Source of the DNA: Chryseolinea sp. H1M3-3
Lineage (GTDB): Bacteria; Bacteroidota; Bacteroidia; Cytophagales; Cyclobacteriaceae
Reading direction: 5' to 3'
NCBI RefSeq assembly: GCF_029360725.1
Contig: NZ_JARKMY010000009.1
Location: forward strand, 186,001 to 250,000
DNA: 64,000 nt
Shown here: positions 1 to 64,000 of the stretch, in pieces
Layout of the letters: every line of letters begins with the position of its first letter
How positions within the stretch are numbered: position 1 is the stretch's first letter
The notes under the pieces: generated by a model
Databases searched by the model: none
Seen by the model: only the letters and a program-made list of their open reading frames with translations
Told to the model about the DNA's origin: nothing
Program-made: the position numbers and the translations under genes

Positions 1-833
1 CTGGCACGCACGGAGCTACCGTGACCATTACAGGAACAAATTTCAGCACAACGCTTGCAGATAATATCGTAAAGATCAACGGTGTGTCAGCAACAGTCTC
101 GGCAGCGACGGCAACGGAACTTACCATCACAGTCCCTGCAGATGCAACTACTGGAAAAATCACTGTCACCATCCATAGCAAGACAACAACGTCGGCCAGT
201 AATTTTACTGTCCCTGCTCCTACGATAACCAATTACTCTCCAGGCATTGCTGCTGCCGGTATTTCAATCACGATAAACGGAACGAATTTTTCATCGACTA
301 AATCTAATAACATTGTAAAATTCAATGGCGTTGAAGCGACCGTTACAGCAGCATCTTCCAATCAATTAACGGTGACAGTTCCGTCAGGCGCAACGACCGG
401 ACTCATAACGGTAAAAGTCGGCACCAGCACTGCAACTAGTTCAGGTAACTTCAATATCTGCAGCGGTTCAGCAGAATTGGTGATCAGTGATGTTGCGATC
501 GCCAACAGCAGTGGTGCCTCTAGTTACAACGTTTCATTTAAAGTAACCAACGTAGGTGCGGCAAATGCGAATCTGATAAAAATCGGTATGCAAAATTATG
601 CATCGGCAGATAACGCCTATGGTGGCAGTGATGTTGCCGCCGGTGGTTATAGCCTTTCCGGACCAGTATTGGCGCCAGGGCAATCATATGATACCCCAAA
701 TTTCTCGTGTGGCATCGTTGGGGGCAATACCACAAGCCATCCGTATCTCATCATAACGCTTTATGATTTTCCAGACGGTGATATACCGGAGTGTAATGTG
801 GATAACAACATTGTAATCAACCCGTTTGATTAA
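1..833 (+). CDS. IPT/TIG-repeat and CARDB-like surface protein, 3' part only
   Basis: The reading frame is open from the left edge (codons begin at base 3), so only the C-terminal part of a longer protein is present. Two IPT/TIG immunoglobulin-like modules are visible, each with the pattern TITGTNFS...NIVK.NG..ATV followed by TVP..ATTG.ITV. After a short CSGS linker comes a beta-rich CARDB-like module with spaced VTNVG, APGQS and CNVDNN motifs, then the stop. Such proteins are normally exported adhesins or enzyme scaffolds. I see no type IX sorting tail at the end, so the export route is unclear. Catalytic function, if any, lies upstream of the window. The apparent GTG start inside the frame is not a real start, because it falls inside the first IPT repeat. 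Confidence 0.8.
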   Translation, partial: GTHGATVTITGTNFSTTLADNIVKINGVSATVSAATATELTITVPADATTGKITVTIHSKTTTSASNFTVPAPTITNYSPGIAAAGISITINGTNFSSTKSNNIVKFNGVEATVTAASSNQLTVTVPSGATTGLITVKVGTSTATSSGNFNICSGSAELVISDVAIANSSGASSYNVSFKVTNVGAANANLIKIGMQNYASADNAYGGSDVAAGGYSLSGPVLAPGQSYDTPNFSCGIVGGNTTSHPYLIITLYDFPDGDIPECNVDNNIVINPFD

Positions 834-876
834 CGTTTAGCCGTGGCGTAACTTTTAAACCTAAAATTTTTGGGTG

Positions 877-1740
877 AGACATTTACGCCCGATTGAAACG
901 CACCTGTTGCGCGCCAGAGAATGAGAAGATCGATTTAGATTTTTCTGTGGCGCGCTACCACTGCACGAATCCTAACGCCGGGCTTCACCCGGCGCTATTG
1001 ATATGTCGCCCCGATGGGGCTATGCGCAGCCTTAATTTTATGGTGTGCCGATTGAACGAGGTGCAATAAATATAATATTCCCTCTGAATCGATTTAAATC
1101 ATTGAGCCTCAATCGCAAAACATAATCCTGTCAGTGTTCTAATCCAAGAAATCACAGTTCAGACATTTACGCCCAATCGAAATGAACCTGTTGCGCGCCA
1201 GAGAATGAGAAGATCGATTTAGATTTTTCTGTGGCGCGCTACCACTGCACGAATCCTAACGCCGGGCTTCACCCGGCGCTATTGATATGTCGCCCCGATG
1301 GGGCTATGCGCAGCCTTAATTTTATGGTGTGCCGATTGAACGAGGTGCAATAAATATAATATTCCCTCTGAATCGATTTAAATCATTGAGCCTCAATCGC
1401 AAAACATAATTCTAACAGTCTTCTAATCCAAGAAATCACAGTTCAGACATTTACGCCCGATCGAAATGAACCTGTTGCGCGCCAGAGAATGAGAAGATCG
1501 ATTTAGAGTTTTCCGTGGCGCGCTAACACTGCACGAATCCATATGCCGGGCTCCACCCCGCGCTATTGATATGTCGCCCCGATGGGGCTATGCGCAGCGT
1601 TAATTGCTCTGAATGCCGATTGAACGCTAGGTACGAACATGCAATAACACACATCTGAAAAGATCGCTGCTCATGGTGCTCAATTGCAAAAGATAGTACC
1701 TCAAATCTCTTAATCCTGTCAATCTCTTAATCCACCAAAA
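877..1740. repeat. Three tandem copies of a 284-bp multi-hairpin element
   Basis: Copies begin at 877, 1161 and 1445, a constant period of 284 bp. Copies 1 and 2 are almost identical; copy 3 follows closely to about 1605 and is then diverged, recognisable in patches up to about 1740. Each copy contains a long stem with perfect 8-bp arms GCGCGCCA/TGGCGCGC (909-916 with 948-955 in copy 1), a perfect 7-bp stem CGCCGGG-CTTCA-CCCGGCG (976-994) and a small stem GCCCC-GAT-GGGGC (1008-1020). In copy 3 the second stem carries a C-C mismatch. There is no reading frame of note. It resembles REP/BIME-type palindromic elements of bacteria, but no transposase lies nearby. This element fills the gap between the IPT gene and the M4 peptidase gene. 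Confidence 0.9.
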
Positions 1741-1754
1741 ATCCTGGTCCCCTT

Positions 1755-4700
1755 TTACCGCTTCACAATCTTCATCGGAGTTTCTCCGTCAATTTTCAGG
1801 GTATACAAACCTGGGTTAAAATTATACAGGTTGATGGTGTAATCTCGAAGGGCACCTTCTGTTACTATCCTGCCGGTGTTGTCGAGAATAATGAAATGAT
1901 TTCCGATTAAATTTTTCGATGGGTATATCGTTATTTTATCCGCTGTCGGATTTGGCGCAAGACGCGTTTCTTCATAAAGGCTGGTTTCGAATCGTATCGA
2001 AACATATGGAGCTGTTTCGCTTATACAGGTGATATGAACCCTCACCTCATATTGGGTGCCAGGCCGTAAGTCAGTAAGCGATATATTTGTTAATGGTGTA
2101 TTATTTGTTTCCCAGACATTATTACCTGAGATTGTATAATCGACAGCATACGGAAGTCCACCGAAATGATCACGCCACGATAATTCTACTGAAGTGTGCG
2201 TGATGTCGCTCGCCAATAGATCAAAAGGCGCATAGCAAACAGTACTGAAAGTTATGGATTTAAAATCGTTGGTCGCCAAACATTGTGGCGCAACGGACAC
2301 GGTATACTGCGTTCCTGGCGCTAAACCCTCAAGATTAAAGTAAGTGGCACTAGTCTCCACTTTCTTTACTGGCCCGCCGGATGTCAGCGAGTAAGTTAAC
2401 GTGTAGCTCCCGGTTTGTGATTCATCGACCCAATTTACCCTGGCGCTGAAAGGTGTAACGTTTTCAACTTTTAACGAAACGGTAGGACAAGGCGTCGTGA
2501 ACGAAGTGTTGATAAAATCGGAATTGATATTTGTACATGCCATTTTTCCCCTCACATAATACTGTTTCCCAGGGATAAGCTGGGCCATCGTTCTTGATTC
2601 ATCGATTAATGTCCAGTTAACATTATCTGGGCTGTACTCAAGAATGGCATTTCCCTGATAGTTGCTCTTCCAATTCGCCATGGCCCTGTTGTACTTTATA
2701 TCTGCGATGGTGAGCGTGGATAATTTAGGACATAGGGTTGTGAACTGTTTATACTTAAAATTAGCGGGTGTATTGCAATGGCCCCTGTACCTGATATCGT
2801 ACGTGGTACCTGGCAATAGATTTGAAATGACGTTTACATAACGAGGCTGTGTTTCCCATTGGTCTTTTCCGGCTGGAGAATATTGTATCTCGTATGAACT
2901 GTAATCGTATGTCGCAATGGTGATAGAATTAACGCCGATACCGGTTAGCGAAAAATTATTTGTATTTACACAATCCGTTGTAAAATTTATATAATGGTAA
3001 CCGGTAAAGCCAAGATAGCATTTGGCGCGTACCTTAAGTTCGTAAGACCAGCCGGGCGAAAGGTTGTATAGCGTGGTCGAGGAAACCGTCCACCGATGAG
3101 TATCATTGGCAGAACCATACACCATCTCGAATTGATCCACCGTTGTATTAGGAGGAAGCACTATCGTTGCTGTGGAGTTTGATACGCTAACGGTAATGAG
3201 CGAGGGGTCGACGCAATTATTATTTGACGAGTTCTGCCATATCTCCATTTGGTATCCGTCATGAGGGCCATAATTATAGGAATATGCATTAACGATATCT
3301 GGTCTGCCGTCGCCATTTAAATCACCAACTGCCATTCTCATATCAGCAGTTCCCGTACCTGGTACAGGCAGACCGAACACTTCATTTGGGACAAAAGAAG
3401 AATTTGACAGGTGCTGCCCCGTTCCTATTTTGTTTTCGAGAAAAAGAAGTTCTCTATTATAAAAACCGACCGCAAAATCCACTTTCCCATCTCCATTAAT
3501 GTCAGCAGGCTTAACGGCCGACTGGACTTTATCGGCCAGGACAACAGTTGGCGTTTCCATCGAAATCGTTGATGAAGTCCCTTTGTTTTCCATGATGGTC
3601 ATGTCTTCAGTCAGGTATGGCGAGTGTGCTATAATGTCCCGCCAGCCGTCCTGGTTTACGTCGTGGGAAAAATATCGAACAAATCGGTCTCCCCTGTTGG
3701 GATCCTGAACAATACCTTCCTCAAATTCAAAAGCTCCTGGATTGCTGTTGTTTTTTAGGATCGGCACAAATTTTTTATAGTTTACACCTACCATTAAATC
3801 GGGTTTGCCATCATTGTTCAAATCAGCCGCTGTTAGATATTCTATGTAGTAGGGTAAAACCTTCGTGTATTGAAGTGGGAAGTTATCGGCTGCTAATGTT
3901 CCTTTTGGGTTTTGATTCCTGTAAATTGTGAACTGCCCACTTCCACCCGGCAGCGAATGGATACCGGCAAAATCGATGCGGCCATCCACATCGAAGTCAC
4001 CGAACGTTATTTGACTCAAATAACTGTTGAAGGACAAATGCACGGGTGTTCCGAAAAATATATAACCTTGCACAGACAAATTCGGATAAATCCATAGCCC
4101 GTTTGGAGAACGCCCCACTACATCTTTGAGACCATTGCCGTCGAGATCAATTACTTGAAAATCCGCACTGGTTTCAAAGTCCGGGACAGGAAATGTATTT
4201 CTAATAAAGGATTCCTCTGTGATATCACCTCCCTGATTTACATTTTGAAAAATCGAAAATCCCTGGTAATGAATGGTAACGATATCTGGTTTGTTATCGC
4301 CATCCATATCGTGCACCAAAGGTCTCCAAATGGCAGGGTCGTTGATGCCCACCTTCAGATGCATACTTCCTTTCTTAAATCCACCTTCAAACGTTGGTAC
4401 AAATTCCTGCCCTGATTCCGCGGCCAGGCCTGATTGACCATCTACCAGGGATATCGGACCGAATGATGCGCCCGACGGCACTTTCACTTTTATTTGTGTG
4501 GAACTTGAAGATAATACTACGGCACGGGTGGCGCCGAAGTAAATTAAATTCTTTTCCGAAACTGCGTTAAAGTTCTGTCCGGTAATCGTAACTTCTGCGT
4601 CTATGCGTGCCGTTACAGGGGTAAAAGAACTGATTACGGGTTTTACGGCCGTAAAGAAACTTACCGACTCGGTGTGGGAAGATGAAAAACTGTTAGTGGC

Positions 4701-6857
4701 AACCAACCTATAGTAATAAGTTTGCTTCGGAAGAAGGTTTGCCACGGGTGCCGAAACGTCCGTAAACTCCGTGCCGTTTGAAAGCGGGTATGTAGGCGTT
4801 ACTAAACCCAACGCATCGGTTGGTCCATACTCAAAGTAAAATGAAGTTTGTAAACTATTGGGATTTATTTCGCCATGTAAAATTGCTGTGGATGTTGTTA
4901 CGTCAACGGTCTGTTTTATCTTTACCAAAGGCGCAAGCGAAATGGTAGTGAATCCGGACGCATAAGAAGTATTTCCGTTCTCATTTGTGGCCACAAGTTT
5001 TAGATAATATTTGGTCTCGCTTTGCAATCCGGTCAGCATACCTTCGATGTTATTGGTATAACTGTACTCCGTGGATGAGCTTCCAAGGGCTGGTGTTGTT
5101 CCATATTCAAAATGGTATGTAACGACATTGCCACGTGGCAGCAGGCTGCCTTTTAGCTTTACGGTCGTGCCAGTGATGTCATATACTTCCAGGCTGGTAA
5201 TAATCGGCTCATCTATCACCCCCACTGCATCCCAAGCCTTATCGACTTGCTGATAAGCTGCGGAGTTTTTACCATACAAATCGGCTGTAGCCAACAATGA
5301 TCCAATGCGGCTATCAAGATAGTCGGATGAATTACTTAAATATTCCGTTAAATTTCTATAAGTGATTTTTGTGGCGGCGTCAATACCGATCGCATTTACT
5401 GTGTAACTTACCTGATGATCATTTACGCCACTGCCACCTTCGCATAAAAGATAATACCAAAAGTTTTGTACACCGGAGTTGTAATGCACGCCGCCGTTGT
5501 CTTCAAAGCCCGTATACCACATGTCACCAGCGTACGTGTCAGGTTGATCACGCCGATTGGGGTTGCTCATATCCCGCAACCCACCATCGCGATAGTATTT
5601 GCCCAACTGCCAGGTGGCAGTATCACCGAATGTTTCGAACTCAACAGCTTTAGCAAAAATGTCTGAAAACGATTCGTTGAGTGCTCCTGACTCGTTATAG
5701 TACTGAAGGCCTGCTTCAAATTGCGTTACGCCATGAGTAAGTTCATGGCTCACGATATCTAGTTCAACCAATGGATTGTTGTTGCTGCCGTCTCCGAAAA
5801 GTAATTTATTACGCGACCAAAAAGCGTTATTAAAATTTTGATCGACGTGCACATAAGATATAATTGCAGCGCCATTATTATCAAAGCTATTACGGTTATG
5901 CTTTTTTAAATAATAGTCATAGGCATGTTCGGCTGCCCATTGAACCGACACTGCCGATTGTTGATATGAGCTGTTGTAAATATTATTTGCGGAATAGAAG
6001 TCATACACAGGAACATTAAGGCCAAAAGCCCACGCTAAATAACTAGCATGATGAAAATCGTAGGTTTCAATGGCTCCTCCACTTTTTGTCCGACCAACCA
6101 GGCGCGAAGAACCGTTTTGATATTTCTCAACTTGAATCGTTTTATTTCCATAATACCTTGTCAGGCCAGTTCCGGTGCCGTAGGGAAGCGGTGGCAGTGG
6201 GTCTTTAAAGCAGCTGTTTACCAGACTAACCTTATTGATCAATCTCCCGTTGCGTGCATCAATAGAGATTCTCCATTGTTCGATCAGCGAGACATCGATA
6301 TCGAATTGGAAGGCGACGGAGAAACTTTCGGGTGCGAATGTAAATCCTTTAGAGACGATCAATTTTTTACCGTGCCTGAAAACGCTATCTTTTGTATGGA
6401 GATAGTTGATGGCCAGTTGGAATGCTGTTTCTTCGCTGATAGTAGTTTGTGTATCCAGAATGAGATCGCGTACTGCTCTACCGTTAGCGGCGGTGATAAA
6501 GCCATCCTTTTCATGAACCCTGTAGCCCATGCCTTCCACTAAAATGCCTTTATAAAATAGTTGCAACAGGCGATGACGCATACCAAGGTGATCGGTATTC
6601 GATTCCACTTCTATAAAAGTGAATTCGGCCGGTATATTAAAATATCGATTGATATTGGTCAGGAAGTAAGAGACACTAACGGCTTTCTCCTTAAACTCGA
6701 TTGCGCGCGGCGGATCATTTCGGTTACCATAGTAAAATTTATCGACGCCCGTATTAGTTGAGCTTGGCGTGTTGGCATTTACACTCAAACTTTGTTGTGC
6801 CATGATGTGGCCGACAGAAAAGCCAAACAAAATGAAGAGTAGAATTCGCCTGGGCAT
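1755..6857 (-). CDS. Secreted M4 (thermolysin-like) metallopeptidase with FnIII, IPT and FG-GAP modules and a T9SS tail
   Basis: A 1700-residue exported zinc protease. A signal peptide (1-20, ending IMA-QQ) is followed by an FTP/PepSY-type propeptide (about 50-215) and the M4 catalytic domain (about 225-560). HELTH at 371-375 gives two zinc histidines and the catalytic Glu372; the third zinc ligand is Glu395 in GALNESFSD. After it come FnIII-like modules (about 590-790), an IPT module (795-880), FG-GAP/VCBS integrin-like repeats with D-x-D/N-G-D calcium loops (900-1250), more FnIII-like modules (1255-1615) and a type IX sorting domain (about 1620-1700, beginning RLAPNPTADKITIYPS and ending MKIVKR). 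The domains predict outer-membrane export and surface anchoring or release. M4 enzymes are often 500-900 residues, so this is very large. Substrate is unknown. No frameshift seen. Confidence 0.93.
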   Translation of the reverse strand: MPRRILLFILFGFSVGHIMAQQSLSVNANTPSSTNTGVDKFYYGNRNDPPRAIEFKEKAVSVSYFLTNINRYFNIPAEFTFIEVESNTDHLGMRHRLLQLFYKGILVEGMGYRVHEKDGFITAANGRAVRDLILDTQTTISEETAFQLAINYLHTKDSVFRHGKKLIVSKGFTFAPESFSVAFQFDIDVSLIEQWRISIDARNGRLINKVSLVNSCFKDPLPPLPYGTGTGLTRYYGNKTIQVEKYQNGSSRLVGRTKSGGAIETYDFHHASYLAWAFGLNVPVYDFYSANNIYNSSYQQSAVSVQWAAEHAYDYYLKKHNRNSFDNNGAAIISYVHVDQNFNNAFWSRNKLLFGDGSNNNPLVELDIVSHELTHGVTQFEAGLQYYNESGALNESFSDIFAKAVEFETFGDTATWQLGKYYRDGGLRDMSNPNRRDQPDTYAGDMWYTGFEDNGGVHYNSGVQNFWYYLLCEGGSGVNDHQVSYTVNAIGIDAATKITYRNLTEYLSNSSDYLDSRIGSLLATADLYGKNSAAYQQVDKAWDAVGVIDEPIITSLEVYDITGTTVKLKGSLLPRGNVVTYHFEYGTTPALGSSSTEYSYTNNIEGMLTGLQSETKYYLKLVATNENGNTSYASGFTTISLAPLVKIKQTVDVTTSTAILHGEINPNSLQTSFYFEYGPTDALGLVTPTYPLSNGTEFTDVSAPVANLLPKQTYYYRLVATNSFSSSHTESVSFFTAVKPVISSFTPVTARIDAEVTITGQNFNAVSEKNLIYFGATRAVVLSSSSTQIKVKVPSGASFGPISLVDGQSGLAAESGQEFVPTFEGGFKKGSMHLKVGINDPAIWRPLVHDMDGDNKPDIVTIHYQGFSIFQNVNQGGDITEESFIRNTFPVPDFETSADFQVIDLDGNGLKDVVGRSPNGLWIYPNLSVQGYIFFGTPVHLSFNSYLSQITFGDFDVDGRIDFAGIHSLPGGSGQFTIYRNQNPKGTLAADNFPLQYTKVLPYYIEYLTAADLNNDGKPDLMVGVNYKKFVPILKNNSNPGAFEFEEGIVQDPNRGDRFVRYFSHDVNQDGWRDIIAHSPYLTEDMTIMENKGTSSTISMETPTVVLADKVQSAVKPADINGDGKVDFAVGFYNRELLFLENKIGTGQHLSNSSFVPNEVFGLPVPGTGTADMRMAVGDLNGDGRPDIVNAYSYNYGPHDGYQMEIWQNSSNNNCVDPSLITVSVSNSTATIVLPPNTTVDQFEMVYGSANDTHRWTVSSTTLYNLSPGWSYELKVRAKCYLGFTGYHYINFTTDCVNTNNFSLTGIGVNSITIATYDYSSYEIQYSPAGKDQWETQPRYVNVISNLLPGTTYDIRYRGHCNTPANFKYKQFTTLCPKLSTLTIADIKYNRAMANWKSNYQGNAILEYSPDNVNWTLIDESRTMAQLIPGKQYYVRGKMACTNINSDFINTSFTTPCPTVSLKVENVTPFSARVNWVDESQTGSYTLTYSLTSGGPVKKVETSATYFNLEGLAPGTQYTVSVAPQCLATNDFKSITFSTVCYAPFDLLASDITHTSVELSWRDHFGGLPYAVDYTISGNNVWETNNTPLTNISLTDLRPGTQYEVRVHITCISETAPYVSIRFETSLYEETRLAPNPTADKITIYPSKNLIGNHFIILDNTGRIVTEGALRDYTINLYNFNPGLYTLKIDGETPMKIVKR

Positions 6858-6968
6858 TTGGACAACTATTTATTAAATTGGAATTATGACTTTAAATGTG
6901 TGTTTACCTACAAAAAAAATTCTACGCCCCTGCTTCTCTGTAGGCAAATCCTACTGCTCTTAGTATCA

Positions 6969-6996
6969 CAAAATTAGTTATCGTTAACTTTTGCAA
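6969..6996 (-). promoter_or_regulatory. Bacteroidota-type promoter for the M4 peptidase gene
   Basis: On the minus strand, TTG (6996-6994), a 17-base spacer and TAATTTTG (6976-6969) match the Bacteroidota sigma-A pattern TTG-N17-23-TAnnTTTG exactly. Transcription would begin near 6962, giving a leader of about 105 bases before the ATG at 6857. No Shine-Dalgarno sequence is visible, as usual in this phylum. Confidence 0.5.
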
Positions 6997-7031
6997 TTCG
7001 TTATTCTCCAAGTTTTGTTTGCTACAGCATA

Positions 7032-10000
7032 TCATTTCACTATATGCAACCAGCTCTTACAAGACGCGAGATCTCCAACCTTGATATGTACATAATAGAC
7101 GCCCCCTACCAGGTCATGCCCATTCCAATCATTTTTGTAGTCTTGCGATTCAAAGACTTCCTTGCCCCACCGGTCGACAACAGTTAGTTGTATGGGTAAT
7201 CCCGCATCGGCAGGCGCTATCATGTCGGTGCCGAAGCCGATCTCAAAATTATCGTTATAGCCAGGCGAGCCCTCAGGTGTAAATACATTAGGAACTAATA
7301 GCTTATAGACTGGAAGTTGTACAACCTCTTCAAACAAGCAGAATTCTTTTTGCGCGATAAATCTCAAAGCATACGAACCATCTTTTTCATACACATGCTT
7401 GACCTCGGTTTCGTTTGACGTTGTTCCATCTCCAAAGTCAAAGCGAAACATTATGTCATCTGCTAGGGTTGTCAGGTTTTGAACTGCCAGCGAAGGACGA
7501 TCGATACAGTTGCCTTCCAAACGATGTGCCCATTTTAAGTCGACACTATCCAGCACTGCTACTTGAACGGTGTCTTTCCTGATACAATTGTTCACGTCAG
7601 TCACGGTAACGAAATACAGTGTGGAGACGAGCGGTTGCACAAGTGGAGAAGCACTGGATGAAGTAAACGAATGATCTTCACTGGTCCATGAATACACTCT
7701 CCCTCCTGTGGCCGTTAATTGGAATTGAGCTCCTTCACAGATTTCTCCATCGTTGCCTACCTGAATTTTATCCTTAAAGTAGTTGATCGTTTTTACAGCG
7801 ATATCCTCCTGATTGCAAGTGGTGGGATTGATGGCTTTTAACCTTACCTGATAAACACCTGGCTGTTGGTATTCATGAATAATAGAAATTGAATCATTCA
7901 TTTGAATAGGCACTGTTCCATCTCCAAAATCCCAGATAAAATACACACCGTTCGCGCTAAGGTTTTTAAATCGTATGGGGTCAGGATAGCAGACATTATT
8001 GTAGTCAGGTATGGAAAGATCGGGATTATAGGTTTGGAAAGAAGCGCGAACATTTGGCGTGAAGCCTACGAACAGCGTATCTTTTTTCGAGCATCCATTG
8101 GCATCCACCACGGTCACAAAGTAGGATGTTGCCTTGGACTGCTGAACCGTTGGAGACTGTTGAGAAGACGTGAATGTTCCATCTTCACTGGTCCAGGTGT
8201 AGTGAACGCCACCGTCTGCTGTGAGTTGAAAACTGCTACCCTCACACACCATTCCATCATCACCCACGGTTATATTAGGTTTAAAATAATTAATGACTTT
8301 GGTTATAGAATCGGTCTGACTACACGTACTCAGGTCCGTAATTTTAAGCTTCACATGATACTGGCCAGCTTGTTTGTATTGATGAATAGGCAATCTTAGG
8401 TCGGTGTGCTGTTGGACGAGAACGGTGCCATCATCAAAATCCCAGCTAATAGTTTTTCCTCCTGTGCTGAGATTCTGGAATACGATAGAATCAGGATAAC
8501 AAACATTATTAAATCCTGGTGTCGTTAGATCTAAAGAATTGGTCTGAAAATTTGCCCGCAGTGATGACAAATCGAATTTGAATGCTGCGTTGTTACAATT
8601 CGCACTACGGTTTAAGCGCGATTTAGCACGCGCAGTGGTTGGAAAATCAGATGATGCCTGGCCGGTTGTATTACCAAACTGGCAGCCGGAGCACACGGCA
8701 TGATACACGATACCGTATTTATCAAAACGCGATGTTCCTCCGTCCACATGTGTTTTTGAGGAATTGCCACCCAGGTAAGTGGAGTACACAAGCTGTGTAG
8801 CGTCTCCGTTAAGGACCATGAAATAGAAGTCAGAACCGGATGTGGTTTTCTGATAGGCATCGCTGGTTATAGGCATACCGTTGGTGGTGCTCTGCCAGAA
8901 GCCTGTTTCAGAACTTGAATTGACAAAGCCTCCCCAACCCGCCATGTAGATGTTATCGCAGTCGTTCACTAAAAAAGCCGTTGGTGAGATATTGGGTATG
9001 ACCAGTCCGCTTCCGGAGCTAGAACCAAAAACGGTTGAGAATTCCAATGTGCTCAGATCAGGAGAAAATTTTTGAACGAACTGTCCACTATTTATATTCC
9101 TGTAAACACCGGATGTTATGGGCATATGGCCAGCTGTCTGACCATAACAAAATATATTTCCATTTGCATTGAGATCTACAAAGTAAACCTGGTCGAACGA
9201 CGTAGTGCCTGTAAACGTGGCATTCATGAGGGTGGTTCCATCGGCGGACAGACGGGCAATCCAACCGTCAACGATACCATTAAAGACAGTTTGATAAGCG
9301 CCAGACGTTGCCGGAAAGTTAGCGCTGGTAGTTCCTCCGGCTAAAACAATGTTTTTATCCCTATCGAATTTTATAGAATAAGCAGCATCAAAACCTGATC
9401 CCCCCACGTAGCTGGACCACACCATGGATGATAGATCCGGCGTCAGTTTAGCCACCAGCCCATCCGTAGTCCCACCGTTAAAGGTTGCGTCGAAGCCGTT
9501 AACGATTGGTACATCATTCGATCCCGTCACGGAGCTGATATACACATTGCCGTTCTCGTCGGTAATCACATCGCCACGCATCTCATCACCATAGTTCACC
9601 ACCAATGCACCGCCGGATTGTTTAGGCAAGTTGAGGCCATCATTGCCTGATCCTCCAAGAAATGTTGATCCCACCAATTGATTTCCATTGGGAGACAATC
9701 TTGTGATCACAATGTCCCATTGGTCGTTGGTGTTGAGTACGCGATTAAATATAGTGGTGCCAAGATTAAATGTATTGTCGAAAGCATTTGAACCTGTAGG
9801 GAAATCTGGGGAACTGGAAATACCTAATACTACCAAATCACCAGAAGTTTTATCAACTACAAGACTTTCCGGAGAGTCGTTATTAGCGCCGCCGAGATGC
9901 GTTGCATACAAAAATTTCGTTCCTGCCGAATCATATTTAATAATAGCCATATCAAAACTTCCATGATTGGCAGTTTGAAATGCGCCAACGGTGGCAGGAA

Positions 10001-10862
10001 ATGAGCCACCAAGATCTTGACGTGTTACCCCGGCAGAATAAAGCGTACCATGTTCACCCGGTGTTGCGGTACTTCCCCAATTGTCTGCTGTTGAGCCGGA
10101 GTAAGTTGAAAAAATCAACAGCGGGTCAATGATCAACTCACGGCACGCGTCATAGTCGGCTGGAAAAGAAAAAGAAACAATGTTATTGTCAAGCAGGTAT
10201 TCGCTTGGTACGGTTTGTTTATGGTAGCCATTGACCTGATATGAAAAGGGTTTTAGCTCCGTGAGTGATCCTATCGCGGTTCCGATCTGTAAATTGTCCT
10301 CTGTTTTTTCAATGCCGTCTACGCCGGAATATTCAATTTTAATTTGTGTTGGGTCGGCTCCCGGTTTTACTATGAAATCGTATTTCAGATTGTTCCCGAC
10401 CGACGATACACGAAAATCAATGCCATCATAAACATCCTGGTATAGAATTGATGCAAAAGCCAACGCATTCGTTGCCCACCGGCAAGAGTCATTGCCAAGG
10501 AAGTAATTGTAGTGTCCATCCAACGGCGTTTCCACGACTGCTTTTGCGTGCTGATTCGATCCTAGAAGGTTTATCTGGAAATAATGTCCGTTGATCGATT
10601 CGGTATCCGGTTGTCCATTTGATTCATTAACTGCATGATGACTTGTCAAATGTCGTTGCTCCATTTCCTCCATGTCGAGCAGTAGAATAGAAAAACCATT
10701 TGCCGAAACACCTATGCGTCCACCTTGTAATGGGGCTTGAAAATCAATTTCTTCATTCCATTGGCCTTTGTTTTGAATAAACCGGAGGCCTTGATTATTC
10801 TGACTGATAGCATGAAACGAGATCAACAATAAGATCAATAAAAGCAACGGTGCAAATCGCAT
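7032..10862 (-). CDS. SBBP beta-propeller / PKD repeat protein with CHU_C C-terminal domain
   Basis: A 1276-residue exported protein. It has a signal peptide (1-20, ending AISQ), a DUF7948-type N-terminal region beginning GLRFIQNKGQWNEE, and a long stretch of SBBP-like repeats (about 250-720) with recurrent motifs such as YSTYLGG, SSYVGGSGFD and NVYISS. PKD-like modules follow (about 740-1150; WDFDDGT, WDFGDGT, FRFDFGDGT) and the C-terminus is a CHU_C gliding-motility-type domain (about 1190-1276; VPNVFTPEG, VVDRWGKEVFES, GGVYYVHIKV). CHU_C proteins are secreted by the type IX system and are often surface adhesins. No catalytic motif was recognised. It is co-oriented with the M4 peptidase gene, 174 bases upstream, but that gene has its own promoter, so the two need not be one operon. 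Confidence 0.9.
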   Translation of the reverse strand: MRFAPLLLLILLLISFHAISQNNQGLRFIQNKGQWNEEIDFQAPLQGGRIGVSANGFSILLLDMEEMEQRHLTSHHAVNESNGQPDTESINGHYFQINLLGSNQHAKAVVETPLDGHYNYFLGNDSCRWATNALAFASILYQDVYDGIDFRVSSVGNNLKYDFIVKPGADPTQIKIEYSGVDGIEKTEDNLQIGTAIGSLTELKPFSYQVNGYHKQTVPSEYLLDNNIVSFSFPADYDACRELIIDPLLIFSTYSGSTADNWGSTATPGEHGTLYSAGVTRQDLGGSFPATVGAFQTANHGSFDMAIIKYDSAGTKFLYATHLGGANNDSPESLVVDKTSGDLVVLGISSSPDFPTGSNAFDNTFNLGTTIFNRVLNTNDQWDIVITRLSPNGNQLVGSTFLGGSGNDGLNLPKQSGGALVVNYGDEMRGDVITDENGNVYISSVTGSNDVPIVNGFDATFNGGTTDGLVAKLTPDLSSMVWSSYVGGSGFDAAYSIKFDRDKNIVLAGGTTSANFPATSGAYQTVFNGIVDGWIARLSADGTTLMNATFTGTTSFDQVYFVDLNANGNIFCYGQTAGHMPITSGVYRNINSGQFVQKFSPDLSTLEFSTVFGSSSGSGLVIPNISPTAFLVNDCDNIYMAGWGGFVNSSSETGFWQSTTNGMPITSDAYQKTTSGSDFYFMVLNGDATQLVYSTYLGGNSSKTHVDGGTSRFDKYGIVYHAVCSGCQFGNTTGQASSDFPTTARAKSRLNRSANCNNAAFKFDLSSLRANFQTNSLDLTTPGFNNVCYPDSIVFQNLSTGGKTISWDFDDGTVLVQQHTDLRLPIHQYKQAGQYHVKLKITDLSTCSQTDSITKVINYFKPNITVGDDGMVCEGSSFQLTADGGVHYTWTSEDGTFTSSQQSPTVQQSKATSYFVTVVDANGCSKKDTLFVGFTPNVRASFQTYNPDLSIPDYNNVCYPDPIRFKNLSANGVYFIWDFGDGTVPIQMNDSISIIHEYQQPGVYQVRLKAINPTTCNQEDIAVKTINYFKDKIQVGNDGEICEGAQFQLTATGGRVYSWTSEDHSFTSSSASPLVQPLVSTLYFVTVTDVNNCIRKDTVQVAVLDSVDLKWAHRLEGNCIDRPSLAVQNLTTLADDIMFRFDFGDGTTSNETEVKHVYEKDGSYALRFIAQKEFCLFEEVVQLPVYKLLVPNVFTPEGSPGYNDNFEIGFGTDMIAPADAGLPIQLTVVDRWGKEVFESQDYKNDWNGHDLVGGVYYVHIKVGDLASCKSWLHIVK

Positions 10863-11114
10863 AATTTCGAAATATAGTAATTTTTAGCAATGGCAATTCG
10901 CTGAATAGCCAGTATTTAGCATTGAGGTTACCTATTCGTTGTTAGCGGATATATGAGATTGTAACTTCATGATCGATTGTGTTTTTGAAGTATACCGGTG
11001 TACGATCGCTACGACACCTGTGTCGCATTTTGCACAATGGGAAATGGCCTGAAGCCTATAACGTGGTGACTATTGTGAAAGATGATAACCCTGCCAATGT
11101 TGTAAACTTATCAG

Positions 11115-12050
11115 TCAATAATTTATCTCCACTACCTTTTTATTGTGCAGCTTTTGCATCTGGGCAGGAACTATATTTAAAATTCCCTCCTTCAATGTTT
11201 TAATGAGCCTGCTTTTAATATAATCACGATGCGTTACAAGACTAACTTCCCGTGCGGGAGTTGGATCCTTTAATCGTTTGACGAGCTTCAACTGCGGCTT
11301 GCTAAATTCCATAACCGCCAACTCTGGTAAGATGGTAATACCATCGCTTTTTTCTACCATGCGTTTGAGCGTTTCAATATTGCCAGTTTCATACTTGAAA
11401 TGAAAATCAGTGCTTTTTCTTAATTCGCACAAGTTTAATATCTGCGATCGAAAGCAGTGTCCTTCTTCCAACAGCCAGAGTTGGCTGGGATCAATTTCAT
11501 TGGCCAGGATGTACTTTTTGTCACTCAAAGAATTCTTTTTCGAGACATAAACAAAAAGTTCTTCATAAAAGAGTATGTCTTCCTTTATTGAAGCATCCTC
11601 TAATGGCGTTACCACGATACCGCAGTCGAGCCGGTTATTTTTGAGTTCATGGATTACTTCTTCGGTGATGGCCTCCCGGATGATAAGATTTATCTGGGGG
11701 TATTTCTCTCGCATGTATTTATAGAGCGGAGGCAACAGATAGGGTGCTAGTGTGGGAATTATTCCAATGCGCAGTTCACCGGTAAGGGTATCTTTCTTGT
11801 CACTGATAAGTTGTTTGATCATGTTGGCTTCACGCAATATTGTACGCGCCTGCGCAATGATGCTAATGCCAATTTCGGTAGGGATAACAGGTTGCTTTGT
11901 GCGATCAAAAATTTTCACACCAAGCTCTTCTTCCAGCTTTTGTATTTGCATGCTCAAGGTAGGCTGAGTGACAAAGCATTTTTCGGATGCGAGCACAAAA
12001 TGCCGGCAGGTGTCTAAGGCAACAATATATTCCAGCTGCGTTATGGTCAT
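11115..12050 (-). CDS. oxyR: Peroxide-sensing LysR-family regulator OxyR
   Basis: A 311-residue LysR-type activator with an N-terminal winged helix (1-60; LEYIVALDTCRHFVLASEK, TLSMQIQKLEEELG) and a C-terminal effector domain. Cys199 and Cys208 lie in GHCFRSQILNLC with exactly the spacing and numbering of the redox-active pair of E. coli OxyR, which forms an intramolecular disulfide on contact with hydrogen peroxide. The gene diverges from katG, the classic OxyR target, and 113 bases separate the two start codons. From family knowledge, the oxidised form should activate katG; autorepression is likely but inferred. The protein ends in a short basic tail (MQKLHNKKVVEINY). I see no clear terminator downstream. 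Confidence 0.93.
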   Translation of the reverse strand: MTITQLEYIVALDTCRHFVLASEKCFVTQPTLSMQIQKLEEELGVKIFDRTKQPVIPTEIGISIIAQARTILREANMIKQLISDKKDTLTGELRIGIIPTLAPYLLPPLYKYMREKYPQINLIIREAITEEVIHELKNNRLDCGIVVTPLEDASIKEDILFYEELFVYVSKKNSLSDKKYILANEIDPSQLWLLEEGHCFRSQILNLCELRKSTDFHFKYETGNIETLKRMVEKSDGITILPELAVMEFSKPQLKLVKRLKDPTPAREVSLVTHRDYIKSRLIKTLKEGILNIVPAQMQKLHNKKVVEINY

Positions 12051-12065
12051 AGAGAATGGCTATAA

Positions 12066-14407
<2,342 letters not shown>

Positions 14408-14432
14408 AGTACATATTGATTATTTAGTTTCG

Positions 14433-14463
14433 AAAGGTGGTCTGGAAACAGGCCGCCTTTTTT
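14433..14463 (+). terminator. Rho-independent terminator of katG
   Basis: The 9-bp stem GGTGGTCTG/CAGGCCGCC (14436-14444 with 14449-14457, two G-U pairs) closes a GAAA tetraloop, is extended by an AAA/TTT pairing, and is followed by six T. It lies 26 bases after the katG stop and separates it from the convergent permease gene. Confidence 0.85.
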
Positions 14464-14514
14464 GTTGTGTCCAATTCTAATTTGAATGCTGTAATAGATT
14501 AAGTCAGATCACGA

Positions 14515-16932
14515 TTATTCAGTTCGCAAGGATTTAACTGGGTTTGCCAGGGCAGCCCGTACGGCCTGAAAGCTTACCGTGAGAATCGCTATGGTGAGAA
14601 CCAGCAGTCCTGTTAGCGCAAACGTCCAGCCTGTCAGTTCAATTTTGTAGGAAAATTGTGCAAGCCATTTATCCATGACGTACCATGCCAACGGAGAGGC
14701 TATAACAACGGCGACCATCACCATTGCAGCAAAATCGCGACACAACAATCGGGCTATGCTCGCAACCGAAGCGCCGAGTACTTTGCGGATGCCAACCTCT
14801 TTCGTCCGGTTCACGGCCGCTAAAGAAGCAAGTCCGAGCAAACCGAGGCAAGCCAGAAATATACTAATGTTACCAGCCCAGCCGATGATGCTGGCCCACC
14901 GTTCCTCGGTTTTGTAGAAAGCATCAAACTTCTCGTCCACAAAGCTGTATCGGAAAGGCAAATCAGGCGCTACTTTTTTCCAGGCTGATTGTATCAGGTG
15001 GAGCGCTTCCGGGTAGCCTGGCTTCATATGTACAAAGTAACTGGATGGTTTGAAGTCCGCCGGCTGCAAGAAAAGCTGGGGCCGTACATTGTGCGTCAAA
15101 GCCTCATAATGAAAATCCTTTACCACGCCAATGATGGTCTTAGGAGGTTGATCTTTTCTCGCGTTTTGGATTTGCATTCCCAGTGCCTTCGTGGGTGTCG
15201 TGTTCAATGCATTTGCTACGAGAGACTCATTCACAATCACCGAAGTGACAGTATCGGAAGTCAGTTCAGAGTTGAAATTGCGGCCAGCAATTAATGTCAT
15301 GCCCATCACGTCGACAAAGTTTGCATCAACAGGATATTCTATCACCACTTCCTTTCTCCCGCCAAAATCATAAGCTCTTCCCATTTGCCCCTCGTCCGCT
15401 CCCATACCCATCACAGAACCTGTAACACCGGCGATCGCATGATGAGATTCCAGTGATTGCCGGAACTGTCTGTAGGTATCGGTGGTCTGCGCAGACACCA
15501 TTACTACTTGATCTTTTTGAAATCCAAGATCTTTGGTGCGCATAAATGAAAGTTGTTGCAGGATTACCACCGTAGCGATAGTGAGCAACACCGAAAGCAT
15601 GAATTGAAACGTAACCAATGACCTCGTGAAGAAATTTGAACCGGCAAGTCTGATCTTGTTTTTCAATACTTCGTCAGGCTTTAGTCTTGATAAAATAAGC
15701 GCGGGATAACTTCCTGCAAGTAAACCGGTAACGATTATGGTTATCAGCATGAACGCTATTAATTCCGGGTACTTACCAAACGAAAAGATGAGGTTTCGTC
15801 CGGACAATTCGTTGAACGCAGGCAGCAACATTTGTGCGATAACAACGGCTAATAGCGCTGAGACAAACGTCAAAACCATGGACTCTGTCAGAAACTGAAA
15901 GACCAGTTGATTTCTACGGCTTCCCGAAATTTTGCGAACACCAACTTCCTTGGATCTTCCTGCTGACCGCCCTACTGATAAAATAATAAAGTTAATGCAG
16001 GCAATTGCAAGCACCCCGGCCGCTATACTGATGAGCATCCAGATATGTTTGGGATCTGACGCTCCGCGGTCAATCGTAACATTGGTATGTACATCCTCCA
16101 GTGGTTGAAGTCCGTATCCCGTAGGCAGATCACCACTACCATTCCACAATCCCTCTTTTTTTAAATCTGCACCTTCATTGGGAAAATACCTCTTTCGGAA
16201 TGCGGCAAGTTGTGCGGGCTGGTTCATCAGGTTACTGCCAGGACGTAGCAGCACGTATACGGAGATTCCGATTGTCATTGTCCAGCTGTCGGCGCTTGCC
16301 CGTCCCATGGGCGTATTCAGTATACGGTCAAAGCTCCCCAGCATGTCGAATGTGATGGTCGAGTTTACTGGAATGTCTTCTGTTACCGCAGTCACCGTGA
16401 AAGGTTTGTATTGCCCGTCTTCTCTAATCTCAATTTGTTTTCCGACCACGTCCGTTTTTCCAAAGAGCTGCATCGCCTTGCTCCTTGTCAATACAATGTT
16501 ATGCGGATCCTGTAGGGCATGGGTTGTATCGCCAGCGATCAGTGGGAATGAAAAAACCGACAGAATCTGAGGATCAGCAAACAAAAGTTTCGATGATTGT
16601 ATGTTTCCTTCGGACCGCACAAGGACTTCTCCGCCCCCTTGAATGCGGACAAAATTTTTAACATCTGCCAGGTCATTTTTCATCGCAGGTCCGATTGGCG
16701 TTGCTGAAGAAGGTTCAGCGCCTTCCCGATCTGTAAATTTCCACCAGTCGTATACACGGTAGATATTTGGTCCTTGTAAGTGGAACTGGTCATAGTTAAA
16801 TTCGTTGACTGCATACAGCAGGAATAAACTAAAACAAGCTAATCCCAAAGAAAGGCCTACTATATTGATGAAGGCTGATAACTTTTGGCGCTCAAGATTG
16901 CGTTTTGCAATCTTAATGTAATTTAACATCAT
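14515..16932 (-). CDS. MacB/FtsX-type ABC transporter permease
   Basis: An 805-residue inner-membrane protein with two repeats of the MacB plan: an N-terminal membrane helix (about 20-42), a periplasmic core domain (45-245), three or more helices around 290-420, a second periplasmic core (about 445-640) and three C-terminal helices (about 680-790) with an FtsX domain. The motifs EVGVRKI/EVGIRKVLGAS mark the coupling regions. Bacteroidota carry many such permeases, some linked to lipoprotein or peptide efflux and to mechanotransmission. No ATPase gene is adjacent, so the partner must be encoded elsewhere. The gene converges with katG, with a terminator between. The start could be either of two adjacent ATG codons. 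Confidence 0.88.
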   Translation of the reverse strand: MMLNYIKIAKRNLERQKLSAFINIVGLSLGLACFSLFLLYAVNEFNYDQFHLQGPNIYRVYDWWKFTDREGAEPSSATPIGPAMKNDLADVKNFVRIQGGGEVLVRSEGNIQSSKLLFADPQILSVFSFPLIAGDTTHALQDPHNIVLTRSKAMQLFGKTDVVGKQIEIREDGQYKPFTVTAVTEDIPVNSTITFDMLGSFDRILNTPMGRASADSWTMTIGISVYVLLRPGSNLMNQPAQLAAFRKRYFPNEGADLKKEGLWNGSGDLPTGYGLQPLEDVHTNVTIDRGASDPKHIWMLISIAAGVLAIACINFIILSVGRSAGRSKEVGVRKISGSRRNQLVFQFLTESMVLTFVSALLAVVIAQMLLPAFNELSGRNLIFSFGKYPELIAFMLITIIVTGLLAGSYPALILSRLKPDEVLKNKIRLAGSNFFTRSLVTFQFMLSVLLTIATVVILQQLSFMRTKDLGFQKDQVVMVSAQTTDTYRQFRQSLESHHAIAGVTGSVMGMGADEGQMGRAYDFGGRKEVVIEYPVDANFVDVMGMTLIAGRNFNSELTSDTVTSVIVNESLVANALNTTPTKALGMQIQNARKDQPPKTIIGVVKDFHYEALTHNVRPQLFLQPADFKPSSYFVHMKPGYPEALHLIQSAWKKVAPDLPFRYSFVDEKFDAFYKTEERWASIIGWAGNISIFLACLGLLGLASLAAVNRTKEVGIRKVLGASVASIARLLCRDFAAMVMVAVVIASPLAWYVMDKWLAQFSYKIELTGWTFALTGLLVLTIAILTVSFQAVRAALANPVKSLRTE

Positions 16933-17032
16933 GGCTTGTCGGCTTTAAAAATCGATACACAATAACATTGCCATCATATAAAGAACGACTGCCGTGCTGT
17001 TTTGCGGACTGCCAATTTCTTTAACCACCCGC

Positions 17033-17054
17033 ATTCGAACATTACTGTTCGAAT
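17033..17054. promoter_or_regulatory. Perfect inverted repeat in the permease/bicupin divergent gap
   Basis: ATTCGAACA-TTAC-TGTTCGAAT has perfect 9-bp arms and a 4-base centre, the size of a typical dimeric-repressor operator. It lies in the 303-base region 16933-17235 between two divergently transcribed genes, about 100 bases from the permease start and 180 bases from the bicupin start. Apart from this dyad the region is featureless to me; the AT-rich 17130-17235 part has no convincing -7 box. Confidence 0.5.
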
Positions 17055-17235
17055 ACAGACGATGGCAGCCTCACCATCATAACGCCCGTTCTACCAGCGT
17101 AAGCGGTTCGATCAAATGTGGACGCACAAATAATAAGTTATTTTCCAGCTGTATCCAAAATATTATATTGTTGAGAAAAGCTCCCTATAAAATCTTAATG
17201 AAGTTTTCTGCACTTTCTATCAAGCATCGTTACAT

Positions 17236-18006
17236 ATGAAAATTGCCGTATTTTGTGTCTCATATTTTCTCACTTTTACAACTATGGCGCAATTGAAACC
17301 AGTAAACTCCGGTGTATATAAATGGTCTGATCACCCGGTACAGGTTGGTGAAGACAGGGAATCCCGAAAAATATTGGAAGGTACTTCAACGCATCTCGCC
17401 TATTTGGAAATGCATGCTACTACACAATTTCCTGGCGCTAAGCCGAGTACCGCCCATGCGAACGATGATATTGAAGAATGCATCATTGTGAAAGAGGGAA
17501 CTATGAAGGTTATTATTGAAGGCAGCAGCGTGATACTTGGTGCCGGTGGTGTAATTTTATTAATGCCCAAGCAAATGCATTCCGTAGAAAATGCCGGCAA
17601 CAGTAATCTTACCTACTATGTCATGCGGTATAAATCCAAAAAGCAAATGGAAATAGCACGGGGTGAGGCTGCCGGAGGATCGTTGATGTTGAACGCGGAC
17701 TCCCTTACCTTGAAGCCAAATTCGCGTGGCGTTGTCCGTCGTTATTTTGACAGGCCAACAGCCATGTGCGACCGGTTTGAAATGCATATGACAGAGCTAA
17801 ACACAAAAGGCCCGAGCCATGAACCTCACGCACATGAAGAAACAGAAATCGTTATGGTCTTATCGGGTAAAACAGAGATGACTATTGATAACACCGAATA
17901 TAACGGTACGGCTGGAGATTTCTACTTCATCAATTCTCAATTGATGCATGGCGTTCGAAATGCCAGCAATGAGCCGTGCTCGTATTTTATAATGATATGG
18001 AAATGA
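17236..18006 (+). CDS. Secreted two-domain cupin protein
   Basis: A 256-residue exported protein with a signal peptide (1-18, ending TMA-Q). Two cupin barrels follow: the first around 55-135 (AHANDDIEECIIVKEG, then MPKQMHSVENAG) and the second around 165-250 (HEPHAHEETEIVMVLSG, then FINSQLMHGVRNA). The second barrel keeps the H-x-H-x3-E ... H set expected for a bound metal. The first also has His, Glu and a later His. Bicupins include ureidoglycine aminohydrolase and dioxygenases, but the sequence does not point to one reaction. The next gene on the same strand is a DUF6807 lipoprotein 97 bases away, which suggests a shared periplasmic, possibly carbohydrate-related, job. Substrate unknown. 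Confidence 0.82.
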   Translation: MKIAVFCVSYFLTFTTMAQLKPVNSGVYKWSDHPVQVGEDRESRKILEGTSTHLAYLEMHATTQFPGAKPSTAHANDDIEECIIVKEGTMKVIIEGSSVILGAGGVILLMPKQMHSVENAGNSNLTYYVMRYKSKKQMEIARGEAAGGSLMLNADSLTLKPNSRGVVRRYFDRPTAMCDRFEMHMTELNTKGPSHEPHAHEETEIVMVLSGKTEMTIDNTEYNGTAGDFYFINSQLMHGVRNASNEPCSYFIMIWK

Positions 18007-18103
18007 AAGAAGCAGAACTTTACGTTAAAGCTGCAGTCTGCTTACCGATTAAATTTTATAATGTCTCATGCAGTACACTATTTTAAGCATTCATCACTAA
18101 AAA

Positions 18104-19183
18104 ATGATTATGATTATACGGGTTATCAAATTTGTCCTTTCTGTTTTGTTAACGGTGTCGATGATATCAGCTTGTAGGCAAAAGGAGAATGTTGATAAAA
18201 ATTCATCTGAATATGTTTCGCTGATCGAAAATGATTCGCTGCAAAAACTTGATGTTTTTGTAGATGGAAAATATTTCACCTCTTACCTATATGCAGATAC
18301 CCTGTTGAGAAAACCTGTGCTATTTCCGCTACACACAGCAAGCGAAGAAAGAATTACCCGGGGCTATCCATTTGTCCCTCATGTTGGGGAGCGAGTAGAC
18401 CACCCGCATCATTACGGATTGTGGTTTAATCATGGTGATGTCAACGGCATTGATTTTTGGAATAGTTCTGTGGAGAGAAAAAATAATGACCCGAGATATG
18501 GAAGAATCAATCATGTGAAGTTTCTGAGAATTGCTTCTGGAAAAACCGGCACCTTGGAAGTAAAAAAGGAATGGCGAAGCAGCACCAACGATTTATTGCT
18601 CAATGAACGAACACAATACATTTTCAGCGGCGATGCAAACCGGCGGATAATCACGCACGCTTCTACCTTTTCGGCACCAAACGTAGACGTGCTGTTTGAG
18701 GACTCCAAGGAAGGCATGTTTGCCATGCGGGTGAGACGTGAACTCGAAATACCGACTGATGATTCGACAATTATTTTAAACGATAACCATACTCCTAATA
18801 AAATAGCTGTTGTAGACAGAAGGAATGTTTCCGGACATTATCGCAATAGCAACGGACTGGAAGGTTACCCTGACGTGTGGGGCAAGCGTGCTAAGTGGAT
18901 GCAACTTGCTGGCGTGGTCAAATCGGACAGCATCTCTATCTGCATTTTTGATCACCCGGATAATCTTAACCATCCTCCGCATTGGATGGCGCGCGATTAT
19001 GGATTATACAGCGTGAATCACTTCGGCAGCAATGTCTACACGGATGGAAAAGAGCAGTTCAATTTTCAGCTAAAGAAAGGCGACTCAGTAACTTTCAGAC
19101 ATCAGGTGGTAATCGTTGATGGAGCTTACCCTTCAATGGATAAAATCGAATCTTGGTACGGCGACTTTGTCGGCCGGAATTGA
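18104..19183 (+). CDS. DUF6807 (PmoA-like) family lipoprotein
   Basis: A 359-residue protein with a lipoprotein signal (lipobox ISAC, Cys24). The body matches the DUF6807 family, often labelled methane oxygenase PmoA, although there is no evidence of methane oxidation; many members sit in sugar-acid or polysaccharide loci. Recognisable family segments are HHYGLWFNHGDVNGIDFW, the run GERVDHPHH, and the C-terminal PHWMARDYGLYSVNHFG. Conserved histidines suggest an aldose-epimerase-like beta-sandwich fold. Translation could begin at 18104 or at the second ATG six bases later. It follows the bicupin gene with a 97-base gap and may be cotranscribed. Confidence 0.78.
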   Translation: MIMIIRVIKFVLSVLLTVSMISACRQKENVDKNSSEYVSLIENDSLQKLDVFVDGKYFTSYLYADTLLRKPVLFPLHTASEERITRGYPFVPHVGERVDHPHHYGLWFNHGDVNGIDFWNSSVERKNNDPRYGRINHVKFLRIASGKTGTLEVKKEWRSSTNDLLLNERTQYIFSGDANRRIITHASTFSAPNVDVLFEDSKEGMFAMRVRRELEIPTDDSTIILNDNHTPNKIAVVDRRNVSGHYRNSNGLEGYPDVWGKRAKWMQLAGVVKSDSISICIFDHPDNLNHPPHWMARDYGLYSVNHFGSNVYTDGKEQFNFQLKKGDSVTFRHQVVIVDGAYPSMDKIESWYGDFVGRN

Positions 19184-19194
19184 GCGTTAGGGTC

Positions 19195-19467
19195 TTAATT
19201 TGCAAAGACTCCGCCAGCGAAGGCCTGCATGATCAAATCAATAGCTTTCAAATCAACAAGTGCAGCATGGTCGAACGTTCGTGCCTCAGATCCCGGAAAT
19301 GTTGCGCGGGTTGACGCATCACAACGTCAGAGTGGGAACGGCTCAACAATCGGAGACTTCCTTTGTGGATGTTGTTGATCAACTTGTAAGATGTTTTCGG
19401 TGCTAGTAAAACTTCGATCAAGCGTGGAGTTCAACATATCGGAAGCTCGATAGGCCGCAGCGTAAAT
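19195..19467 (-). pseudogene. Possible gene remnant interrupted by an in-frame TGA
   Basis: In one minus-strand frame there are 46 open codons, a single TGA (19329-19327), and then 43 more open codons to TAA at 19197-19195. The second piece reads like real protein (DHAALVDLKAIDLIMQAF). The frame is the same as that of the upstream gene ending at 19474, from which it is separated by two stop codons. This could be the worn-down tail of a lost gene or chance. I recognise no family. Confidence 0.2.
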
Positions 19468-19473
19468 TTAACT

Positions 19474-20211
19474 TTACTTCACTTTTTCCCAGACCTCACT
19501 TACAGGATTTCCTGTAGTTCCTTTACCCTTGTGGTACCAGTCCGTTCCGTCAAGTCTACATTCAAACGTAAGTGAAATTCCTACGCGGGAATTGTCGCGT
19601 GAAAAAAAGCGAATAGTTTCTGTATACTGATTGCCTTGGAGCTTGTAACTGCCGCCACCGGTTCCGGAGAATTGTTTTGTTTCATAATTAAAGGCTGCCC
19701 ACTGAAAATAATTACCGGAAAGAATTTTCATAGTTTGGCGTGGTGAGTCTTGTCCGCGGCGTTGGCCCGCTACCCCTTCATCATTCACACGAGCACCAAA
19801 ACGCCAGGCACCACTTACTGGAGAGGATGTATCGTCCACTTTCTTCCATGTCTCTTTTTGTCCTTCCGACGAAAGGGTGAGTTCATCCTTTTTAAGTGAG
19901 AACGAATAAGTCAAGGGTTTGCGCACCAGCGTACTATCGTCGGTATAGAAGTCCGGCACTTCAGTATATTCTGTGCCATTGGTTTTGAAGCTACCTCCGC
20001 CTGCTCTCACAAAAGAACCCTCTGCCGTGTATACGCCAACCATAAAATACCCATCACTGTAAATTTTGATGCTCTCTTCCGCAAAAGGTTTTCCATTGAT
20101 GTTCATCAGTTTCCATGCACCACTGAGATTCTGCGCACTCAGGCAAAGTGAAGAAAGGCACAGTATAACTAATCCTGAGATGAACAATCTAAACTTCTTC
20201 TTCTTAATCAT
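19474..20211 (-). CDS. Secreted protein with two lipocalin-like repeats, function unknown
   Basis: The start is placed at ATG 20211, which gives a clean signal peptide (MIKKKKFRLF..., cleavage after SLCLSA-Q) and 245 residues; a longer frame to 20286 would bury that signal. The mature protein is two similar modules, each beginning NLSGAWKLM or PVSGAWRFG, containing a KIYSDGYF.VG or KILSGNYFQWA strand, a GGGSFK/GGGSYK turn and ending with an E.W.KV motif (ETWKKV, EVWEKVK). This is the pattern of small Bacteroidota lipocalin-like or avidin-like beta-barrel proteins. Ligand and role unknown. It is separately transcribed; no partner genes flank it. Confidence 0.72.
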   Translation of the reverse strand: MIKKKKFRLFISGLVILCLSSLCLSAQNLSGAWKLMNINGKPFAEESIKIYSDGYFMVGVYTAEGSFVRAGGGSFKTNGTEYTEVPDFYTDDSTLVRKPLTYSFSLKKDELTLSSEGQKETWKKVDDTSSPVSGAWRFGARVNDEGVAGQRRGQDSPRQTMKILSGNYFQWAAFNYETKQFSGTGGGSYKLQGNQYTETIRFFSRDNSRVGISLTFECRLDGTDWYHKGKGTTGNPVSEVWEKVK

Positions 20212-20455
20212 CGGTAACACATTTAAATGGTATGCTTTAATAGCTAATTGCGATAAAAATTTCCGTGGGTTGGTTGATAAAAGCAAATCTGTGCATGAAT
20301 TTTGATTTGTCGCTCCCAGGCTCTTTCATCCTCTCTTACTTGCAAATAACAACAAAGCTGGTTTGCATGTTAGCAGCTTACGCCACTTAATTTGTTCTTC
20401 ACTAATTTGTATGCCGGCAGCCGGCTCGCTGGTGACAATGTTGTAAATTTGTCGT

Positions 20456-20896
20456 ATGGTTATAAGCATATTTGAAAATGAGTTTCTCTCATGTGAACTG
20501 GATGATTCATTACCCGTTCTAAGGCACTATTGGAAGAAAGCGCCACCAGGTGAGCAATTCAAATTGAAATTGCTTAAAGTGTTGGAAGAATACAAAGCGC
20601 TAAGAAAATCTTTTCAGAACCTTGCCTGGTTGGCCGATACAACACAACTTGGCGAACTTGATGAACAAATGGAAACCTGGTTGGTAGAGGAATGGGAGGA
20701 CTTGCTATTTGCTAAAGCACATGTAAAAATCCACGCAGTTATTTTAGGAGAAAGCATCTTTGCAGATTATCCAATGGAAAATTTCAAGCGCGATGCCGAA
20801 CAAAAATTTCAGGATTACAACGTGCATCTAGGTGTTTTCTCGAGCCAGGAGGAAGCGTATTCGTGGATAAAAGAACAATTGCTAATTGTTAACTGA
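20456..20896 (+). CDS. STAS/SpoIIAA-like hypothetical protein
   Basis: A 146-residue cytoplasmic protein without signal or membrane segment. A central helix pair (LLKVLEEYKALRKSFQ...) and an alternating strand-helix pattern resemble the SpoIIAA/STAS-like family of small Bacteroidota proteins, which bind lipids or act as regulatory partners; the C-terminal VFSSQEEAYSWIKEQL matches the last helix of that fold. Function not known. It stands alone, with a terminator about 110 bases downstream. A perfect TAAATTTG lies at 20444-20451, but it is too close to the ATG to serve this start. Confidence 0.6.
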   Translation: MVISIFENEFLSCELDDSLPVLRHYWKKAPPGEQFKLKLLKVLEEYKALRKSFQNLAWLADTTQLGELDEQMETWLVEEWEDLLFAKAHVKIHAVILGESIFADYPMENFKRDAEQKFQDYNVHLGVFSSQEEAYSWIKEQLLIVN

Positions 20897-21006
20897 CCGT
20901 CCGTCTTTGGTGTAGTAGCTATTCGTTCGAATTTCTAGTCGGCTTGTGCTGCTAACTCTTGCTTATGCTGCAATCCGTCACAGCAAATTAATGAAGAGAG
21001 TTAGTG

Positions 21007-21032
21007 TCTACCTTTTTCGGTAGAATTTTTTT
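21007..21032 (+). terminator. Rho-independent terminator
   Basis: The stem TCTACC/GGTAGA (21007-21012 with 21019-21024), loop TTTTTC, is followed by A and seven T. It lies 110 bases after the STAS-like gene and about 75 bases before the DinB-like gene, separating the two. Confidence 0.5.
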
Positions 21033-21106
21033 CAATAGGATAAGTCCACTGATTTTTTTTTTAACTTTCGATCAATGCTAACTATTTAAAATAAACCCAA
21101 CCACTT

Positions 21107-21628
21107 ATGAAAAAATTGTTAATTATTGCTTTCCTGTTGGTTTCGCTACAGGGCTTTTGTCAAGGTCAGTTTCAAAAAGAAACTTCGGGATCGCTCACTT
21201 ATGTATCAGGCCAGGTAATGCAACTTGCGCAAGCGATTCCCGCTGACAAATATTCATGGGCGCCGCAAGCAGGAGTGCGTTCGATAGCTGAAGTTTGCGC
21301 TCATATTATTTCAGCGAATTATTTCTTTGGCTCCAAGCTTGGCGGAAAAATACCTGAGGGCGTTAAAATGGAAACCATCGAGAAAGATTTAAAAACAAAA
21401 GCTGCGATTGAAGCTGAATTCAAACGGTCGTACGAAATGGTTATTGGTGCCATTAAAAACACCAAGGATGCGTCTCTTTCAAACAAAGTAGAATTTCCCT
21501 TTCCAGGCGAATTTACTAGTATGACGGCTGTTCTGATCGCTCTTGGCCACTCGAATGAACACCTCGGCCAATTGATAGCTTATGCGCGCATGAATGGTAT
21601 CACCCCACCCTGGAGCCAAGCCAAGTAA
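21107..21628 (+). CDS. Exported DinB-like four-helix protein
   Basis: A 173-residue protein of the DinB/YfiT metal-binding four-helix-bundle superfamily. Visible signs are the helix with AEVCAHIISANYFF and the C-terminal LIALGHSNEHLGQLIAYAR, which together supply three histidines in the usual DinB positions for one divalent metal. Unlike many DinB proteins, it begins with a signal peptide (MKKLLIIAFLLVSLQGFCQ), so it acts outside the cytoplasm. Some superfamily members are thiol-dependent transferases; this one has no assignable substrate. A strong terminator follows directly. The AT-rich leader has no Shine-Dalgarno sequence. Confidence 0.83.
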   Translation: MKKLLIIAFLLVSLQGFCQGQFQKETSGSLTYVSGQVMQLAQAIPADKYSWAPQAGVRSIAEVCAHIISANYFFGSKLGGKIPEGVKMETIEKDLKTKAAIEAEFKRSYEMVIGAIKNTKDASLSNKVEFPFPGEFTSMTAVLIALGHSNEHLGQLIAYARMNGITPPWSQAK

Positions 21629-21651
21629 TTGATTTTGAAGATAATGTAATT

Positions 21652-21689
21652 AATGAATGTGAGCATGCCGATGATCACATTCATTTTTT
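21652..21689 (+). terminator. Rho-independent terminator after the DinB-like gene
   Basis: Perfect 11-bp arms AATGAATGTGA/TCACATTCATT (21652-21662 with 21675-21685) enclose a 12-base loop and run into a T tract (21684-21689). It begins 24 bases after the stop codon. Confidence 0.75.
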
Positions 21690-21857
21690 ATTGCTTATCA
21701 TTTTTTTGTCAGAGTAAGTCAACTGTTCACATAAACTCCATTCCACCTACGCTCACCTAATTTTGTAAAGTATTAATCGCATTAAAGATTACTTGCGTTT
21801 CCAGGCATAATATCTGGCCTGACAAACGATCTCAAGCCTATTCTCTTACAGTACAGA

Positions 21858-24095
21858 TCACAAATAAGCACTTGTGAGGGAATCTTTTGCTTGCTTCAAA
21901 TCTTTCGGAGTTCCTTCAAACAGCACGCGGCCGCCTTTATGCCCACCCTCCGGACCCATATCAATGATCCAGTCAGCATTTTTGATAACGCTGATGTTGT
22001 GCTCAATGGTAATGACGGTATTACCGGCGTCCACCAACCGATTGATAATTGAAAGCAAATGGTTGATATCCGACATGTGTAGGCCGGTGGTTGGTTCATC
22101 CAGTACATAGACACTGCCTTTTTTATACAATTCACTGGCAAGTTTGATGCGTTGGCACTCCCCGCCTGACAACGTACTCAAAGGTTGTCCAAGCGTTAAG
22201 TAATCGAGTCCAACATCACGCATAGCATGTAACTTTTTTTGTATTTCCTTTTGCTGTAAAAAATCAAGTGCTTCGTGAACGGTTAAATCCAGGACGTCGG
22301 CGATATTCTTCCCGTCCAACCCATAGGCTAGTACCTCTTCCTTAAATCGTTTGCCCTCGCAGACATCGCAAGGCATTTTGATGCCATCGAGGAAAGCAAG
22401 ATCAGTATACATTACTCCGGCACCCTGACATTTTTCACACGCCCCTGCGGAATTAAAGCTAAAAAGTGAAGCACTAACTTTGTTGGCTGCAGCAAAGGCT
22501 TTCCTGATGTCATCCATGATGCCAGTATAGGTTGCAGGATTCGACCGCGAGGATGTTCCCACCGCCGACTGGTCTATCACTACTGCATCGGGATGTTGTT
22601 TTAAAAACGCCTGATGTATGAGTGAGCTCTTTCCCGAACCTGCCACGCCTGTCACAACCGTGAACACACCTTTAGGAATGTCAACACTTACGTCTTGAAG
22701 ATTATTAACCTTCGCATGCCGGATTGACAAAACACCGGTAGATTTTCTGAAACGATCTTTGAGCAGCGCAGTCTGTTTCATATGTTTCCCCGTAAGTGTA
22801 TCAGCTTTTAGAAGTTCTTTGTAACTGCCTTCGAAGACAATCTTCCCACCACCGCTACCGGCGCGTGGTCCTACGTCAACGACATGATCGGCAACTTTGA
22901 TCACATCAGGATCATGCTCTACGACGATAACCGTATTACCTTTGTCGCGCAGTTTCTGCAATAACTCATTGAGTCGATGCACGTCGCGCGGGTGTAGACC
23001 AACGCTGGGTTCATCGAAAATATACATGGCGTCGACAAGGCTGCTGCTGAGATGCTTCACCATCTTGATGCGTTGTGATTCACCACCCGATAACGTACTT
23101 GTCTCCCGGTCAAGGCTAAGGTAATCAAGACCAATATCGATAAGATGCTGCAGCCGCTCCTTCAATGTAGCTAACATCGGTACAGCTATGGGAGCTGTTA
23201 TTTTTTCCAGAACATTAATCAGTTCCGTGATTTCCATCGCAGAAAGTTCGGCAATGTTTAGTCCTTCGATCTTGCAATTCAGCGCTGCCTGACTTAGCCT
23301 TGCTCCCTTGCATAACGGACACGGTTGCATTCCGATGTAAGGAGCTACTTTCTTTTGTGTGCGTTCTGAAAGTGTTTTCAGGTCTCTTTTTATGTATGCT
23401 TTCGTAAACTTCTCAACGATGCCCATAAACGTGACGTTGATGATTCCGCCACCGAAATTCATCTTCACCTTACGAGGTCCGCTGTGCAGCAACAGGTCCA
23501 TTTCTTCCCTTGTATAGTCGCGCAGTTTTTTGTTCAAGTCAAAAAGCCCTGAGCTTGCATACATCGCATTTTCCCAGGAAGCAAATACGGGTACTTGTAT
23601 GGCACCTTCTTTTAGTGACTTGTTGAGATCCAGAAAGTTGTCAGCAATCACACCCATCTTTTTTCCAAGGCCGTTGCATTCGGGACACATTCCTTGTGGA
23701 TCGTTGAACGAAAAAGCATTGGAATATCCAACATGCGGGTCTCCAACACGCGAATACAGCAGTCGCAACACCGGCGCAATATCAGTAATAGTCCCAACCG
23801 TGGATGTTGAACCACCTCCCAGCCTTTTTTGGTCTACCACGATAGGCATACTTAAATTTTCGATTGCGTCAGCTTGTGGAGGCGCGTAACGCGGCAGAAA
23901 ATTCCTGACGAACATGCTGAAGTTCTCATACAACTGTCGCTGAGCTTCCGTCGCAATGGTATCAAAAACAATTGAGGATTTGCCCGAACCGGATACACCT
24001 GTAAAAATGGTAATCTTTCGCTTTGGAATTTTAAGAGAAACATCCCTGAGATTGTTCTCGCGAGCGCCGCGGATCTGGATATATTCCTGTTGCAT
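21858..24095 (-). CDS. Short UvrA-like ABC ATPase (UvrA paralogue)
   Basis: A 745-residue twin-ABC protein of the UvrA family, about 200 residues shorter than the roughly 940 of repair UvrA. The first Walker A is GVSGSGKSS (33-41) and the first signature is LSGGESQRIK; the second half has GVAGSGKSS, LSGGECQRIK and VLDEPTTGLH. Zinc-type CxxC pairs are seen as CPECNGLG, CPLCKGARL, CEKCQGAG and CDVCEGKRF. The length deficit fits the class-II UvrA paralogues that lack the UvrB-interaction region; family members have been tied to drug tolerance (DrrC-type) or to damage tolerance, so it should not be named uvrA. It is the last gene of a leftward run. A perfect minus-strand TATTTTTG at 24165-24158 may be its own -7 box, but no TTG is properly spaced. 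Confidence 0.88.
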   Translation of the reverse strand: MQQEYIQIRGARENNLRDVSLKIPKRKITIFTGVSGSGKSSIVFDTIATEAQRQLYENFSMFVRNFLPRYAPPQADAIENLSMPIVVDQKRLGGGSTSTVGTITDIAPVLRLLYSRVGDPHVGYSNAFSFNDPQGMCPECNGLGKKMGVIADNFLDLNKSLKEGAIQVPVFASWENAMYASSGLFDLNKKLRDYTREEMDLLLHSGPRKVKMNFGGGIINVTFMGIVEKFTKAYIKRDLKTLSERTQKKVAPYIGMQPCPLCKGARLSQAALNCKIEGLNIAELSAMEITELINVLEKITAPIAVPMLATLKERLQHLIDIGLDYLSLDRETSTLSGGESQRIKMVKHLSSSLVDAMYIFDEPSVGLHPRDVHRLNELLQKLRDKGNTVIVVEHDPDVIKVADHVVDVGPRAGSGGGKIVFEGSYKELLKADTLTGKHMKQTALLKDRFRKSTGVLSIRHAKVNNLQDVSVDIPKGVFTVVTGVAGSGKSSLIHQAFLKQHPDAVVIDQSAVGTSSRSNPATYTGIMDDIRKAFAAANKVSASLFSFNSAGACEKCQGAGVMYTDLAFLDGIKMPCDVCEGKRFKEEVLAYGLDGKNIADVLDLTVHEALDFLQQKEIQKKLHAMRDVGLDYLTLGQPLSTLSGGECQRIKLASELYKKGSVYVLDEPTTGLHMSDINHLLSIINRLVDAGNTVITIEHNISVIKNADWIIDMGPEGGHKGGRVLFEGTPKDLKQAKDSLTSAYL

Positions 24096-24217
24096 GATTT
24101 ACTTTTTTGATGTTTGGTTAAGTGATGCAGTTCAAACAGGCAAAAATGAAAAAGGTGCAAAAATAATTGAAATGTAGTTTCGATGCACTACTAAAATTAC
24201 ATTATCGTTTCCACAAT

Positions 24218-24799
24218 TCAGCCATGGCGCCTGTTAAGAAAATGCTCTCCAAGCGGGGAAATCGTGTAACCAACTTCATGGCTAGTGGTGAGTCCGAGAT
24301 TTTTTAGCTTCCGGATATTTATTTTTAATTCATCCTTTTTCCTATTTAATTTATCCGCCAAGTCTGCGGCCCTTAATTTGGGGTTGTCGCGGATGGTCTT
24401 CAAGACGGTCAGGGTCCATGGACCTGCTTTGTCATGACTGTCCAGACGTTCCAACTTCTTTTTCAGTAGTTGAAAGTCGTTTTCGGTGAGTGTAGTTTGC
24501 CCTCTCAAGGCAATGCGGGGGTCTTCGGAATAGTAGTGTACTTTTATTTTATAAATCGTTCCTTCATTTACCTTGTTAAGTGATTTTAACAGGCTTTCCG
24601 CGCTATCGAATCCTGCGCTAACGGCATCTCTATCCGTTATGCCGGTCAACGATATTTCGGACACATCAGAAATTTCGACCACTGCAATTTCAGTCCGTAT
24701 CAGGCTCCCTTTGCGAACTGTAGGCTTCTTCCATTTTCGAAATGCAAGTGTAATTTTTCCTGCTTTTATACCTTCAAGATCAGAAAGTTTAAATATCAT
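24218..24799 (-). CDS. ASCH-like domain joined to a winged helix
   Basis: A 193-residue cytoplasmic protein. The first 110 residues look like an ASCH/PUA-type beta-barrel (FKLSDLEGIKAGKITLAFRK, later GSLIRTEIAVVEI), a fold that binds RNA or modified bases. The C-terminal 75 residues are a winged helix: LTVLKTIRDNPKLRAADLADKLNR, then ELKINIRKLKNLGLTTSHEVGYTISPLGEHFL. The combination suggests a nucleic-acid-binding regulator, but I know of no characterised member. It lies between the bestrophin and the UvrA-like gene on the same strand, with gaps of 145 and 122 bases. Function is inferred only from fold. Confidence 0.6.
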   Translation of the reverse strand: MIFKLSDLEGIKAGKITLAFRKWKKPTVRKGSLIRTEIAVVEISDVSEISLTGITDRDAVSAGFDSAESLLKSLNKVNEGTIYKIKVHYYSEDPRIALRGQTTLTENDFQLLKKKLERLDSHDKAGPWTLTVLKTIRDNPKLRAADLADKLNRKKDELKINIRKLKNLGLTTSHEVGYTISPLGEHFLNRRHG

Positions 24800-24944
24800 G
24801 GGGCTACTTGTTAGTCAGATCCTAATTTAAAATTAATGGACGTTACATCGAGGAGGACACGGAGAAATTGTGAACGGCGATGCATGCTAAAGTTTATAAT
24901 GATGACCTTGCGTTGTTTTGATTCTGATAACTCCAATACCTGAT

Positions 24945-25865
24945 TCAGAATACCTTCGTGTAAATCTCAACGGCTGCGGGTTCCTTCACCACTTCCTGCT
25001 CCAATATTTCGAAGACATTCTTCTTGATGGTGAGCGCAATATCCCCGGTAGGCAGATCGTTGCAATCCAAACCAAAAGGGTCTTCGATTTCCTCGGCCAT
25101 CAGTTCGATGCCAAGCATGGCAAAGAAAATAAACATGGTCAGCGGTATTGCGTAAAAACCAAAATCACTGAACAATCCAAATGGCAGAATTAATCCGTAT
25201 AAAGAAATGAATATCTTGATGTACACAGAATAACTGAACGGTATTGGTGTTTTCTTAATACGCTCGCAAGCTCCCAGAATATCAATCAAAGCTTCACATT
25301 GCGGTTTGATGTTGATTAGGTCAGCATCTGTTAATGCTCCGGCACCATAGACGACGCGTATTTTATTATATATCAGCAAAGCAATGTAATTGGGCTTGTG
25401 CTGCTTACGATTTAAAGATTCAATTTCTTCCGCTTGCAGATGTACCAGTTCGTCCATTTTCACGCCCTTGCGTAGATGCTCTTTCAATGCAATGGCAAAA
25501 TTAGAGATGTGCCGGGCAAAATAGAAACGATTCTCTTTATCGGTTGCCGGTAAACAGGCATGTAACAACGTTGCTAGGGTTCGTGTATTGTTTACTAAAC
25601 TTCCCCATTGCTTACGGCCCTCCCACCAACGGTCATAAGCGGTGTTGGTGCGAAAGACCAGTACAATGCTTAGTACAATCCCCAGCAAAGAAAAGATTCC
25701 GGAGTGCAGATGCGGCATAAATCCGTAACGATACATAATGATACAAATAGCCGTAGCGACAACACCAATGAGTAGAACTCCGCGCAGAATTTTTTGCATG
25801 GTCCAGCTCTTAGCCAGGTTCCCTATATCCCGGAACCAATTCTTATTAGGTTCATAAACAATCAT
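24945..25865 (-). CDS. Bestrophin family (UPF0187) anion channel
   Basis: A 306-residue inner-membrane protein of the bacterial bestrophin family, which forms pentameric ion channels. The conserved region RTNTAYDRWWEGRKQWGSL (about 72-90) follows two membrane helices (about 28-48 and 54-72), and a second hydrophobic pair occurs at about 205-250. The family signature DPFGLDCNDLPTG is near the C-terminus. Bacterial homologues conduct monovalent ions. The gene starts only 19 bases after the UBP zinc-finger gene and is surely cotranscribed with it. Confidence 0.9.
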   Translation of the reverse strand: MIVYEPNKNWFRDIGNLAKSWTMQKILRGVLLIGVVATAICIIMYRYGFMPHLHSGIFSLLGIVLSIVLVFRTNTAYDRWWEGRKQWGSLVNNTRTLATLLHACLPATDKENRFYFARHISNFAIALKEHLRKGVKMDELVHLQAEEIESLNRKQHKPNYIALLIYNKIRVVYGAGALTDADLINIKPQCEALIDILGACERIKKTPIPFSYSVYIKIFISLYGLILPFGLFSDFGFYAIPLTMFIFFAMLGIELMAEEIEDPFGLDCNDLPTGDIALTIKKNVFEILEQEVVKEPAAVEIYTKVF

Positions 25866-25884
25866 TGTTTACAGGGTCAGGTTT

Positions 25885-26151
25885 TTAATATTCTATAAAT
25901 TGTTCATCAACATAGCACCAGGCCCACCGTTCACCTGGTTCCGCCGAGATGGCCACAGGATGACCGGACGCGGCAGCATGTTTGGAGGCATGACGACTGG
26001 TCGACGAATCACAGCACAACGTGACGCCGCATGTTTGACAGGTCCGCAGATGCACCCACCTCGATCCGGTTTTTACGCATTCTTCGCACTCGTGCATGCG
26101 GGCTTTCTTAATGTCTTTCCAGTTTTCGAGATGTTCACATGTTGGTTCCAT
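25885..26151 (-). CDS. UBP-type zinc finger protein
   Basis: An 88-residue protein that is a single ZnF-UBP domain. Candidate zinc ligands are Cys5, His7, Cys22, Cys25, Cys38, Cys41, Cys46, His54, His58 and His64 in the order typical of the fold; the C-terminal RWAWCYVDEQFIEY matches its last strands. In eukaryotes the domain binds the free C-terminal di-glycine of ubiquitin. Bacterial versions are short stand-alone proteins of unknown role. Here it lies between a response regulator/flavoprotein fusion (143 bases upstream) and a bestrophin channel (19 bases downstream), so a role in the same response is likely but unproven. Confidence 0.85.
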   Translation of the reverse strand: MEPTCEHLENWKDIKKARMHECEECVKTGSRWVHLRTCQTCGVTLCCDSSTSRHASKHAAASGHPVAISAEPGERWAWCYVDEQFIEY

Positions 26152-26177
26152 TTCTTATCGTACTAAATTCTTACGTT

Positions 26178-26185
26178 CAAATTTA
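26178..26185 (-). promoter_or_regulatory. Possible -7 box for the UBP finger/bestrophin genes
   Basis: Minus-strand TAAATTTG (26185-26178) is a perfect TAnnTTTG, 26 bases before the UBP finger ATG. No TTG is found 17-23 bases upstream, so the site may be weak or need an activator. It would allow expression apart from the kinase/flavo-regulator pair. Confidence 0.3.
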
Positions 26186-26294
26186 CACGCGTTCTTTAAT
26201 TGTCTACTGCAGGACTCATCATGTAAGGCAACAAATTCTTCCCATTGGTAGGTGCTCATCAATAATTTCTGTAATGATGCTTCACCACATTCGG

Positions 26295-27956
26295 TTAATT
26301 CTCGGCCAGATATTCATGCACAAATTTAATAGCCATCGCACCCTCCCCTACGGCCGATGCCACCCGATTCATTGCACCTGCGCGCACATCTCCGGCCGCA
26401 AAAATCCCTGGGCTACAAGTTTCCAGCAAATAGGGTTCGCGTTGTAATTTCCATGCTTTCTTAAACGACTCGTATTTGAAAAGATCGCGGCCGGTCTCAA
26501 TGTATCCCTTTTCATCTTTTATAATGTCCAATTTAAGCCAATCGGTCACTGGCTTGGCACCTATGAAGATAAATAATGCAGAGGCTTTTTCCTGCCGCCG
26601 TGACTTTGTGACCATGTTCTCCAAACAGATCTCCTCTAATTTTTCATTGCCATATACCTGCCCCACGATCGTTTCGCCCAGCACATGAATGTTGGGCGTA
26701 TTGTTGATCTGATCAATGAGATATTGTGACATGGTCGACGACAGATCCCTCTTGCGGATGACAATGAAAACATTCCTTGCGAAGTTCGATAAGTACATTG
26801 CCGATTGTCCCGCAGAATTTCCACCACCGACGATGTAAACGTCTCGCTCGCGACAAGCATGCGCCTCGGTGGTCGACGCACCATAATAAATCCCAGCACC
26901 GGTAAATTTATCGACGTCCGTTGCATCCAATGAACGGTAGTCTACACCGGTCGTGATAATCACACTCCGCGTATTGATTACGCTACCATCAACAAGCGTG
27001 ATTATTTTATATTTATCTTTTAAAGAAATATCGACCACTTCCTGTGGGGTGAGTAACTCGACACCAAAACGGACGGCTTGCGAAATGGCGCGGCGTGAAA
27101 GCTCAGCACCGCTCAATCCATTAGGGAATCCCAGGTAGTTTTCAATTCGTGAACTGGTGCCCGCTTGTCCGCCGGGAGCACGTCTTTCGACCACTGAGGT
27201 ATTCAAACCTTCCGACCCACCATATACAGCAGCGGCTAATCCTGCAGGTCCAGCGCCAATAATTGTTACGTCGTACAACGTCTTCGATGCCTTCGACCGC
27301 ATGCCTGTTTTCTCTCCTACCAGCTGCAGGTTTGGATTTAGCAGGAATGATCCATCTTCAAAAAAAACTGCCGGCAATTCTTTCGTGTCAATTTTGTTAA
27401 GCTCGACCAACTCGCGCCCTGTTTCATTGCTTTCAACATCAAGCCATTGATATGGAATTAAATTACCGGAAAGGAAATCTTTTATTTGATGCGATCGTGG
27501 TGACCACTGATATCCGGCAATGCGTATACCCTGGAACGGTGGCACGTGATTACTTTGCCATTCCTCCAATTGTTCGTCCAGCGCCGGAAATAATTTTTCT
27601 TCCGGTGGATCCCAAGGTTTCATAAGATAGTAATCCAACTGGACATCGTTGATCGCACGGATAGCTGCATCGGTATCTGAGTACGCTGTAAGTAAAATCC
27701 GACGTGCATCGGGATAAAGTTCTTTTGCGTGCTGCAAAAAATCTACGCCCAGCATTTCTGGCATTCGTTGATCAGACAAGAACAATGCGACGACTTCATT
27801 TTTATTCTTTAAATCTTTCAGCGATTCAAGTGCTTCGGTGGCCGATGTAGTGCTGAGGATGCGAAATTCTTTTCCATATTTACTTCGCAAATCCCGAGAC
27901 ACGGCGCGCAGCACTTGCGCGTCGTCATCCACAGCTAAGAGTATCGGTTTATTCAT
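26295..27956 (-). CDS. Response regulator fused to a CxxC-less thioredoxin-reductase-like flavoprotein
   Basis: A 553-residue three-part protein. Residues 1-130 are a CheY-like receiver with acidic pocket DDD (10-12), phospho-acceptor Asp62 (FLSDQRMPEM) and Lys113. Residues 140-215 resemble a glutaredoxin/thioredoxin fold, but the redox motif is replaced by WSPRSH (151-156). From 228 to the end is a pyridine-nucleotide flavoprotein with GAGPAG (234-239) for FAD, VGGGNS (376-381) for NAD(P)H and GIFAAGDVR near the C-terminus. The usual CxxC of thioredoxin reductase is absent: the segment reads GASTTEAHACRERD with only Cys368, so it cannot reduce thioredoxin the normal way. Fusions annotated as response regulator/thioredoxin-disulfide reductase exist. 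Its start is two bases after the kinase stop, so translation is coupled. Confidence 0.9.
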   Translation of the reverse strand: MNKPILLAVDDDAQVLRAVSRDLRSKYGKEFRILSTTSATEALESLKDLKNKNEVVALFLSDQRMPEMLGVDFLQHAKELYPDARRILLTAYSDTDAAIRAINDVQLDYYLMKPWDPPEEKLFPALDEQLEEWQSNHVPPFQGIRIAGYQWSPRSHQIKDFLSGNLIPYQWLDVESNETGRELVELNKIDTKELPAVFFEDGSFLLNPNLQLVGEKTGMRSKASKTLYDVTIIGAGPAGLAAAVYGGSEGLNTSVVERRAPGGQAGTSSRIENYLGFPNGLSGAELSRRAISQAVRFGVELLTPQEVVDISLKDKYKIITLVDGSVINTRSVIITTGVDYRSLDATDVDKFTGAGIYYGASTTEAHACRERDVYIVGGGNSAGQSAMYLSNFARNVFIVIRKRDLSSTMSQYLIDQINNTPNIHVLGETIVGQVYGNEKLEEICLENMVTKSRRQEKASALFIFIGAKPVTDWLKLDIIKDEKGYIETGRDLFKYESFKKAWKLQREPYLLETCSPGIFAAGDVRAGAMNRVASAVGEGAMAIKFVHEYLAEN

Positions 27957-27958
27957 AG

Positions 27959-29356
27959 TTATTTAATCGGAAAACAAATTCTAAATTCTGTTCTGCCTGG
28001 TTTTGAATGCAGTTCAATTTTGCCATTATGCTGATTGATGATTTGGCGCACAACCTCGAGACCCAATCCAGTACCTTTGCCCATCGGTTTAGTTGTAAAA
28101 AACGGATCGAATATTTTATCCTCGATTTCCGCTGGAATACCCGGGCCATTATCAATGATGGACACATTTATAAACTCGCGATCCTTTGATGTTTTGATTT
28201 CCAGCACCGGATTTGAAATTCCTTCCATGGCGTCGATAGCGTTGTCAATGAGATTCGTCCAGACCTGATTCATTTCACTGATGAAAATACTAGCGCGCGG
28301 TAAATCCACCTGAAAGTTCTCAACGACTTTAACGCTGTCTTTTTTCAGCTTATGTCCAAGCATCGTCAGTGTATTCCGGATGCCGGAATGGATATCGGCC
28401 AATTGCTTTTCCGTAGACTGATCCATGTGCGTATAGCCCTTTATGGATGTTACCAGCGTGTTGATGCGTTTAGATGCATGTTCAATGTCACAAACTAATT
28501 TGTCAGTGGTAAGTACCTGGTTGATCCAACCGATCACTGGTGCTACGTCTTGCGGCCGAAGCAAACTTCTAAGACGATCAAGATCATCAACGGAAACGGC
28601 AAAGTCGGTCAGCGTTTCAGTTAGCTCGTAAGGATTTGAAATTCCGGCAGCTTCAAGCCAACTTGTTAACTCATCTTCCAGCGCCGTCTTCTGTATTAAA
28701 GAAAGTGGTATCGCGTCATGACTCTTTATTTTTGAGAAGACCCAGTCATTAACCTGGTCAACGGTTTCATCATTAGCCTGGATTTTAATAACGCGTTTAA
28801 AATTTTCCGGAGTACTAGACAAATGTTTTTTTAATTCTTGCGCACTTCGCACTACCGCGGCTGACGGATTATTCAATTCATGCGCCAGTCCTGCGGATAA
28901 TTTGCCAAGCGCCATCATCTTATCATTTTGAAGCTGTTGTTTGGTGAAACTACGCACACGATCAGTCATGTTATGGACAAGCACTTCGGTGATATCGTGA
29001 CATTGACAGATAAGATCATGAAAGTTGTCTCGATGAAGTGAAAACAAAATTGACTTCCCCTCCGAAATGCCCTCAGCCACAGCCGATTTCATTCGTGAGT
29101 ACGGAAGGCGCCCTAAGATATCCAGTGGTTCGTAGGTTCCCAGGTTCCGACGGCCATTGGGCTGATTGATGTACAATGTAACGCCTCCTTCCAGCACGAT
29201 TTGAAAACTGTCGATCATATCACCGTGGCTAAAGACTTTTTCTCCATCCGCATACGTTCGCGTCGTGCCATGGTCGACTAACCATTGAATCTGCTGATCT
29301 GGGACCGATGCAAATTCCGGTACGGCTTTCAACGTTTGAAAGAGCTCTTTGGCCAT
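27959..29356 (-). CDS. Histidine kinase with N-terminal cyclic-nucleotide-binding domain
   Basis: A 465-residue soluble sensor kinase. The N-terminal part (about 5-135) is a Crp-type cNMP-binding fold ([26 protein letters not shown] ... ILGRLPYS), though the phosphate-binding Arg signature is not obvious. The dimerisation helix carries the phospho-acceptor His159 in [15 protein letters not shown] long middle helical region leads to a HATPase domain with N box [13 protein letters not shown]1 DNGPGIP and G2 GKGTGLGLE. There are no membrane helices, so the signal is internal. It heads the leftward cassette, and its receiver partner is the flavoprotein fusion two bases downstream. It diverges from egtB, 153 bases away. 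Confidence 0.9.
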
Positions 29357-29467
29357 TGATAAGGGGATTTTCGATAATAATAACAGAAAAAGATTACTAC
29401 TGCAAAAAGGATAAAAATTGAATTGGTTTTAACCCCTCAATCAAAAAACAATATCGATTGTTCTGAG

Positions 29468-29503
29468 TTTTTGGTTAAACTATCCTATATAATTTTTGGT
29501 TAA
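29468..29503. repeat. Direct repeat TTTTTGGTTAA in the kinase/egtB divergent promoter
   Basis: Identical 11-mers at 29468-29478 and 29493-29503, 25 bases apart, end six bases before the egtB ATG. The second copy carries AATTTTTG (29491-29498), one base off TAnnTTTG. The repeats could be half-sites for a regulator of egtBD or of the divergent kinase operon. Confidence 0.4.
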
Positions 29504-29509
29504 TCTTTT

Positions 29510-30712
29510 ATGAATGATTTAGCTACACCGACACCCGTCACGCGCTCTTCTTCCGTGGATATTTATTCGAGGATCGATCAATATAATAAAGTGCGACAGC
29601 ATTCCATTTCGGTTTGCACGCCATTGTACACCGAAGATTATGTGGTACAGCCAAGTGCAGATGTCAGCCCACCAAAATGGCACCTGGCACACACTACCTG
29701 GTTTCTGGAAGAAATGATCCTTGCAAAATATTCCCCGGACTATCAACGTTTTCATCCGCGCTACGCTTTTCTTTTCAACAGCTACTACAATAGTTTGGGC
29801 GATAGGGTATTAAGACCACAACGTGGAAATATGTCGAGGCCAACAGTCGATGAAATCCTTGCGTATAGGCAGCACGTAGATGAACACATGCTCACGCTGA
29901 TACCGAAAGCCAGCGATGAAGTATTAGATCTGATTGAAATCGCTTTGCATCATGAACAACAGCATCAGGAACTGTTATTGACGGACATAAAATACATCCT
30001 CGGTCATAATCCACTCTTTCCACCATACAAGAAAAATTTTAAAGAGGTTTTCTCCCTTGAGAAGGATCATTATTTCAGGAAAATTGAAGATGGAATGTAC
30101 ACCATCGGCCATGCCGGCGATGGATTTGCGTTCGACAATGAGGGCAGTCAGCATCAGGTTTATCTAAATGCGTTTGAAATACGTCAGACTCTTGTAACGA
30201 ATTATGAATATCTACAATTTATAGACGCAGGCGGTTACCAGGATCCCACGTACTGGCACAGCGATGCGTGGACATGGCTGCAGGAGACCGGCATCAATAG
30301 CCCTATGTACTGGCATTTTATAGACAATGCATGGAACCGGTATTCGCTTAGTGGCTTACAGGAGTTGCCGTTGGATGAACCGGTAACGCACATCAGCTAT
30401 TATGAAGCAGCGGCCTACGCGGACTGGTGCAAGATGCGACTGCCAACTGAATTTGAATGGGAGGCTGCTTGCGACCATTTCCAGTGGGGGCAGCGTTGGG
30501 AGCATACCGCGAGCGCCTATCTACCTTATCCAGGCTATTCAAAACCGGAAGGTGCACTCGGCGAATACAATGGGAAGTTTATGGTTAACCAAATGGTGCT
30601 GCGAGGTGCTTCCATCGCTACACCTCCAGGACATGCACGAAAAACCTATCGCAATTTTTTTCAGCCACCCATGCAATGGCAATTTACCGGTATACGCCTT
30701 TGTAAAAAATAA
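29510..30712 (+). CDS. egtB: Ergothioneine biosynthesis iron enzyme EgtB
   Basis: A 400-residue sulfoxide synthase that joins hercynine (trimethylhistidine) to a thiol donor using ferrous iron and oxygen. The N-terminal DinB-like half has HLAHTTWFLEE (His58, His61) and HHEQQHQE (His148, His152), supplying the three-histidine iron site; the C-terminal half is a formylglycine-generating-enzyme/C-type-lectin fold (about 195-400) with THISYYEAAAYADW, LPTEFEWEAA and GASIATPPGHARKTYRNFF. Its length and domain order are those of known EgtB. It starts the egtBD operon, with 12 bases to egtD. No EgtC or EgtE homologue is in the window, so either cysteine is the direct sulfur donor or those steps are encoded elsewhere. 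Confidence 0.93.
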   Translation: MNDLATPTPVTRSSSVDIYSRIDQYNKVRQHSISVCTPLYTEDYVVQPSADVSPPKWHLAHTTWFLEEMILAKYSPDYQRFHPRYAFLFNSYYNSLGDRVLRPQRGNMSRPTVDEILAYRQHVDEHMLTLIPKASDEVLDLIEIALHHEQQHQELLLTDIKYILGHNPLFPPYKKNFKEVFSLEKDHYFRKIEDGMYTIGHAGDGFAFDNEGSQHQVYLNAFEIRQTLVTNYEYLQFIDAGGYQDPTYWHSDAWTWLQETGINSPMYWHFIDNAWNRYSLSGLQELPLDEPVTHISYYEAAAYADWCKMRLPTEFEWEAACDHFQWGQRWEHTASAYLPYPGYSKPEGALGEYNGKFMVNQMVLRGASIATPPGHARKTYRNFFQPPMQWQFTGIRLCKK

Positions 30713-30724
30713 TCTACCATAACA

Positions 30725-31684
30725 ATGAATATTGAGGTAACGTCGGATATTATTCACGTCGTGGAGAAAGGTCTTCTCCGTGAACGTAAGTCACTTCCAA
30801 GTTGGCTTTTCTATGATGAAAATGGAGATCGTATATTCCAGGAGATCATGCGTATGCCTGAATACTATCTCACGGCATGTGAATATGAAATTCTCCAGAT
30901 GAACAAGGGAGATATTTTAAAACGTTTTCATCGTTATGGACCATTTCAGTTGGTTGAACTTGGGGCGGGTGACGGTATGAAAACTGAAATTTTACTAAAG
31001 CATTTCGTAGCCGAGAAGACAGATTTCTCCTATCATCCGATTGATATATCATCGTCCGTATTGGAACAGTTGCAGCGACGTTTACAGAAAAGTCTGCCAG
31101 CGTTGCGTTATTATCCGCAGCAAGGTGAATACATCGATGCGCTCAGCAAGCTCAACCTGAGTTCGGAACAACGAAAAGTGATTTTATTCCTCGGTTCCAA
31201 CATCGGCAACTTTACGCTCAAACGTGCCAAGGAATTTCTCAAGCACGTTAGCGCTTCCATGCATGTTGATGATCTCTTTTTCTTAGGTGTTGACTTAAAA
31301 AAGGATCCGCGCGTGATCCGTCGCGCATACGATGATGCAACGGGTATTACAAAACGGTTCAATATGAATTTGCTTTCGAGACTCAATCGGGAACTGGGGG
31401 CGAATTTTATGTTGGATCAGTTTGATCACTATGCTACATATGATCCCGAAACAGGAGAGGCTAAAAGTTACCTGGTTAGTCTGCGCGAACAGGATGTTTA
31501 TGTGGACGCGTTGAACCGCAACATACACTTCGCCCGTTGGGAATATATCCACACGGAAGTTTCCCTCAAGTACGATCAGCCCATGCTTGAGGAACTTGCG
31601 GAAATAAGCGGGCTTCAAATTATCAAACAGTATTGGGACGGAAAACACAATTTTACGAATGTAATTTTTGTGAAGCCGAGATGA
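30725..31684 (+). CDS. egtD: L-histidine N-alpha-methyltransferase EgtD
   Basis: A 319-residue SAM-dependent enzyme that methylates histidine three times to hercynine, the substrate of EgtB. The SAM-binding loop is LVELGAGDGMKTEILL (about 76-91), and family segments include SWLFYDENGDRIFQEI, MPEYYLTACEYEIL and LFLGSNIGNFT. Length is the family norm. It follows egtB by 12 bases and converges, four bases apart, with the fused ABC permease gene; there is no room for a terminator between them. Confidence 0.95.
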   Translation: MNIEVTSDIIHVVEKGLLRERKSLPSWLFYDENGDRIFQEIMRMPEYYLTACEYEILQMNKGDILKRFHRYGPFQLVELGAGDGMKTEILLKHFVAEKTDFSYHPIDISSSVLEQLQRRLQKSLPALRYYPQQGEYIDALSKLNLSSEQRKVILFLGSNIGNFTLKRAKEFLKHVSASMHVDDLFFLGVDLKKDPRVIRRAYDDATGITKRFNMNLLSRLNRELGANFMLDQFDHYATYDPETGEAKSYLVSLREQDVYVDALNRNIHFARWEYIHTEVSLKYDQPMLEELAEISGLQIIKQYWDGKHNFTNVIFVKPR

Positions 31685-31688
31685 ACGA

Positions 31689-33167
31689 TTAAAGGGTACG
31701 CCGCTGAAGATGACGGGGTACGGCTACCCACTCAATGAACTCGAATACTAATTCAGTAATGATTGCTAAAATTGCTGATGGAATTGCTCCGGTTAAAATC
31801 ATGTTCATGTTGTTTAACGCCAGCCCGGTTACGATGAATTCCCCTAATCCTCCGGCACCAATAAAGGCAGCGAGTGTAGCCGTGCCTACATTGATGACGG
31901 CAGCCGTGCGGATACCGGTTAAAATCATGGGTTTCGATAACGGTATCTCTACTAGCCATAATTTTTGCCATGCATTAAGTCCTATACCAGAAGCTACATT
32001 TTTTAATACGGGATCTACCGTATGAAGTCCGACGACTGTATTGCGTAAAATGGGAAGTAAGGAATAGAAAAACAGTGCAATCACGGCTGGGAGTTTTCCG
32101 ATTCCGACCAGAGGAATCATCAACGCAAGCAACGCGATCGAAGGAATGGTTTGGAGAATTCCCGCAAAATACAAGGCTACTTTTGATAACCTTGGAAACC
32201 TGTATAGCAGTATTCCCAACGGTACCGCTACGCTGATGGAAGCCAGCAGCGCAATGAGCGTTAAAGTAATATGTTCTCCGGTTTTTTTTAGAATGAGGGC
32301 GCTATCGCGTGACTGCGATTTGCTATCTTGATTTAGAATACCTTTTAGAATTAGAAAACTCCGAGCGATTTCCGAATGACTCTTCTTTTCAAATAAAGCC
32401 TTCGCATTGAGTTGCTGCATTTCTGCTTCGGTGATTTTCGATGACAAGGAATTCAAAAGTTTTTTTGCACGGTCCGGAAGTTTCGCTGAATAGAACGAAA
32501 CGGCCTGGTACGCTGAAAAGAATTCTTTATCATCCTTCAGAAGCACGAGTTTGTAATGATTGATTTCACCGTCGGTCGCATAGGCATCCGTGATGTTGAT
32601 CTTATTTTCAATTATTGCCTGATAGGCCAAACCATGTTCCAGGCCAATCGCCTGCTGAGGAAGCCCATAAGCAACTGCAAGGTTTTTCCAGCCGTCATTT
32701 CGTTCCAAAAATTCATAGCTTACGCCGATTTTTAGTCCGGGATGATTTTTAAGATCTGAAATGTTTTCAACGTTTAATCGCTCCGACAATTCAGCAGACA
32801 TTACCAATGCATACGTATTATTAAAACCATAAGGAGGAGAAATCTCCAACTGGAACTTATTGAGAAGTTGCGCACTGAGAACTTCCCAAGGCGCAGACCG
32901 TTCGGACTTGAGTATTTCTGCAGCAATGGTTCCAGTGTACTCCGGATATACGTCAATCGCGCCGGTGCGAAGTGCTTCAAAGCTTACCATTGTTCCTCCC
33001 AGATTAAATTTTCGATCAACGGTATAGCCACCCGCTTCGAGTATTTGAGAGATCATTTCGCTTAAAATATACCCTTCGTTAAAATGCTTTGCTCCTACCC
33101 GGATGGTTTGTTGACCAAGCGAGACCCGGAAAGTGAGCATGCAGCATAACAGGAATATAAGCCTCAT
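31689..33167 (-). CDS. Fused substrate-binding protein and permease of an OpuC/EgtU-type importer
   Basis: A 492-residue protein. After a signal peptide (1-18, FRVSLG-QQ) comes an OpuAC-type quaternary-amine-binding domain (about 20-280; IRVGAKHFNEGYILSEMISQ, GTMVSFEALRTGAIDVYPEYTG, NITDAYATDGEI), then a permease domain of about six helices (295-480) with the EAA-loop region LNAWQKLWLVEIPLSKPMILTG. OpuC-family systems import betaine, choline or carnitine. One subfamily, EgtUV, imports ergothioneine, itself a betaine, and its EgtU is also a permease/binding-domain fusion, but with the permease first. Here the order is reversed. Head-on contact with egtBD suggests ergothioneine or hercynine as substrate; that is inference. 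The ATPase gene overlaps its start by four bases. Confidence 0.85.
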   Translation of the reverse strand: MRLIFLLCCMLTFRVSLGQQTIRVGAKHFNEGYILSEMISQILEAGGYTVDRKFNLGGTMVSFEALRTGAIDVYPEYTGTIAAEILKSERSAPWEVLSAQLLNKFQLEISPPYGFNNTYALVMSAELSERLNVENISDLKNHPGLKIGVSYEFLERNDGWKNLAVAYGLPQQAIGLEHGLAYQAIIENKINITDAYATDGEINHYKLVLLKDDKEFFSAYQAVSFYSAKLPDRAKKLLNSLSSKITEAEMQQLNAKALFEKKSHSEIARSFLILKGILNQDSKSQSRDSALILKKTGEHITLTLIALLASISVAVPLGILLYRFPRLSKVALYFAGILQTIPSIALLALMIPLVGIGKLPAVIALFFYSLLPILRNTVVGLHTVDPVLKNVASGIGLNAWQKLWLVEIPLSKPMILTGIRTAAVINVGTATLAAFIGAGGLGEFIVTGLALNNMNMILTGAIPSAILAIITELVFEFIEWVAVPRHLQRRTL

Positions 33168-33931
33168 AGATCGATGTTTTCAGAAAGTAACTGCTTCAGT
33201 TGTTCCTTGTCGCCCTGCCTGACTATCTTTCCTTCCCTTAACCAAACGAAGTAATCGGCAAGTGTTAAGGCTTCCTGCTTGTTGTGCGTAATCAGCACTA
33301 CGGTACGCGGTTCATTTTTTTGACTTTTTAACATATCTTGAAAAATAGAACCTTTGGTTTCGTCATCCAGCGAAGCAAACGGTTCATCCATCAGCAGCAC
33401 GGGGGGATTAAGAAACATCGCGCGACACAGCCCTACGCGTTGTTGTTCTCCACCCGAAAGCTGATGAGGATATTTCATTAAGTATGTGGAAGGAAGTTGC
33501 ACTAAGTCCATCAGGTAATTTATTCGGGCCACAATGGACTTCGTTTCCGCCTTGGCGATATGCGCTAACACACTCATGTTTTTTTGTATTGTAAGATGTG
33601 GAAACAGACCAATGTTCTGTACGACATAGCCGATCTTCAGTCTTGTGGCATGAATGGATTCATAGCGGATCGGCTGCCCAAACAGTTTAACAATGCCGCT
33701 CTTAGGTTTCACCATACCGTTGATGGTTTGCAGCAATGTTGTTTTCCCGCTCCCGCTTTTGCCGAGAATAGCGGTGATTTTATTTTTTTGAAAGTTGTAA
33801 GATATGTCTGCTAAGACCCGTTTGTCGCCATAGCCTTGAGCAATATTTTCCAAGCTGATAACGGATTCATCGTTGATCGTCTGATTATTGTACGGTATGT
33901 CTCGAGTATCCATCGTACGGAGCTTCCCCAC
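33164..33931 (-). CDS. ATPase of the OpuC/EgtV-type importer
   Basis: A 255-residue ABC ATPase with Walker A GKSGSGKT (57-64), Q loop VVQNIGLFPHLT, signature LSGGEQQRVG, Walker B VLLMDEPFASLD and switch His in VLITHNKQEAL. The domain and spacing are those of OpuCA/ProV proteins, but the C-terminal CBS pair that makes many osmoprotectant ATPases osmosensitive is missing, so transport is probably not gated by ionic strength. The last bases overlap the permease start by four, a coupled pair. Translation could also begin at the ATG six codons in. Confidence 0.88.
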   Translation of the reverse strand: MGKLRTMDTRDIPYNNQTINDESVISLENIAQGYGDKRVLADISYNFQKNKITAILGKSGSGKTTLLQTINGMVKPKSGIVKLFGQPIRYESIHATRLKIGYVVQNIGLFPHLTIQKNMSVLAHIAKAETKSIVARINYLMDLVQLPSTYLMKYPHQLSGGEQQRVGLCRAMFLNPPVLLMDEPFASLDDETKGSIFQDMLKSQKNEPRTVVLITHNKQEALTLADYFVWLREGKIVRQGDKEQLKQLLSENIDL

Positions 33932-34204
33932 TAAAAAGATTGATGCAGGATAAAGGTTATTCGATAAACAATCAATAGTAAAAGGGCAAATTCATTAAAT
34001 AAAGCACCACCCGATAGTAAACGAGATGCTTCCCTTCTACCGGATTCCTCTAGTTTAAGCCCACCCCATTATTCCCATTATCGCTCTCGTCTTTCTAAAG
34101 TATCTTGGTGGTTGTGCTTACTAATAATAATGTGCCGACAGTGTCTGTGCAAAAATAAATTCGAACCGATGTCCGGATTTCTGAAATGAGCGTGTCTTAC
34201 CCGC

Positions 34205-34930
34205 ATGAGAATTCTTTTTTTGTTTGTCTTCGCGCTTTCAAACATCATTCCATGTTATGGATATGTTTTGCACGATACTACTTCCAATGTGCGTGTATCG
34301 GCTAAATTACAGGTGTCCAACGTCGGACTGGCACCCGTACCTGCATTCTCGTTTAATAGTCCAATTGTCTTTGGTTTTTTAACCGTCAAAAAACAAGCGT
34401 TTAGCTTTGAACCGGATGTCGCGGTGGGGATGAATGGTAAACCGTGGATGACCAACAACTGGTTCAGGTTTACTGTATTCGACCGAAATAAATGGAAAGC
34501 TAATCTTGGCGTGAATCCTTCCCTGTTTTTCGAATACGAAACGTTAGGTTCAGGTGAAAAGATTATTCGTACACAACGCAACCTGACGTTTGAAGCTGCT
34601 GTTACGTATAAATCTAACGGCTGGAATCTGGGGTTTTTGTTTATGAACATTAACGGGTGTGATCCTGGAACATTGTCGGGAAATTTTTTTAATATACACG
34701 GGGAGTTCACTGCGGTGCACATCAGGGAAAAGATCTTCTTCAATCTAAAGCCTCAATTATTCTATTTCAACTTCAATAGTAACAGCGATGGTTTTTTTGC
34801 CGCCAGCGCCTTAGACATTAAACACATCAACCTTCCATTAACCGTTTTTACCCAGGGTGTTTTACCACTATGGGCAGATTTTCCAACGACGGGCTTTAAA
34901 TGGAATTTCGGTATGTTAATAATTTTATAA
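34205..34930 (+). CDS. Exported beta-barrel-like hypothetical protein
   Basis: A 241-residue protein with a signal peptide (MRILFLFVFALSNIIPCYG). The rest alternates aromatic and polar residues in short strands (WFRFTVFDRNKWKANLGVNPSLFFEY, NLGFLFMNINGCD, LKPQLFYFNFNSN) and ends in a hydrophobic FGMLIIL tail, as small outer-membrane or periplasmic beta-barrels do. No family recognised. It is co-oriented with the DGPF/ECF42 pair starting 30 bases downstream and could be read through with it. Confidence 0.55.
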   Translation: MRILFLFVFALSNIIPCYGYVLHDTTSNVRVSAKLQVSNVGLAPVPAFSFNSPIVFGFLTVKKQAFSFEPDVAVGMNGKPWMTNNWFRFTVFDRNKWKANLGVNPSLFFEYETLGSGEKIIRTQRNLTFEAAVTYKSNGWNLGFLFMNINGCDPGTLSGNFFNIHGEFTAVHIREKIFFNLKPQLFYFNFNSNSDGFFAASALDIKHINLPLTVFTQGVLPLWADFPTTGFKWNFGMLIIL

Positions 34931-34960
34931 ATATTTCATCAAACTAAATTTGATTTCATT

Positions 34961-35329
34961 ATGCAACGATTTATGTTCATTGTTCGTGAAGACTTAAAAA
35001 AAATTGGTAAACTCACCGATAAGGAAAGACTTTCGAATGTACCAATTCCCCATGAATGGCTACGTTCCCTTGCTGAATCGGGTAACTATGTTACCGGTGA
35101 GGCCTTGGCAGTGACAGGACGGTATGTGTCAAAAAATGAAGTGCTTTCGGATGGTCCTTTCATTGAAGCAAAAGAGGGTATCAGTGGTTTTGATATCATC
35201 CTGGCGGAAAACCTTGAGCAAGCTGTTTCTATTGCTCAGACCAATCCCCTAGTTGCATCGGGTGCTGCCATCATAGAAATCAGGCCATTTCTGTTCCAAG
35301 ACCAAGATGAGTTTTTCAAAAATTCCTAA
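34961..35329 (+). CDS. YCII-related DGPF-motif protein
   Basis: A 122-residue ferredoxin-like alpha/beta protein of the YCII family with the name-giving segment DGPFIEAKEGISGFDII (about 65-81) and a later AIIEIRPF. The N-terminus QRFMFIVRED is the first strand. Such DGPF proteins are the constant genetic neighbours of ECF42 sigma factors, and the next gene is one. Their biochemical role is not established. An oddly close TAAATTTG (34945-34952) precedes the ATG by eight bases, which would make the message almost leaderless if it is the -7 box. Confidence 0.85.
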   Translation: MQRFMFIVREDLKKIGKLTDKERLSNVPIPHEWLRSLAESGNYVTGEALAVTGRYVSKNEVLSDGPFIEAKEGISGFDIILAENLEQAVSIAQTNPLVASGAAIIEIRPFLFQDQDEFFKNS

Positions 35330-35343
35330 AGTTGAAGTTTCCG

Positions 35344-36573
35344 ATGGATACCCTCCAGCGCGCCGTTGACAAATTGTACAAAGAACGTTTCGGGCAACTT
35401 GTTGCGTCCTTGCTCTACTCATCGCGTGACATTGACCCGGCGACCGCGGAAGATATTGTACAGGATTCGTTTTCAGTGGCACTTTCTCATTGGGCACAAA
35501 ACGGCATCCCACTCCACCCATCCGCGTGGATTTTCAAAGTGTGCAGGAACAAAGCACTCAATACGCTCCGCTGCAAAGGTCGGATGGAAGGATTGTCGGA
35601 GCGCACGCCGATTCAGACGGTGGAGTCTCGTTTCACTGAATCGGTACTTGACGATCACACACTCTCGTTGCTGTTTGCCGCTGCCCATCCGGACCTTGCG
35701 CCTAAAATACAGATCGTTACAACGTTGAAGTATGTGATAAACCTGAAAGTAGAAGCTATCGCCAAATGCCTGGCGATGACGCTTGACAGTGTGGATAAGT
35801 TGCTCGTCCGCGCACGCCAGAAAATAAAAGATGAAAAAATATTGTTGGAGGAACCACGGTTGACAGAACTGAAGCGGCGACTTCCAACGGTTCACAAAAT
35901 AATTTATCTCATTTTCAATGAAGGTTACAAGTCATCGTGGGGCAACGAACTGATACGGGAAGAGCTTTGCGAGGAGGCTTTGCTGCTGAACAGAGCATTG
36001 ATGGAGAACGGCCTGGGCAACAAAGAAACAGCTGCGCTTCATGCGCTAATGTTATTTAACAGTGCCCGTTTCAAATCTCGGTTTGACGTGAATGGTGAAT
36101 TGGTGGAATTGGAAAACCAGGATCGTACGCTATGGAATCATAACTTGATTTCACTAGGAAATCATTATTTGAATGAATCACAGTGTGAAACATTATCGAG
36201 TTATCACCTCGAAGCCTATATTGCATACCTCCACAGTACGGCGCCTACGTTTGAAGCAACAGATTGGAAAATCATCACGCAAATGTATGCTATCTTACTG
36301 AAGAACAATCCGAATCCATTTATCCGGTTAAGTTACGCTGTCGCGCTCTATTATGATGGCAGAAAGGAAGACGCATTCAGAACACTGCAAGAACTACAGC
36401 GTCTTTCATTTTTCAACCGGTATTACTTATTCAATTTGACTTTAGGAAAATTACACCATCTTGAAGGCCGTGATGCAATAGCCCGTACTTTCTTGACGGA
36501 GGCAATAGGACAAACAAATTTCCTTAAGGAGAAAAATTTTATTGCGCGGTTGTTAGCTAGCCTGGGGAACTAG
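35344..36573 (+). CDS. ECF sigma factor of the ECF42 type (DUF6596)
   Basis: A sigma-70-family regulator of 409 residues from ATG 35344; a TTG at 35332, two bases after the preceding stop, is an alternative start adding four residues. Region 2 (about 5-80; ATAEDIVQDSFSVALSHW, AWIFKVCRNKALNTLR) and region 4 (about 115-165; LKVEAIAKCLAMTLDSVDKLLVRARQKIKDE) are followed by a long helical, TPR-like extension beginning KIIYLIFNEGYKSSWG, which defines ECF42. ECF42 members are controlled through this extension rather than by an anti-sigma factor, and none is encoded here. It forms an operon with the DGPF gene, its usual partner and likely target. Confidence 0.9.
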   Translation: MDTLQRAVDKLYKERFGQLVASLLYSSRDIDPATAEDIVQDSFSVALSHWAQNGIPLHPSAWIFKVCRNKALNTLRCKGRMEGLSERTPIQTVESRFTESVLDDHTLSLLFAAAHPDLAPKIQIVTTLKYVINLKVEAIAKCLAMTLDSVDKLLVRARQKIKDEKILLEEPRLTELKRRLPTVHKIIYLIFNEGYKSSWGNELIREELCEEALLLNRALMENGLGNKETAALHALMLFNSARFKSRFDVNGELVELENQDRTLWNHNLISLGNHYLNESQCETLSSYHLEAYIAYLHSTAPTFEATDWKIITQMYAILLKNNPNPFIRLSYAVALYYDGRKEDAFRTLQELQRLSFFNRYYLFNLTLGKLHHLEGRDAIARTFLTEAIGQTNFLKEKNFIARLLASLGN

Positions 36574-36613
36574 TTAATTGAAAGTTGTAGTCAGCATGAC
36601 GGAACCGAAGTTG

Positions 36614-37873
36614 TTACTTGCTAAACACCTCAATTACCATCTCCTCTCCCTTTTTAATATCGACGACATAATCACTTTTATCATTGGGACGTTGCCGTGC
36701 GAATACGTGCTGATTATCAATGCTGGGCGATAGGTCCCGTTTTCGAAGGAACTCTCCCCATGCGCGCTTGTCTTGTTCAGTAAGGGTGCCATCGCGTTGT
36801 TTGGCCATCATCTCAATCATGAATGGATGTCGTGAGTTGCTTATCCAGCGCGTAGCATCTTGTCTCACTTCGATGCGGTACTTCCCCTCCACCGGTCCTT
36901 GATTCGCAGGAATGGTAAATCTTCCCATTTCACCCGTACCGGTATTGTTCATGTAGATTACAACGGGTGGAGCTTCCGGTCGATTGACAGGTGTTAAAAT
37001 GGCCATGCCTTTTATGAGTGGTTTGCCATCGAGTTTAATTACACCTGACAAGGCGATCTGCGGTTTGTCGGTCAGGTATCCGCCTGCAGCCATCCAGTTG
37101 TACAGTAGCGCTGTCCATGTTCCTAAAACAGGATCACCAATAGCAAAGCCTGATCCATGCACGCCGTTACGGAAGAAGTGTGCTTCAACAGGTGCACCGG
37201 CGCGGAACATGCGGTGATACAATTCTACCATACCGGCTGTTGCTCCCCTATCTTCGGCCGTACCATACATGAACGTCGGCGGTAAATTGGCAACTGTAGC
37301 TGAATCAACACTTGAAGGAATCTGCAGGGCTCCATATGCAAGGATCATGAAATCAGGTCTTGTTGAAAAGCGATCCAAGGGGTCTGTCGTACCACCTTGA
37401 CCAGGTATCGCATTCAATGTCATGTCAGCAATTAAATTAGCGCCAGCAGAAAAGCCAATCGCGCCTACCCTCTCGGGAGAAATGTTATAATCACGCGCAT
37501 TCGAGCGTATGTATTGCATTGCCCGTTGTCCGTCTTTCACCCAATCCGTTCGCGTATAAAGTGGTCTTAGCCTATACCGCAGCACAAATGCTGTGATGCC
37601 ATGATCTTTCAGCCACTGTGCTACCAGAACGCCTTCGTGGTCCACGGCGCGGATGGTGAACCCTCCTCCAGGCACGACCAATATAGCCGCACCGTTGCGT
37701 TTAGATGGCTCGGGAATAAACGGTATGATCGCTGGTTTGTCTTCGTCTGTGGTGCCTGTTGCACCAGGCGCACCGTTCGGCCACAAGAGAATGGGGTCTG
37801 CCAGTTTCTGAGCGATTGCTGACGACGATAGGGTTACCCATGTGGCAAGGATTAGGGGTATCAAGTTTTTCAT
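36614..37873 (-). CDS. Secreted alpha/beta-hydrolase esterase with C-terminal beta domain
   Basis: A 419-residue exported hydrolase with a signal peptide (1-22, SSAIA-QK). The catalytic domain (about 25-285) has the oxyanion segment VVPGGGFTIRA, nucleophile Ser142 in IGFSAGAN and a late His in VHGSGF; an Asp in MYGTAEDRGA is a candidate acid. It resembles bacterial acetyl-xylan-esterase/dienelactone-type enzymes that deacylate carbohydrates. The last 130 residues (from LSGVIKLDGKPLIKG) look like a carboxypeptidase-regulatory-type beta domain. Substrate unknown. It stands alone between genes on the other strand. Confidence 0.82.
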   Translation of the reverse strand: MKNLIPLILATWVTLSSSAIAQKLADPILLWPNGAPGATGTTDEDKPAIIPFIPEPSKRNGAAILVVPGGGFTIRAVDHEGVLVAQWLKDHGITAFVLRYRLRPLYTRTDWVKDGQRAMQYIRSNARDYNISPERVGAIGFSAGANLIADMTLNAIPGQGGTTDPLDRFSTRPDFMILAYGALQIPSSVDSATVANLPPTFMYGTAEDRGATAGMVELYHRMFRAGAPVEAHFFRNGVHGSGFAIGDPVLGTWTALLYNWMAAGGYLTDKPQIALSGVIKLDGKPLIKGMAILTPVNRPEAPPVVIYMNNTGTGEMGRFTIPANQGPVEGKYRIEVRQDATRWISNSRHPFMIEMMAKQRDGTLTEQDKRAWGEFLRKRDLSPSIDNQHVFARQRPNDKSDYVVDIKKGEEMVIEVFSK

Positions 37874-38300
37874 GATCAGTAAAGAATTACGTTTCTCATT
37901 TCAAGGTAGCGGTTGTTTCATTTTTTTATATTCGTCCCCATTTGAATGCATATTAACATGGTTTATTCAGGTCTGCTTTTTTCCTAATAAAAATATTTAT
38001 TTCCGGACGGTAGCTTGGCTAATTGTTTAATATTTGAACCATCAGCCAATCGTATTGTGTATGGCATTGGGTCGCATTGTATGTGAATGTAATGTTGAAT
38101 AATGCGCTGCTTGAATATCGTCTACGGAATCTTTCAGTAGTCAATTTCCTAAATATAAAGTTTGAATAATCAGGAATTACGTTTATCGCGTCAAATTTTA
38201 CCTTGGATAGCTTGTCCTTGCAACTACATAATCTAATTTGAAAAATACTTTTAACCTTGCCCATTTCCAGTTGTTAACCTTTAAACTAAACAAACTATTT
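37874..38300. other. 427-base gap, no gene seen
   Basis: AT-rich sequence between the divergent esterase gene and the PfpI-like gene. I find no open frame of protein-like composition, no palindrome of note and no perfect promoter pair. The in-frame extension of the PfpI gene to 38238 lacks family similarity and is treated as leader. Confidence 0.6.
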
Positions 38301-38849
38301 ATGCCAGATTTAAAAAACATGAAGGTCGCTATTCTCACAGAGAATGGCTTTGAGCAGTCCGAATTGACCAGCCCGAAAGACGCAATGGAAAAGGCTGGGG
38401 TAAAGGTAGAGATAGTGTCTCCTCAGTCAAAAGAGGTGAAAGCATGGGATGTGGACAATTGGGGTATTACCGTTCCGGTAGATGTTACACTCGATAAGGC
38501 AAATCCCGAAAGCTATGATGGATTAATGCTGCCGGGCGGTGTACTCAATCCCGATAAACTCAGGACGAATCAGAAAGCAATTACGTTTGTAAAACACTTT
38601 TTGGAGCATGGCAAACCTGTTGCAGCCATTTGTCATGGTCCTCAGACATTGATTGAAACGGAAATGATCGAAGGGAAAAAGATGACTTCTTACCCCGCCA
38701 TTAAAACAGATTTGATCAATGCGGGTGTCAACTGGGTAGATGAAGAGGTCGTTGTAGATCATGGTCTGGTTACAAGCCGCTCGCCAAAAGATCTGAAAGC
38801 CTTCAATAAAAAACTTTTGGAAGAATTAGCCGAGGGCGTACATGCATAG
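38301..38849 (+). CDS. DJ-1/PfpI family protein
   Basis: A 182-residue cytoplasmic protein of the class I glutamine-amidotransferase-like superfamily, PfpI branch. The nucleophile elbow is AAICHGPQTL with Cys111-His112, and Glu18 in NGFEQSEL is in the conserved acidic position. Members act as stress proteases, deglycases of glyoxal-modified groups, or redox chaperones; which applies here cannot be told. I chose ATG 38301 because MPDLKNMKVAILTENGFE fits the family start. Its leader ends AACAAACTATTT, with no Shine-Dalgarno. Confidence 0.9.
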   Translation: MPDLKNMKVAILTENGFEQSELTSPKDAMEKAGVKVEIVSPQSKEVKAWDVDNWGITVPVDVTLDKANPESYDGLMLPGGVLNPDKLRTNQKAITFVKHFLEHGKPVAAICHGPQTLIETEMIEGKKMTSYPAIKTDLINAGVNWVDEEVVVDHGLVTSRSPKDLKAFNKKLLEELAEGVHA

Positions 38850-39068
38850 AATTTTGCGCTGCTTCGATGTTCGATGTTCGTTGTTCTGTGATTCGACTAA
38901 TAACATGGAATATCGGATGTCGAACTTCGAATGAGCTCAAATGCCTTTCTTCAATGCTGAACAAGTTTCGAGACACGCGCTGAAGCAGGCTTTAGCAGAA
39001 TTGAAGCTATTGGGTAAAACTGCATCGCCACTTCGCAAATTTCCCTTCTCTTCCGTATCCGATAGTCC

Positions 39069-39866
39069 TCACCGAATTACCCTGAAGCTCCCTAGCACAT
39101 TTTGTTTTGTCAACTGAGATGGTGTAAATCCTGAAAACGATCGAATCTCATTGTTAAAATGGGGTTGGTCAAAGTAATTATATTGATAAGCTGTCGTCGT
39201 AAGAAACTCGCATGGCTGGTTGCTTAATGATCTTAATACTTTTTGAAAGCGAAAAATTCGCTGCAGCTTTTTAGGACTGACGCCCACATGCTTATTGAAT
39301 AACCGGGCGATGTGTTGCTGTGATCGTCCTATTTGACCTGCAATTTCTTTTACTGAAATTTCATCTGGTTGTTGTAATAAGGAGGTAACAGCTGGAATAC
39401 ACGATTCTTCACTTGCTTGGGCAAAAGCGGCCTCTAGCCAATTGCATAACATGCTTAATCGCCGATGAAGGCATTCGGTGCTGGCCATTTCATCGGAGAT
39501 TTTCTGAAATTTCTGTTTGTTAATAACATCCAGTTCAAACTCGGAATCTATAAATTCAGACATAGGAATCTTCATCAGGTGAAATGCTCCAAAGGGTTTG
39601 AAAATAACACCGACCTGCTCGAAGTTTCCGTGGTACTTCAAATCCAAATACGAAGTTGCAGGGCCCGCGAAAAAATTATTTTTCCAAGTAGCAAGAGCCC
39701 CATTTGTACGCGTTATACTAACGGCACCGCCAAAATTAAAAATCAAGCAACTGCCACCATCGGGCACGATTCTTTCGCTGCGTATTTCCTCTTGGCCTTG
39801 GGAAGCCCAAACAGCAGCAACAAATGGGTGTAAATGGTGTGAGATGTTTTGGAAGGCTATTTCCAT
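39069..39866 (-). CDS. AraC-family regulator with DUF6597 sensor domain
   Basis: A 265-residue regulator. Residues 1-140 match the DUF6597-type sensor region (SERIVPDGGSCLIFNFGG, GVIFKPFGAFHL), and the C-terminus (about 165-260) is the two-helix-turn-helix AraC DNA-binding domain (SVKEIAGQIGRSQQHIARLFNKHVGVSPKKLQRIFRF, then YNYFDQPHFNNEIRSFSGFTPS). It diverges from a membrane-linked cupin gene 201 bases away, which is the obvious regulatory target. In that gap there is a palindrome GACTAGTC near 39955, but no clear repeated AraC site. Confidence 0.87.
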   Translation of the reverse strand: MEIAFQNISHHLHPFVAAVWASQGQEEIRSERIVPDGGSCLIFNFGGAVSITRTNGALATWKNNFFAGPATSYLDLKYHGNFEQVGVIFKPFGAFHLMKIPMSEFIDSEFELDVINKQKFQKISDEMASTECLHRRLSMLCNWLEAAFAQASEESCIPAVTSLLQQPDEISVKEIAGQIGRSQQHIARLFNKHVGVSPKKLQRIFRFQKVLRSLSNQPCEFLTTTAYQYNYFDQPHFNNEIRSFSGFTPSQLTKQNVLGSFRVIR

Positions 39867-40067
39867 ACGGGCCAGCTTTCGTGTGGCAAACGGATTTACG
39901 TTCTAAAAGGTTGTCTGCCAACAGCGCTCATTTTTTATCAGTTTTTAGTCAAGAGACTAGTCATGCAAAAAAGCATTGAGAACATTGAAAGAATTTTTTT
40001 CGATGTTCATTTTTTCCAATCAACACTCACCTCACGATAATTTCTTTGCATCATAAAATCAAAACAA

Positions 40068-40733
40068 ATGAAAACTAGAACCATGTTTCTCGTCCCTGCC
40101 ATTATCATTACCGGCTACCTGGCCATTAGTATCGTCCTTCATCATTACTTATTCCCCTTGGAAAAAATTGACTATGCAAGTTATTTTAAACCGGGGGACC
40201 AATTAAACAGTGTTGCGGAAGGTTTTAATCAAACAGTTGTATCAGTGGAAGGTGAATGGCTTGATTCACGCCTGGTGATTCAACCCCATGCACCTGGCCC
40301 GCCTGAACATGTTCATACGGAGTTTGATGAAACATTCACAGTAAAGGAAGGCGTGCTGAGCGTTCTTATTAATGGTGAACACAAGTTGATCAGGGCTGGT
40401 GAATCGGTATTGATCCCAAAAGGAACGGCGCATAAACCCTTTAATGAATCCGATCACATTGTAATCGTTGAAAACCAGGATGGTAGAAAAAGTTTTCCGA
40501 CAAAGTTCGCTTACTATTTAAAGCAACTGTATCCTGTAATTGACGAGATGGGAAAAGATATCAGCTTGCTCAGGCTTACGCTGCAGATGTCGGTATACGG
40601 CAATGACATGGATACATGGATTGCTGGACCACCCATTGGTTTGCAACGCGCTATCCGCTTTACGGTTGCTCCGACTGCGAGACTTTTGGGTTATAAAAAT
40701 TATTATAAGCCAGGCTTAAGGGTTCAGAGATGA
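40068..40733 (+). CDS. Membrane-anchored cupin protein
   Basis: A 221-residue protein with one N-terminal membrane helix (about 5-27) followed by a cupin barrel (about 60-145). The metal-binding pattern is PPEHVHTEFDETFTVKEG, then IPKGTAHKPFNE, giving two or three His and a Glu. The remaining 70 residues are helical and contain a hydrophobic stretch. The gene is likely controlled by the divergent AraC regulator. No reaction can be assigned; the cupin could be a sensor, isomerase or dioxygenase. Confidence 0.75.
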   Translation: MKTRTMFLVPAIIITGYLAISIVLHHYLFPLEKIDYASYFKPGDQLNSVAEGFNQTVVSVEGEWLDSRLVIQPHAPGPPEHVHTEFDETFTVKEGVLSVLINGEHKLIRAGESVLIPKGTAHKPFNESDHIVIVENQDGRKSFPTKFAYYLKQLYPVIDEMGKDISLLRLTLQMSVYGNDMDTWIAGPPIGLQRAIRFTVAPTARLLGYKNYYKPGLRVQR

Positions 40734-40929
40734 GGATTTCGAAATGAAGGAGATGCACGGACCTGAGAATCCGCACGCGTCGTTACGCATTTTCTTTTGG
40801 CGCACCGTAGTTACTTTTCCTTCTGTCATGCGGGCTTACCTCATTCAGTTACCGTGCAACGCCCATCACATTTTCGTTGAATTTCCTTAAAAAGATTTGC
40901 ATCTTTAGTAAAGACCTACCCCGTGCTGT

Positions 40930-42180
40930 ATGAAAAAGTTCCGCGCGTCTCTCCTTGCTGTTTTTCTGCTGGCCTCGGTCCAAGCTTGTATTGCCAACGC
41001 TATCCTTATTCCGATGGACGAGGCTCAGAAGAATCATCTGAAATCGTATGGCCTAGCTTTTGACGCACTGCAACGGGGTGGCTATCTAGATTGGCTGTTG
41101 AATTACCGTGGCGGAAGTTTTCTCTTTCCATACGAGCAATACATTCACTCCGAGTGTGTCGTTCGGGGTATTTCATTTGAAGTTTTGTCTAGTGCAGCCG
41201 TTAATGCTATCCTGACAGAAATTGAATCTCCTGCAGTAAACATGAATGTTGTGCGGCTTGAAAAGTCCCCGCGCATTGCTGTTTATTCTCCCAAAGGCGA
41301 GTTCCTGAAAGATGAAACGGATGCAGTTATTACCGTGCTGGATTATGCCGAGATACCTTATACCATTATTTACGACGAAGAAGTTGTTGGAGAACAATTG
41401 GTTAAATATGACTGGCTTCACTTGCATCATGAAGATTTTACTGGCCAGGCAGGGCGGCACCTTAGACCGGAGTCTCAGCTGGAAGCAGACCTTCAAAAAA
41501 TTACTGCCAGTAAACTGGGGTATGCTAATGTAACGGCGATGAAGTTGGACGTAGCCAAAAAAATAAAAGGATTCTGCGCCGGCGGTGGCTATCTTTTCGC
41601 AATGTGCTCTGGTGCCGAAACGTTTGACATTGCATTGGCCGCAGACGGCGTAGATATCAGCGAGACGATGTACGATGGTGATGAGGTGGATCCGGATGCC
41701 CAGTCGAAACTCGACTTCTCGAAGACACTCGCCTTTGAGAATTTTACAATGGAGCCCGGGTACAGTCGGCGGTTTTCTGATATCAATACTGGCTGGGGAG
41801 ATTACTGGCAACGCAGCAACGACTTTTTTAGCCTTTTCCAATTTTCCGCAAAGTGGGACATCATCCCGTCCCTGCTAACGCAGAACCATGAGCACGCCAT
41901 CCGGGAGTTTATCGGACAAACCACAGCATTTAGCAAGTACGTTGTAAAACCCGCTGTACTGGTATTGGCGGAGAACAGACGGCTCAATAATGTCAGATAC
42001 ATCTATGGAGAATTGGGCCGGGGACACTGGACTTTTTATAGCGGGCATGACCCGGAAGGAACTCCAGGTCGTTGGAGGGAACCTACGGACCTCAACCAAC
42101 ACCCGAACTCACCAGGATACAGGCTTATATTGAACAACGTATTGTTTCCTTCAGCAAAAAAGAAAAAGCAAAAAACATGA
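40930..42180 (+). CDS. Exported glutamine-amidotransferase-like protein (often labelled asparagine synthetase B)
   Basis: A 416-residue protein with a signal peptide (1-23, ACIANA). It belongs to a Bacteroidota-specific family with the start ILIPMDEAQKNHLKSYGLAF...LDWLLNYRGGSFLFPY. The middle (about 115-260) follows a class I amidotransferase-like plan: RIAVYSPKGEF, then FCAGGGYLFAMCSGAETFDIAL, where the Cys in CSGA sits at a nucleophile-elbow-like position. The family label asparagine synthetase B is doubtful, since no ATP-pyrophosphatase domain is visible and the protein is exported. Periplasmic hydrolase or scaffold is possible. The end carries a lysine-rich tail. It stands alone. Confidence 0.65.
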   Translation: MKKFRASLLAVFLLASVQACIANAILIPMDEAQKNHLKSYGLAFDALQRGGYLDWLLNYRGGSFLFPYEQYIHSECVVRGISFEVLSSAAVNAILTEIESPAVNMNVVRLEKSPRIAVYSPKGEFLKDETDAVITVLDYAEIPYTIIYDEEVVGEQLVKYDWLHLHHEDFTGQAGRHLRPESQLEADLQKITASKLGYANVTAMKLDVAKKIKGFCAGGGYLFAMCSGAETFDIALAADGVDISETMYDGDEVDPDAQSKLDFSKTLAFENFTMEPGYSRRFSDINTGWGDYWQRSNDFFSLFQFSAKWDIIPSLLTQNHEHAIREFIGQTTAFSKYVVKPAVLVLAENRRLNNVRYIYGELGRGHWTFYSGHDPEGTPGRWREPTDLNQHPNSPGYRLILNNVLFPSAKKKKQKT

Positions 42181-42219
42181 TCATCATTTTTGAATCAATC
42201 AACGACTTGATCATGTTTT
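42172..42219 (+). terminator. Stem-loop overlapping the stop codon of the amidotransferase-like gene
   Basis: Perfect 12-bp arms AAAACATGATCA/TGATCATGTTTT (42172-42183 with 42208-42219) surround a 24-base loop and include the TGA stop. Only four T follow, so termination may be weak; the stem could instead protect the 3' end. Confidence 0.45.
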
Positions 42220-42302
42220 AGGAGGCAGTTCTCTGGTGACATTCGATCTAACTGACCAAGAGTTATAAATCTATTATGATAACTGAGTTTAGCGAGGTGA
42301 CT

Positions 42303-42330
42303 AAAAAAGCCACCGGGAATGATGGCTTTT
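42303..42330 (-). terminator. Terminator of the VOC gene, near-symmetric
   Basis: On the minus strand, AAAAGCCA (42330-42323), a 10-base loop and TGGCTTTT (42312-42305) run into a six-T tract. It is 18 bases after the VOC stop. Read from the plus strand it could also stop transcripts from the amidotransferase-like gene. Confidence 0.7.
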
Positions 42331-42348
42331 CATTTATGAGAATTGCTG

Positions 42349-42825
42349 TTAAGCTGTAACACCTTCTCTGAATTGTCTTGCGCGTTTTTCCATTTCTTCG
42401 TCGTCTACATCTTCAACGTGAGTTGCAATCCACCATTCATTTCCCCAATTGTCTTTGACGCCGGAGGAACGATCACCGTAAAACTCGTCAACAGGCTCCC
42501 GTAACGAAGTACCATTGGCATTTAAGGCTTTCTTGTATGTGTCGTCAACATTGTCAACATACAAGTATAGTCTACAGGTTCCAGCGGGATATTTCTCGGT
42601 AGCGTCACTGACCATAATTTGTGAATCACCGACCTGAATACTGGCATGCATTACCTTGCCGTCTTGTGTTTTCATGATCGCTGTTGTTTTTCCATCAAAT
42701 GACTGCTCGATAAACCGAATAAGTTCATTGGCACCATCCACAACCAGGAATGGAGTAACCGTGTGCATTCCCTCGGGAACTGCCTTCACGGATTTGCTTT
42801 TTTGGTTTTTGCTTTGCTTTTCCAT
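42349..42825 (-). CDS. VOC-family (PhnB/glyoxalase-like) protein
   Basis: A 158-residue cytoplasmic protein of the vicinal-oxygen-chelate superfamily, PhnB-like branch. Family segments are VTPFLVVDGANELIRFIEQSF, HASIQVGDSQIMVSDA, RLYLYVDNVDDTYKKAL and the final DRSSGVKDNWGNEWWIATH. Such proteins are dimers of paired beta-alpha-beta-beta-beta units that hold a metal between strands, but many PhnB-like members have no known substrate. The N-terminus is lysine-rich. It is monocistronic, with its own terminator. Confidence 0.85.
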   Translation of the reverse strand: MEKQSKNQKSKSVKAVPEGMHTVTPFLVVDGANELIRFIEQSFDGKTTAIMKTQDGKVMHASIQVGDSQIMVSDATEKYPAGTCRLYLYVDNVDDTYKKALNANGTSLREPVDEFYGDRSSGVKDNWGNEWWIATHVEDVDDEEMEKRARQFREGVTA

Positions 42826-43028
42826 GGTGTTTTTATTTTAGTGGTTATTAAAGGAAAACGATCCATAACGGGGTTTGTTCACGAGGATTTTGGTACGAAA
42901 GCCCAACCTGGAACAGCCTTGAGATTTAGCAAAAATTTACAAAAAAAACAGGTCATTGCGTTTTGTTACTGACAGGGGGTTGTCACCGAGTGTTTGTTCC
43001 TTTGAAGCATATCAAAATCAACAAAGCC

Positions 43029-43739
43029 ATGCAACAGCTTACATTGTTCAGCAATAACACGTCTCGCTCCGTACGGAAAAATATTAGTAAACGCGGCCGG
43101 AAGAATGTGCGGCCGGCTACCTCCGCTGCTCCACGATGGGATTTATGGATACAAGAGGCAGATTCAGAAAAAGAGATGGCGCTTTTTTTCCTGGACATCC
43201 GTAATTTTACACCCCTTGCCGAGAAACACCACGCTTTTGATGTTATACACCTTGTCAAAAAACTTTTTTCAACGTTTCATAATATCATCCGGGTGCATCA
43301 TGGTCAGATCATCGAAACTTCCGGTGATGGGTTTTATGCTGCTTTTGGCTTTAACAGTGATGTGAGCCGGGCAGTGAATGATTCGGTAAACGCCGGCATG
43401 GCCATATTGAAGACCCTCGAAAAACTAAACTCGGAATCTTTTGAACAAAACCTCCATCAACGCATAGATATTGGGATTGGTGTACATGTTGGAAAAGTTG
43501 CAACCGGCAGCCTACATCTTGGATCGAAGGATCATTTTGTGGTAATGGGCTATCCTGTGAATGTGGCTTCAAGGATACAGGCAGCGACGAAAGAGCTCAA
43601 CAACAATTTCATTGTGTCATCGGAGATTTTTAAGATGTTGAAGAATCCTGAGTTCTCCAATGAGCCGGTCAACATACGATTAAAAGGTGTAACAGATACA
43701 TGTGATGTACATCTGTTGGGGAGATCGTATGGGAGGTAG
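43029..43739 (+). CDS. Class III adenylate/guanylate cyclase
   Basis: A 236-residue soluble cyclase-domain protein. The start is set at ATG 43029 (MQQLTLFSNN), since the 22 upstream codons are not protein-like. A basic, unstructured N-terminus (about 1-40) precedes the catalytic domain (about 48-225). Metal-binding Asp56 lies in ALFFLDIRNFTPLAE, the second Asp100 in SGDGFYAAFG, and the transition-state Asn/Arg in YPVNVASRIQAA. It should convert a nucleoside triphosphate to the cyclic monophosphate; substrate preference is not clear by eye. A possible consumer of the product is the cNMP-domain kinase at 27959-29356. No sensor domain is attached. Confidence 0.85.
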   Translation: MQQLTLFSNNTSRSVRKNISKRGRKNVRPATSAAPRWDLWIQEADSEKEMALFFLDIRNFTPLAEKHHAFDVIHLVKKLFSTFHNIIRVHHGQIIETSGDGFYAAFGFNSDVSRAVNDSVNAGMAILKTLEKLNSESFEQNLHQRIDIGIGVHVGKVATGSLHLGSKDHFVVMGYPVNVASRIQAATKELNNNFIVSSEIFKMLKNPEFSNEPVNIRLKGVTDTCDVHLLGRSYGR

Positions 43740-43775
43740 TGGATTACACGAAATCCGGTCGCATGATAAAATTAC

Positions 43776-44795
43776 TTATTCAATCTTGACCGAATAACTA
43801 ACTATATACTCATCATTCAGGAGCAGGTGCACGATGTGTGTTCCCTTCGATGCGAAAACATGATCGATGTTGTATACGCCATCGTCGGAATGGGATACCG
43901 TGGGAACCACCACGTTTGATTGACCAGCGCGAATGAACTGTAAGGTTACATTTTCAAATTTATCATTACCCTGCTTTGCAAAGCGAAATGAAATCGGTTC
44001 CCCTTTTTTGCCAGCCACGTCGAATGTTTCGGGAAATTGTGGGTTAATGTTATAGCGAAAGGCGCCTCGGTAAATAAGCGGCCCATTTAAGAAAGCTTGT
44101 ATTGTGGGTTTCTCACCCAATAACAGCCACGATGAATCCAACGGATAATGACTTCTTACAAACAAGGAAGGATCTGCTAGAAAATAACTGTCGTCGTACT
44201 TCTTAATAAAACGCTTCAGTGTGGCATCAATCGAACCGCTCGACCATGTTGCGTCGCATAAAAACCAGTGGCCATCAAGTTGTATGGCATTCCAGGTATG
44301 ATTCGCGGTAGCTTGTCCCCGCACATTAGCGTGTGCGGTCCTTCCGTAACCATCGATGACTTCACAATTAAGTCCGGCATGCAATGCTAATTCCTTAACC
44401 AGGTAGGCATATCCCGAACAAACGGTCTTTCGATCCGTCATTAACGTATGGAATACCCGCTTCCCAAACTTCCTATTCCATGCGTCAAGCGCTTTAATAT
44501 CTTTAAGTTTTTCACGGACGCGCTTATTTTCTACGTATAGACCATAGTCATTGTCAATATTCGTGCAGATCCAGGAGTAGATCGACCTGAATTTTTCGAC
44601 CTCGGTAGGAAGTGTTCTTGTCAGTTTGTCGGCCAGCAGCGGGAGGTCTTGAAGCGAATGCTGAGGATACAACGCTGCAATGCTGTCGGCTTTGCTAAAA
44701 TCTGCTTCACTGAAATCCTGGACTTGCGCACTCAGCGTGAATGAATACGCGATGATAATTAAGAACAGTAAAGGAGTCTTAAATTGTTTCTCCAT
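43776..44795 (-). CDS. Exported transglutaminase-like protein
   Basis: The ATG at 44795 gives a 339-residue protein with a signal peptide (MEKQFKTPLLFLIIIAYSF..., cleavage after LSA-Q). The transglutaminase-like core (about 70-190) holds Cys126 in KTVCSGYAYL, His166 in ANHTWNAIQL and Asp181 in FLCDATW, a complete catalytic triad of the papain-like fold. The C-terminal 130 residues form an Ig-like beta domain. Similar Bacteroidota proteins may act as periplasmic peptidases or crosslinkers. It begins seven bases after the preceding CarboxypepD_reg gene, so the two are one operon. Confidence 0.85.
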   Translation of the reverse strand: MEKQFKTPLLFLIIIAYSFTLSAQVQDFSEADFSKADSIAALYPQHSLQDLPLLADKLTRTLPTEVEKFRSIYSWICTNIDNDYGLYVENKRVREKLKDIKALDAWNRKFGKRVFHTLMTDRKTVCSGYAYLVKELALHAGLNCEVIDGYGRTAHANVRGQATANHTWNAIQLDGHWFLCDATWSSGSIDATLKRFIKKYDDSYFLADPSLFVRSHYPLDSSWLLLGEKPTIQAFLNGPLIYRGAFRYNINPQFPETFDVAGKKGEPISFRFAKQGNDKFENVTLQFIRAGQSNVVVPTVSHSDDGVYNIDHVFASKGTHIVHLLLNDEYIVSYSVKIE

Positions 44796-44802
44796 AAAAT
44801 GA

Positions 44803-45528
44803 TCAGAAGAGATTCTTAACTTTTTTCCACCATCGAAGAATGCCAGAAGTAGTTTCTGTGTAGGCGCTATCAACATTTACTTCACCCATCAAGTGAACGT
44901 ACTCAAGTGTTATCTTGACTTCCAATACCTTCGACTCGCTCTTAACCACACGATATTCTTGTGTATCGTATCCGATAAAACTAAAGATCAATACGTCTCC
45001 CTCTTTTAACTTTTGAGGGAACTCAAATTGACCGTTAATATCTGTGGTTGCTCCAACGTTGGTTCCCTTCAACAGAATGTTAACCCCTGCTACCGGTTGA
45101 TTGTCGTATGGATCCGTCACCACACCTCTTATTGTATAATCGTCTGCAATTATTGGTGTGCTTTCATTGAATTGCTTGCCTTGACAGTGTATCTCTGTAT
45201 TTGTTTTTGCCGGTGGAAGATTGGCAGATCCTTGCTTGCTGACAAAAACAAACAACAGGCTCAGCACCCCGGCCTTAAGCAAGGTAAGACCCGGGCGAAT
45301 TTTAGGCAGCACCTGTTGTTGATATGCTTTTAGTTGTTGAGGTCGGAACCGCCCGCAGGTTTGAGTAGCATTGGTGGTAAAATAGCCAAATATTTCTTCA
45401 TCGTTCATATTGGTAAAGTCAATAACCGTTTTGTTGCAGGAGGCGCAGAATCCACCCTGAGCTCGCGCTGTAAAGCTGTTCCAATTTTCCGAGCATGCAT
45501 GGGGAATGCTTAATGATAAGTGTTTCAT
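44803..45528 (-). CDS. Membrane protein with N-terminal CxxC region and CarboxypepD_reg domain
   Basis: A 241-residue protein. Residues 1-60 carry a cytoplasmic cysteine-rich module (PHACSENW, GGFCASCNKTVIDFTNM, QTCGRFR), typical of a Bacteroidota group that seems to bind metal. A membrane helix at about 82-100 leads to an external CarboxypepD_reg/TonB-plug-like beta domain (about 130-210; IRGVVTDPYDNQPVAGVNILLKGTNVGATTDINGQFEF, IFSFIGYDTQEY). The last 20 residues are basic. With no barrel attached it is unlikely to be a SusC transporter; it may relay or anchor. Its operon partner is the transglutaminase-like gene. Confidence 0.8.
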   Translation of the reverse strand: MKHLSLSIPHACSENWNSFTARAQGGFCASCNKTVIDFTNMNDEEIFGYFTTNATQTCGRFRPQQLKAYQQQVLPKIRPGLTLLKAGVLSLLFVFVSKQGSANLPPAKTNTEIHCQGKQFNESTPIIADDYTIRGVVTDPYDNQPVAGVNILLKGTNVGATTDINGQFEFPQKLKEGDVLIFSFIGYDTQEYRVVKSESKVLEVKITLEYVHLMGEVNVDSAYTETTSGILRWWKKVKNLF

Positions 45529-45702
45529 TGGTGATGTTTTTACGGAAGATGCAGCGTAAGACCAAATTCCATAAAGAATTTTATTTTTTTATTCCGATGT
45601 ATGAAAACTTGAATAAAGAACACCCCTACACCTTTATTATGCCTCGCGAAGTTAAGTTTAGACGATAAACTTTCCCCTAACGGTTTGGGCTAAAGACATT
45701 TC

Positions 45703-46617
45703 CTACAAATACCGCTCAAGATTCTTTTTGAAGAAATGCGCACTATCGGTAATACTTTGAATCGGGTCTTTGGCAAAGTTTCCACCTTGCTCCAGGAAAT
45801 ACAACTGCATCCCTGCACGAGAAGCTTCGGGAAGGATTACCGTATAATCGATGGAACCGTTGCCCAGCTCTGTGTAATCCCTGCTCACTTTATCCATATC
45901 TTTGATATGCCACATAACAAAGCGTCCTGGTTGTTTGCTGAACAACTCCGCAGGGGTGAGCTTTGAAGAATGCATTACCCAGTAAAGATCGACTTGTAAT
46001 TTAACAAGTGCCGGATCTGTTTCCTGCATAATAATATCGTATCCATTCTGCCCGCCGTGATCGGCGAATTCAAAATCATGATTGTGATATGCAAATCCCA
46101 GTCCTGCTTTCGTGACTTGTTCACCAACGCTGTTTAGTTTGCTTGTGAGCAATTTGAATTTTTCCAATGTGCGTGATTCGGGCATTAACCACGGCCACGT
46201 GATGTATCGTTGACCGATAGCATGAGCACCTTCGATACACTGATCCACATATCGCTCCAATGCATCTGCTGGTGTATCCAAATAACGAAAAAGATCGTAG
46301 TGACCGCTGGACGTTGTTAGGTGGTTATCGTCAAGAAGTTGTTTGAAGGCGGATGCTTTTAAACCGTAGTACATCCTCTCGTCACCGTTGTAACCATAAG
46401 TTTCAAGATCTTCATATCCCAACGACGCAATCTGTTTTAATGTGCCAGTGAGATCGCTGGCCATCGCTGCGCGCACGGTGAACAGCTGTAGACCCATTTT
46501 ATACTTGTTCGATGCTGCTGAGGAATTAAAACCAGGAAGTGTTATAAGAGAAGCTGACATTATTGCACATGAGCTGTGGATAAATCTGCGGCGGTTAATT
46601 GGTTCTTGATTTTTCAT
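45703..46617 (-). CDS. Sugar phosphate isomerase/epimerase-like TIM-barrel protein with export signal
   Basis: A 304-residue protein from ATG 46617. The N-terminus NRRRFIHSSCAIMSASLITLPG looks like a twin-arginine signal. The mature part is a xylose-isomerase-like (AP endonuclease family 2) TIM barrel: KMGLQLFTVR, GYEDLETYGY, GLGFAYHNHDFEF, VKLQVDLYWVMHS, FVMWHIKDMD and the final LYFLEQGGN. The histidines and acids in these strands form a metal site for ketose/aldose isomerisation or epimerisation. Exported members in Bacteroidota are thought to act on sugars during uptake; exact substrate unknown. The 144-base gap to the permease gene holds no clear signal. Confidence 0.83.
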   Translation of the reverse strand: MKNQEPINRRRFIHSSCAIMSASLITLPGFNSSAASNKYKMGLQLFTVRAAMASDLTGTLKQIASLGYEDLETYGYNGDERMYYGLKASAFKQLLDDNHLTTSSGHYDLFRYLDTPADALERYVDQCIEGAHAIGQRYITWPWLMPESRTLEKFKLLTSKLNSVGEQVTKAGLGFAYHNHDFEFADHGGQNGYDIIMQETDPALVKLQVDLYWVMHSSKLTPAELFSKQPGRFVMWHIKDMDKVSRDYTELGNGSIDYTVILPEASRAGMQLYFLEQGGNFAKDPIQSITDSAHFFKKNLERYL

Positions 46618-46761
46618 CTTCAACTTGGTGTATACGGTACAGACCGCCAATATAAAAAATAAATATCCATTAAAAATTTTGTGCCTCTGTTGTCAATAAT
46701 CATAGATCTAACAACTGTTACCAGTGCGAGCAATCGATTGGCGTTAGGGCTCAACATAAAC

Positions 46762-49371
46762 CTACTCCGCCCGGAGACTCTTCACAGGGTTAACACGCGC
46801 CACACTGATCGTATGCCAGCTTACTGTAAGCATGGTGATGAACAACGTTCCAAATGTTGCCAAAAGAAATGTCCACCACGGTATACCTAGTCGGTATTGA
46901 AAATTTTCTAACCAGGATGAGAGTATCGTATATGCTGTGGGGACTGCGATGACGCATGATATTAAAACGAGAAGGACGAAATCCTTTGACATCAGGCGCC
47001 ATAGGTCAAACAGTGATGCACCCAGTACTTTGCGCACACCGATTTCTTTTGTACGCTGCTCGGCCATAAAGGATGATAGACCAAAAATTCCCAGACAGCT
47101 GATCAAAATCGCCAATGTAGCAAAGATAGTTGCCAGTGTACCCACGCGCTCTTCATTACCGAATTTCCTGGCATACGCTTCATCAGTAAATTCGTAGGTG
47201 AACGGGATATCTGCATTGTATTTTTTACAGACTGTCTCAATTTTATCTAAGGCTGCCGTTGTTGCGAATGTAGGATTGATCCGCATGATGAGAAAATTCT
47301 CCTCGGAAGTGCTCAGGAAATAAATGGTAGGGCTTACAGGTTCGTAAGGCGACCTAACAACAATATCGCCGATCACTCCGATAACCTCAAAAGCCTGGCC
47401 ACCCCATCGTATAGTTTCCCCGATAGGGTTTTTTAAACCCATGTATGCGACGGCAGACTCATTCAAAATTAAAGCTGTAGAATCGGACAACCTGTCTCGT
47501 GAAAAATCCCGGCCCCCTTTAATTTCCCACCCTATGGTTTCCCCATAGTCATGGGAAACGCCGTATGTCGGAAAGTCGACAGAGAGATCCGGGTCCTTAC
47601 CCTTCCAGTCAAACTGGCTACTGCTCGACCACTGTTCTGTTGTAGGCGACACAGCTTCCGCCATTGCCACGATTGCACCGCTCTTGACCAATTCAGATTT
47701 TACAACGTCAAAATGCTTGTGGATATCAGGTGACATCGGTGGTACCGCGATGAGACCATTGGCAGAATAACCAACCGGTCTATCCTTGGCATGCTTGATT
47801 TGCAGAAACACCACTGCCGTACCAACCATCAGCACGACCGAAACGGTAAACTGCACCGTGACCAACACTTTACGCGGAATGGCATGATGCCCTCCTTTGT
47901 GCACCCCTTTAATCGCTTTGCCTGCACTTATGGATGATAAATAAAGCGCAGGATAACTGCCGGCGATGAGACCAATGACAATGGTGAAAATTATGCCAAT
48001 CAGCCACCATAAAACGTTATTCCATTGCATCGACATGTTTTTACCAGCCACTGCGTTGAAGAAGGGCATCATAAGTTGCATCAGCAATAACGCCAAGGCT
48101 AGAGAAAAAAAAGCTGTGAGGATAGATTCACTGAAAAATTGGGCTACCAGCTGACTTCTTATAGATCCAATCGCTTTGCGGATCCCAACTTCCTTGGCAC
48201 GTTTTTCCGATTGGGCAGTGCTTAAGTTCATAAAGTTGATACAAGCCATCAGCAACACGAAGGAACCTACAATTCCGAAAAGCCGTACATACTGAATTCT
48301 GCCCCCCACCAATTTTCCATTTTCAAATTTGTCGTACAAATGCCATTGGCTCATCGGGTGGATAAACAATTCGGGCTTCTTTTTAGCAAGGGCTTCGCTT
48401 ACTTTTTTGAGTTTAGCATCTTTGATCTTGGCTGATGCCTCCTCGAACGTTGCGTGATCTGCCAACTGTACGTAAAGAGAAAATGCGTTAGGTCTCCATG
48501 GATCCTCCATGTGCTTGATCCATCCCGTACCATTGAAGAGCAAATCCCAGGCAGCAATGAAATGCATATCCGAAAAAATGGAGTTGGTTGGAATGTCTTC
48601 GTAAACTCCTGCAACTTTTACGGTGAACTCGCGATCAATGGTCATGATCTGTCCTATTGGATCAGCTTCACCAAAGTAGGCATTTGCAGTAGAAGCCGAT
48701 AGCAGAACAGACGAGGGATCTTTAATTGCATCGGCTGAACCGGCAAGCATGCTTAGCGTCAACATTGTCGTAAAATCAGGCTCTGCATAGAGGCCGGATT
48801 TATTCAATTTCTTTGTTTCACTTGCGAGCAAGTGCGGATACTTTCCACTGGTAAGTACCACATGAACGAAGTCGCTTCCATAATTCTTGCGGACCTCATC
48901 AGCCAACGGATAGGGTATCGAATTCCACGTTTGCACATAACCATTATTTGTAACGTTTTGGAGAACTTGGCCAATACGCTGATAATTTTTGAAATTCTTT
49001 TCGTAAGCTAACTCATTGCCAACCCACATTACAATAATCAGAACGGTCGCCATAGCTACTGAAAGTCCCGTAATGTTAATGAAGGTATGCAGTTTGTTTT
49101 TGAACATGCCACGGAGGGACGTTTTGAAATAGCTTTTATACATACAATAAGGATTTACAAAAATGAATTTAGTTTTTCGCAAAGCGAACGGTCGCAGATA
49201 GTGAATGACTTCGTACCAGATTATTAGCCGGCAAATAAAACGTGACCGGGTAAGGCGGCTCATGTCATACAATTCTTTCAAATCTCCGGTCACTTCATCC
49301 ATCAGTTCCGTACGGATGAAAATGCGGAGAATACGAAGCGGCAGTCTGGGAGGTGAATCCGTGTTTTTCAC
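46762..49371 (-). CDS. FtsX/MacB-type permease with N-terminal prefix domain
   Basis: An 869-residue inner-membrane protein. Residues 1-75 are the permease prefix domain 2 (LRIFIRTELMDEVTGDLKELYD), which marks permeases paired with PadR regulators. Then come a membrane helix (about 95-118), a MacB-like periplasmic core, helices at about 365-480, a second core and C-terminal helices with FtsX motifs (EVGIRKAIGS, EIGVRKVLGAS). The start is GTG at 49371, one base after the PadR stop. No ATPase gene is adjacent. PadR-permease pairs often respond to antimicrobial or envelope stress; that role is inference here. Confidence 0.88.
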   Translation of the reverse strand: MKNTDSPPRLPLRILRIFIRTELMDEVTGDLKELYDMSRLTRSRFICRLIIWYEVIHYLRPFALRKTKFIFVNPYCMYKSYFKTSLRGMFKNKLHTFINITGLSVAMATVLIIVMWVGNELAYEKNFKNYQRIGQVLQNVTNNGYVQTWNSIPYPLADEVRKNYGSDFVHVVLTSGKYPHLLASETKKLNKSGLYAEPDFTTMLTLSMLAGSADAIKDPSSVLLSASTANAYFGEADPIGQIMTIDREFTVKVAGVYEDIPTNSIFSDMHFIAAWDLLFNGTGWIKHMEDPWRPNAFSLYVQLADHATFEEASAKIKDAKLKKVSEALAKKKPELFIHPMSQWHLYDKFENGKLVGGRIQYVRLFGIVGSFVLLMACINFMNLSTAQSEKRAKEVGIRKAIGSIRSQLVAQFFSESILTAFFSLALALLLMQLMMPFFNAVAGKNMSMQWNNVLWWLIGIIFTIVIGLIAGSYPALYLSSISAGKAIKGVHKGGHHAIPRKVLVTVQFTVSVVLMVGTAVVFLQIKHAKDRPVGYSANGLIAVPPMSPDIHKHFDVVKSELVKSGAIVAMAEAVSPTTEQWSSSSQFDWKGKDPDLSVDFPTYGVSHDYGETIGWEIKGGRDFSRDRLSDSTALILNESAVAYMGLKNPIGETIRWGGQAFEVIGVIGDIVVRSPYEPVSPTIYFLSTSEENFLIMRINPTFATTAALDKIETVCKKYNADIPFTYEFTDEAYARKFGNEERVGTLATIFATLAILISCLGIFGLSSFMAEQRTKEIGVRKVLGASLFDLWRLMSKDFVLLVLISCVIAVPTAYTILSSWLENFQYRLGIPWWTFLLATFGTLFITMLTVSWHTISVARVNPVKSLRAE

Positions 49372-49372
49372 A

Positions 49373-49726
49373 TTAAAAGCTCATGTTAAATTTCCCGGCA
49401 AAAGCGGGGTACTGTTTCCACAGCGTAACCTTGAATTCCATAGATTCTTTCAGCACTCGTTTGCCCAGGGCTGTAATTGCATAAATTCTTTTGCGGCGCC
49501 CGCCCCGTGTGGCAGAACCTTCCCTGATCTCCGAACGTAAAAAGCCTTTTGTTTCCAGTCGATCCAGGGTTGCGTGAGCAGCACCTATGGATACGGTCCT
49601 TCCGGTTTGTGATTTAAATTCCTGTACAATGCGAAATGAATAGGCATCTTCAGCTTCCAGGATACCAATCATTAACATGATTACTTCCTCAAAATCTCCT
49701 AAACGTGTTTCAAGCATAGCTTCCAA
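49373..49726 (-). CDS. PadR-family transcriptional regulator
   Basis: A 117-residue winged-helix regulator with the PadR core: LGDFEEVIMLMIGILE, YSFRIVQEFKSQTGRTVSIGAAHATLDRLETKGFLRSE, the wing EGSATRGGRRKRIYAITALGKRVL. The short C-terminal dimerisation helix places it in subfamily 2. It is joined to the permease gene by a one-base gap, so the two are coupled and the regulator most likely controls its own operon. Ligand unknown. Confidence 0.9.
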   Translation of the reverse strand: MEAMLETRLGDFEEVIMLMIGILEAEDAYSFRIVQEFKSQTGRTVSIGAAHATLDRLETKGFLRSEIREGSATRGGRRKRIYAITALGKRVLKESMEFKVTLWKQYPAFAGKFNMSF

Positions 49727-49816
49727 TTTCCATAGGAAATATAGAAAGCTTCTGTATTTGTTCTACAAATTAGTCAGGAAATATTTTTTAGAACATATCA
49801 GGATGAAAATCGTAAA

Positions 49817-50515
49817 CTATAATTTCTCTAAAACATGTCGGTAGTCTCGGCCAACAGGAATGCAGACACCATTGACTTCTACTTCTTCCGAGGTATACGA
49901 TTCAATCTTTTTTATCGATACAATAAAAGACCGGTGAATCCGCTTAAAGAGATTGAGAGGTAACAGTGACTCAATTTCATGTGTACTGATCTTGGACAGA
50001 TATTCTTTTTTTATTGTAACGATCTTGACATACTCACGTTGACTTTCGATGTAAAGAATATCAGAAAATAAAATTCTTACTTTCTTTTTCTGAACGTTCA
50101 GAAAAAGATAATCACGCACATCATCAACCTTAGTCGTCGAGTCCTCGGCCTGATTTAGCAATGCGGGTTTAATTTTATTGACGGCAACCAGGAACCGTTC
50201 AAATTCAAATGGCTTTAATAGGTAATCGGTTACATTCAGGTTAAATCCTTCTACAGCGTATTGATGATAGGCGGTGGTAATGATAACAGCGGGTGGATGG
50301 CTAAGCGTTTTCAGGAAAGCCATCCCTTTTAATTTCGGTAGATGGATATCCAGGAAGATCAAGTCCACTGAATTGTCTCGCAAGTAATCCGTTGCGAGCA
50401 GCGCATCTTTGAATGCTCCTTTCAATTCCAGGAAAGGAACCTGCTCAATATATTCTGTCAAGACCTTTGCAGCCAAGGGTTCATCTTCGACGATAATACA
50501 GGTAATGCTAGACAT
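49817..50515 (-). CDS. LytTR-family response regulator
   Basis: A 232-residue regulator with a receiver domain (1-120; acidic pair Glu10-Asp11, phospho-acceptor Asp56 in LIFLDIHLP, Lys in YLLKPFEF) and a LytTR DNA-binding domain (about 135-232; KKKVRILFSDILYIESQREYVKI, FKRIHRSFIVSIKKIESY, IPVGRDYRHVLEKL). LytTR proteins bind direct repeats about 21 bp apart. It is translated from a start that overlaps the kinase gene by eight bases. The nearby 21-bp-spaced repeats at 51713-51762 are the natural candidate site. Confidence 0.92.
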   Translation of the reverse strand: MSSITCIIVEDEPLAAKVLTEYIEQVPFLELKGAFKDALLATDYLRDNSVDLIFLDIHLPKLKGMAFLKTLSHPPAVIITTAYHQYAVEGFNLNVTDYLLKPFEFERFLVAVNKIKPALLNQAEDSTTKVDDVRDYLFLNVQKKKVRILFSDILYIESQREYVKIVTIKKEYLSKISTHEIESLLPLNLFKRIHRSFIVSIKKIESYTSEEVEVNGVCIPVGRDYRHVLEKL

Positions 50516-51548
50516 GGCTTGCCAGATTAATTTTTAAGGAAGCTGTAAATACGCCATCACTAGGGTGAAGCGATAAATTGTAATCAGTGTACAGTAATTC
50601 AAGCTGACGCCTAAGATTTGCCAAACCGATGTTCTCTTTCACACGCTGATCAGATGAAGAAGATTCGGCAGAATTTTTAACAACAAATAATAATTGTCTG
50701 TGCTTCAAGGAAAGATGAATATCAACAAAGGGTTTGTTTCTTGTTTCTGAAACACCATGCTTAAAAGCATTTTCTGCCAGTGGTATCAACAACAAGGGAG
50801 GTATGGCTTGTTTCATATCTTCAATGTCATAGTTGAAATTTACCCGTAAGGTTTCATCATAACGCAATTGTTCCAAGGCGATGTAGTCATTCATAATTTT
50901 GAGTTCCTGTTCGATCGCGATGTATTCTCCACCAGCTTCATACAACATAAATCTTAATATTTTCGAAAGGCGCAAAATCGATTCCGGGGCAAGGTCCGAC
51001 TTATCTCTGGCCAACGAATAAATATTGTTCAGCGTATTGAATAAGAAATGGGGATTTGTTTGCGATTTAAGATAATTTAATTCTGCTTCCTGTTTTTCAA
51101 TGCGCAGTTGCTGTGCAGTCAATTTTAATTTCCGGTAGTCATGGCGGTGTATGCCAATCCCAAAAAAGAAAACAGAAAAAAAGCTCATAGGAACATAAGC
51201 CTCAACTCCATTTGATACCGATGTATAATCCTTAAAAGGCGTGTAGAGGTGGAACGCGACGCCCAACGATCGCCAACCATAAAATCCAAATGACCACGCC
51301 ATCAGGAGTACAAATATTATCAAAGGGGTAATCAGGATTTTTTTCCATGTAAACTTGATAAGGGGAAGGATACGTTCGTAGAATATGTAATTGAGGACAA
51401 TAAGATAAATGATCAGCCAACTATTATTCAATATCACTGCAAAAAAAGGCTGGCTTTGGAATAGATCTCCTAATACCGTCAGCCCTAAGTAAAATGCTCC
51501 GATCCGTAAGTAAACTTTAAACCGCTCTCTGTCGATGGGAATATTCAT
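50508..51548 (-). CDS. LytS-type (His_kinase family) membrane sensor kinase
   Basis: A 346-residue kinase with four membrane helices in the first 135 residues and no large periplasmic domain. The phospho-acceptor His167 is in SQTNPHFLFNTLNNIYSLA, the hallmark of the LytS/YehU group, and the C-terminal ATPase has ENAFKHGVSETRNKP and ENIGLANLRRQLELLY. It is cotranscribed with, and overlaps by eight bases, the LytTR regulator. Signal unknown; membrane-only sensors of this type often detect envelope changes. It diverges from the haloperoxidase-like gene. Confidence 0.9.
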   Translation of the reverse strand: MNIPIDRERFKVYLRIGAFYLGLTVLGDLFQSQPFFAVILNNSWLIIYLIVLNYIFYERILPLIKFTWKKILITPLIIFVLLMAWSFGFYGWRSLGVAFHLYTPFKDYTSVSNGVEAYVPMSFFSVFFFGIGIHRHDYRKLKLTAQQLRIEKQEAELNYLKSQTNPHFLFNTLNNIYSLARDKSDLAPESILRLSKILRFMLYEAGGEYIAIEQELKIMNDYIALEQLRYDETLRVNFNYDIEDMKQAIPPLLLIPLAENAFKHGVSETRNKPFVDIHLSLKHRQLLFVVKNSAESSSSDQRVKENIGLANLRRQLELLYTDYNLSLHPSDGVFTASLKINLASHV

Positions 51549-51712
51549 CCTGCTATTGGTACATAAATGTCGTTAAAATAATGCCCAGTTTTATGATACA
51601 CCATACGGACTTGGCATCGAGGTCTACGAAACGCATGAAAATGTCAATTAAAAAATATTAAAGCACATATCATTTCAGATAACCAGATTGGACTATCCCG
51701 CACCAATGACGC

Positions 51713-51762
51713 GTTGACATAAAACCGCTGTTTGTTGACATGACCTTGCTGTTTGTTGACAT
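51713..51762. promoter_or_regulatory. Three GTTGACAT repeats at exact 21-bp spacing (candidate LytTR operator)
   Basis: GTTGACAT occurs at 51713-51720, 51734-51741 and 51755-51762. The last two copies extend to the 15-mer GCTGTTTGTTGACAT. The 21-base period equals two helix turns and matches the 9-bp site plus 12-bp spacer of known LytTR-binding direct repeats; the core GTTnA also agrees, though flanking bases fit only in part. The array is 54 bases upstream of the haloperoxidase-like ATG and 165 bases from the LytS start. TATGCTTG at 51790-51797 is one base off a -7 box. Confidence 0.6.
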
Positions 51763-51815
51763 CTCGTTAGTGTGTGTTGCTTCCATCCGTATGCTTGTAT
51801 AAAAATACTAAGTAT

Positions 51816-53180
51816 ATGAAAAAGAGTTTACTTATTCCTGTGATCATGGTATTGATCACTCTTCATGTATCGGCACAAGTAGAGCCTGGTGCTGGCCGTT
51901 GGAAAACGTGGTTCACCCCTCCCGGTAAAACGTATCGGTTGCCCCCACCCCCTTCATACAAAGATGAAATAGCGCAGGTCCTTTTAGCACAGCGCTCCCT
52001 GGATTCTGCCGGCATGCAAAGCGTCGTACACTGGAATGCAGGAGCTCCAGGGTATTGGTGGTACAACATGGTATTTAAATTATGGATGACCGATATTACT
52101 GGCAACGGAGCGTTGGCGAATATGTTGATCGGTACAGCCATTTACGATGCTACCATTGCAGCGTGGGATACGAAGTATGCGTATAATCGCCCTCGTCCCT
52201 TTGCTGCCCACGGCAACATAAAGCTTTATAGCGCAAGGCCCGAAAGCCCTTCCTATCCGTGCGAGCACTCCGTCGCGGCGGGAGTCGCGGTCGCGCTGAT
52301 TTCACACTTCTATCCCGCCCTGACCGATTCGGTCAACCGTATGGCCCAACAGTTGATGGCATCACGGATTGCTGCCGGAACGGCTTTTCCAAGCGATACA
52401 CGCGCTGGGTTTGAACTTGGTAAGCGTATAGCCGCAATGGAAATCACGCAAACAAAAGACTTCATTACCAAAAAGAAATTTGATGGAAAAATTCCGCAGA
52501 AACCGGGCCTATGGAATGGTAAAGATCCAATGTTACCTACCGCTGGGTTTAACAAAACAGTGGTGCTCGATAGTGCAAGTCAATTTCGACCGGGGCCGCC
52601 ACCTGATTTCGCTAAGGAAATGGAGGAGCTAAAGAATTTCAAACACACATTCTATTCGCGTGCGAATGCATTTCACTATGCATCACAACCGACAGGAGAA
52701 GATTTGCTAACTAAAAAGATTTTCGAATATAATTTACACATGAATCCACCACGCGCTGCAAGAGTTTATGCTGCGACGAATGTGGCATACTACGACGCCT
52801 TTACAGCCTGTTGGGACGCCAAGTATGCTTATTGGGGAATAAGGCCAGATCAGTATGATTCTACTTACAAACCATTGATGCAAAGTCCGCCGTTCCCAGG
52901 GTATCCCTCTGGACATGCCATGATGAGTGGTGTTATAGGCGAACTATTTCCTTACTTTTTCCCATCCGAAAAAGCGTTGTTTAAAAAGATTGCCGCCGAC
53001 GGAGCAGAATCACGCTTTCACGCAGGAATCCATTTTCGTTCAGACAATGATGCCGGCTTAACACTTGGAAATAATGTGGCCAAAAAAGTCATTGAAAAGC
53101 TCAAGGCGGATGGCGCGGATAATGCGGTCACGTTGGCAAATGTGAAGAATATCAGTACCAAAACACAAAAGGCACCGTAG
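51816..53180 (+). CDS. Vanadium-haloperoxidase-like PAP2-superfamily protein
   Basis: ATG 51816 gives 454 residues with a signal peptide (MKKSLLIPVIMVLITL..., SA-Q). The helical protein has two related halves. The second half holds the full acid-phosphatase/vanadate set: KYAYWGIRP (Lys, Arg), YPSGHAMMSG (Ser, Gly, His) and ESRFHAGIHFRSDNDAG (Arg, His). The first half has a partial echo: KYAYNRPRP and YPCEHSVAAG. The same residues serve vanadate in haloperoxidases and phosphate in PAP2 phosphatases, so either activity is possible. The 21-bp repeats upstream suggest control by the divergent LytS/LytTR pair. Confidence 0.87.
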   Translation: MKKSLLIPVIMVLITLHVSAQVEPGAGRWKTWFTPPGKTYRLPPPPSYKDEIAQVLLAQRSLDSAGMQSVVHWNAGAPGYWWYNMVFKLWMTDITGNGALANMLIGTAIYDATIAAWDTKYAYNRPRPFAAHGNIKLYSARPESPSYPCEHSVAAGVAVALISHFYPALTDSVNRMAQQLMASRIAAGTAFPSDTRAGFELGKRIAAMEITQTKDFITKKKFDGKIPQKPGLWNGKDPMLPTAGFNKTVVLDSASQFRPGPPPDFAKEMEELKNFKHTFYSRANAFHYASQPTGEDLLTKKIFEYNLHMNPPRAARVYAATNVAYYDAFTACWDAKYAYWGIRPDQYDSTYKPLMQSPPFPGYPSGHAMMSGVIGELFPYFFPSEKALFKKIAADGAESRFHAGIHFRSDNDAGLTLGNNVAKKVIEKLKADGADNAVTLANVKNISTKTQKAP

Positions 53181-53268
53181 GTAAATTTCATTAGCCGGGT
53201 TGATTCAGCCGTCTCTGCGTTATTTGCGTATAGTTACATCGTAATAAATTTTGTTTCACAATTTTCCT

Positions 53269-53296
53269 TCATGTCGCCAGGTAGCTGGCGACATGA
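53269..53296. other. Perfect 28-base hairpin without a T tract
   Basis: TCATGTCGCCAG-GTAG-CTGGCGACATGA has perfect 12-bp arms around a 4-base loop. It lies 88 bases after the haloperoxidase-like stop. Neither side has a T run, so it is not a standard terminator; it may be a 3' processing or protective stem, a repeated palindrome, or an operator. Confidence 0.7.
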
Positions 53297-53458
53297 TAAG
53301 TTCAAGCACTTTATAGTTAGATAACGGATTTCGCTTCTACATTAATTTTTATCGAGTTCCATTTAGCAATCGCTTACCTATACGCTGCGGCAGGGTGATA
53401 AGATCATCTATTCACCAAACAGATTGCATTACATCATCCCGCACCTTACATTTATTTC

Positions 53459-54511
53459 ATGAGGCAGTATGATATCATCATTTATGGTTCCTACGGGTAC
53501 ACGGGTACCTTAATCGTAGGCGAATGCAGGGCAAAAGGTTTAAACATATTGCTGTCCGGCCGAAATAGTAATAAACTTACGGTACAATCAGATGCTACCG
53601 GTTATCTTTTTGAGAATGTTGATATTGAAGATGATGAGGCCTTAGTGCATCTTTTGAGAAAAGGAAAAATGGTAATTAATTGTGCTGGCCCTTTTCAGAT
53701 GACAGCCAGAAAAATGGCCGACGCCTGCTTGAAAACAGGGACGCACTACATCGACATCACCGGTGAATACAAAGTATTTGAGTTGCTCGCCGGATACGAT
53801 TCGCAGGCGCGAGCGCATAACATACTCGTTATGCCTGGTGCAGGTTTTGATGTTGTGCCTTCCGATTGCCTTGCAGTTCACCTGAAGACCCGGATGCCTT
53901 TGGCTACTCATCTGACACTTGGTTTTACGATGTCCAAAGGTGGAATTTCCAGAGGCACAGCACGCACGATGATCGAAGGATTGGGCGATGGCGGAATGAT
54001 CCGGCAGCACGGTAAACTTATTCCTGTCGCCCTGGGCGACAAGGTAATGGAGATCGACTTTGGAGACTTCAAAAAGAAAGCGATCTGTATCCCGTGGGGC
54101 GATATTTCAACTGCATGGAGAAGTACAGGTATACCAAACATTGAAGTTTATTCGGGCCAGCCAGAAAGCGCTATCCGTGCTGCGAAAATGAGCAGGTGGT
54201 TTACCTGGCTTTTGCGAAAGCCCTGGGTCAAAAGCTATTTACGAAAAAAAGTGGATGCCAGACCTGCTGGTCCTGATGATCAGAAACTCTATTCTGGAAA
54301 GAGTTATTTATGGGGGCGCGTATCCGACAATTCGGGCAACGTCGAGGAAGCAAGGCTGAAAACAATAAGTGGTTATCTTCTTACCGCAAAAACCTCCGTG
54401 CTCATTGCGAGTAAAATAATTTCTACACCTGTACGCCTAGGTTATTTTACGCCGGCTCAATATTTTGGCGAAAGCCTCATCTCCGAAGTTGAAGGAACAT
54501 CATGGACTTGA
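53459..54511 (+). CDS. Saccharopine-dehydrogenase-like / trans-acting enoyl reductase family protein
   Basis: A 350-residue protein with an N-terminal Rossmann fold (YDIIIYGSYGYTGTLIV, the GxxGxTG dinucleotide loop) and LLSGRNSNKL after the second strand. NCAGPFQ, HYIDITGEYKVF and PGAGFDVVPSDCLA are typical of the saccharopine-dehydrogenase-like group used in lipid and polyketide reduction in other phyla. Residues 155-350 form the catalytic domain. It probably reduces or epimerises a lipid-like ketone with NAD(P)H; lysine metabolism is unlikely because no lysine genes are near. It stands alone. Confidence 0.8.
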   Translation: MRQYDIIIYGSYGYTGTLIVGECRAKGLNILLSGRNSNKLTVQSDATGYLFENVDIEDDEALVHLLRKGKMVINCAGPFQMTARKMADACLKTGTHYIDITGEYKVFELLAGYDSQARAHNILVMPGAGFDVVPSDCLAVHLKTRMPLATHLTLGFTMSKGGISRGTARTMIEGLGDGGMIRQHGKLIPVALGDKVMEIDFGDFKKKAICIPWGDISTAWRSTGIPNIEVYSGQPESAIRAAKMSRWFTWLLRKPWVKSYLRKKVDARPAGPDDQKLYSGKSYLWGRVSDNSGNVEEARLKTISGYLLTAKTSVLIASKIISTPVRLGYFTPAQYFGESLISEVEGTSWT

Positions 54512-54704
54512 GCTGCAAAGCGCACAGCAGACTACTGTATATAGAAAGGATTTAATAGACCTATTTGCCGCGTCTTTAAATAGTTATTACAGCTAATGTC
54601 TATAATGATAATTGTTTAAGACACTTTCCAAAAACACCGACTTATAATATCTATTTCTTTTTTTGGCTAACGACTGTATATTGTCGAATCTCAAACATCC
54701 TATT

Positions 54705-55787
54705 ATGAAATTCCAGCTACTGTTTATTCTTTTCATGCTTTCGCTGGTGTCTTGTGGTCCTAAAAATTCAACAGAATTGGAGGACGATAACCATGCTGAC
54801 GAATCTTTCAAAATTCAACGAGGAACTAACATTGCGCACTGGCTGTCTCAAAGCGACAAAAGGGGTGAAGAACGAGCAGCTTTTTTTACACAGAAAGATA
54901 TTGCATTTATAGACTCAGCCGGCTTTGATCATATACGGTTGCCCGTGGATGAAGAGCAACTGTGGGACGAGTCGGGAAAGCGTAATGACGATGCATTTAG
55001 TCTCCTGAAAAATTGTTTAACCTGGTGTAGTGACGCCGGCCTTCGTGTAGTGCTCGACCTTCATATTTTGCGTTCGCATCATTTTAACGAAGACGAAAAA
55101 CCATTATGGACTGATCCCCTGGAACAAGATAAATTAATTGCGTTGTGGAAAGATCTTTCAAGTGCCGTTGATGAATGGCCCAATGCTATGGTAGCGTATG
55201 AATTCATGAATGAACCTGTTGCAGACGACGCAGAAGAATGGAACCGTTTACTCAGTCGCGTAAGAGACTCCATCAGGGCTTGGGAACCAGAACGCACACT
55301 CGTTATAGGCTCTAACCGCTGGCAATCGGCAAATACATTTGACCAATTAAAGGTTCCAGCAGGCGATAAAAATATTATCTTGAGTTTTCATTTCTACGAG
55401 CCATTTCACCTGACACATTACCAGGCATCCTGGACAGATTTAAAAGATTTTCAAGGCGAGGTTCATTATCCGGGCCAAATTGTTGCGGGTGGTAAAACGC
55501 AGGAAGAGCAAAGAATTTATAATCGTGATACCCTTGAAAATATGATGCAAAAGCCTATCCATCTTGCGAGAACATTAGGCTTACCGTTGTATTGCGGCGA
55601 ATTTGGAGTAATTAATAAGAGTCCGGTTAAAGATAAGCTGGCCTGGTACAATGACATGGTCGCTATTTTTGAAAAGAACGGCATTGCTTATGCAAACTGG
55701 AATTACAAAGCTGGATCATTTGGTATCGTAGACGCACAATTAAAGCCTGACGTTCCTATGGTAGAATCGCTTGTAGGTAAGCGTTAG
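54705..55787 (+). CDS. Glycoside hydrolase family 5 (cellulase-like) lipoprotein
   Basis: ATG 54705 gives a 360-residue protein whose lipobox VSCG places Cys17 at the mature N-terminus. The (beta/alpha)8 barrel has RGTNIAHWL at the first strand, GFDHIRLPVDEEQLW, the general acid Glu170 in EFMNEPV, SFHFYEPF and the nucleophile Glu299 in YCGEFGV, then NWNYKAGSFGI. All conserved GH5 catalytic residues are present. It should cleave a beta-glucan or mannan at the cell surface. No SusC/SusD pair is near, so it is not part of a visible polysaccharide locus. Confidence 0.92.
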   Translation: MKFQLLFILFMLSLVSCGPKNSTELEDDNHADESFKIQRGTNIAHWLSQSDKRGEERAAFFTQKDIAFIDSAGFDHIRLPVDEEQLWDESGKRNDDAFSLLKNCLTWCSDAGLRVVLDLHILRSHHFNEDEKPLWTDPLEQDKLIALWKDLSSAVDEWPNAMVAYEFMNEPVADDAEEWNRLLSRVRDSIRAWEPERTLVIGSNRWQSANTFDQLKVPAGDKNIILSFHFYEPFHLTHYQASWTDLKDFQGEVHYPGQIVAGGKTQEEQRIYNRDTLENMMQKPIHLARTLGLPLYCGEFGVINKSPVKDKLAWYNDMVAIFEKNGIAYANWNYKAGSFGIVDAQLKPDVPMVESLVGKR

Positions 55788-55966
55788 CCTACGCTTTTAC
55801 CTGATTGCCAAGATACCTTTGAATAATTTTCCGAAAATCAATTCTCCCATGAAGAGACACTTTGGAAATTTCGCCATCAAAGGGGAGGCAGGTATCTACA
55901 TAATTCTGTGGATTGATGAAATATTTTCTGCATTTGCTTTAAAACACATCTGTTACATCCGATAGA

Positions 55967-56602
55967 TTACTTCGAACAATTATAATAAAGTGCGAATAAG
56001 CTGCTCAATTGTCCGATCTCGTACCCCGTTCTCGCGATCTTTGCTTTAAAAGCTGGGCAGTCGGAAAAAAAAGTTTCGAGTTGGTTCTTATATTCTTCGT
56101 TATAAACGACCTGCTTGTACATTTTTCCGGAAACTACTGTCCAAACATGAAACCGTTTATATATCAGGGCTTGAAGCGGTTGATCATTTTCTGCAATTAG
56201 AAAATGTTCCTTAAAACCCGGCGATTTGTATCGATACAAATTCTTTGTGCCCCGAATAATCAACTCCGCAAAAATGCTGTCATTGACGAACTTGGGTTGA
56301 GAGTCTTCCAAGTCCAATGTTCCATCAAGGTGGTTTGAAACATCTAACTTCACTCTGGCACTCACGAAGGTTCTGTTTTCAGCTTCAAACGAAGCGATTT
56401 CTGTTGCCCAGTACCTTTTAGTTTTCTCGTTATGAATGGTAACAATCTTACGGGGATTGATATCCCATTTCGCGATTTTTATCTTGCAGTGAACCGTATC
56501 CCCATCGTTAGTCACAATTTTTCCTTCCGAATATTTTTGAGCTGTCGCTGGCCCTGATAGTAAGGTTATTAAGATAAAGATACATACGCATTTTGATTTC
56601 AT
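55967..56602 (-). CDS. Exported hypothetical protein
   Basis: A 211-residue protein with a signal peptide (1-21, GPATA-QK). The mature part begins YSEGKIVTNDGDTVHCKIKIAKWDINP, a beta-rich opening common among small secreted Bacteroidota proteins whose role is unknown, and ends with a helical CPAFKAKIARTGYEIGQLSSLFALYYNCSK containing two of its cysteines. No catalytic motif was found. It is alone, flanked by gaps of 179 and 244 bases. Confidence 0.6.
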   Translation of the reverse strand: MKSKCVCIFILITLLSGPATAQKYSEGKIVTNDGDTVHCKIKIAKWDINPRKIVTIHNEKTKRYWATEIASFEAENRTFVSARVKLDVSNHLDGTLDLEDSQPKFVNDSIFAELIIRGTKNLYRYKSPGFKEHFLIAENDQPLQALIYKRFHVWTVVSGKMYKQVVYNEEYKNQLETFFSDCPAFKAKIARTGYEIGQLSSLFALYYNCSK

Positions 56603-56846
56603 ATACGTTGAATGGTTTAGTTAGCAGGCAGTATGCACTAGACTTTTATACAGTGTACGGGTCTGATTTTGTCCCTGCAACTTGTTTTATTCGATATCTC
56701 AAGGTTAAAGCGTTGGTAAAATTTTAAAAACTGCTATTGGTGCTTGTGAGAAATGCAGAACGTGCATTTACGTTGAATCTGCAAATATCAACGCCAATAC
56801 TGATCAGCCATTCGATGAATTAAAACAGCACCGTCAATTACCAAAA

Positions 56847-58412
56847 CTATTCGTCCGATGAAGGTACCAGCTTCGCCGTCAGGTCTGGGTTCGCCATCTC
56901 TTTGTCGAAAGGAAACATTGGTCGCACAATACGTTTGAAGGGAAGGCGTTGCAAATCCTGGTCTACGCCACCTGGTGTCAGCGCCATAACCCAGTCCGCC
57001 CGCATGTCATACAACTCAGGCACCAGGTAGCCAAGTTTTACGACTACGATATCTGTTTTACGCGGATTCAATCCCAACCGGGTAAAATCAATTTCTTTGT
57101 GATAGGGCTTCCGCTTTTTCGTTACAATTACCTGTACACTACCGATCTGAACCACTACTTCCGTTTCCGCATGAACGTCACCATGTTGGATTGATTTTAC
57201 AACTCCTGCCAATCGTACAGGAGGTGCGTATCGATTGTCAATTGCTGCCCCGGCATGTTCATCGACCTTTCCTCCCACTCCTGCTTTAATCGCTGATTCA
57301 ACTAACTCAGGGCCAGGGATAGATGCATAAATGAGCGACGGACCTTTTTCAGACTTGAATTCGGGCCGTGACAATATCTCTTGCAATGTATACGTAACAT
57401 CGCCCGCGCCTCCAGCCGTGGGGTTGTCTCCCATATCGCTGATCATAAATGGATGTTTCTTACTGGCCACAGCCATGTCGAGACTTTCTTTGAGCGGAGC
57501 AACGGGTGCAATAAATTCAAAGTCATTTCGCACATTCCAGAAACTTTCGGCAAGTTTTTCAGCGGTATTCGTTACGGCACCCTTGTCATCGCCGGTCACC
57601 ATTACCACCGCATGATTGCGCGGTTCGTCCGCCCAGGCATATCCAATCCAGATTGCTGCGTCTATTACACCAGGTTGCGCAGCTGCTGGGGCAACCTTGG
57701 CATATAAACTTTTTCCTGGATCTACGCGGGTACTAGTTTTTTCTCCGGGCAGTAAGATGGGTACCGGAATATACGCTTTGTATGGAGGTTTGCCTTTGTC
57801 ACTTTCCAAGCGAGACAACAAATTATCCACGGCACGCTTGTCCGACTGTACCGCATCTTCATGAGGGGCCATGCGGTAACAAGTGATAAGGTCGCTGTGT
57901 TGTGCTAACCTCCATGAAACATTTCCGTGGAGATCCATGGAGGTGGAGATGATAGTTTCCTTACCTACTACTTGGCGTATCCGCACGATCATGTCGCCTT
58001 CCGGGTCATCAAGCCCAACAACGCTCATCGCACCATGAATGTCAAAAAACAACCCGTCGTAAGGAAGATTTTTCTTTAGCCCTTCCAACATTTTATTCAT
58101 CAGTGATTCATAAGCTTCACGGGTAACAATACCTCCCGGTAATGCGCGGCCGATAAGAATGGGGAACCATTTCGCCCGTTTGTAATCTATTGAGTCAGTT
58201 GCAAGAAAATCATAAGAAGAAAAAATATCGTCACCTACCTTAGCATGAAACGCTTCTTCATGAGTAAGTGCTGGAGAGAAGGTACTCGATTCAATAGCAA
58301 GTCCGGCAATAGCAATTCGGGGTAGTGTCTTACGCGCTGTTTTTAGTTTATCACATCCGAACATCGCGACTACAACAATTATCAAAGCCAATGGAAAGTA
58401 TGTTTTCTTCAT
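56847..58412 (-). CDS. M81-family (MlrC-like) metallopeptidase lipoprotein
   Basis: ATG 58412 gives 521 residues with a lipobox (MFGCDK). The protein matches the M81 microcystinase C family: RIAIAGLAIESSTFSP, LFFDIHGAMSV, ISTSMDLHGNVS, TCYRMAPHED and, in the second half, MISDMGDNPTAGGAGD. His and Asp in these motifs form the zinc site. MlrC cleaves linearised microcystin, but most M81 proteins have other, unknown peptide or amide substrates. Export as a lipoprotein suggests work on an external or periplasmic compound. It is monocistronic. Confidence 0.88.
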   Translation of the reverse strand: MKKTYFPLALIIVVVAMFGCDKLKTARKTLPRIAIAGLAIESSTFSPALTHEEAFHAKVGDDIFSSYDFLATDSIDYKRAKWFPILIGRALPGGIVTREAYESLMNKMLEGLKKNLPYDGLFFDIHGAMSVVGLDDPEGDMIVRIRQVVGKETIISTSMDLHGNVSWRLAQHSDLITCYRMAPHEDAVQSDKRAVDNLLSRLESDKGKPPYKAYIPVPILLPGEKTSTRVDPGKSLYAKVAPAAAQPGVIDAAIWIGYAWADEPRNHAVVMVTGDDKGAVTNTAEKLAESFWNVRNDFEFIAPVAPLKESLDMAVASKKHPFMISDMGDNPTAGGAGDVTYTLQEILSRPEFKSEKGPSLIYASIPGPELVESAIKAGVGGKVDEHAGAAIDNRYAPPVRLAGVVKSIQHGDVHAETEVVVQIGSVQVIVTKKRKPYHKEIDFTRLGLNPRKTDIVVVKLGYLVPELYDMRADWVMALTPGGVDQDLQRLPFKRIVRPMFPFDKEMANPDLTAKLVPSSDE

Positions 58413-58433
58413 GCCAAATATCTTTCTGCTCAA

Positions 58434-58752
58434 TATAATGAGAATTGGATTCTAACACAGGTTACAGTAGAAAACTTTACATCGGAATCATTCTTCATGC
58501 GTCTGCACCATTCACATGATGAATGTTACAAGCCAATTGGTGTCCCTCACTTGAATTTTACAGTTTATATCGCTCCCGCTAAACCTCATCTTGCAATGAC
58601 ATAACTGATTATTATTTTAAAAGAGTGAAAATTGTCGCTCTGAAAACTGATAACTATCGTCGTTTTTTACTGAGGGACGTCATTTTTTTTTACTCGTGAG
58701 CTAACCACTTTTACTTTCATAAATCAAATAACAACTCCAAAATTCAAATAAC
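58434..58752. other. Divergent gap of 319 bases, no gene seen
   Basis: Between the M81 gene and the small secreted protein gene. The only structure I see is the short dyad CATTCA-CATGA-TGAATG (58509-58525). No protein-like frame and no perfect promoter pair is found; the right third is AT-rich. Confidence 0.55.
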
Positions 58753-59268
58753 ATGAAAACTTTTATTTTTAAAATCGCATTCGTTAGCGTAGCGGTTTTG
58801 GTTGCTACACTACAGACTTTCGCTCAAAAGGTATTGCCCGAAATCACAATAACGGCTCCAAACTACAAGTATCTCAATGCAATTAGTCCGGAAGAAACAG
58901 CCCAGCCTGTAAATATGGTCGAGCAGTATGCTGCAGCTTATGACATTAAAGGCGCTGAATTTTACGAGGATGAGTATGATAATTATTTAGTCTCCTTTTA
59001 TATTCCTGAAGGCAAAATTCTTGCGGCTTATAACAAAGATGGGAAACTTTTACGTACGGCTGAAAGATATAAGAATGTTGCTGTACCAAAAGAAGTAATG
59101 GAAGCTGTGGCAAAGAGATTTCCAAATTGGTCCGTCTCCAAGGACGTATACAAAGTAAGTTATTATGATGAAAAAGGCTGGTCAACTAAGAAACAGTATA
59201 AGCTAATGCTGGAAAATGGTGACAAGCGCATGCGGATAAAAACAAATGATAAGGGAGAGCTTCAGTAA
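58753..59268 (+). CDS. Small exported PepSY-like protein
   Basis: A 171-residue protein with a signal peptide (MKTFIFKIAFVSVAVLVATL..., FA-Q). The rest resembles PepSY-like or beta-lactamase-inhibitor-like repeats seen in Bacteroidota: GAEFYEDEYDNYLVSFYIPEGKILAAYNKDGKLLRTAERY, then VPKEVMEAVAKRFPNWSVSKDVYKVSY and KKQYKLMLENGDKRMRIKTNDKGELQ. The repeated unit of strand pair plus helix suggests an inhibitor or binding function, which is not proven. A short stem-loop follows its stop. Confidence 0.65.
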   Translation: MKTFIFKIAFVSVAVLVATLQTFAQKVLPEITITAPNYKYLNAISPEETAQPVNMVEQYAAAYDIKGAEFYEDEYDNYLVSFYIPEGKILAAYNKDGKLLRTAERYKNVAVPKEVMEAVAKRFPNWSVSKDVYKVSYYDEKGWSTKKQYKLMLENGDKRMRIKTNDKGELQ

Positions 59269-59282
59269 ATGGTGAAGAGAAG

Positions 59283-59314
59283 AAGAGCTGCCTCAAAAGG
59301 GTAGCTCTTTGATT
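59283..59314 (+). terminator. Stem-loop after the PepSY-like gene
   Basis: AAGAGCTGCC/GGTAGCTCTT (59283-59292 with 59300-59309, one G-U pair) with a 7-base loop, followed by TGATTT. The U tract is interrupted, so termination is probable but not strong. Confidence 0.5.
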
Positions 59315-59423
59315 TACAATTTGTCATGTCCGGCAGTGAGGGCGGGCATACAACCCACGCGCTATGCTCTGATGTTTTTGTTGATAGTGAAATTCCATAT
59401 GCATTAAAAACTCTTAACACATC

Positions 59424-60803
59424 ATGCAACCTCTCATTACGTTGTTGGCGGTCATCACAGTACTGGCGAGTCTCCGAATCTTTTTTCGCATTCGTCAACC
59501 AAGTACGCCTGCTTGGTGGGCTGTGAAAGTATTTGTTACCGCCCCATCCCCCATCTTATTGTTTGCTGCATTGGTCTGTTTTTTATACGGGGTGAGTTTC
59601 AGTTCACCGATGATCAGTATATTGAGTGGTATCAGTGTGCTGACGCTCTTCATTCACATCATTAAAGTTACCCGATCTCCTGATGTAGTTACAGGCTTCG
59701 CGCAAGCTTTTGGTATCCGATGGGAAACACGCATCCATGGCGGGCGCCGGGCTAGTTTTCTGATGAGTAGAATGGGCTTTGGACTTCCAGTGGTTGTCGA
59801 TCCACTCTTAAAAAAAGACATTCCATTTTATACCATTCCAGGTACGACGCGTCAGCTTTTATGCGATGTATGGGAGCCTTCCCACACTGTCGGTCGTTCC
59901 GGTTTGGCGTTCGTTTATCTTCACGGCAGCGCCTGGTATCTTCTCGACAAGGACTATGGCACGCGTACATTCTTTCGTCACCTGGCTGCTCAAGGACATG
60001 TGATTATGGATGTAGCTTATCGACTTTTTCCGGAGACCAATATGATGGGAATGGTGCATGATGCGAAACATGCTATTGCGTGGATGAAAGCTAATGCCTC
60101 TGCCTATGGCGTGAATCCCGCGCGGATTGTAATTGGAGGAGGTTCCGCCGGCGGCCACATTGCTTTGCTTGCAGCTTATACTCATCGAAATAAAGAATTC
60201 ACACCGCGTGATTTGGAAGAGATTGATACGAGTGTAAACAGTGTGATTGCAATGTATGGGCCACCTGATTTGAAAGCACTTTATTATCATACGGGCCAGC
60301 ACCTCCTTTCACGTAAACCAGTAAGGCGTAAGAAAAACAAGGAAGGACCCGGCACAATACCCAAATGGGTGCAGAAAATATTGGGTGACCCCCATCGATT
60401 GGGAATGGACAAGGATTTTCCAGAGATAGGAACGCTTGCAGCGATGTTTGGAGGACATCCGGAAGAACTTCCTGAACCCTATTTCCGCTTCTCTCCTGTC
60501 ACCCATGTGCATGCAGGCTGCCCGCCGACTTTATTCATCCAGGGAGAACACGATTTGATCACGCCTGTACAAGCTTGTCTACGTTTCGTAACGCTTTTGA
60601 AGCAAGCGGGTGTTCCTACCGTAATGCACCTGTTGCCTCAGATAGATCACGCATTTGATCTTATCTGGCCAAAGGTCTCTCCTTCGGCGCACAATGCGTA
60701 CTACGATGTTGAAAGATTCTTAGGATTGATGTGCGAAATAGAATTGACGCCTGCCACTAACCCTGAAAAGATCGCTTCCAATAGATTACAACGTATAGCC
60801 TAG
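59424..60803 (+). CDS. Alpha/beta-hydrolase (HSL-type esterase) with membrane N-terminus
   Basis: A 459-residue protein. The first 90 residues contain three hydrophobic helices (about 3-22, 36-57, 62-80). The hydrolase domain (about 140-440) has the oxyanion motif VYLHGSAWY, the nucleophile in IGGGSAGGHIALLAA, the acid in GEHDLITP and the histidine in QIDHAFDL, which is the complete triad of hormone-sensitive-lipase-type esterases. It should hydrolyse a carboxylic ester at the membrane; substrate unknown. A bulged inverted repeat (TTTAGCAC...GTGCTAAA, 60818-60859) just after the stop might be a weak terminator. Confidence 0.85.
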   Translation: MQPLITLLAVITVLASLRIFFRIRQPSTPAWWAVKVFVTAPSPILLFAALVCFLYGVSFSSPMISILSGISVLTLFIHIIKVTRSPDVVTGFAQAFGIRWETRIHGGRRASFLMSRMGFGLPVVVDPLLKKDIPFYTIPGTTRQLLCDVWEPSHTVGRSGLAFVYLHGSAWYLLDKDYGTRTFFRHLAAQGHVIMDVAYRLFPETNMMGMVHDAKHAIAWMKANASAYGVNPARIVIGGGSAGGHIALLAAYTHRNKEFTPRDLEEIDTSVNSVIAMYGPPDLKALYYHTGQHLLSRKPVRRKKNKEGPGTIPKWVQKILGDPHRLGMDKDFPEIGTLAAMFGGHPEELPEPYFRFSPVTHVHAGCPPTLFIQGEHDLITPVQACLRFVTLLKQAGVPTVMHLLPQIDHAFDLIWPKVSPSAHNAYYDVERFLGLMCEIELTPATNPEKIASNRLQRIA

Positions 60804-60962
60804 GCCTGGATAATTTCTTTAGCACTACAATACAACTACCAATCCGTTGTTGTGCTAAACCTGACTAGCCTGAGGAATTGAACTAGGCGGGGGCGCGTCA
60901 TAATTAACAGGATCGTGGATATCCGTACCACAGGAATAACTATCATTCTGAATTAAAAAGAA

Positions 60963-61502
60963 ATGAAGCACCTCTTATACGCGTTTCTGTTTGTTATCGG
61001 GATAAGCCAATGCCAGAAAAAGGAGGAGAACTATATCACCCAATTCCCATCAAAGCCGGAAGTGCCCTCCGCTATCAAAAAAGAGCATACCAATCTCCTC
61101 GCGCAGATTAAAGAGATCGCTTCGTATGACGACAGTACCAGCATCGTAGCACGGAATCTTCAAGAAATTCTGCAACATCATTTTGACGAAGAGGAAGATT
61201 TCGTTTTGCCTACCTTGTCGCTATTACCTTTGTTGGCTAGCGGGGATACATACGAACAGCACAAAGACATTTTGCCCCTGATCCGGAAATTTAAAGCACA
61301 ACTAACACATATGAATGCAGAGCATCAAATGATTAAAGCTTACATGGCTGATTTAAAGCAAGTGGGCGCAAAAGAGAATCATCCGGAGATTCTGAAATTT
61401 GAAGAAGAACTTCACGACCATGCCGCTATTGAAGAAGAAATATTTTTCCCGGCAGCAATTTTAATTGGCGAATATTTAGACCTTAAATCCATTGAAAAAT
61501 AG
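60963..61502 (+). CDS. Hemerythrin-like lipoprotein
   Basis: A 179-residue protein with lipobox ISQC (Cys17). The helical bundle carries HHFDEEEDFVLP, NAEHQMIKAYM and HDHAAIEEEIFFPA, the histidine and acid pattern of hemerythrin HHE-cation-binding domains, plus KKEHTNLLAQI near the N-terminus for the first helix. It may bind oxygen, iron or nitric oxide at the outer membrane or in the periplasm. The phospholipase D gene starts nine bases later, so they form an operon. Confidence 0.88.
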   Translation: MKHLLYAFLFVIGISQCQKKEENYITQFPSKPEVPSAIKKEHTNLLAQIKEIASYDDSTSIVARNLQEILQHHFDEEEDFVLPTLSLLPLLASGDTYEQHKDILPLIRKFKAQLTHMNAEHQMIKAYMADLKQVGAKENHPEILKFEEELHDHAAIEEEIFFPAAILIGEYLDLKSIEK

Positions 61503-61511
61503 ATTTGGCAC

Positions 61512-63080
61512 ATGCGTAGTTTTTTATCGAAATATTCCGGAAATGTAATCGGGATTTCTTTTTCTATTCTTTGGATCATATTCATAGTTTCTGGTTGCTC
61601 TCCCGATCAGCCTAAATACATTCCCATTTCAGAGGATTATTGTGCTAAAATGCATCTTGAACTTCCCTCAACATTATCGCATCAACTAGCATCCTTATCA
61701 ACATTGATGTCTTCAAAGACCGGTGTTTATACATTGGAAGAAGGTGACGCTTCTATGATTTCGCGGGCATGGTTGTGCGAGTCGGCTGAAAGAACATTAG
61801 ATATACAATATTTCATATTTTCTGCGGACAACATTGGATTGATTGCTTCTGACTATTTGCTCCGCGCGGCAGACCGGGGCATTCATGTACGTGTCATCGT
61901 TGATGACGTAATGGTAGATGCTGATGCCGACGATTTATTGGCTCTTGACGCACACCCTAACCTATCCATCAAAATCTATAACCCCACGGCTAACATTGGG
62001 AAAAACCTCTCGGAAAAGCTGTACAACTTAACGACAAATTTTACAGGATTTAATCAACGCATGCATAATAAGACCTTTATTGTTGATGGCGAAGTGGTTA
62101 TTACCGGCGGGCGAAATATTGCAGATGAATATTTTGATTATGATCACGAATATAATTTCAGAGACCGTGATGTTTTGCTAATCGGAAAAACATCACGAGA
62201 TGTGCAAAAGTCGTTCAATCTATTCTGGGATAGCAAATTGAGTGTTCCAATTACGCAGGTTGTCAACGAGAAAGATTTCAATCTTAACACTGAAGTAAAA
62301 TACGATTACCTGCATCAATACGCCTGTAATTCGGAAAACTTCTGGCCTCAGGTACGTGAGAAGATAAAAGCGATGCCGGCTGCATTTCGAAAAATAGTGG
62401 AATCAGGCGACTTGGTCTGGGTGGATCACATATCATTTGTATCCGACCTTCCGGGAAAAAACAATGGCGATGAAGGACTCCAAGGTGGCGGTGTTTGTAC
62501 CGACTCACTCATCAATCTTATAAAGAAAGCAAGGACATCGATCGACATTCAATCGCCTTATTTGATCACCACAGCATTAAGCCAACAACTTTTTCGCGAA
62601 GCAGTGATGCGAGGTGTTCGTGTTAATATATTGACGAACAGTTTATCCTCGACAGATAATCTGGAAGCTTTCAGTGGTTATCGAAGGGAAAGGGAAACAC
62701 TCCTAAATATTGGTATTAATATTTATGAATTTAAACCCGATGCGGCGTGCCGCTTTAAGATAATGACCGGAGCGTTACAAAAAAAAATAAACTATACACC
62801 AATCTTCGGCCTGCATGCAAAGTCGATTGTAATTGATCATGAGATCGCCGTTATTGGTACTTTTAATCTGGATCCAAGAAGTGCAAACCTGAACACCGAA
62901 TGTGTGGCGATAATTTATGATCCAAAAATCGCCAAAGATTTGTTCAATGCCATGCAGGAAGATATAAAACCTGAGAATGCATGGAACACAACGATATCTT
63001 ACAATCCTGACTCAGAAGCAGGGTGGCTAAAGAAAACCAAAGTTTGGTTTCGAGGTGTAGTGCCAAAGTCAATTCTATAG
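61512..63080 (+). CDS. Phospholipase D / cardiolipin-synthase-like lipoprotein
   Basis: A 522-residue protein with a membrane signal and lipobox VSGC (Cys29). Two HKD motifs are complete: His185-Lys187-Asp192 in MHNKTFIVDGEVVITGGRN and His435-Lys437-Asp442 in LHAKSIVIDHEIAVIGTFN. This arrangement is shared by bacterial cardiolipin synthases and by phospholipase D family proteins such as YmdC/ClsC. Lipidation suggests action from outside the cytoplasmic membrane, unlike usual cardiolipin synthases. It likely rearranges phospholipids or hydrolyses them. It is coupled with the hemerythrin-like lipoprotein. Confidence 0.87.
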   Translation: MRSFLSKYSGNVIGISFSILWIIFIVSGCSPDQPKYIPISEDYCAKMHLELPSTLSHQLASLSTLMSSKTGVYTLEEGDASMISRAWLCESAERTLDIQYFIFSADNIGLIASDYLLRAADRGIHVRVIVDDVMVDADADDLLALDAHPNLSIKIYNPTANIGKNLSEKLYNLTTNFTGFNQRMHNKTFIVDGEVVITGGRNIADEYFDYDHEYNFRDRDVLLIGKTSRDVQKSFNLFWDSKLSVPITQVVNEKDFNLNTEVKYDYLHQYACNSENFWPQVREKIKAMPAAFRKIVESGDLVWVDHISFVSDLPGKNNGDEGLQGGGVCTDSLINLIKKARTSIDIQSPYLITTALSQQLFREAVMRGVRVNILTNSLSSTDNLEAFSGYRRERETLLNIGINIYEFKPDAACRFKIMTGALQKKINYTPIFGLHAKSIVIDHEIAVIGTFNLDPRSANLNTECVAIIYDPKIAKDLFNAMQEDIKPENAWNTTISYNPDSEAGWLKKTKVWFRGVVPKSIL

Positions 63081-63211
63081 TGCCAACGCCTTATTTTTCT
63101 CAATTTGCATGGAATTCCTTTGTGATGCAGGTGAGTTTTTAAAGGCTCGGATAAAAATAAAATCCATTTGCTTTTGTCGGTTTTTTTCTATTTCTAAACA
63201 GCGCGACACCG

Positions 63212-63219
63212 TACTTTTG
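63212..63219 (+). promoter_or_regulatory. -7 box for the DUF1772 gene
   Basis: TACTTTTG is a perfect TAnnTTTG, 22 bases before the ATG at 63242. No TTG lies at the right distance upstream, so this is a half-match only. Confidence 0.35.
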
Positions 63220-63241
63220 GCAAGCAAAATAACGGATCTAA

Positions 63242-63738
63242 ATGGCGCTACTATTTAAAATTTCATTGTTCGTTACAACGTTCATGGTGGCATTGATTGC
63301 CGGCCTTTCTATTCATATACTATTTCTGTAAACCTTGGATTGGCCAAGCTCTCGGATGCGGAATACTTACGATCCATGCAAAGTATCAACCGGGCCATCC
63401 TAAATCCATGGTTCTTTATGAGCTTCATGGGTTCGCTGATAATGTTGCCTTTAAGCACCTGGATGTCATCGAGAGCAGGTGGATATGACTTATCATTCTA
63501 TCTGCTTCTGGCGGCGACTATGCTCTACGTTGCGGGGGTATTCGGTGTAACGATTTTTGGCAATGTTCCATTAAATGAAGCCCTGGATAAGTGGGATATG
63601 AGCACTGCAACGTTGCAGGAATTAAATAACAAAAGGAAGGAATTTGAAATTCCCTGGAATAAATACAACATGATCAGAACCCTCACGAATGCCGTGGCGC
63701 TTGCCGTACTAATATGGAGTATCGTAAGAAAATATTGA
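63242..63738 (+). pseudogene. DUF1772 (anthrone-oxygenase-like) membrane protein, frameshifted
   Basis: From ATG 63242 one frame reads MALLFKISLFVTTFMVALIAGL and then runs into a stop at 63329. The frame shifted by one base reads FYSYTISVNLGLAKLSDAEYLRSMQSI without a break and continues to 63738. Joined, they make the continuous DUF1772 start, with the family segment AGLFYxFxxSVNxGL-LSDAEYL. Adding one T to the run TTT at 63306-63308 restores a roughly 166-residue protein with four membrane helices and the NPWFF and FGNVPLNEAL segments. The shift may be a real mutation, phase variation in a short T run, or a sequencing error. Function of the family in this phylum is unknown. Confidence 0.8.
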
Positions 63739-63893
63739 GCATGTATCGTTCGATATCGGATAGTTTTGTTCACTTCCCAACAATGATGATTTCCAATTAG
63801 CCTGTAATTGTGGTCCTCCCGTTTGGCTCGGTATTGGCAACACGGTACGAAATCTTCGGATATTTATTAACCTCTGAAAACTTCTGTAAAGTT

Positions 63894-63901
63894 TATCTTT
63901 G
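63894..63901 (+). promoter_or_regulatory. -7 box before the last gene
   Basis: TATCTTTG is a perfect TAnnTTTG, 70 bases before the ATG at 63972. The -33 position lacks a clear TTG. Confidence 0.35.
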
Positions 63902-63971
63902 AAATAACTGTAATGTTATCTGTGTTTACCCCACTAATCCGAAAGATGTTACCGAATTTAAATCTGCACCC

Positions 63972-64000
63972 ATGAAAAAATCCTTCCTTGTCGGTCTTGC
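63972..64000 (+). CDS. Start of an exported protein gene, cut by the window edge
   Basis: The nine complete codons read MKKSFLVGL, a typical opening of a signal peptide. The AT-rich leader and the -7 box upstream support a real start. Nothing more can be said. Confidence 0.45.

Follow-up and report, generated by a model that had tools for sequence, protein, structure and literature searches.

Ergothioneine synthesis genes converge on a candidate betaine-type importer with an N-terminal binding domain in Chryseolinea

Bacterial ergothioneine importers are described, in the portion of the literature consulted, in organisms that do not make ergothioneine. The EgtU system of Streptococcus pneumoniae and other Firmicutes (EgtUA/EgtUBC) is a two-gene ABC importer composed of an ATPase and a permease fused to a binding domain, with the binding domain last, and the G244, F293 and Y337 positions are said to set its ergothioneine specificity in the sections of PMC9732360 consulted. 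The Helicobacter pylori EgtU was crystallised with ergothioneine, according to the title of entry 8dp7. The same group includes further F-III importers, such as OpuF of Bacillus, in which permease and binding domain are likewise fused; OpuF appears as an EgtU homologue in PMC9732360, and a link to egtBD is not mentioned in its sections consulted. The stand-alone comparison is ProX of Archaeoglobus fulgidus (AfProX), the ligands of which are glycine betaine and proline betaine. Linkage between egtBD and an importer was not described in the titles and abstract openings searched, a scope outside which most subscription papers fall.

Here, we examined a window of 64,000 nucleotides, which is the whole stretch of Chryseolinea sp. 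H1M3-3 DNA that was analysed, and found the following features:

26295..27956, minus strand: response regulator fused to a thioredoxin-reductase-like flavoprotein, which recurs with the kinase below
27959..29356, minus strand: histidine kinase with a cNMP-binding domain (Pfam), divergent from egtB
29510..30712, plus strand: egtB, a CthEgtB-type sulfoxide synthase, 400 aa (Pfam, TIGR03440, solved relatives 8qf6, 6qki and 6o6l)
30725..31684, plus strand: egtD, histidine N-alpha-methyltransferase, 319 aa (Pfam PF10017, Methyltransf_33, E 6e-98; closest solved relative by sequence 4pim, E 7e-45)
31685..31688, no strand: gap of 4 bases separating the stop codon of egtD from that of the fusion gene, which converge
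31689..33167, minus strand: fusion of an F-III (EgtU/ProX-like) binding domain and then a permease, 492 aa (Pfam, PDB matches, alignment)
33164..33931, minus strand: ABC ATPase without a CBS domain, 255 aa, GTG start as listed (Pfam ABC_tran)

The coordinates confirm the original prediction of an egtB-egtD pair (29510-31684, plus strand) that faces a coupled ATPase-fusion pair (31689-33931, minus strand) across four bases, and the ATPase gene shares 4 bases (33164-33167) with the fusion gene. The two convergent pairs do not form a single operon in the window. EgtB contains DinB_2 and FGE-sulfatase domains (Pfam) and scores 517 bits against TIGR03440 (NCBIfam cut-off 360), with CthEgtB as its closest solved relative by sequence (E 2e-117), whereas EgtD scores 282 bits against TIGR03438, slightly below the cut-off of 290.9. 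EgtC and EgtE, predicted to be missing, were indeed absent from the nine neighbouring ORFs scanned with Pfam; because cysteine is preferred by CthEgtB (PMC10903977, in the part consulted), EgtA and EgtC are not necessarily expected. The importer set of the OpuC/EgtU group (F-III) is complete, with a PF04069 binding domain, a PF00528 permease and an ABC ATPase that shows ABC_tran and no CBS domain, and the top PDB sequence match of the fusion is EgtUC (E 2e-42), in agreement with the group assignment made earlier. The reversed domain order also held, with OpuAC at residues 21-272 followed by BPD_transp_1 at 314-477 (Pfam), the binding domain spanning residues of about 20-280 and the permease of about 288-482. 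Residues 1-19 are hydrophobic, consistent with a predicted signal peptide. The kinase and response-regulator/flavoprotein pair is found repeatedly at related loci.

In the reading that we prefer, EgtD and a cysteine-type EgtB would begin ergothioneine synthesis in the cell, while the ATPase and the binding-domain-first fusion would form an ABC importer for a trimethylammonium betaine. The likeliest cargo of this importer would be the betaine of the pathway itself (ergothioneine and/or hercynine); the cell would then recapture leaked product and take up product or precursor from neighbours. A working precedent is TeaABC of Halomonas elongata, an importer that recaptures leaked home-made ectoine, although it is an unrelated TRAP transporter for a different solute. 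The window importer would also differ from EgtU in its setting, since it sits with egtBD in a probable ergothioneine maker whereas EgtU serves a non-maker (PMC9732360, sections consulted).

Next, we investigated the ligand pocket. By alignment, a quaternary-ammonium cage is present in the binding domain of the fusion, which shares with S. pneumoniae EgtU the F-III domain type, the cage residues (Y341, Y419, Y443, N339) and the K242, T296, E375 and R379 contacts; K27, N117, Y119, E152, R156, Y196 and Y220 are invariant in 58/58 aligned fusion sequences and T80 is kept in 57/58. The two proteins differ in domain order and at the specificity positions, where F29, Y77 and F115 replace G244, F293 and Y337 in all 58 sequences and are ProX-like. 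AfProX also has F at the G244 position (PMC9732360), and the fusion has equivalents of its Y63, F107, Y111, R149, Y190 and Y214 (PMC9732360 and PMC10087775 Table 2, each consulted in part), the AfProX residues being taken from these papers. The exception is N117, found in 58/58 sequences, which corresponds to N339 of EgtU, whereas AfProX has D109 there (PMC10087775 Table 2). Furthermore, unlike AfProX, the window binding domain is fused to a permease and linked to egtBD. The fold matches were close for both relatives, with TM 0.91 to H. pylori EgtU and 0.90 to ProX 3mam, both by target length.

The main alternative is that this is an ordinary glycine betaine or broad compatible-solute importer, kept together with egtBD in one stress programme (salt, drying, oxidation), a possibility that we take seriously but consider doubtful. 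It is favoured by the three switch positions, all of which are ProX-like here (PMC9732360, sections consulted), and G244F by itself costs S. pneumoniae EgtUC about 100-fold in affinity. These positions are not decisive, because the G244F and F293Y single changes retain Ka values of 2e5 and 2e6 per M, respectively (PMC9732360 Table 1), and because H. pylori EgtU, ergothioneine-bound by the title of 8dp7, has two of the three departures. Like the window fusion, H. pylori EgtU (8dp6, 8dp7) has Y at F293, F at Y337 and N at N339. The two differ at G244, E375 and Y419, which are S, D and F in H. pylori EgtU and F, E and Y in the fusion. Counting against import of the pathway's own betaine, the pocket is identical in fusions with and without nearby egt genes, and the sole residue that sets egt-linked apart from unlinked window-type fusions, H at I243, is found in unlinked ones too.

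The importer is linked to egtBD both statistically and by position. We found the window-type fusion in 32 of 395 Bacteroidota genomes, and strong EgtD in 31 of those 32 against 132/395 overall. In the order-level set, strong EgtD was present in 80/82 genomes with a strong PF04069 protein versus 72/209 others, and by genus in 26/27 versus 27/89, weak hits being left out of the counts (PF04069 in G025 and G207; EgtD in G035, G018, G146, G150 and G287). As controls for a clade or lifestyle artefact in the same 291 genomes, the osmotic gene KdpA was likewise enriched, with EgtD in 62/80 KdpA genomes versus 90/211 others, which is in line with a shared stress programme, but by genus it was far less so (17/27 versus 26/27); for BCCT, EgtD was found in 39/47 genomes and 20/24 genera. 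The BCCT control is itself a betaine carrier. The enrichment of EgtD is somewhat general and strongest for PF04069 proteins, with the KdpA and BCCT associations being weaker, in raw genome and genus counts that ignore kinship. The co-occurrence is also not absolute, as 8 of the 12 named genomes searched that have no egt genes nearby (L136 and L153 set aside) lack EgtD, and one genome without EgtD (G064) yet retains the importer and the kinase pair at its locus. Such importers persisting without EgtD would fit glycine betaine uptake. The window importer may be its genome's general betaine importer, because no further PF04069 protein and no BCCT was found there.

Upon examining other lineages, we observe further betaine-type transporters beside egt genes. 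A permease-first fusion with a permuted binding domain precedes egtB or lies between it and egtD (L004-L006, L071-L079), and a BCCT, an unrelated carrier, lies immediately upstream of egtB (L081-L084). All 12 linked fusions of the permuted type, 11 of them from one genus, have I at the I243 position and Y at Y341 and Y419, positions that vary among 9 unlinked ones. The permuted fusion of the g69 loci was considered as an OpuA-type glycine betaine system, an assignment rejected when a PDB search returned an EgtU-like match. For the egt-linked BCCT checked, the best PDB match was BetP, and the egt-linked BCCT retain the HW..PW..Y and WW-type aromatic motifs, which we take to bear on glycine betaine carriage; both points favour an ordinary betaine carrier. 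The classical cargo of all three transporter families is glycine betaine or another osmolyte, which counts against ergothioneine import. Choline catabolism neighbours would have suggested choline as the cargo, and none were found among the 26 neighbours scanned with Pfam, a set that included the ATPase, fusion and BCCT genes.

Among 34 named relatives, egtB and/or egtD lay near the fusion in 20 (tblastn, up to 10 kb on each side), a count that takes in near-copies (L140/L141/L154, L124/L126, L145/L146) and fragments (L149, L152); in the phylum set this was the case for 7 of the 31 EgtD-bearing fusion genomes, window included. The arrangement varied, being ATPase-fusion-egtB-egtD on one strand in L043, L048 and L056, egtD-egtB-ATPase-fusion in L145, divergent between egtB and the ATPase in L129, L138 and L149, and convergent like the window in L121 and L125. 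A closely similar egt locus in L092 has no importer. The linked state changes 6 times on the fusion tree, from which L128, L136, L141, L148, L153 and L154 were left out (near-copies, split, partial or permuted) and for which L149 and L152 had no usable fusion ORF; these changes may include losses as well as gains. Glycine betaine uptake alone leaves the repeated direct adjacency to egtB, and the gene overlap with it, unexplained.

A second alternative, which we consider improbable, is that the importer would supply EgtB with a precursor to sulfurise, hercynine or some other histidine betaine, and carry ergothioneine poorly. The retained cage of the ProX-type pocket is compatible with this, the gene next to the transporter is egtB in L140 and in the BCCT, g69 and f36 loci, and three of the 20 named relatives with linkage (L129, L138, L149) show egtB without egtD in the fetched stretch. 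However, egtD instead adjoins the transporter in the window, L121, L125 and L147, and EgtD is present elsewhere in the L129, L138 and L149 genomes, so that hercynine can be home-made. A neighbourhood without functional meaning, due to chance or clade inheritance, is very unlikely. In its favour, of the 13 adjacent cases localised first at order level 11 belong to one genus, 63/77 localised pairs in the order are far apart or on different contigs, and a single old linkage with later losses could account for the window's own clade, but random placement within 3 kb is expected at about 0.0009 per 6.5 Mb genome, gene order and orientation vary among linked lineages, and the same address is taken elsewhere by different topologies and by a carrier of an unrelated family.

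Overall, the original prediction of a locus that both makes and imports ergothioneine or hercynine gains from the distribution and loses at the pocket, which at the three specificity positions is not of the S. pneumoniae EgtU kind. That the importer takes up or recaptures ergothioneine and/or hercynine, a cargo and purpose that we infer, has in our judgement about an even chance of being correct. The recurrence of betaine-type importers beside egtBD suggests that such cells both make and recapture ergothioneine. More broadly, and tentatively, at somewhat short of even, ergothioneine making may commonly be accompanied by an importer dedicated to recapture, with at least three recruitments of betaine transporters to egtBD (binding-domain-first fusion, permease-first permuted fusion and BCCT), and the ProX-type pocket, whose cage floor carries N, may be a second and so far undescribed way to bind ergothioneine or hercynine. 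If makers also have a dedicated importer, ergothioneine would likely be leaked or shared among the members of bacterial communities, and rules that recognise ergothioneine importers by G244 and the F/Y switch would overlook such proteins.

The original prediction's four-gene arrangement, in which egtB and egtD converge with a pair encoding an ATPase and a binding-protein/permease fusion, was borne out. We found that the nearest solved structures to EgtB are those of the Chloracidobacterium enzyme (8qf6, 6qki, 6o6l; E about 2e-117), which prefers cysteine according to an excerpt of PMC10903977, so the absence of EgtC nearby is unsurprising. EgtD matches 4pim but falls just under the NCBIfam equivalog cut-off. 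In profile searches of the genome, egtD is the only PF10017 match and the fusion the only PF04069 (OpuAC binding domain) match, and a genome search gave no match for BCCT or KdpA. Within the fusion, an F-III binding domain precedes the permease; the AlphaFold2 model (mean pLDDT 87.2, pTM 0.76) places this domain at about 20-280, with long helices starting at 288. In Foldseek the best matches were engineered sensor domains together with EgtUC and H. pylori EgtU (TM 0.91 by target length); AfProX scored little lower (TM 0.90 by target length). The nearest named relatives are from uncultured Bacteroidota, Ohtaekwangia koreensis, Parachryseolinea silvisoli and Dawidia soli.

Across Bacteroidota, the distribution of this fusion supports a link with the egt genes. 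Counted at a threshold of E 1e-60, it occurs in 32 of 395 genomes (21 genera, 10 families), and strong EgtD is present in 31 of these (exception G064), versus 132 of the 395 overall above the family cut-off (Fisher p 3e-15 by genome and 3e-7 by genus, kinship ignored). Leaving aside the window's own fusion, 6 of the remaining 31 had egt genes nearby within the fetched stretches. When examining 291 genomes of the order, we detected EgtD in 157 at E 0.001 (154 above the cut-off, 152 taken as strong) and PF04069 in 84 (82 taken as strong), with strong EgtD in 80 of these 82 (exceptions G064, G287). By genus, EgtD was present in 26 of 27 with strong PF04069 versus 27 of the 89 remaining genera (Fisher p 3e-10, kinship ignored). 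The same 291 genomes served for two controls, KdpA (EgtD in 62 of 80 genomes, 17 of 27 genera) and BCCT (39 of 47 genomes, 20 of 24 genera); since both are also enriched with EgtD, the association is partly general, and PF04069 proteins surpass that general level. Among the 152 EgtD genomes, 112 carry a BCCT or a strong PF04069 protein, compared with 10 of the 139 others.

Upon scanning named genomes, with up to 10 kb fetched on each side, we observed egtB and/or egtD beside 20 of 34 fusion loci, these 20 including several near-copies and MAGs open to contamination, from Bacteroidota, Ignavibacteria MAGs, Methylomirabilota MAGs and one Tectomicrobia MAG fragment. Gene orders among them include the window-like convergent one (L121, L125, L147 and, with a small intervening ORF, L130), the single-strand arrays ATPase-fusion-egtB-egtD (L043, L048, L056) and egtD-egtB-ATPase-fusion (L145; L142 and L143 with a gene separating egtD and egtB), divergent transcription of egtB and the ATPase (L129, L138, L149) and fusion then egtB (L140). 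Among the 14 unlinked loci, in two of which (L122, L133) the sequence stops directly after the fusion, 12 genomes, mostly MAGs that may be incomplete, were searched; EgtD was present in four (L131, L133, L134, L139) and absent in eight, the chief result against a strict importer-egt partnership. A tree built from 58 fusions requires six changes of the linked state, at least five of them forced by well-supported branches (shuffled labels, mean 17.9); as these may be gains or losses, they do not count independent origins.

A second importer type, a permease-first fusion with a circularly permuted binding domain (profile half 114-256 precedes half 2-113), sits immediately ahead of egtB in genus g69 and genome G010 (L004, L005, L006, L071-L079), in G010 between egtD and egtB. 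Its domain is EgtU-like (E 5e-60 to EgtUC, PDB search), and one extra hydrophobic stretch links permease and binding domain, which presumably places the C-terminal domain outside. In g69 it sits beside egtD in 13 of 13 genomes where the PF04069 search found the protein (11 read directly, G127 and G278 by distance); in most other lineages of the order it does not lie close to egtD (63 of 77 localised pairs). In four genomes of the window's family (L081-L084; G283, G277, G238, G289) the gene of a BCCT carrier touches or overlaps egtB in the order BCCT-egtB-egtD; in L081 egtB is broken into two frames. This BCCT subgroup, defined by motifs, is also present in G188 and G199, both without an EgtD match.

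Another recurrent neighbour of egtBD and/or the importer is a fusion of a response regulator with a thioredoxin-reductase-like flavoprotein, possibly a redox sensor or partner; it is usually accompanied by a cNMP-binding histidine kinase.

Regulator-flavoprotein and kinase loci
26295-29356, reverse strand: kinase pair of the window
With egtB: L004, L075, L079, L092, L096, L123, L124, L126, L130, L147, L150
Without egtB: L003, L127, L128, L131, L139, L144, L151

At L092 egtBD and the kinase pair occur as in the window but no importer accompanies them, and at L003 the importer and kinase pair occur with no egtBD. In g69 egt loci (L004:4167-5549, L005, L071-L079) the ATPase gene is immediately preceded by one for a pyridine nucleotide-disulfide oxidoreductase (about 460 aa), a candidate reductase for an oxidised form of ergothioneine; Chitinophagales MAGs have one 39% identical to it near egtD (L140:16446-17807). 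In genera g3 and g5 (L085-L088, L090) a gene of 314-315 aa immediately precedes egtB; Pfam classes its L086 copy, the one scanned, as an AstE/AspA-type hydrolase. At L010:7760-8872 a gene for a class I/II aminotransferase, a candidate EgtE (C-S lyase), comes after egtB-egtD.

Scored against EgtU positions from sections of PMC9732360, the pocket did not support identity with EgtU: the shared contacts are retained, and at the three ergothioneine-specificity positions 58 of 58 fusions and 21 of 21 permuted ones carry ProX-like residues. H. pylori EgtU (8dp7, solved with ergothioneine) aligns with S, Y and F at these positions, so that there only F29 sets the window fusion apart from that binder. 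In Table 1 of PMC9732360 the single change G244F leaves a Ka of 2e5 per M, and F293Y 2e6 per M. The cage floor is N in the fusion, as in both EgtUs, while an extract of PMC10087775 gives D109 for AfProX. Given this mixed evidence, pocket residues alone do not settle the choice among ergothioneine, hercynine and glycine betaine as cargo.

Overall, there is good support for a functional tie of betaine import to egtBD, but not for the identity of the cargo. Glycine betaine uptake as part of a shared stress programme is a serious rival, if the less probable account of the cargo. In engineered C. glutamicum, external ergothioneine rose slightly after betP deletion, and the authors suggest that import by BetP is possible (PMC12689799, in part). 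We rank first, at about even chances, that the importer takes up or recaptures ergothioneine and/or hercynine, because these are the trimethylammonium compounds that the linked pathway contains and because unrelated betaine carriers occur at the same place.
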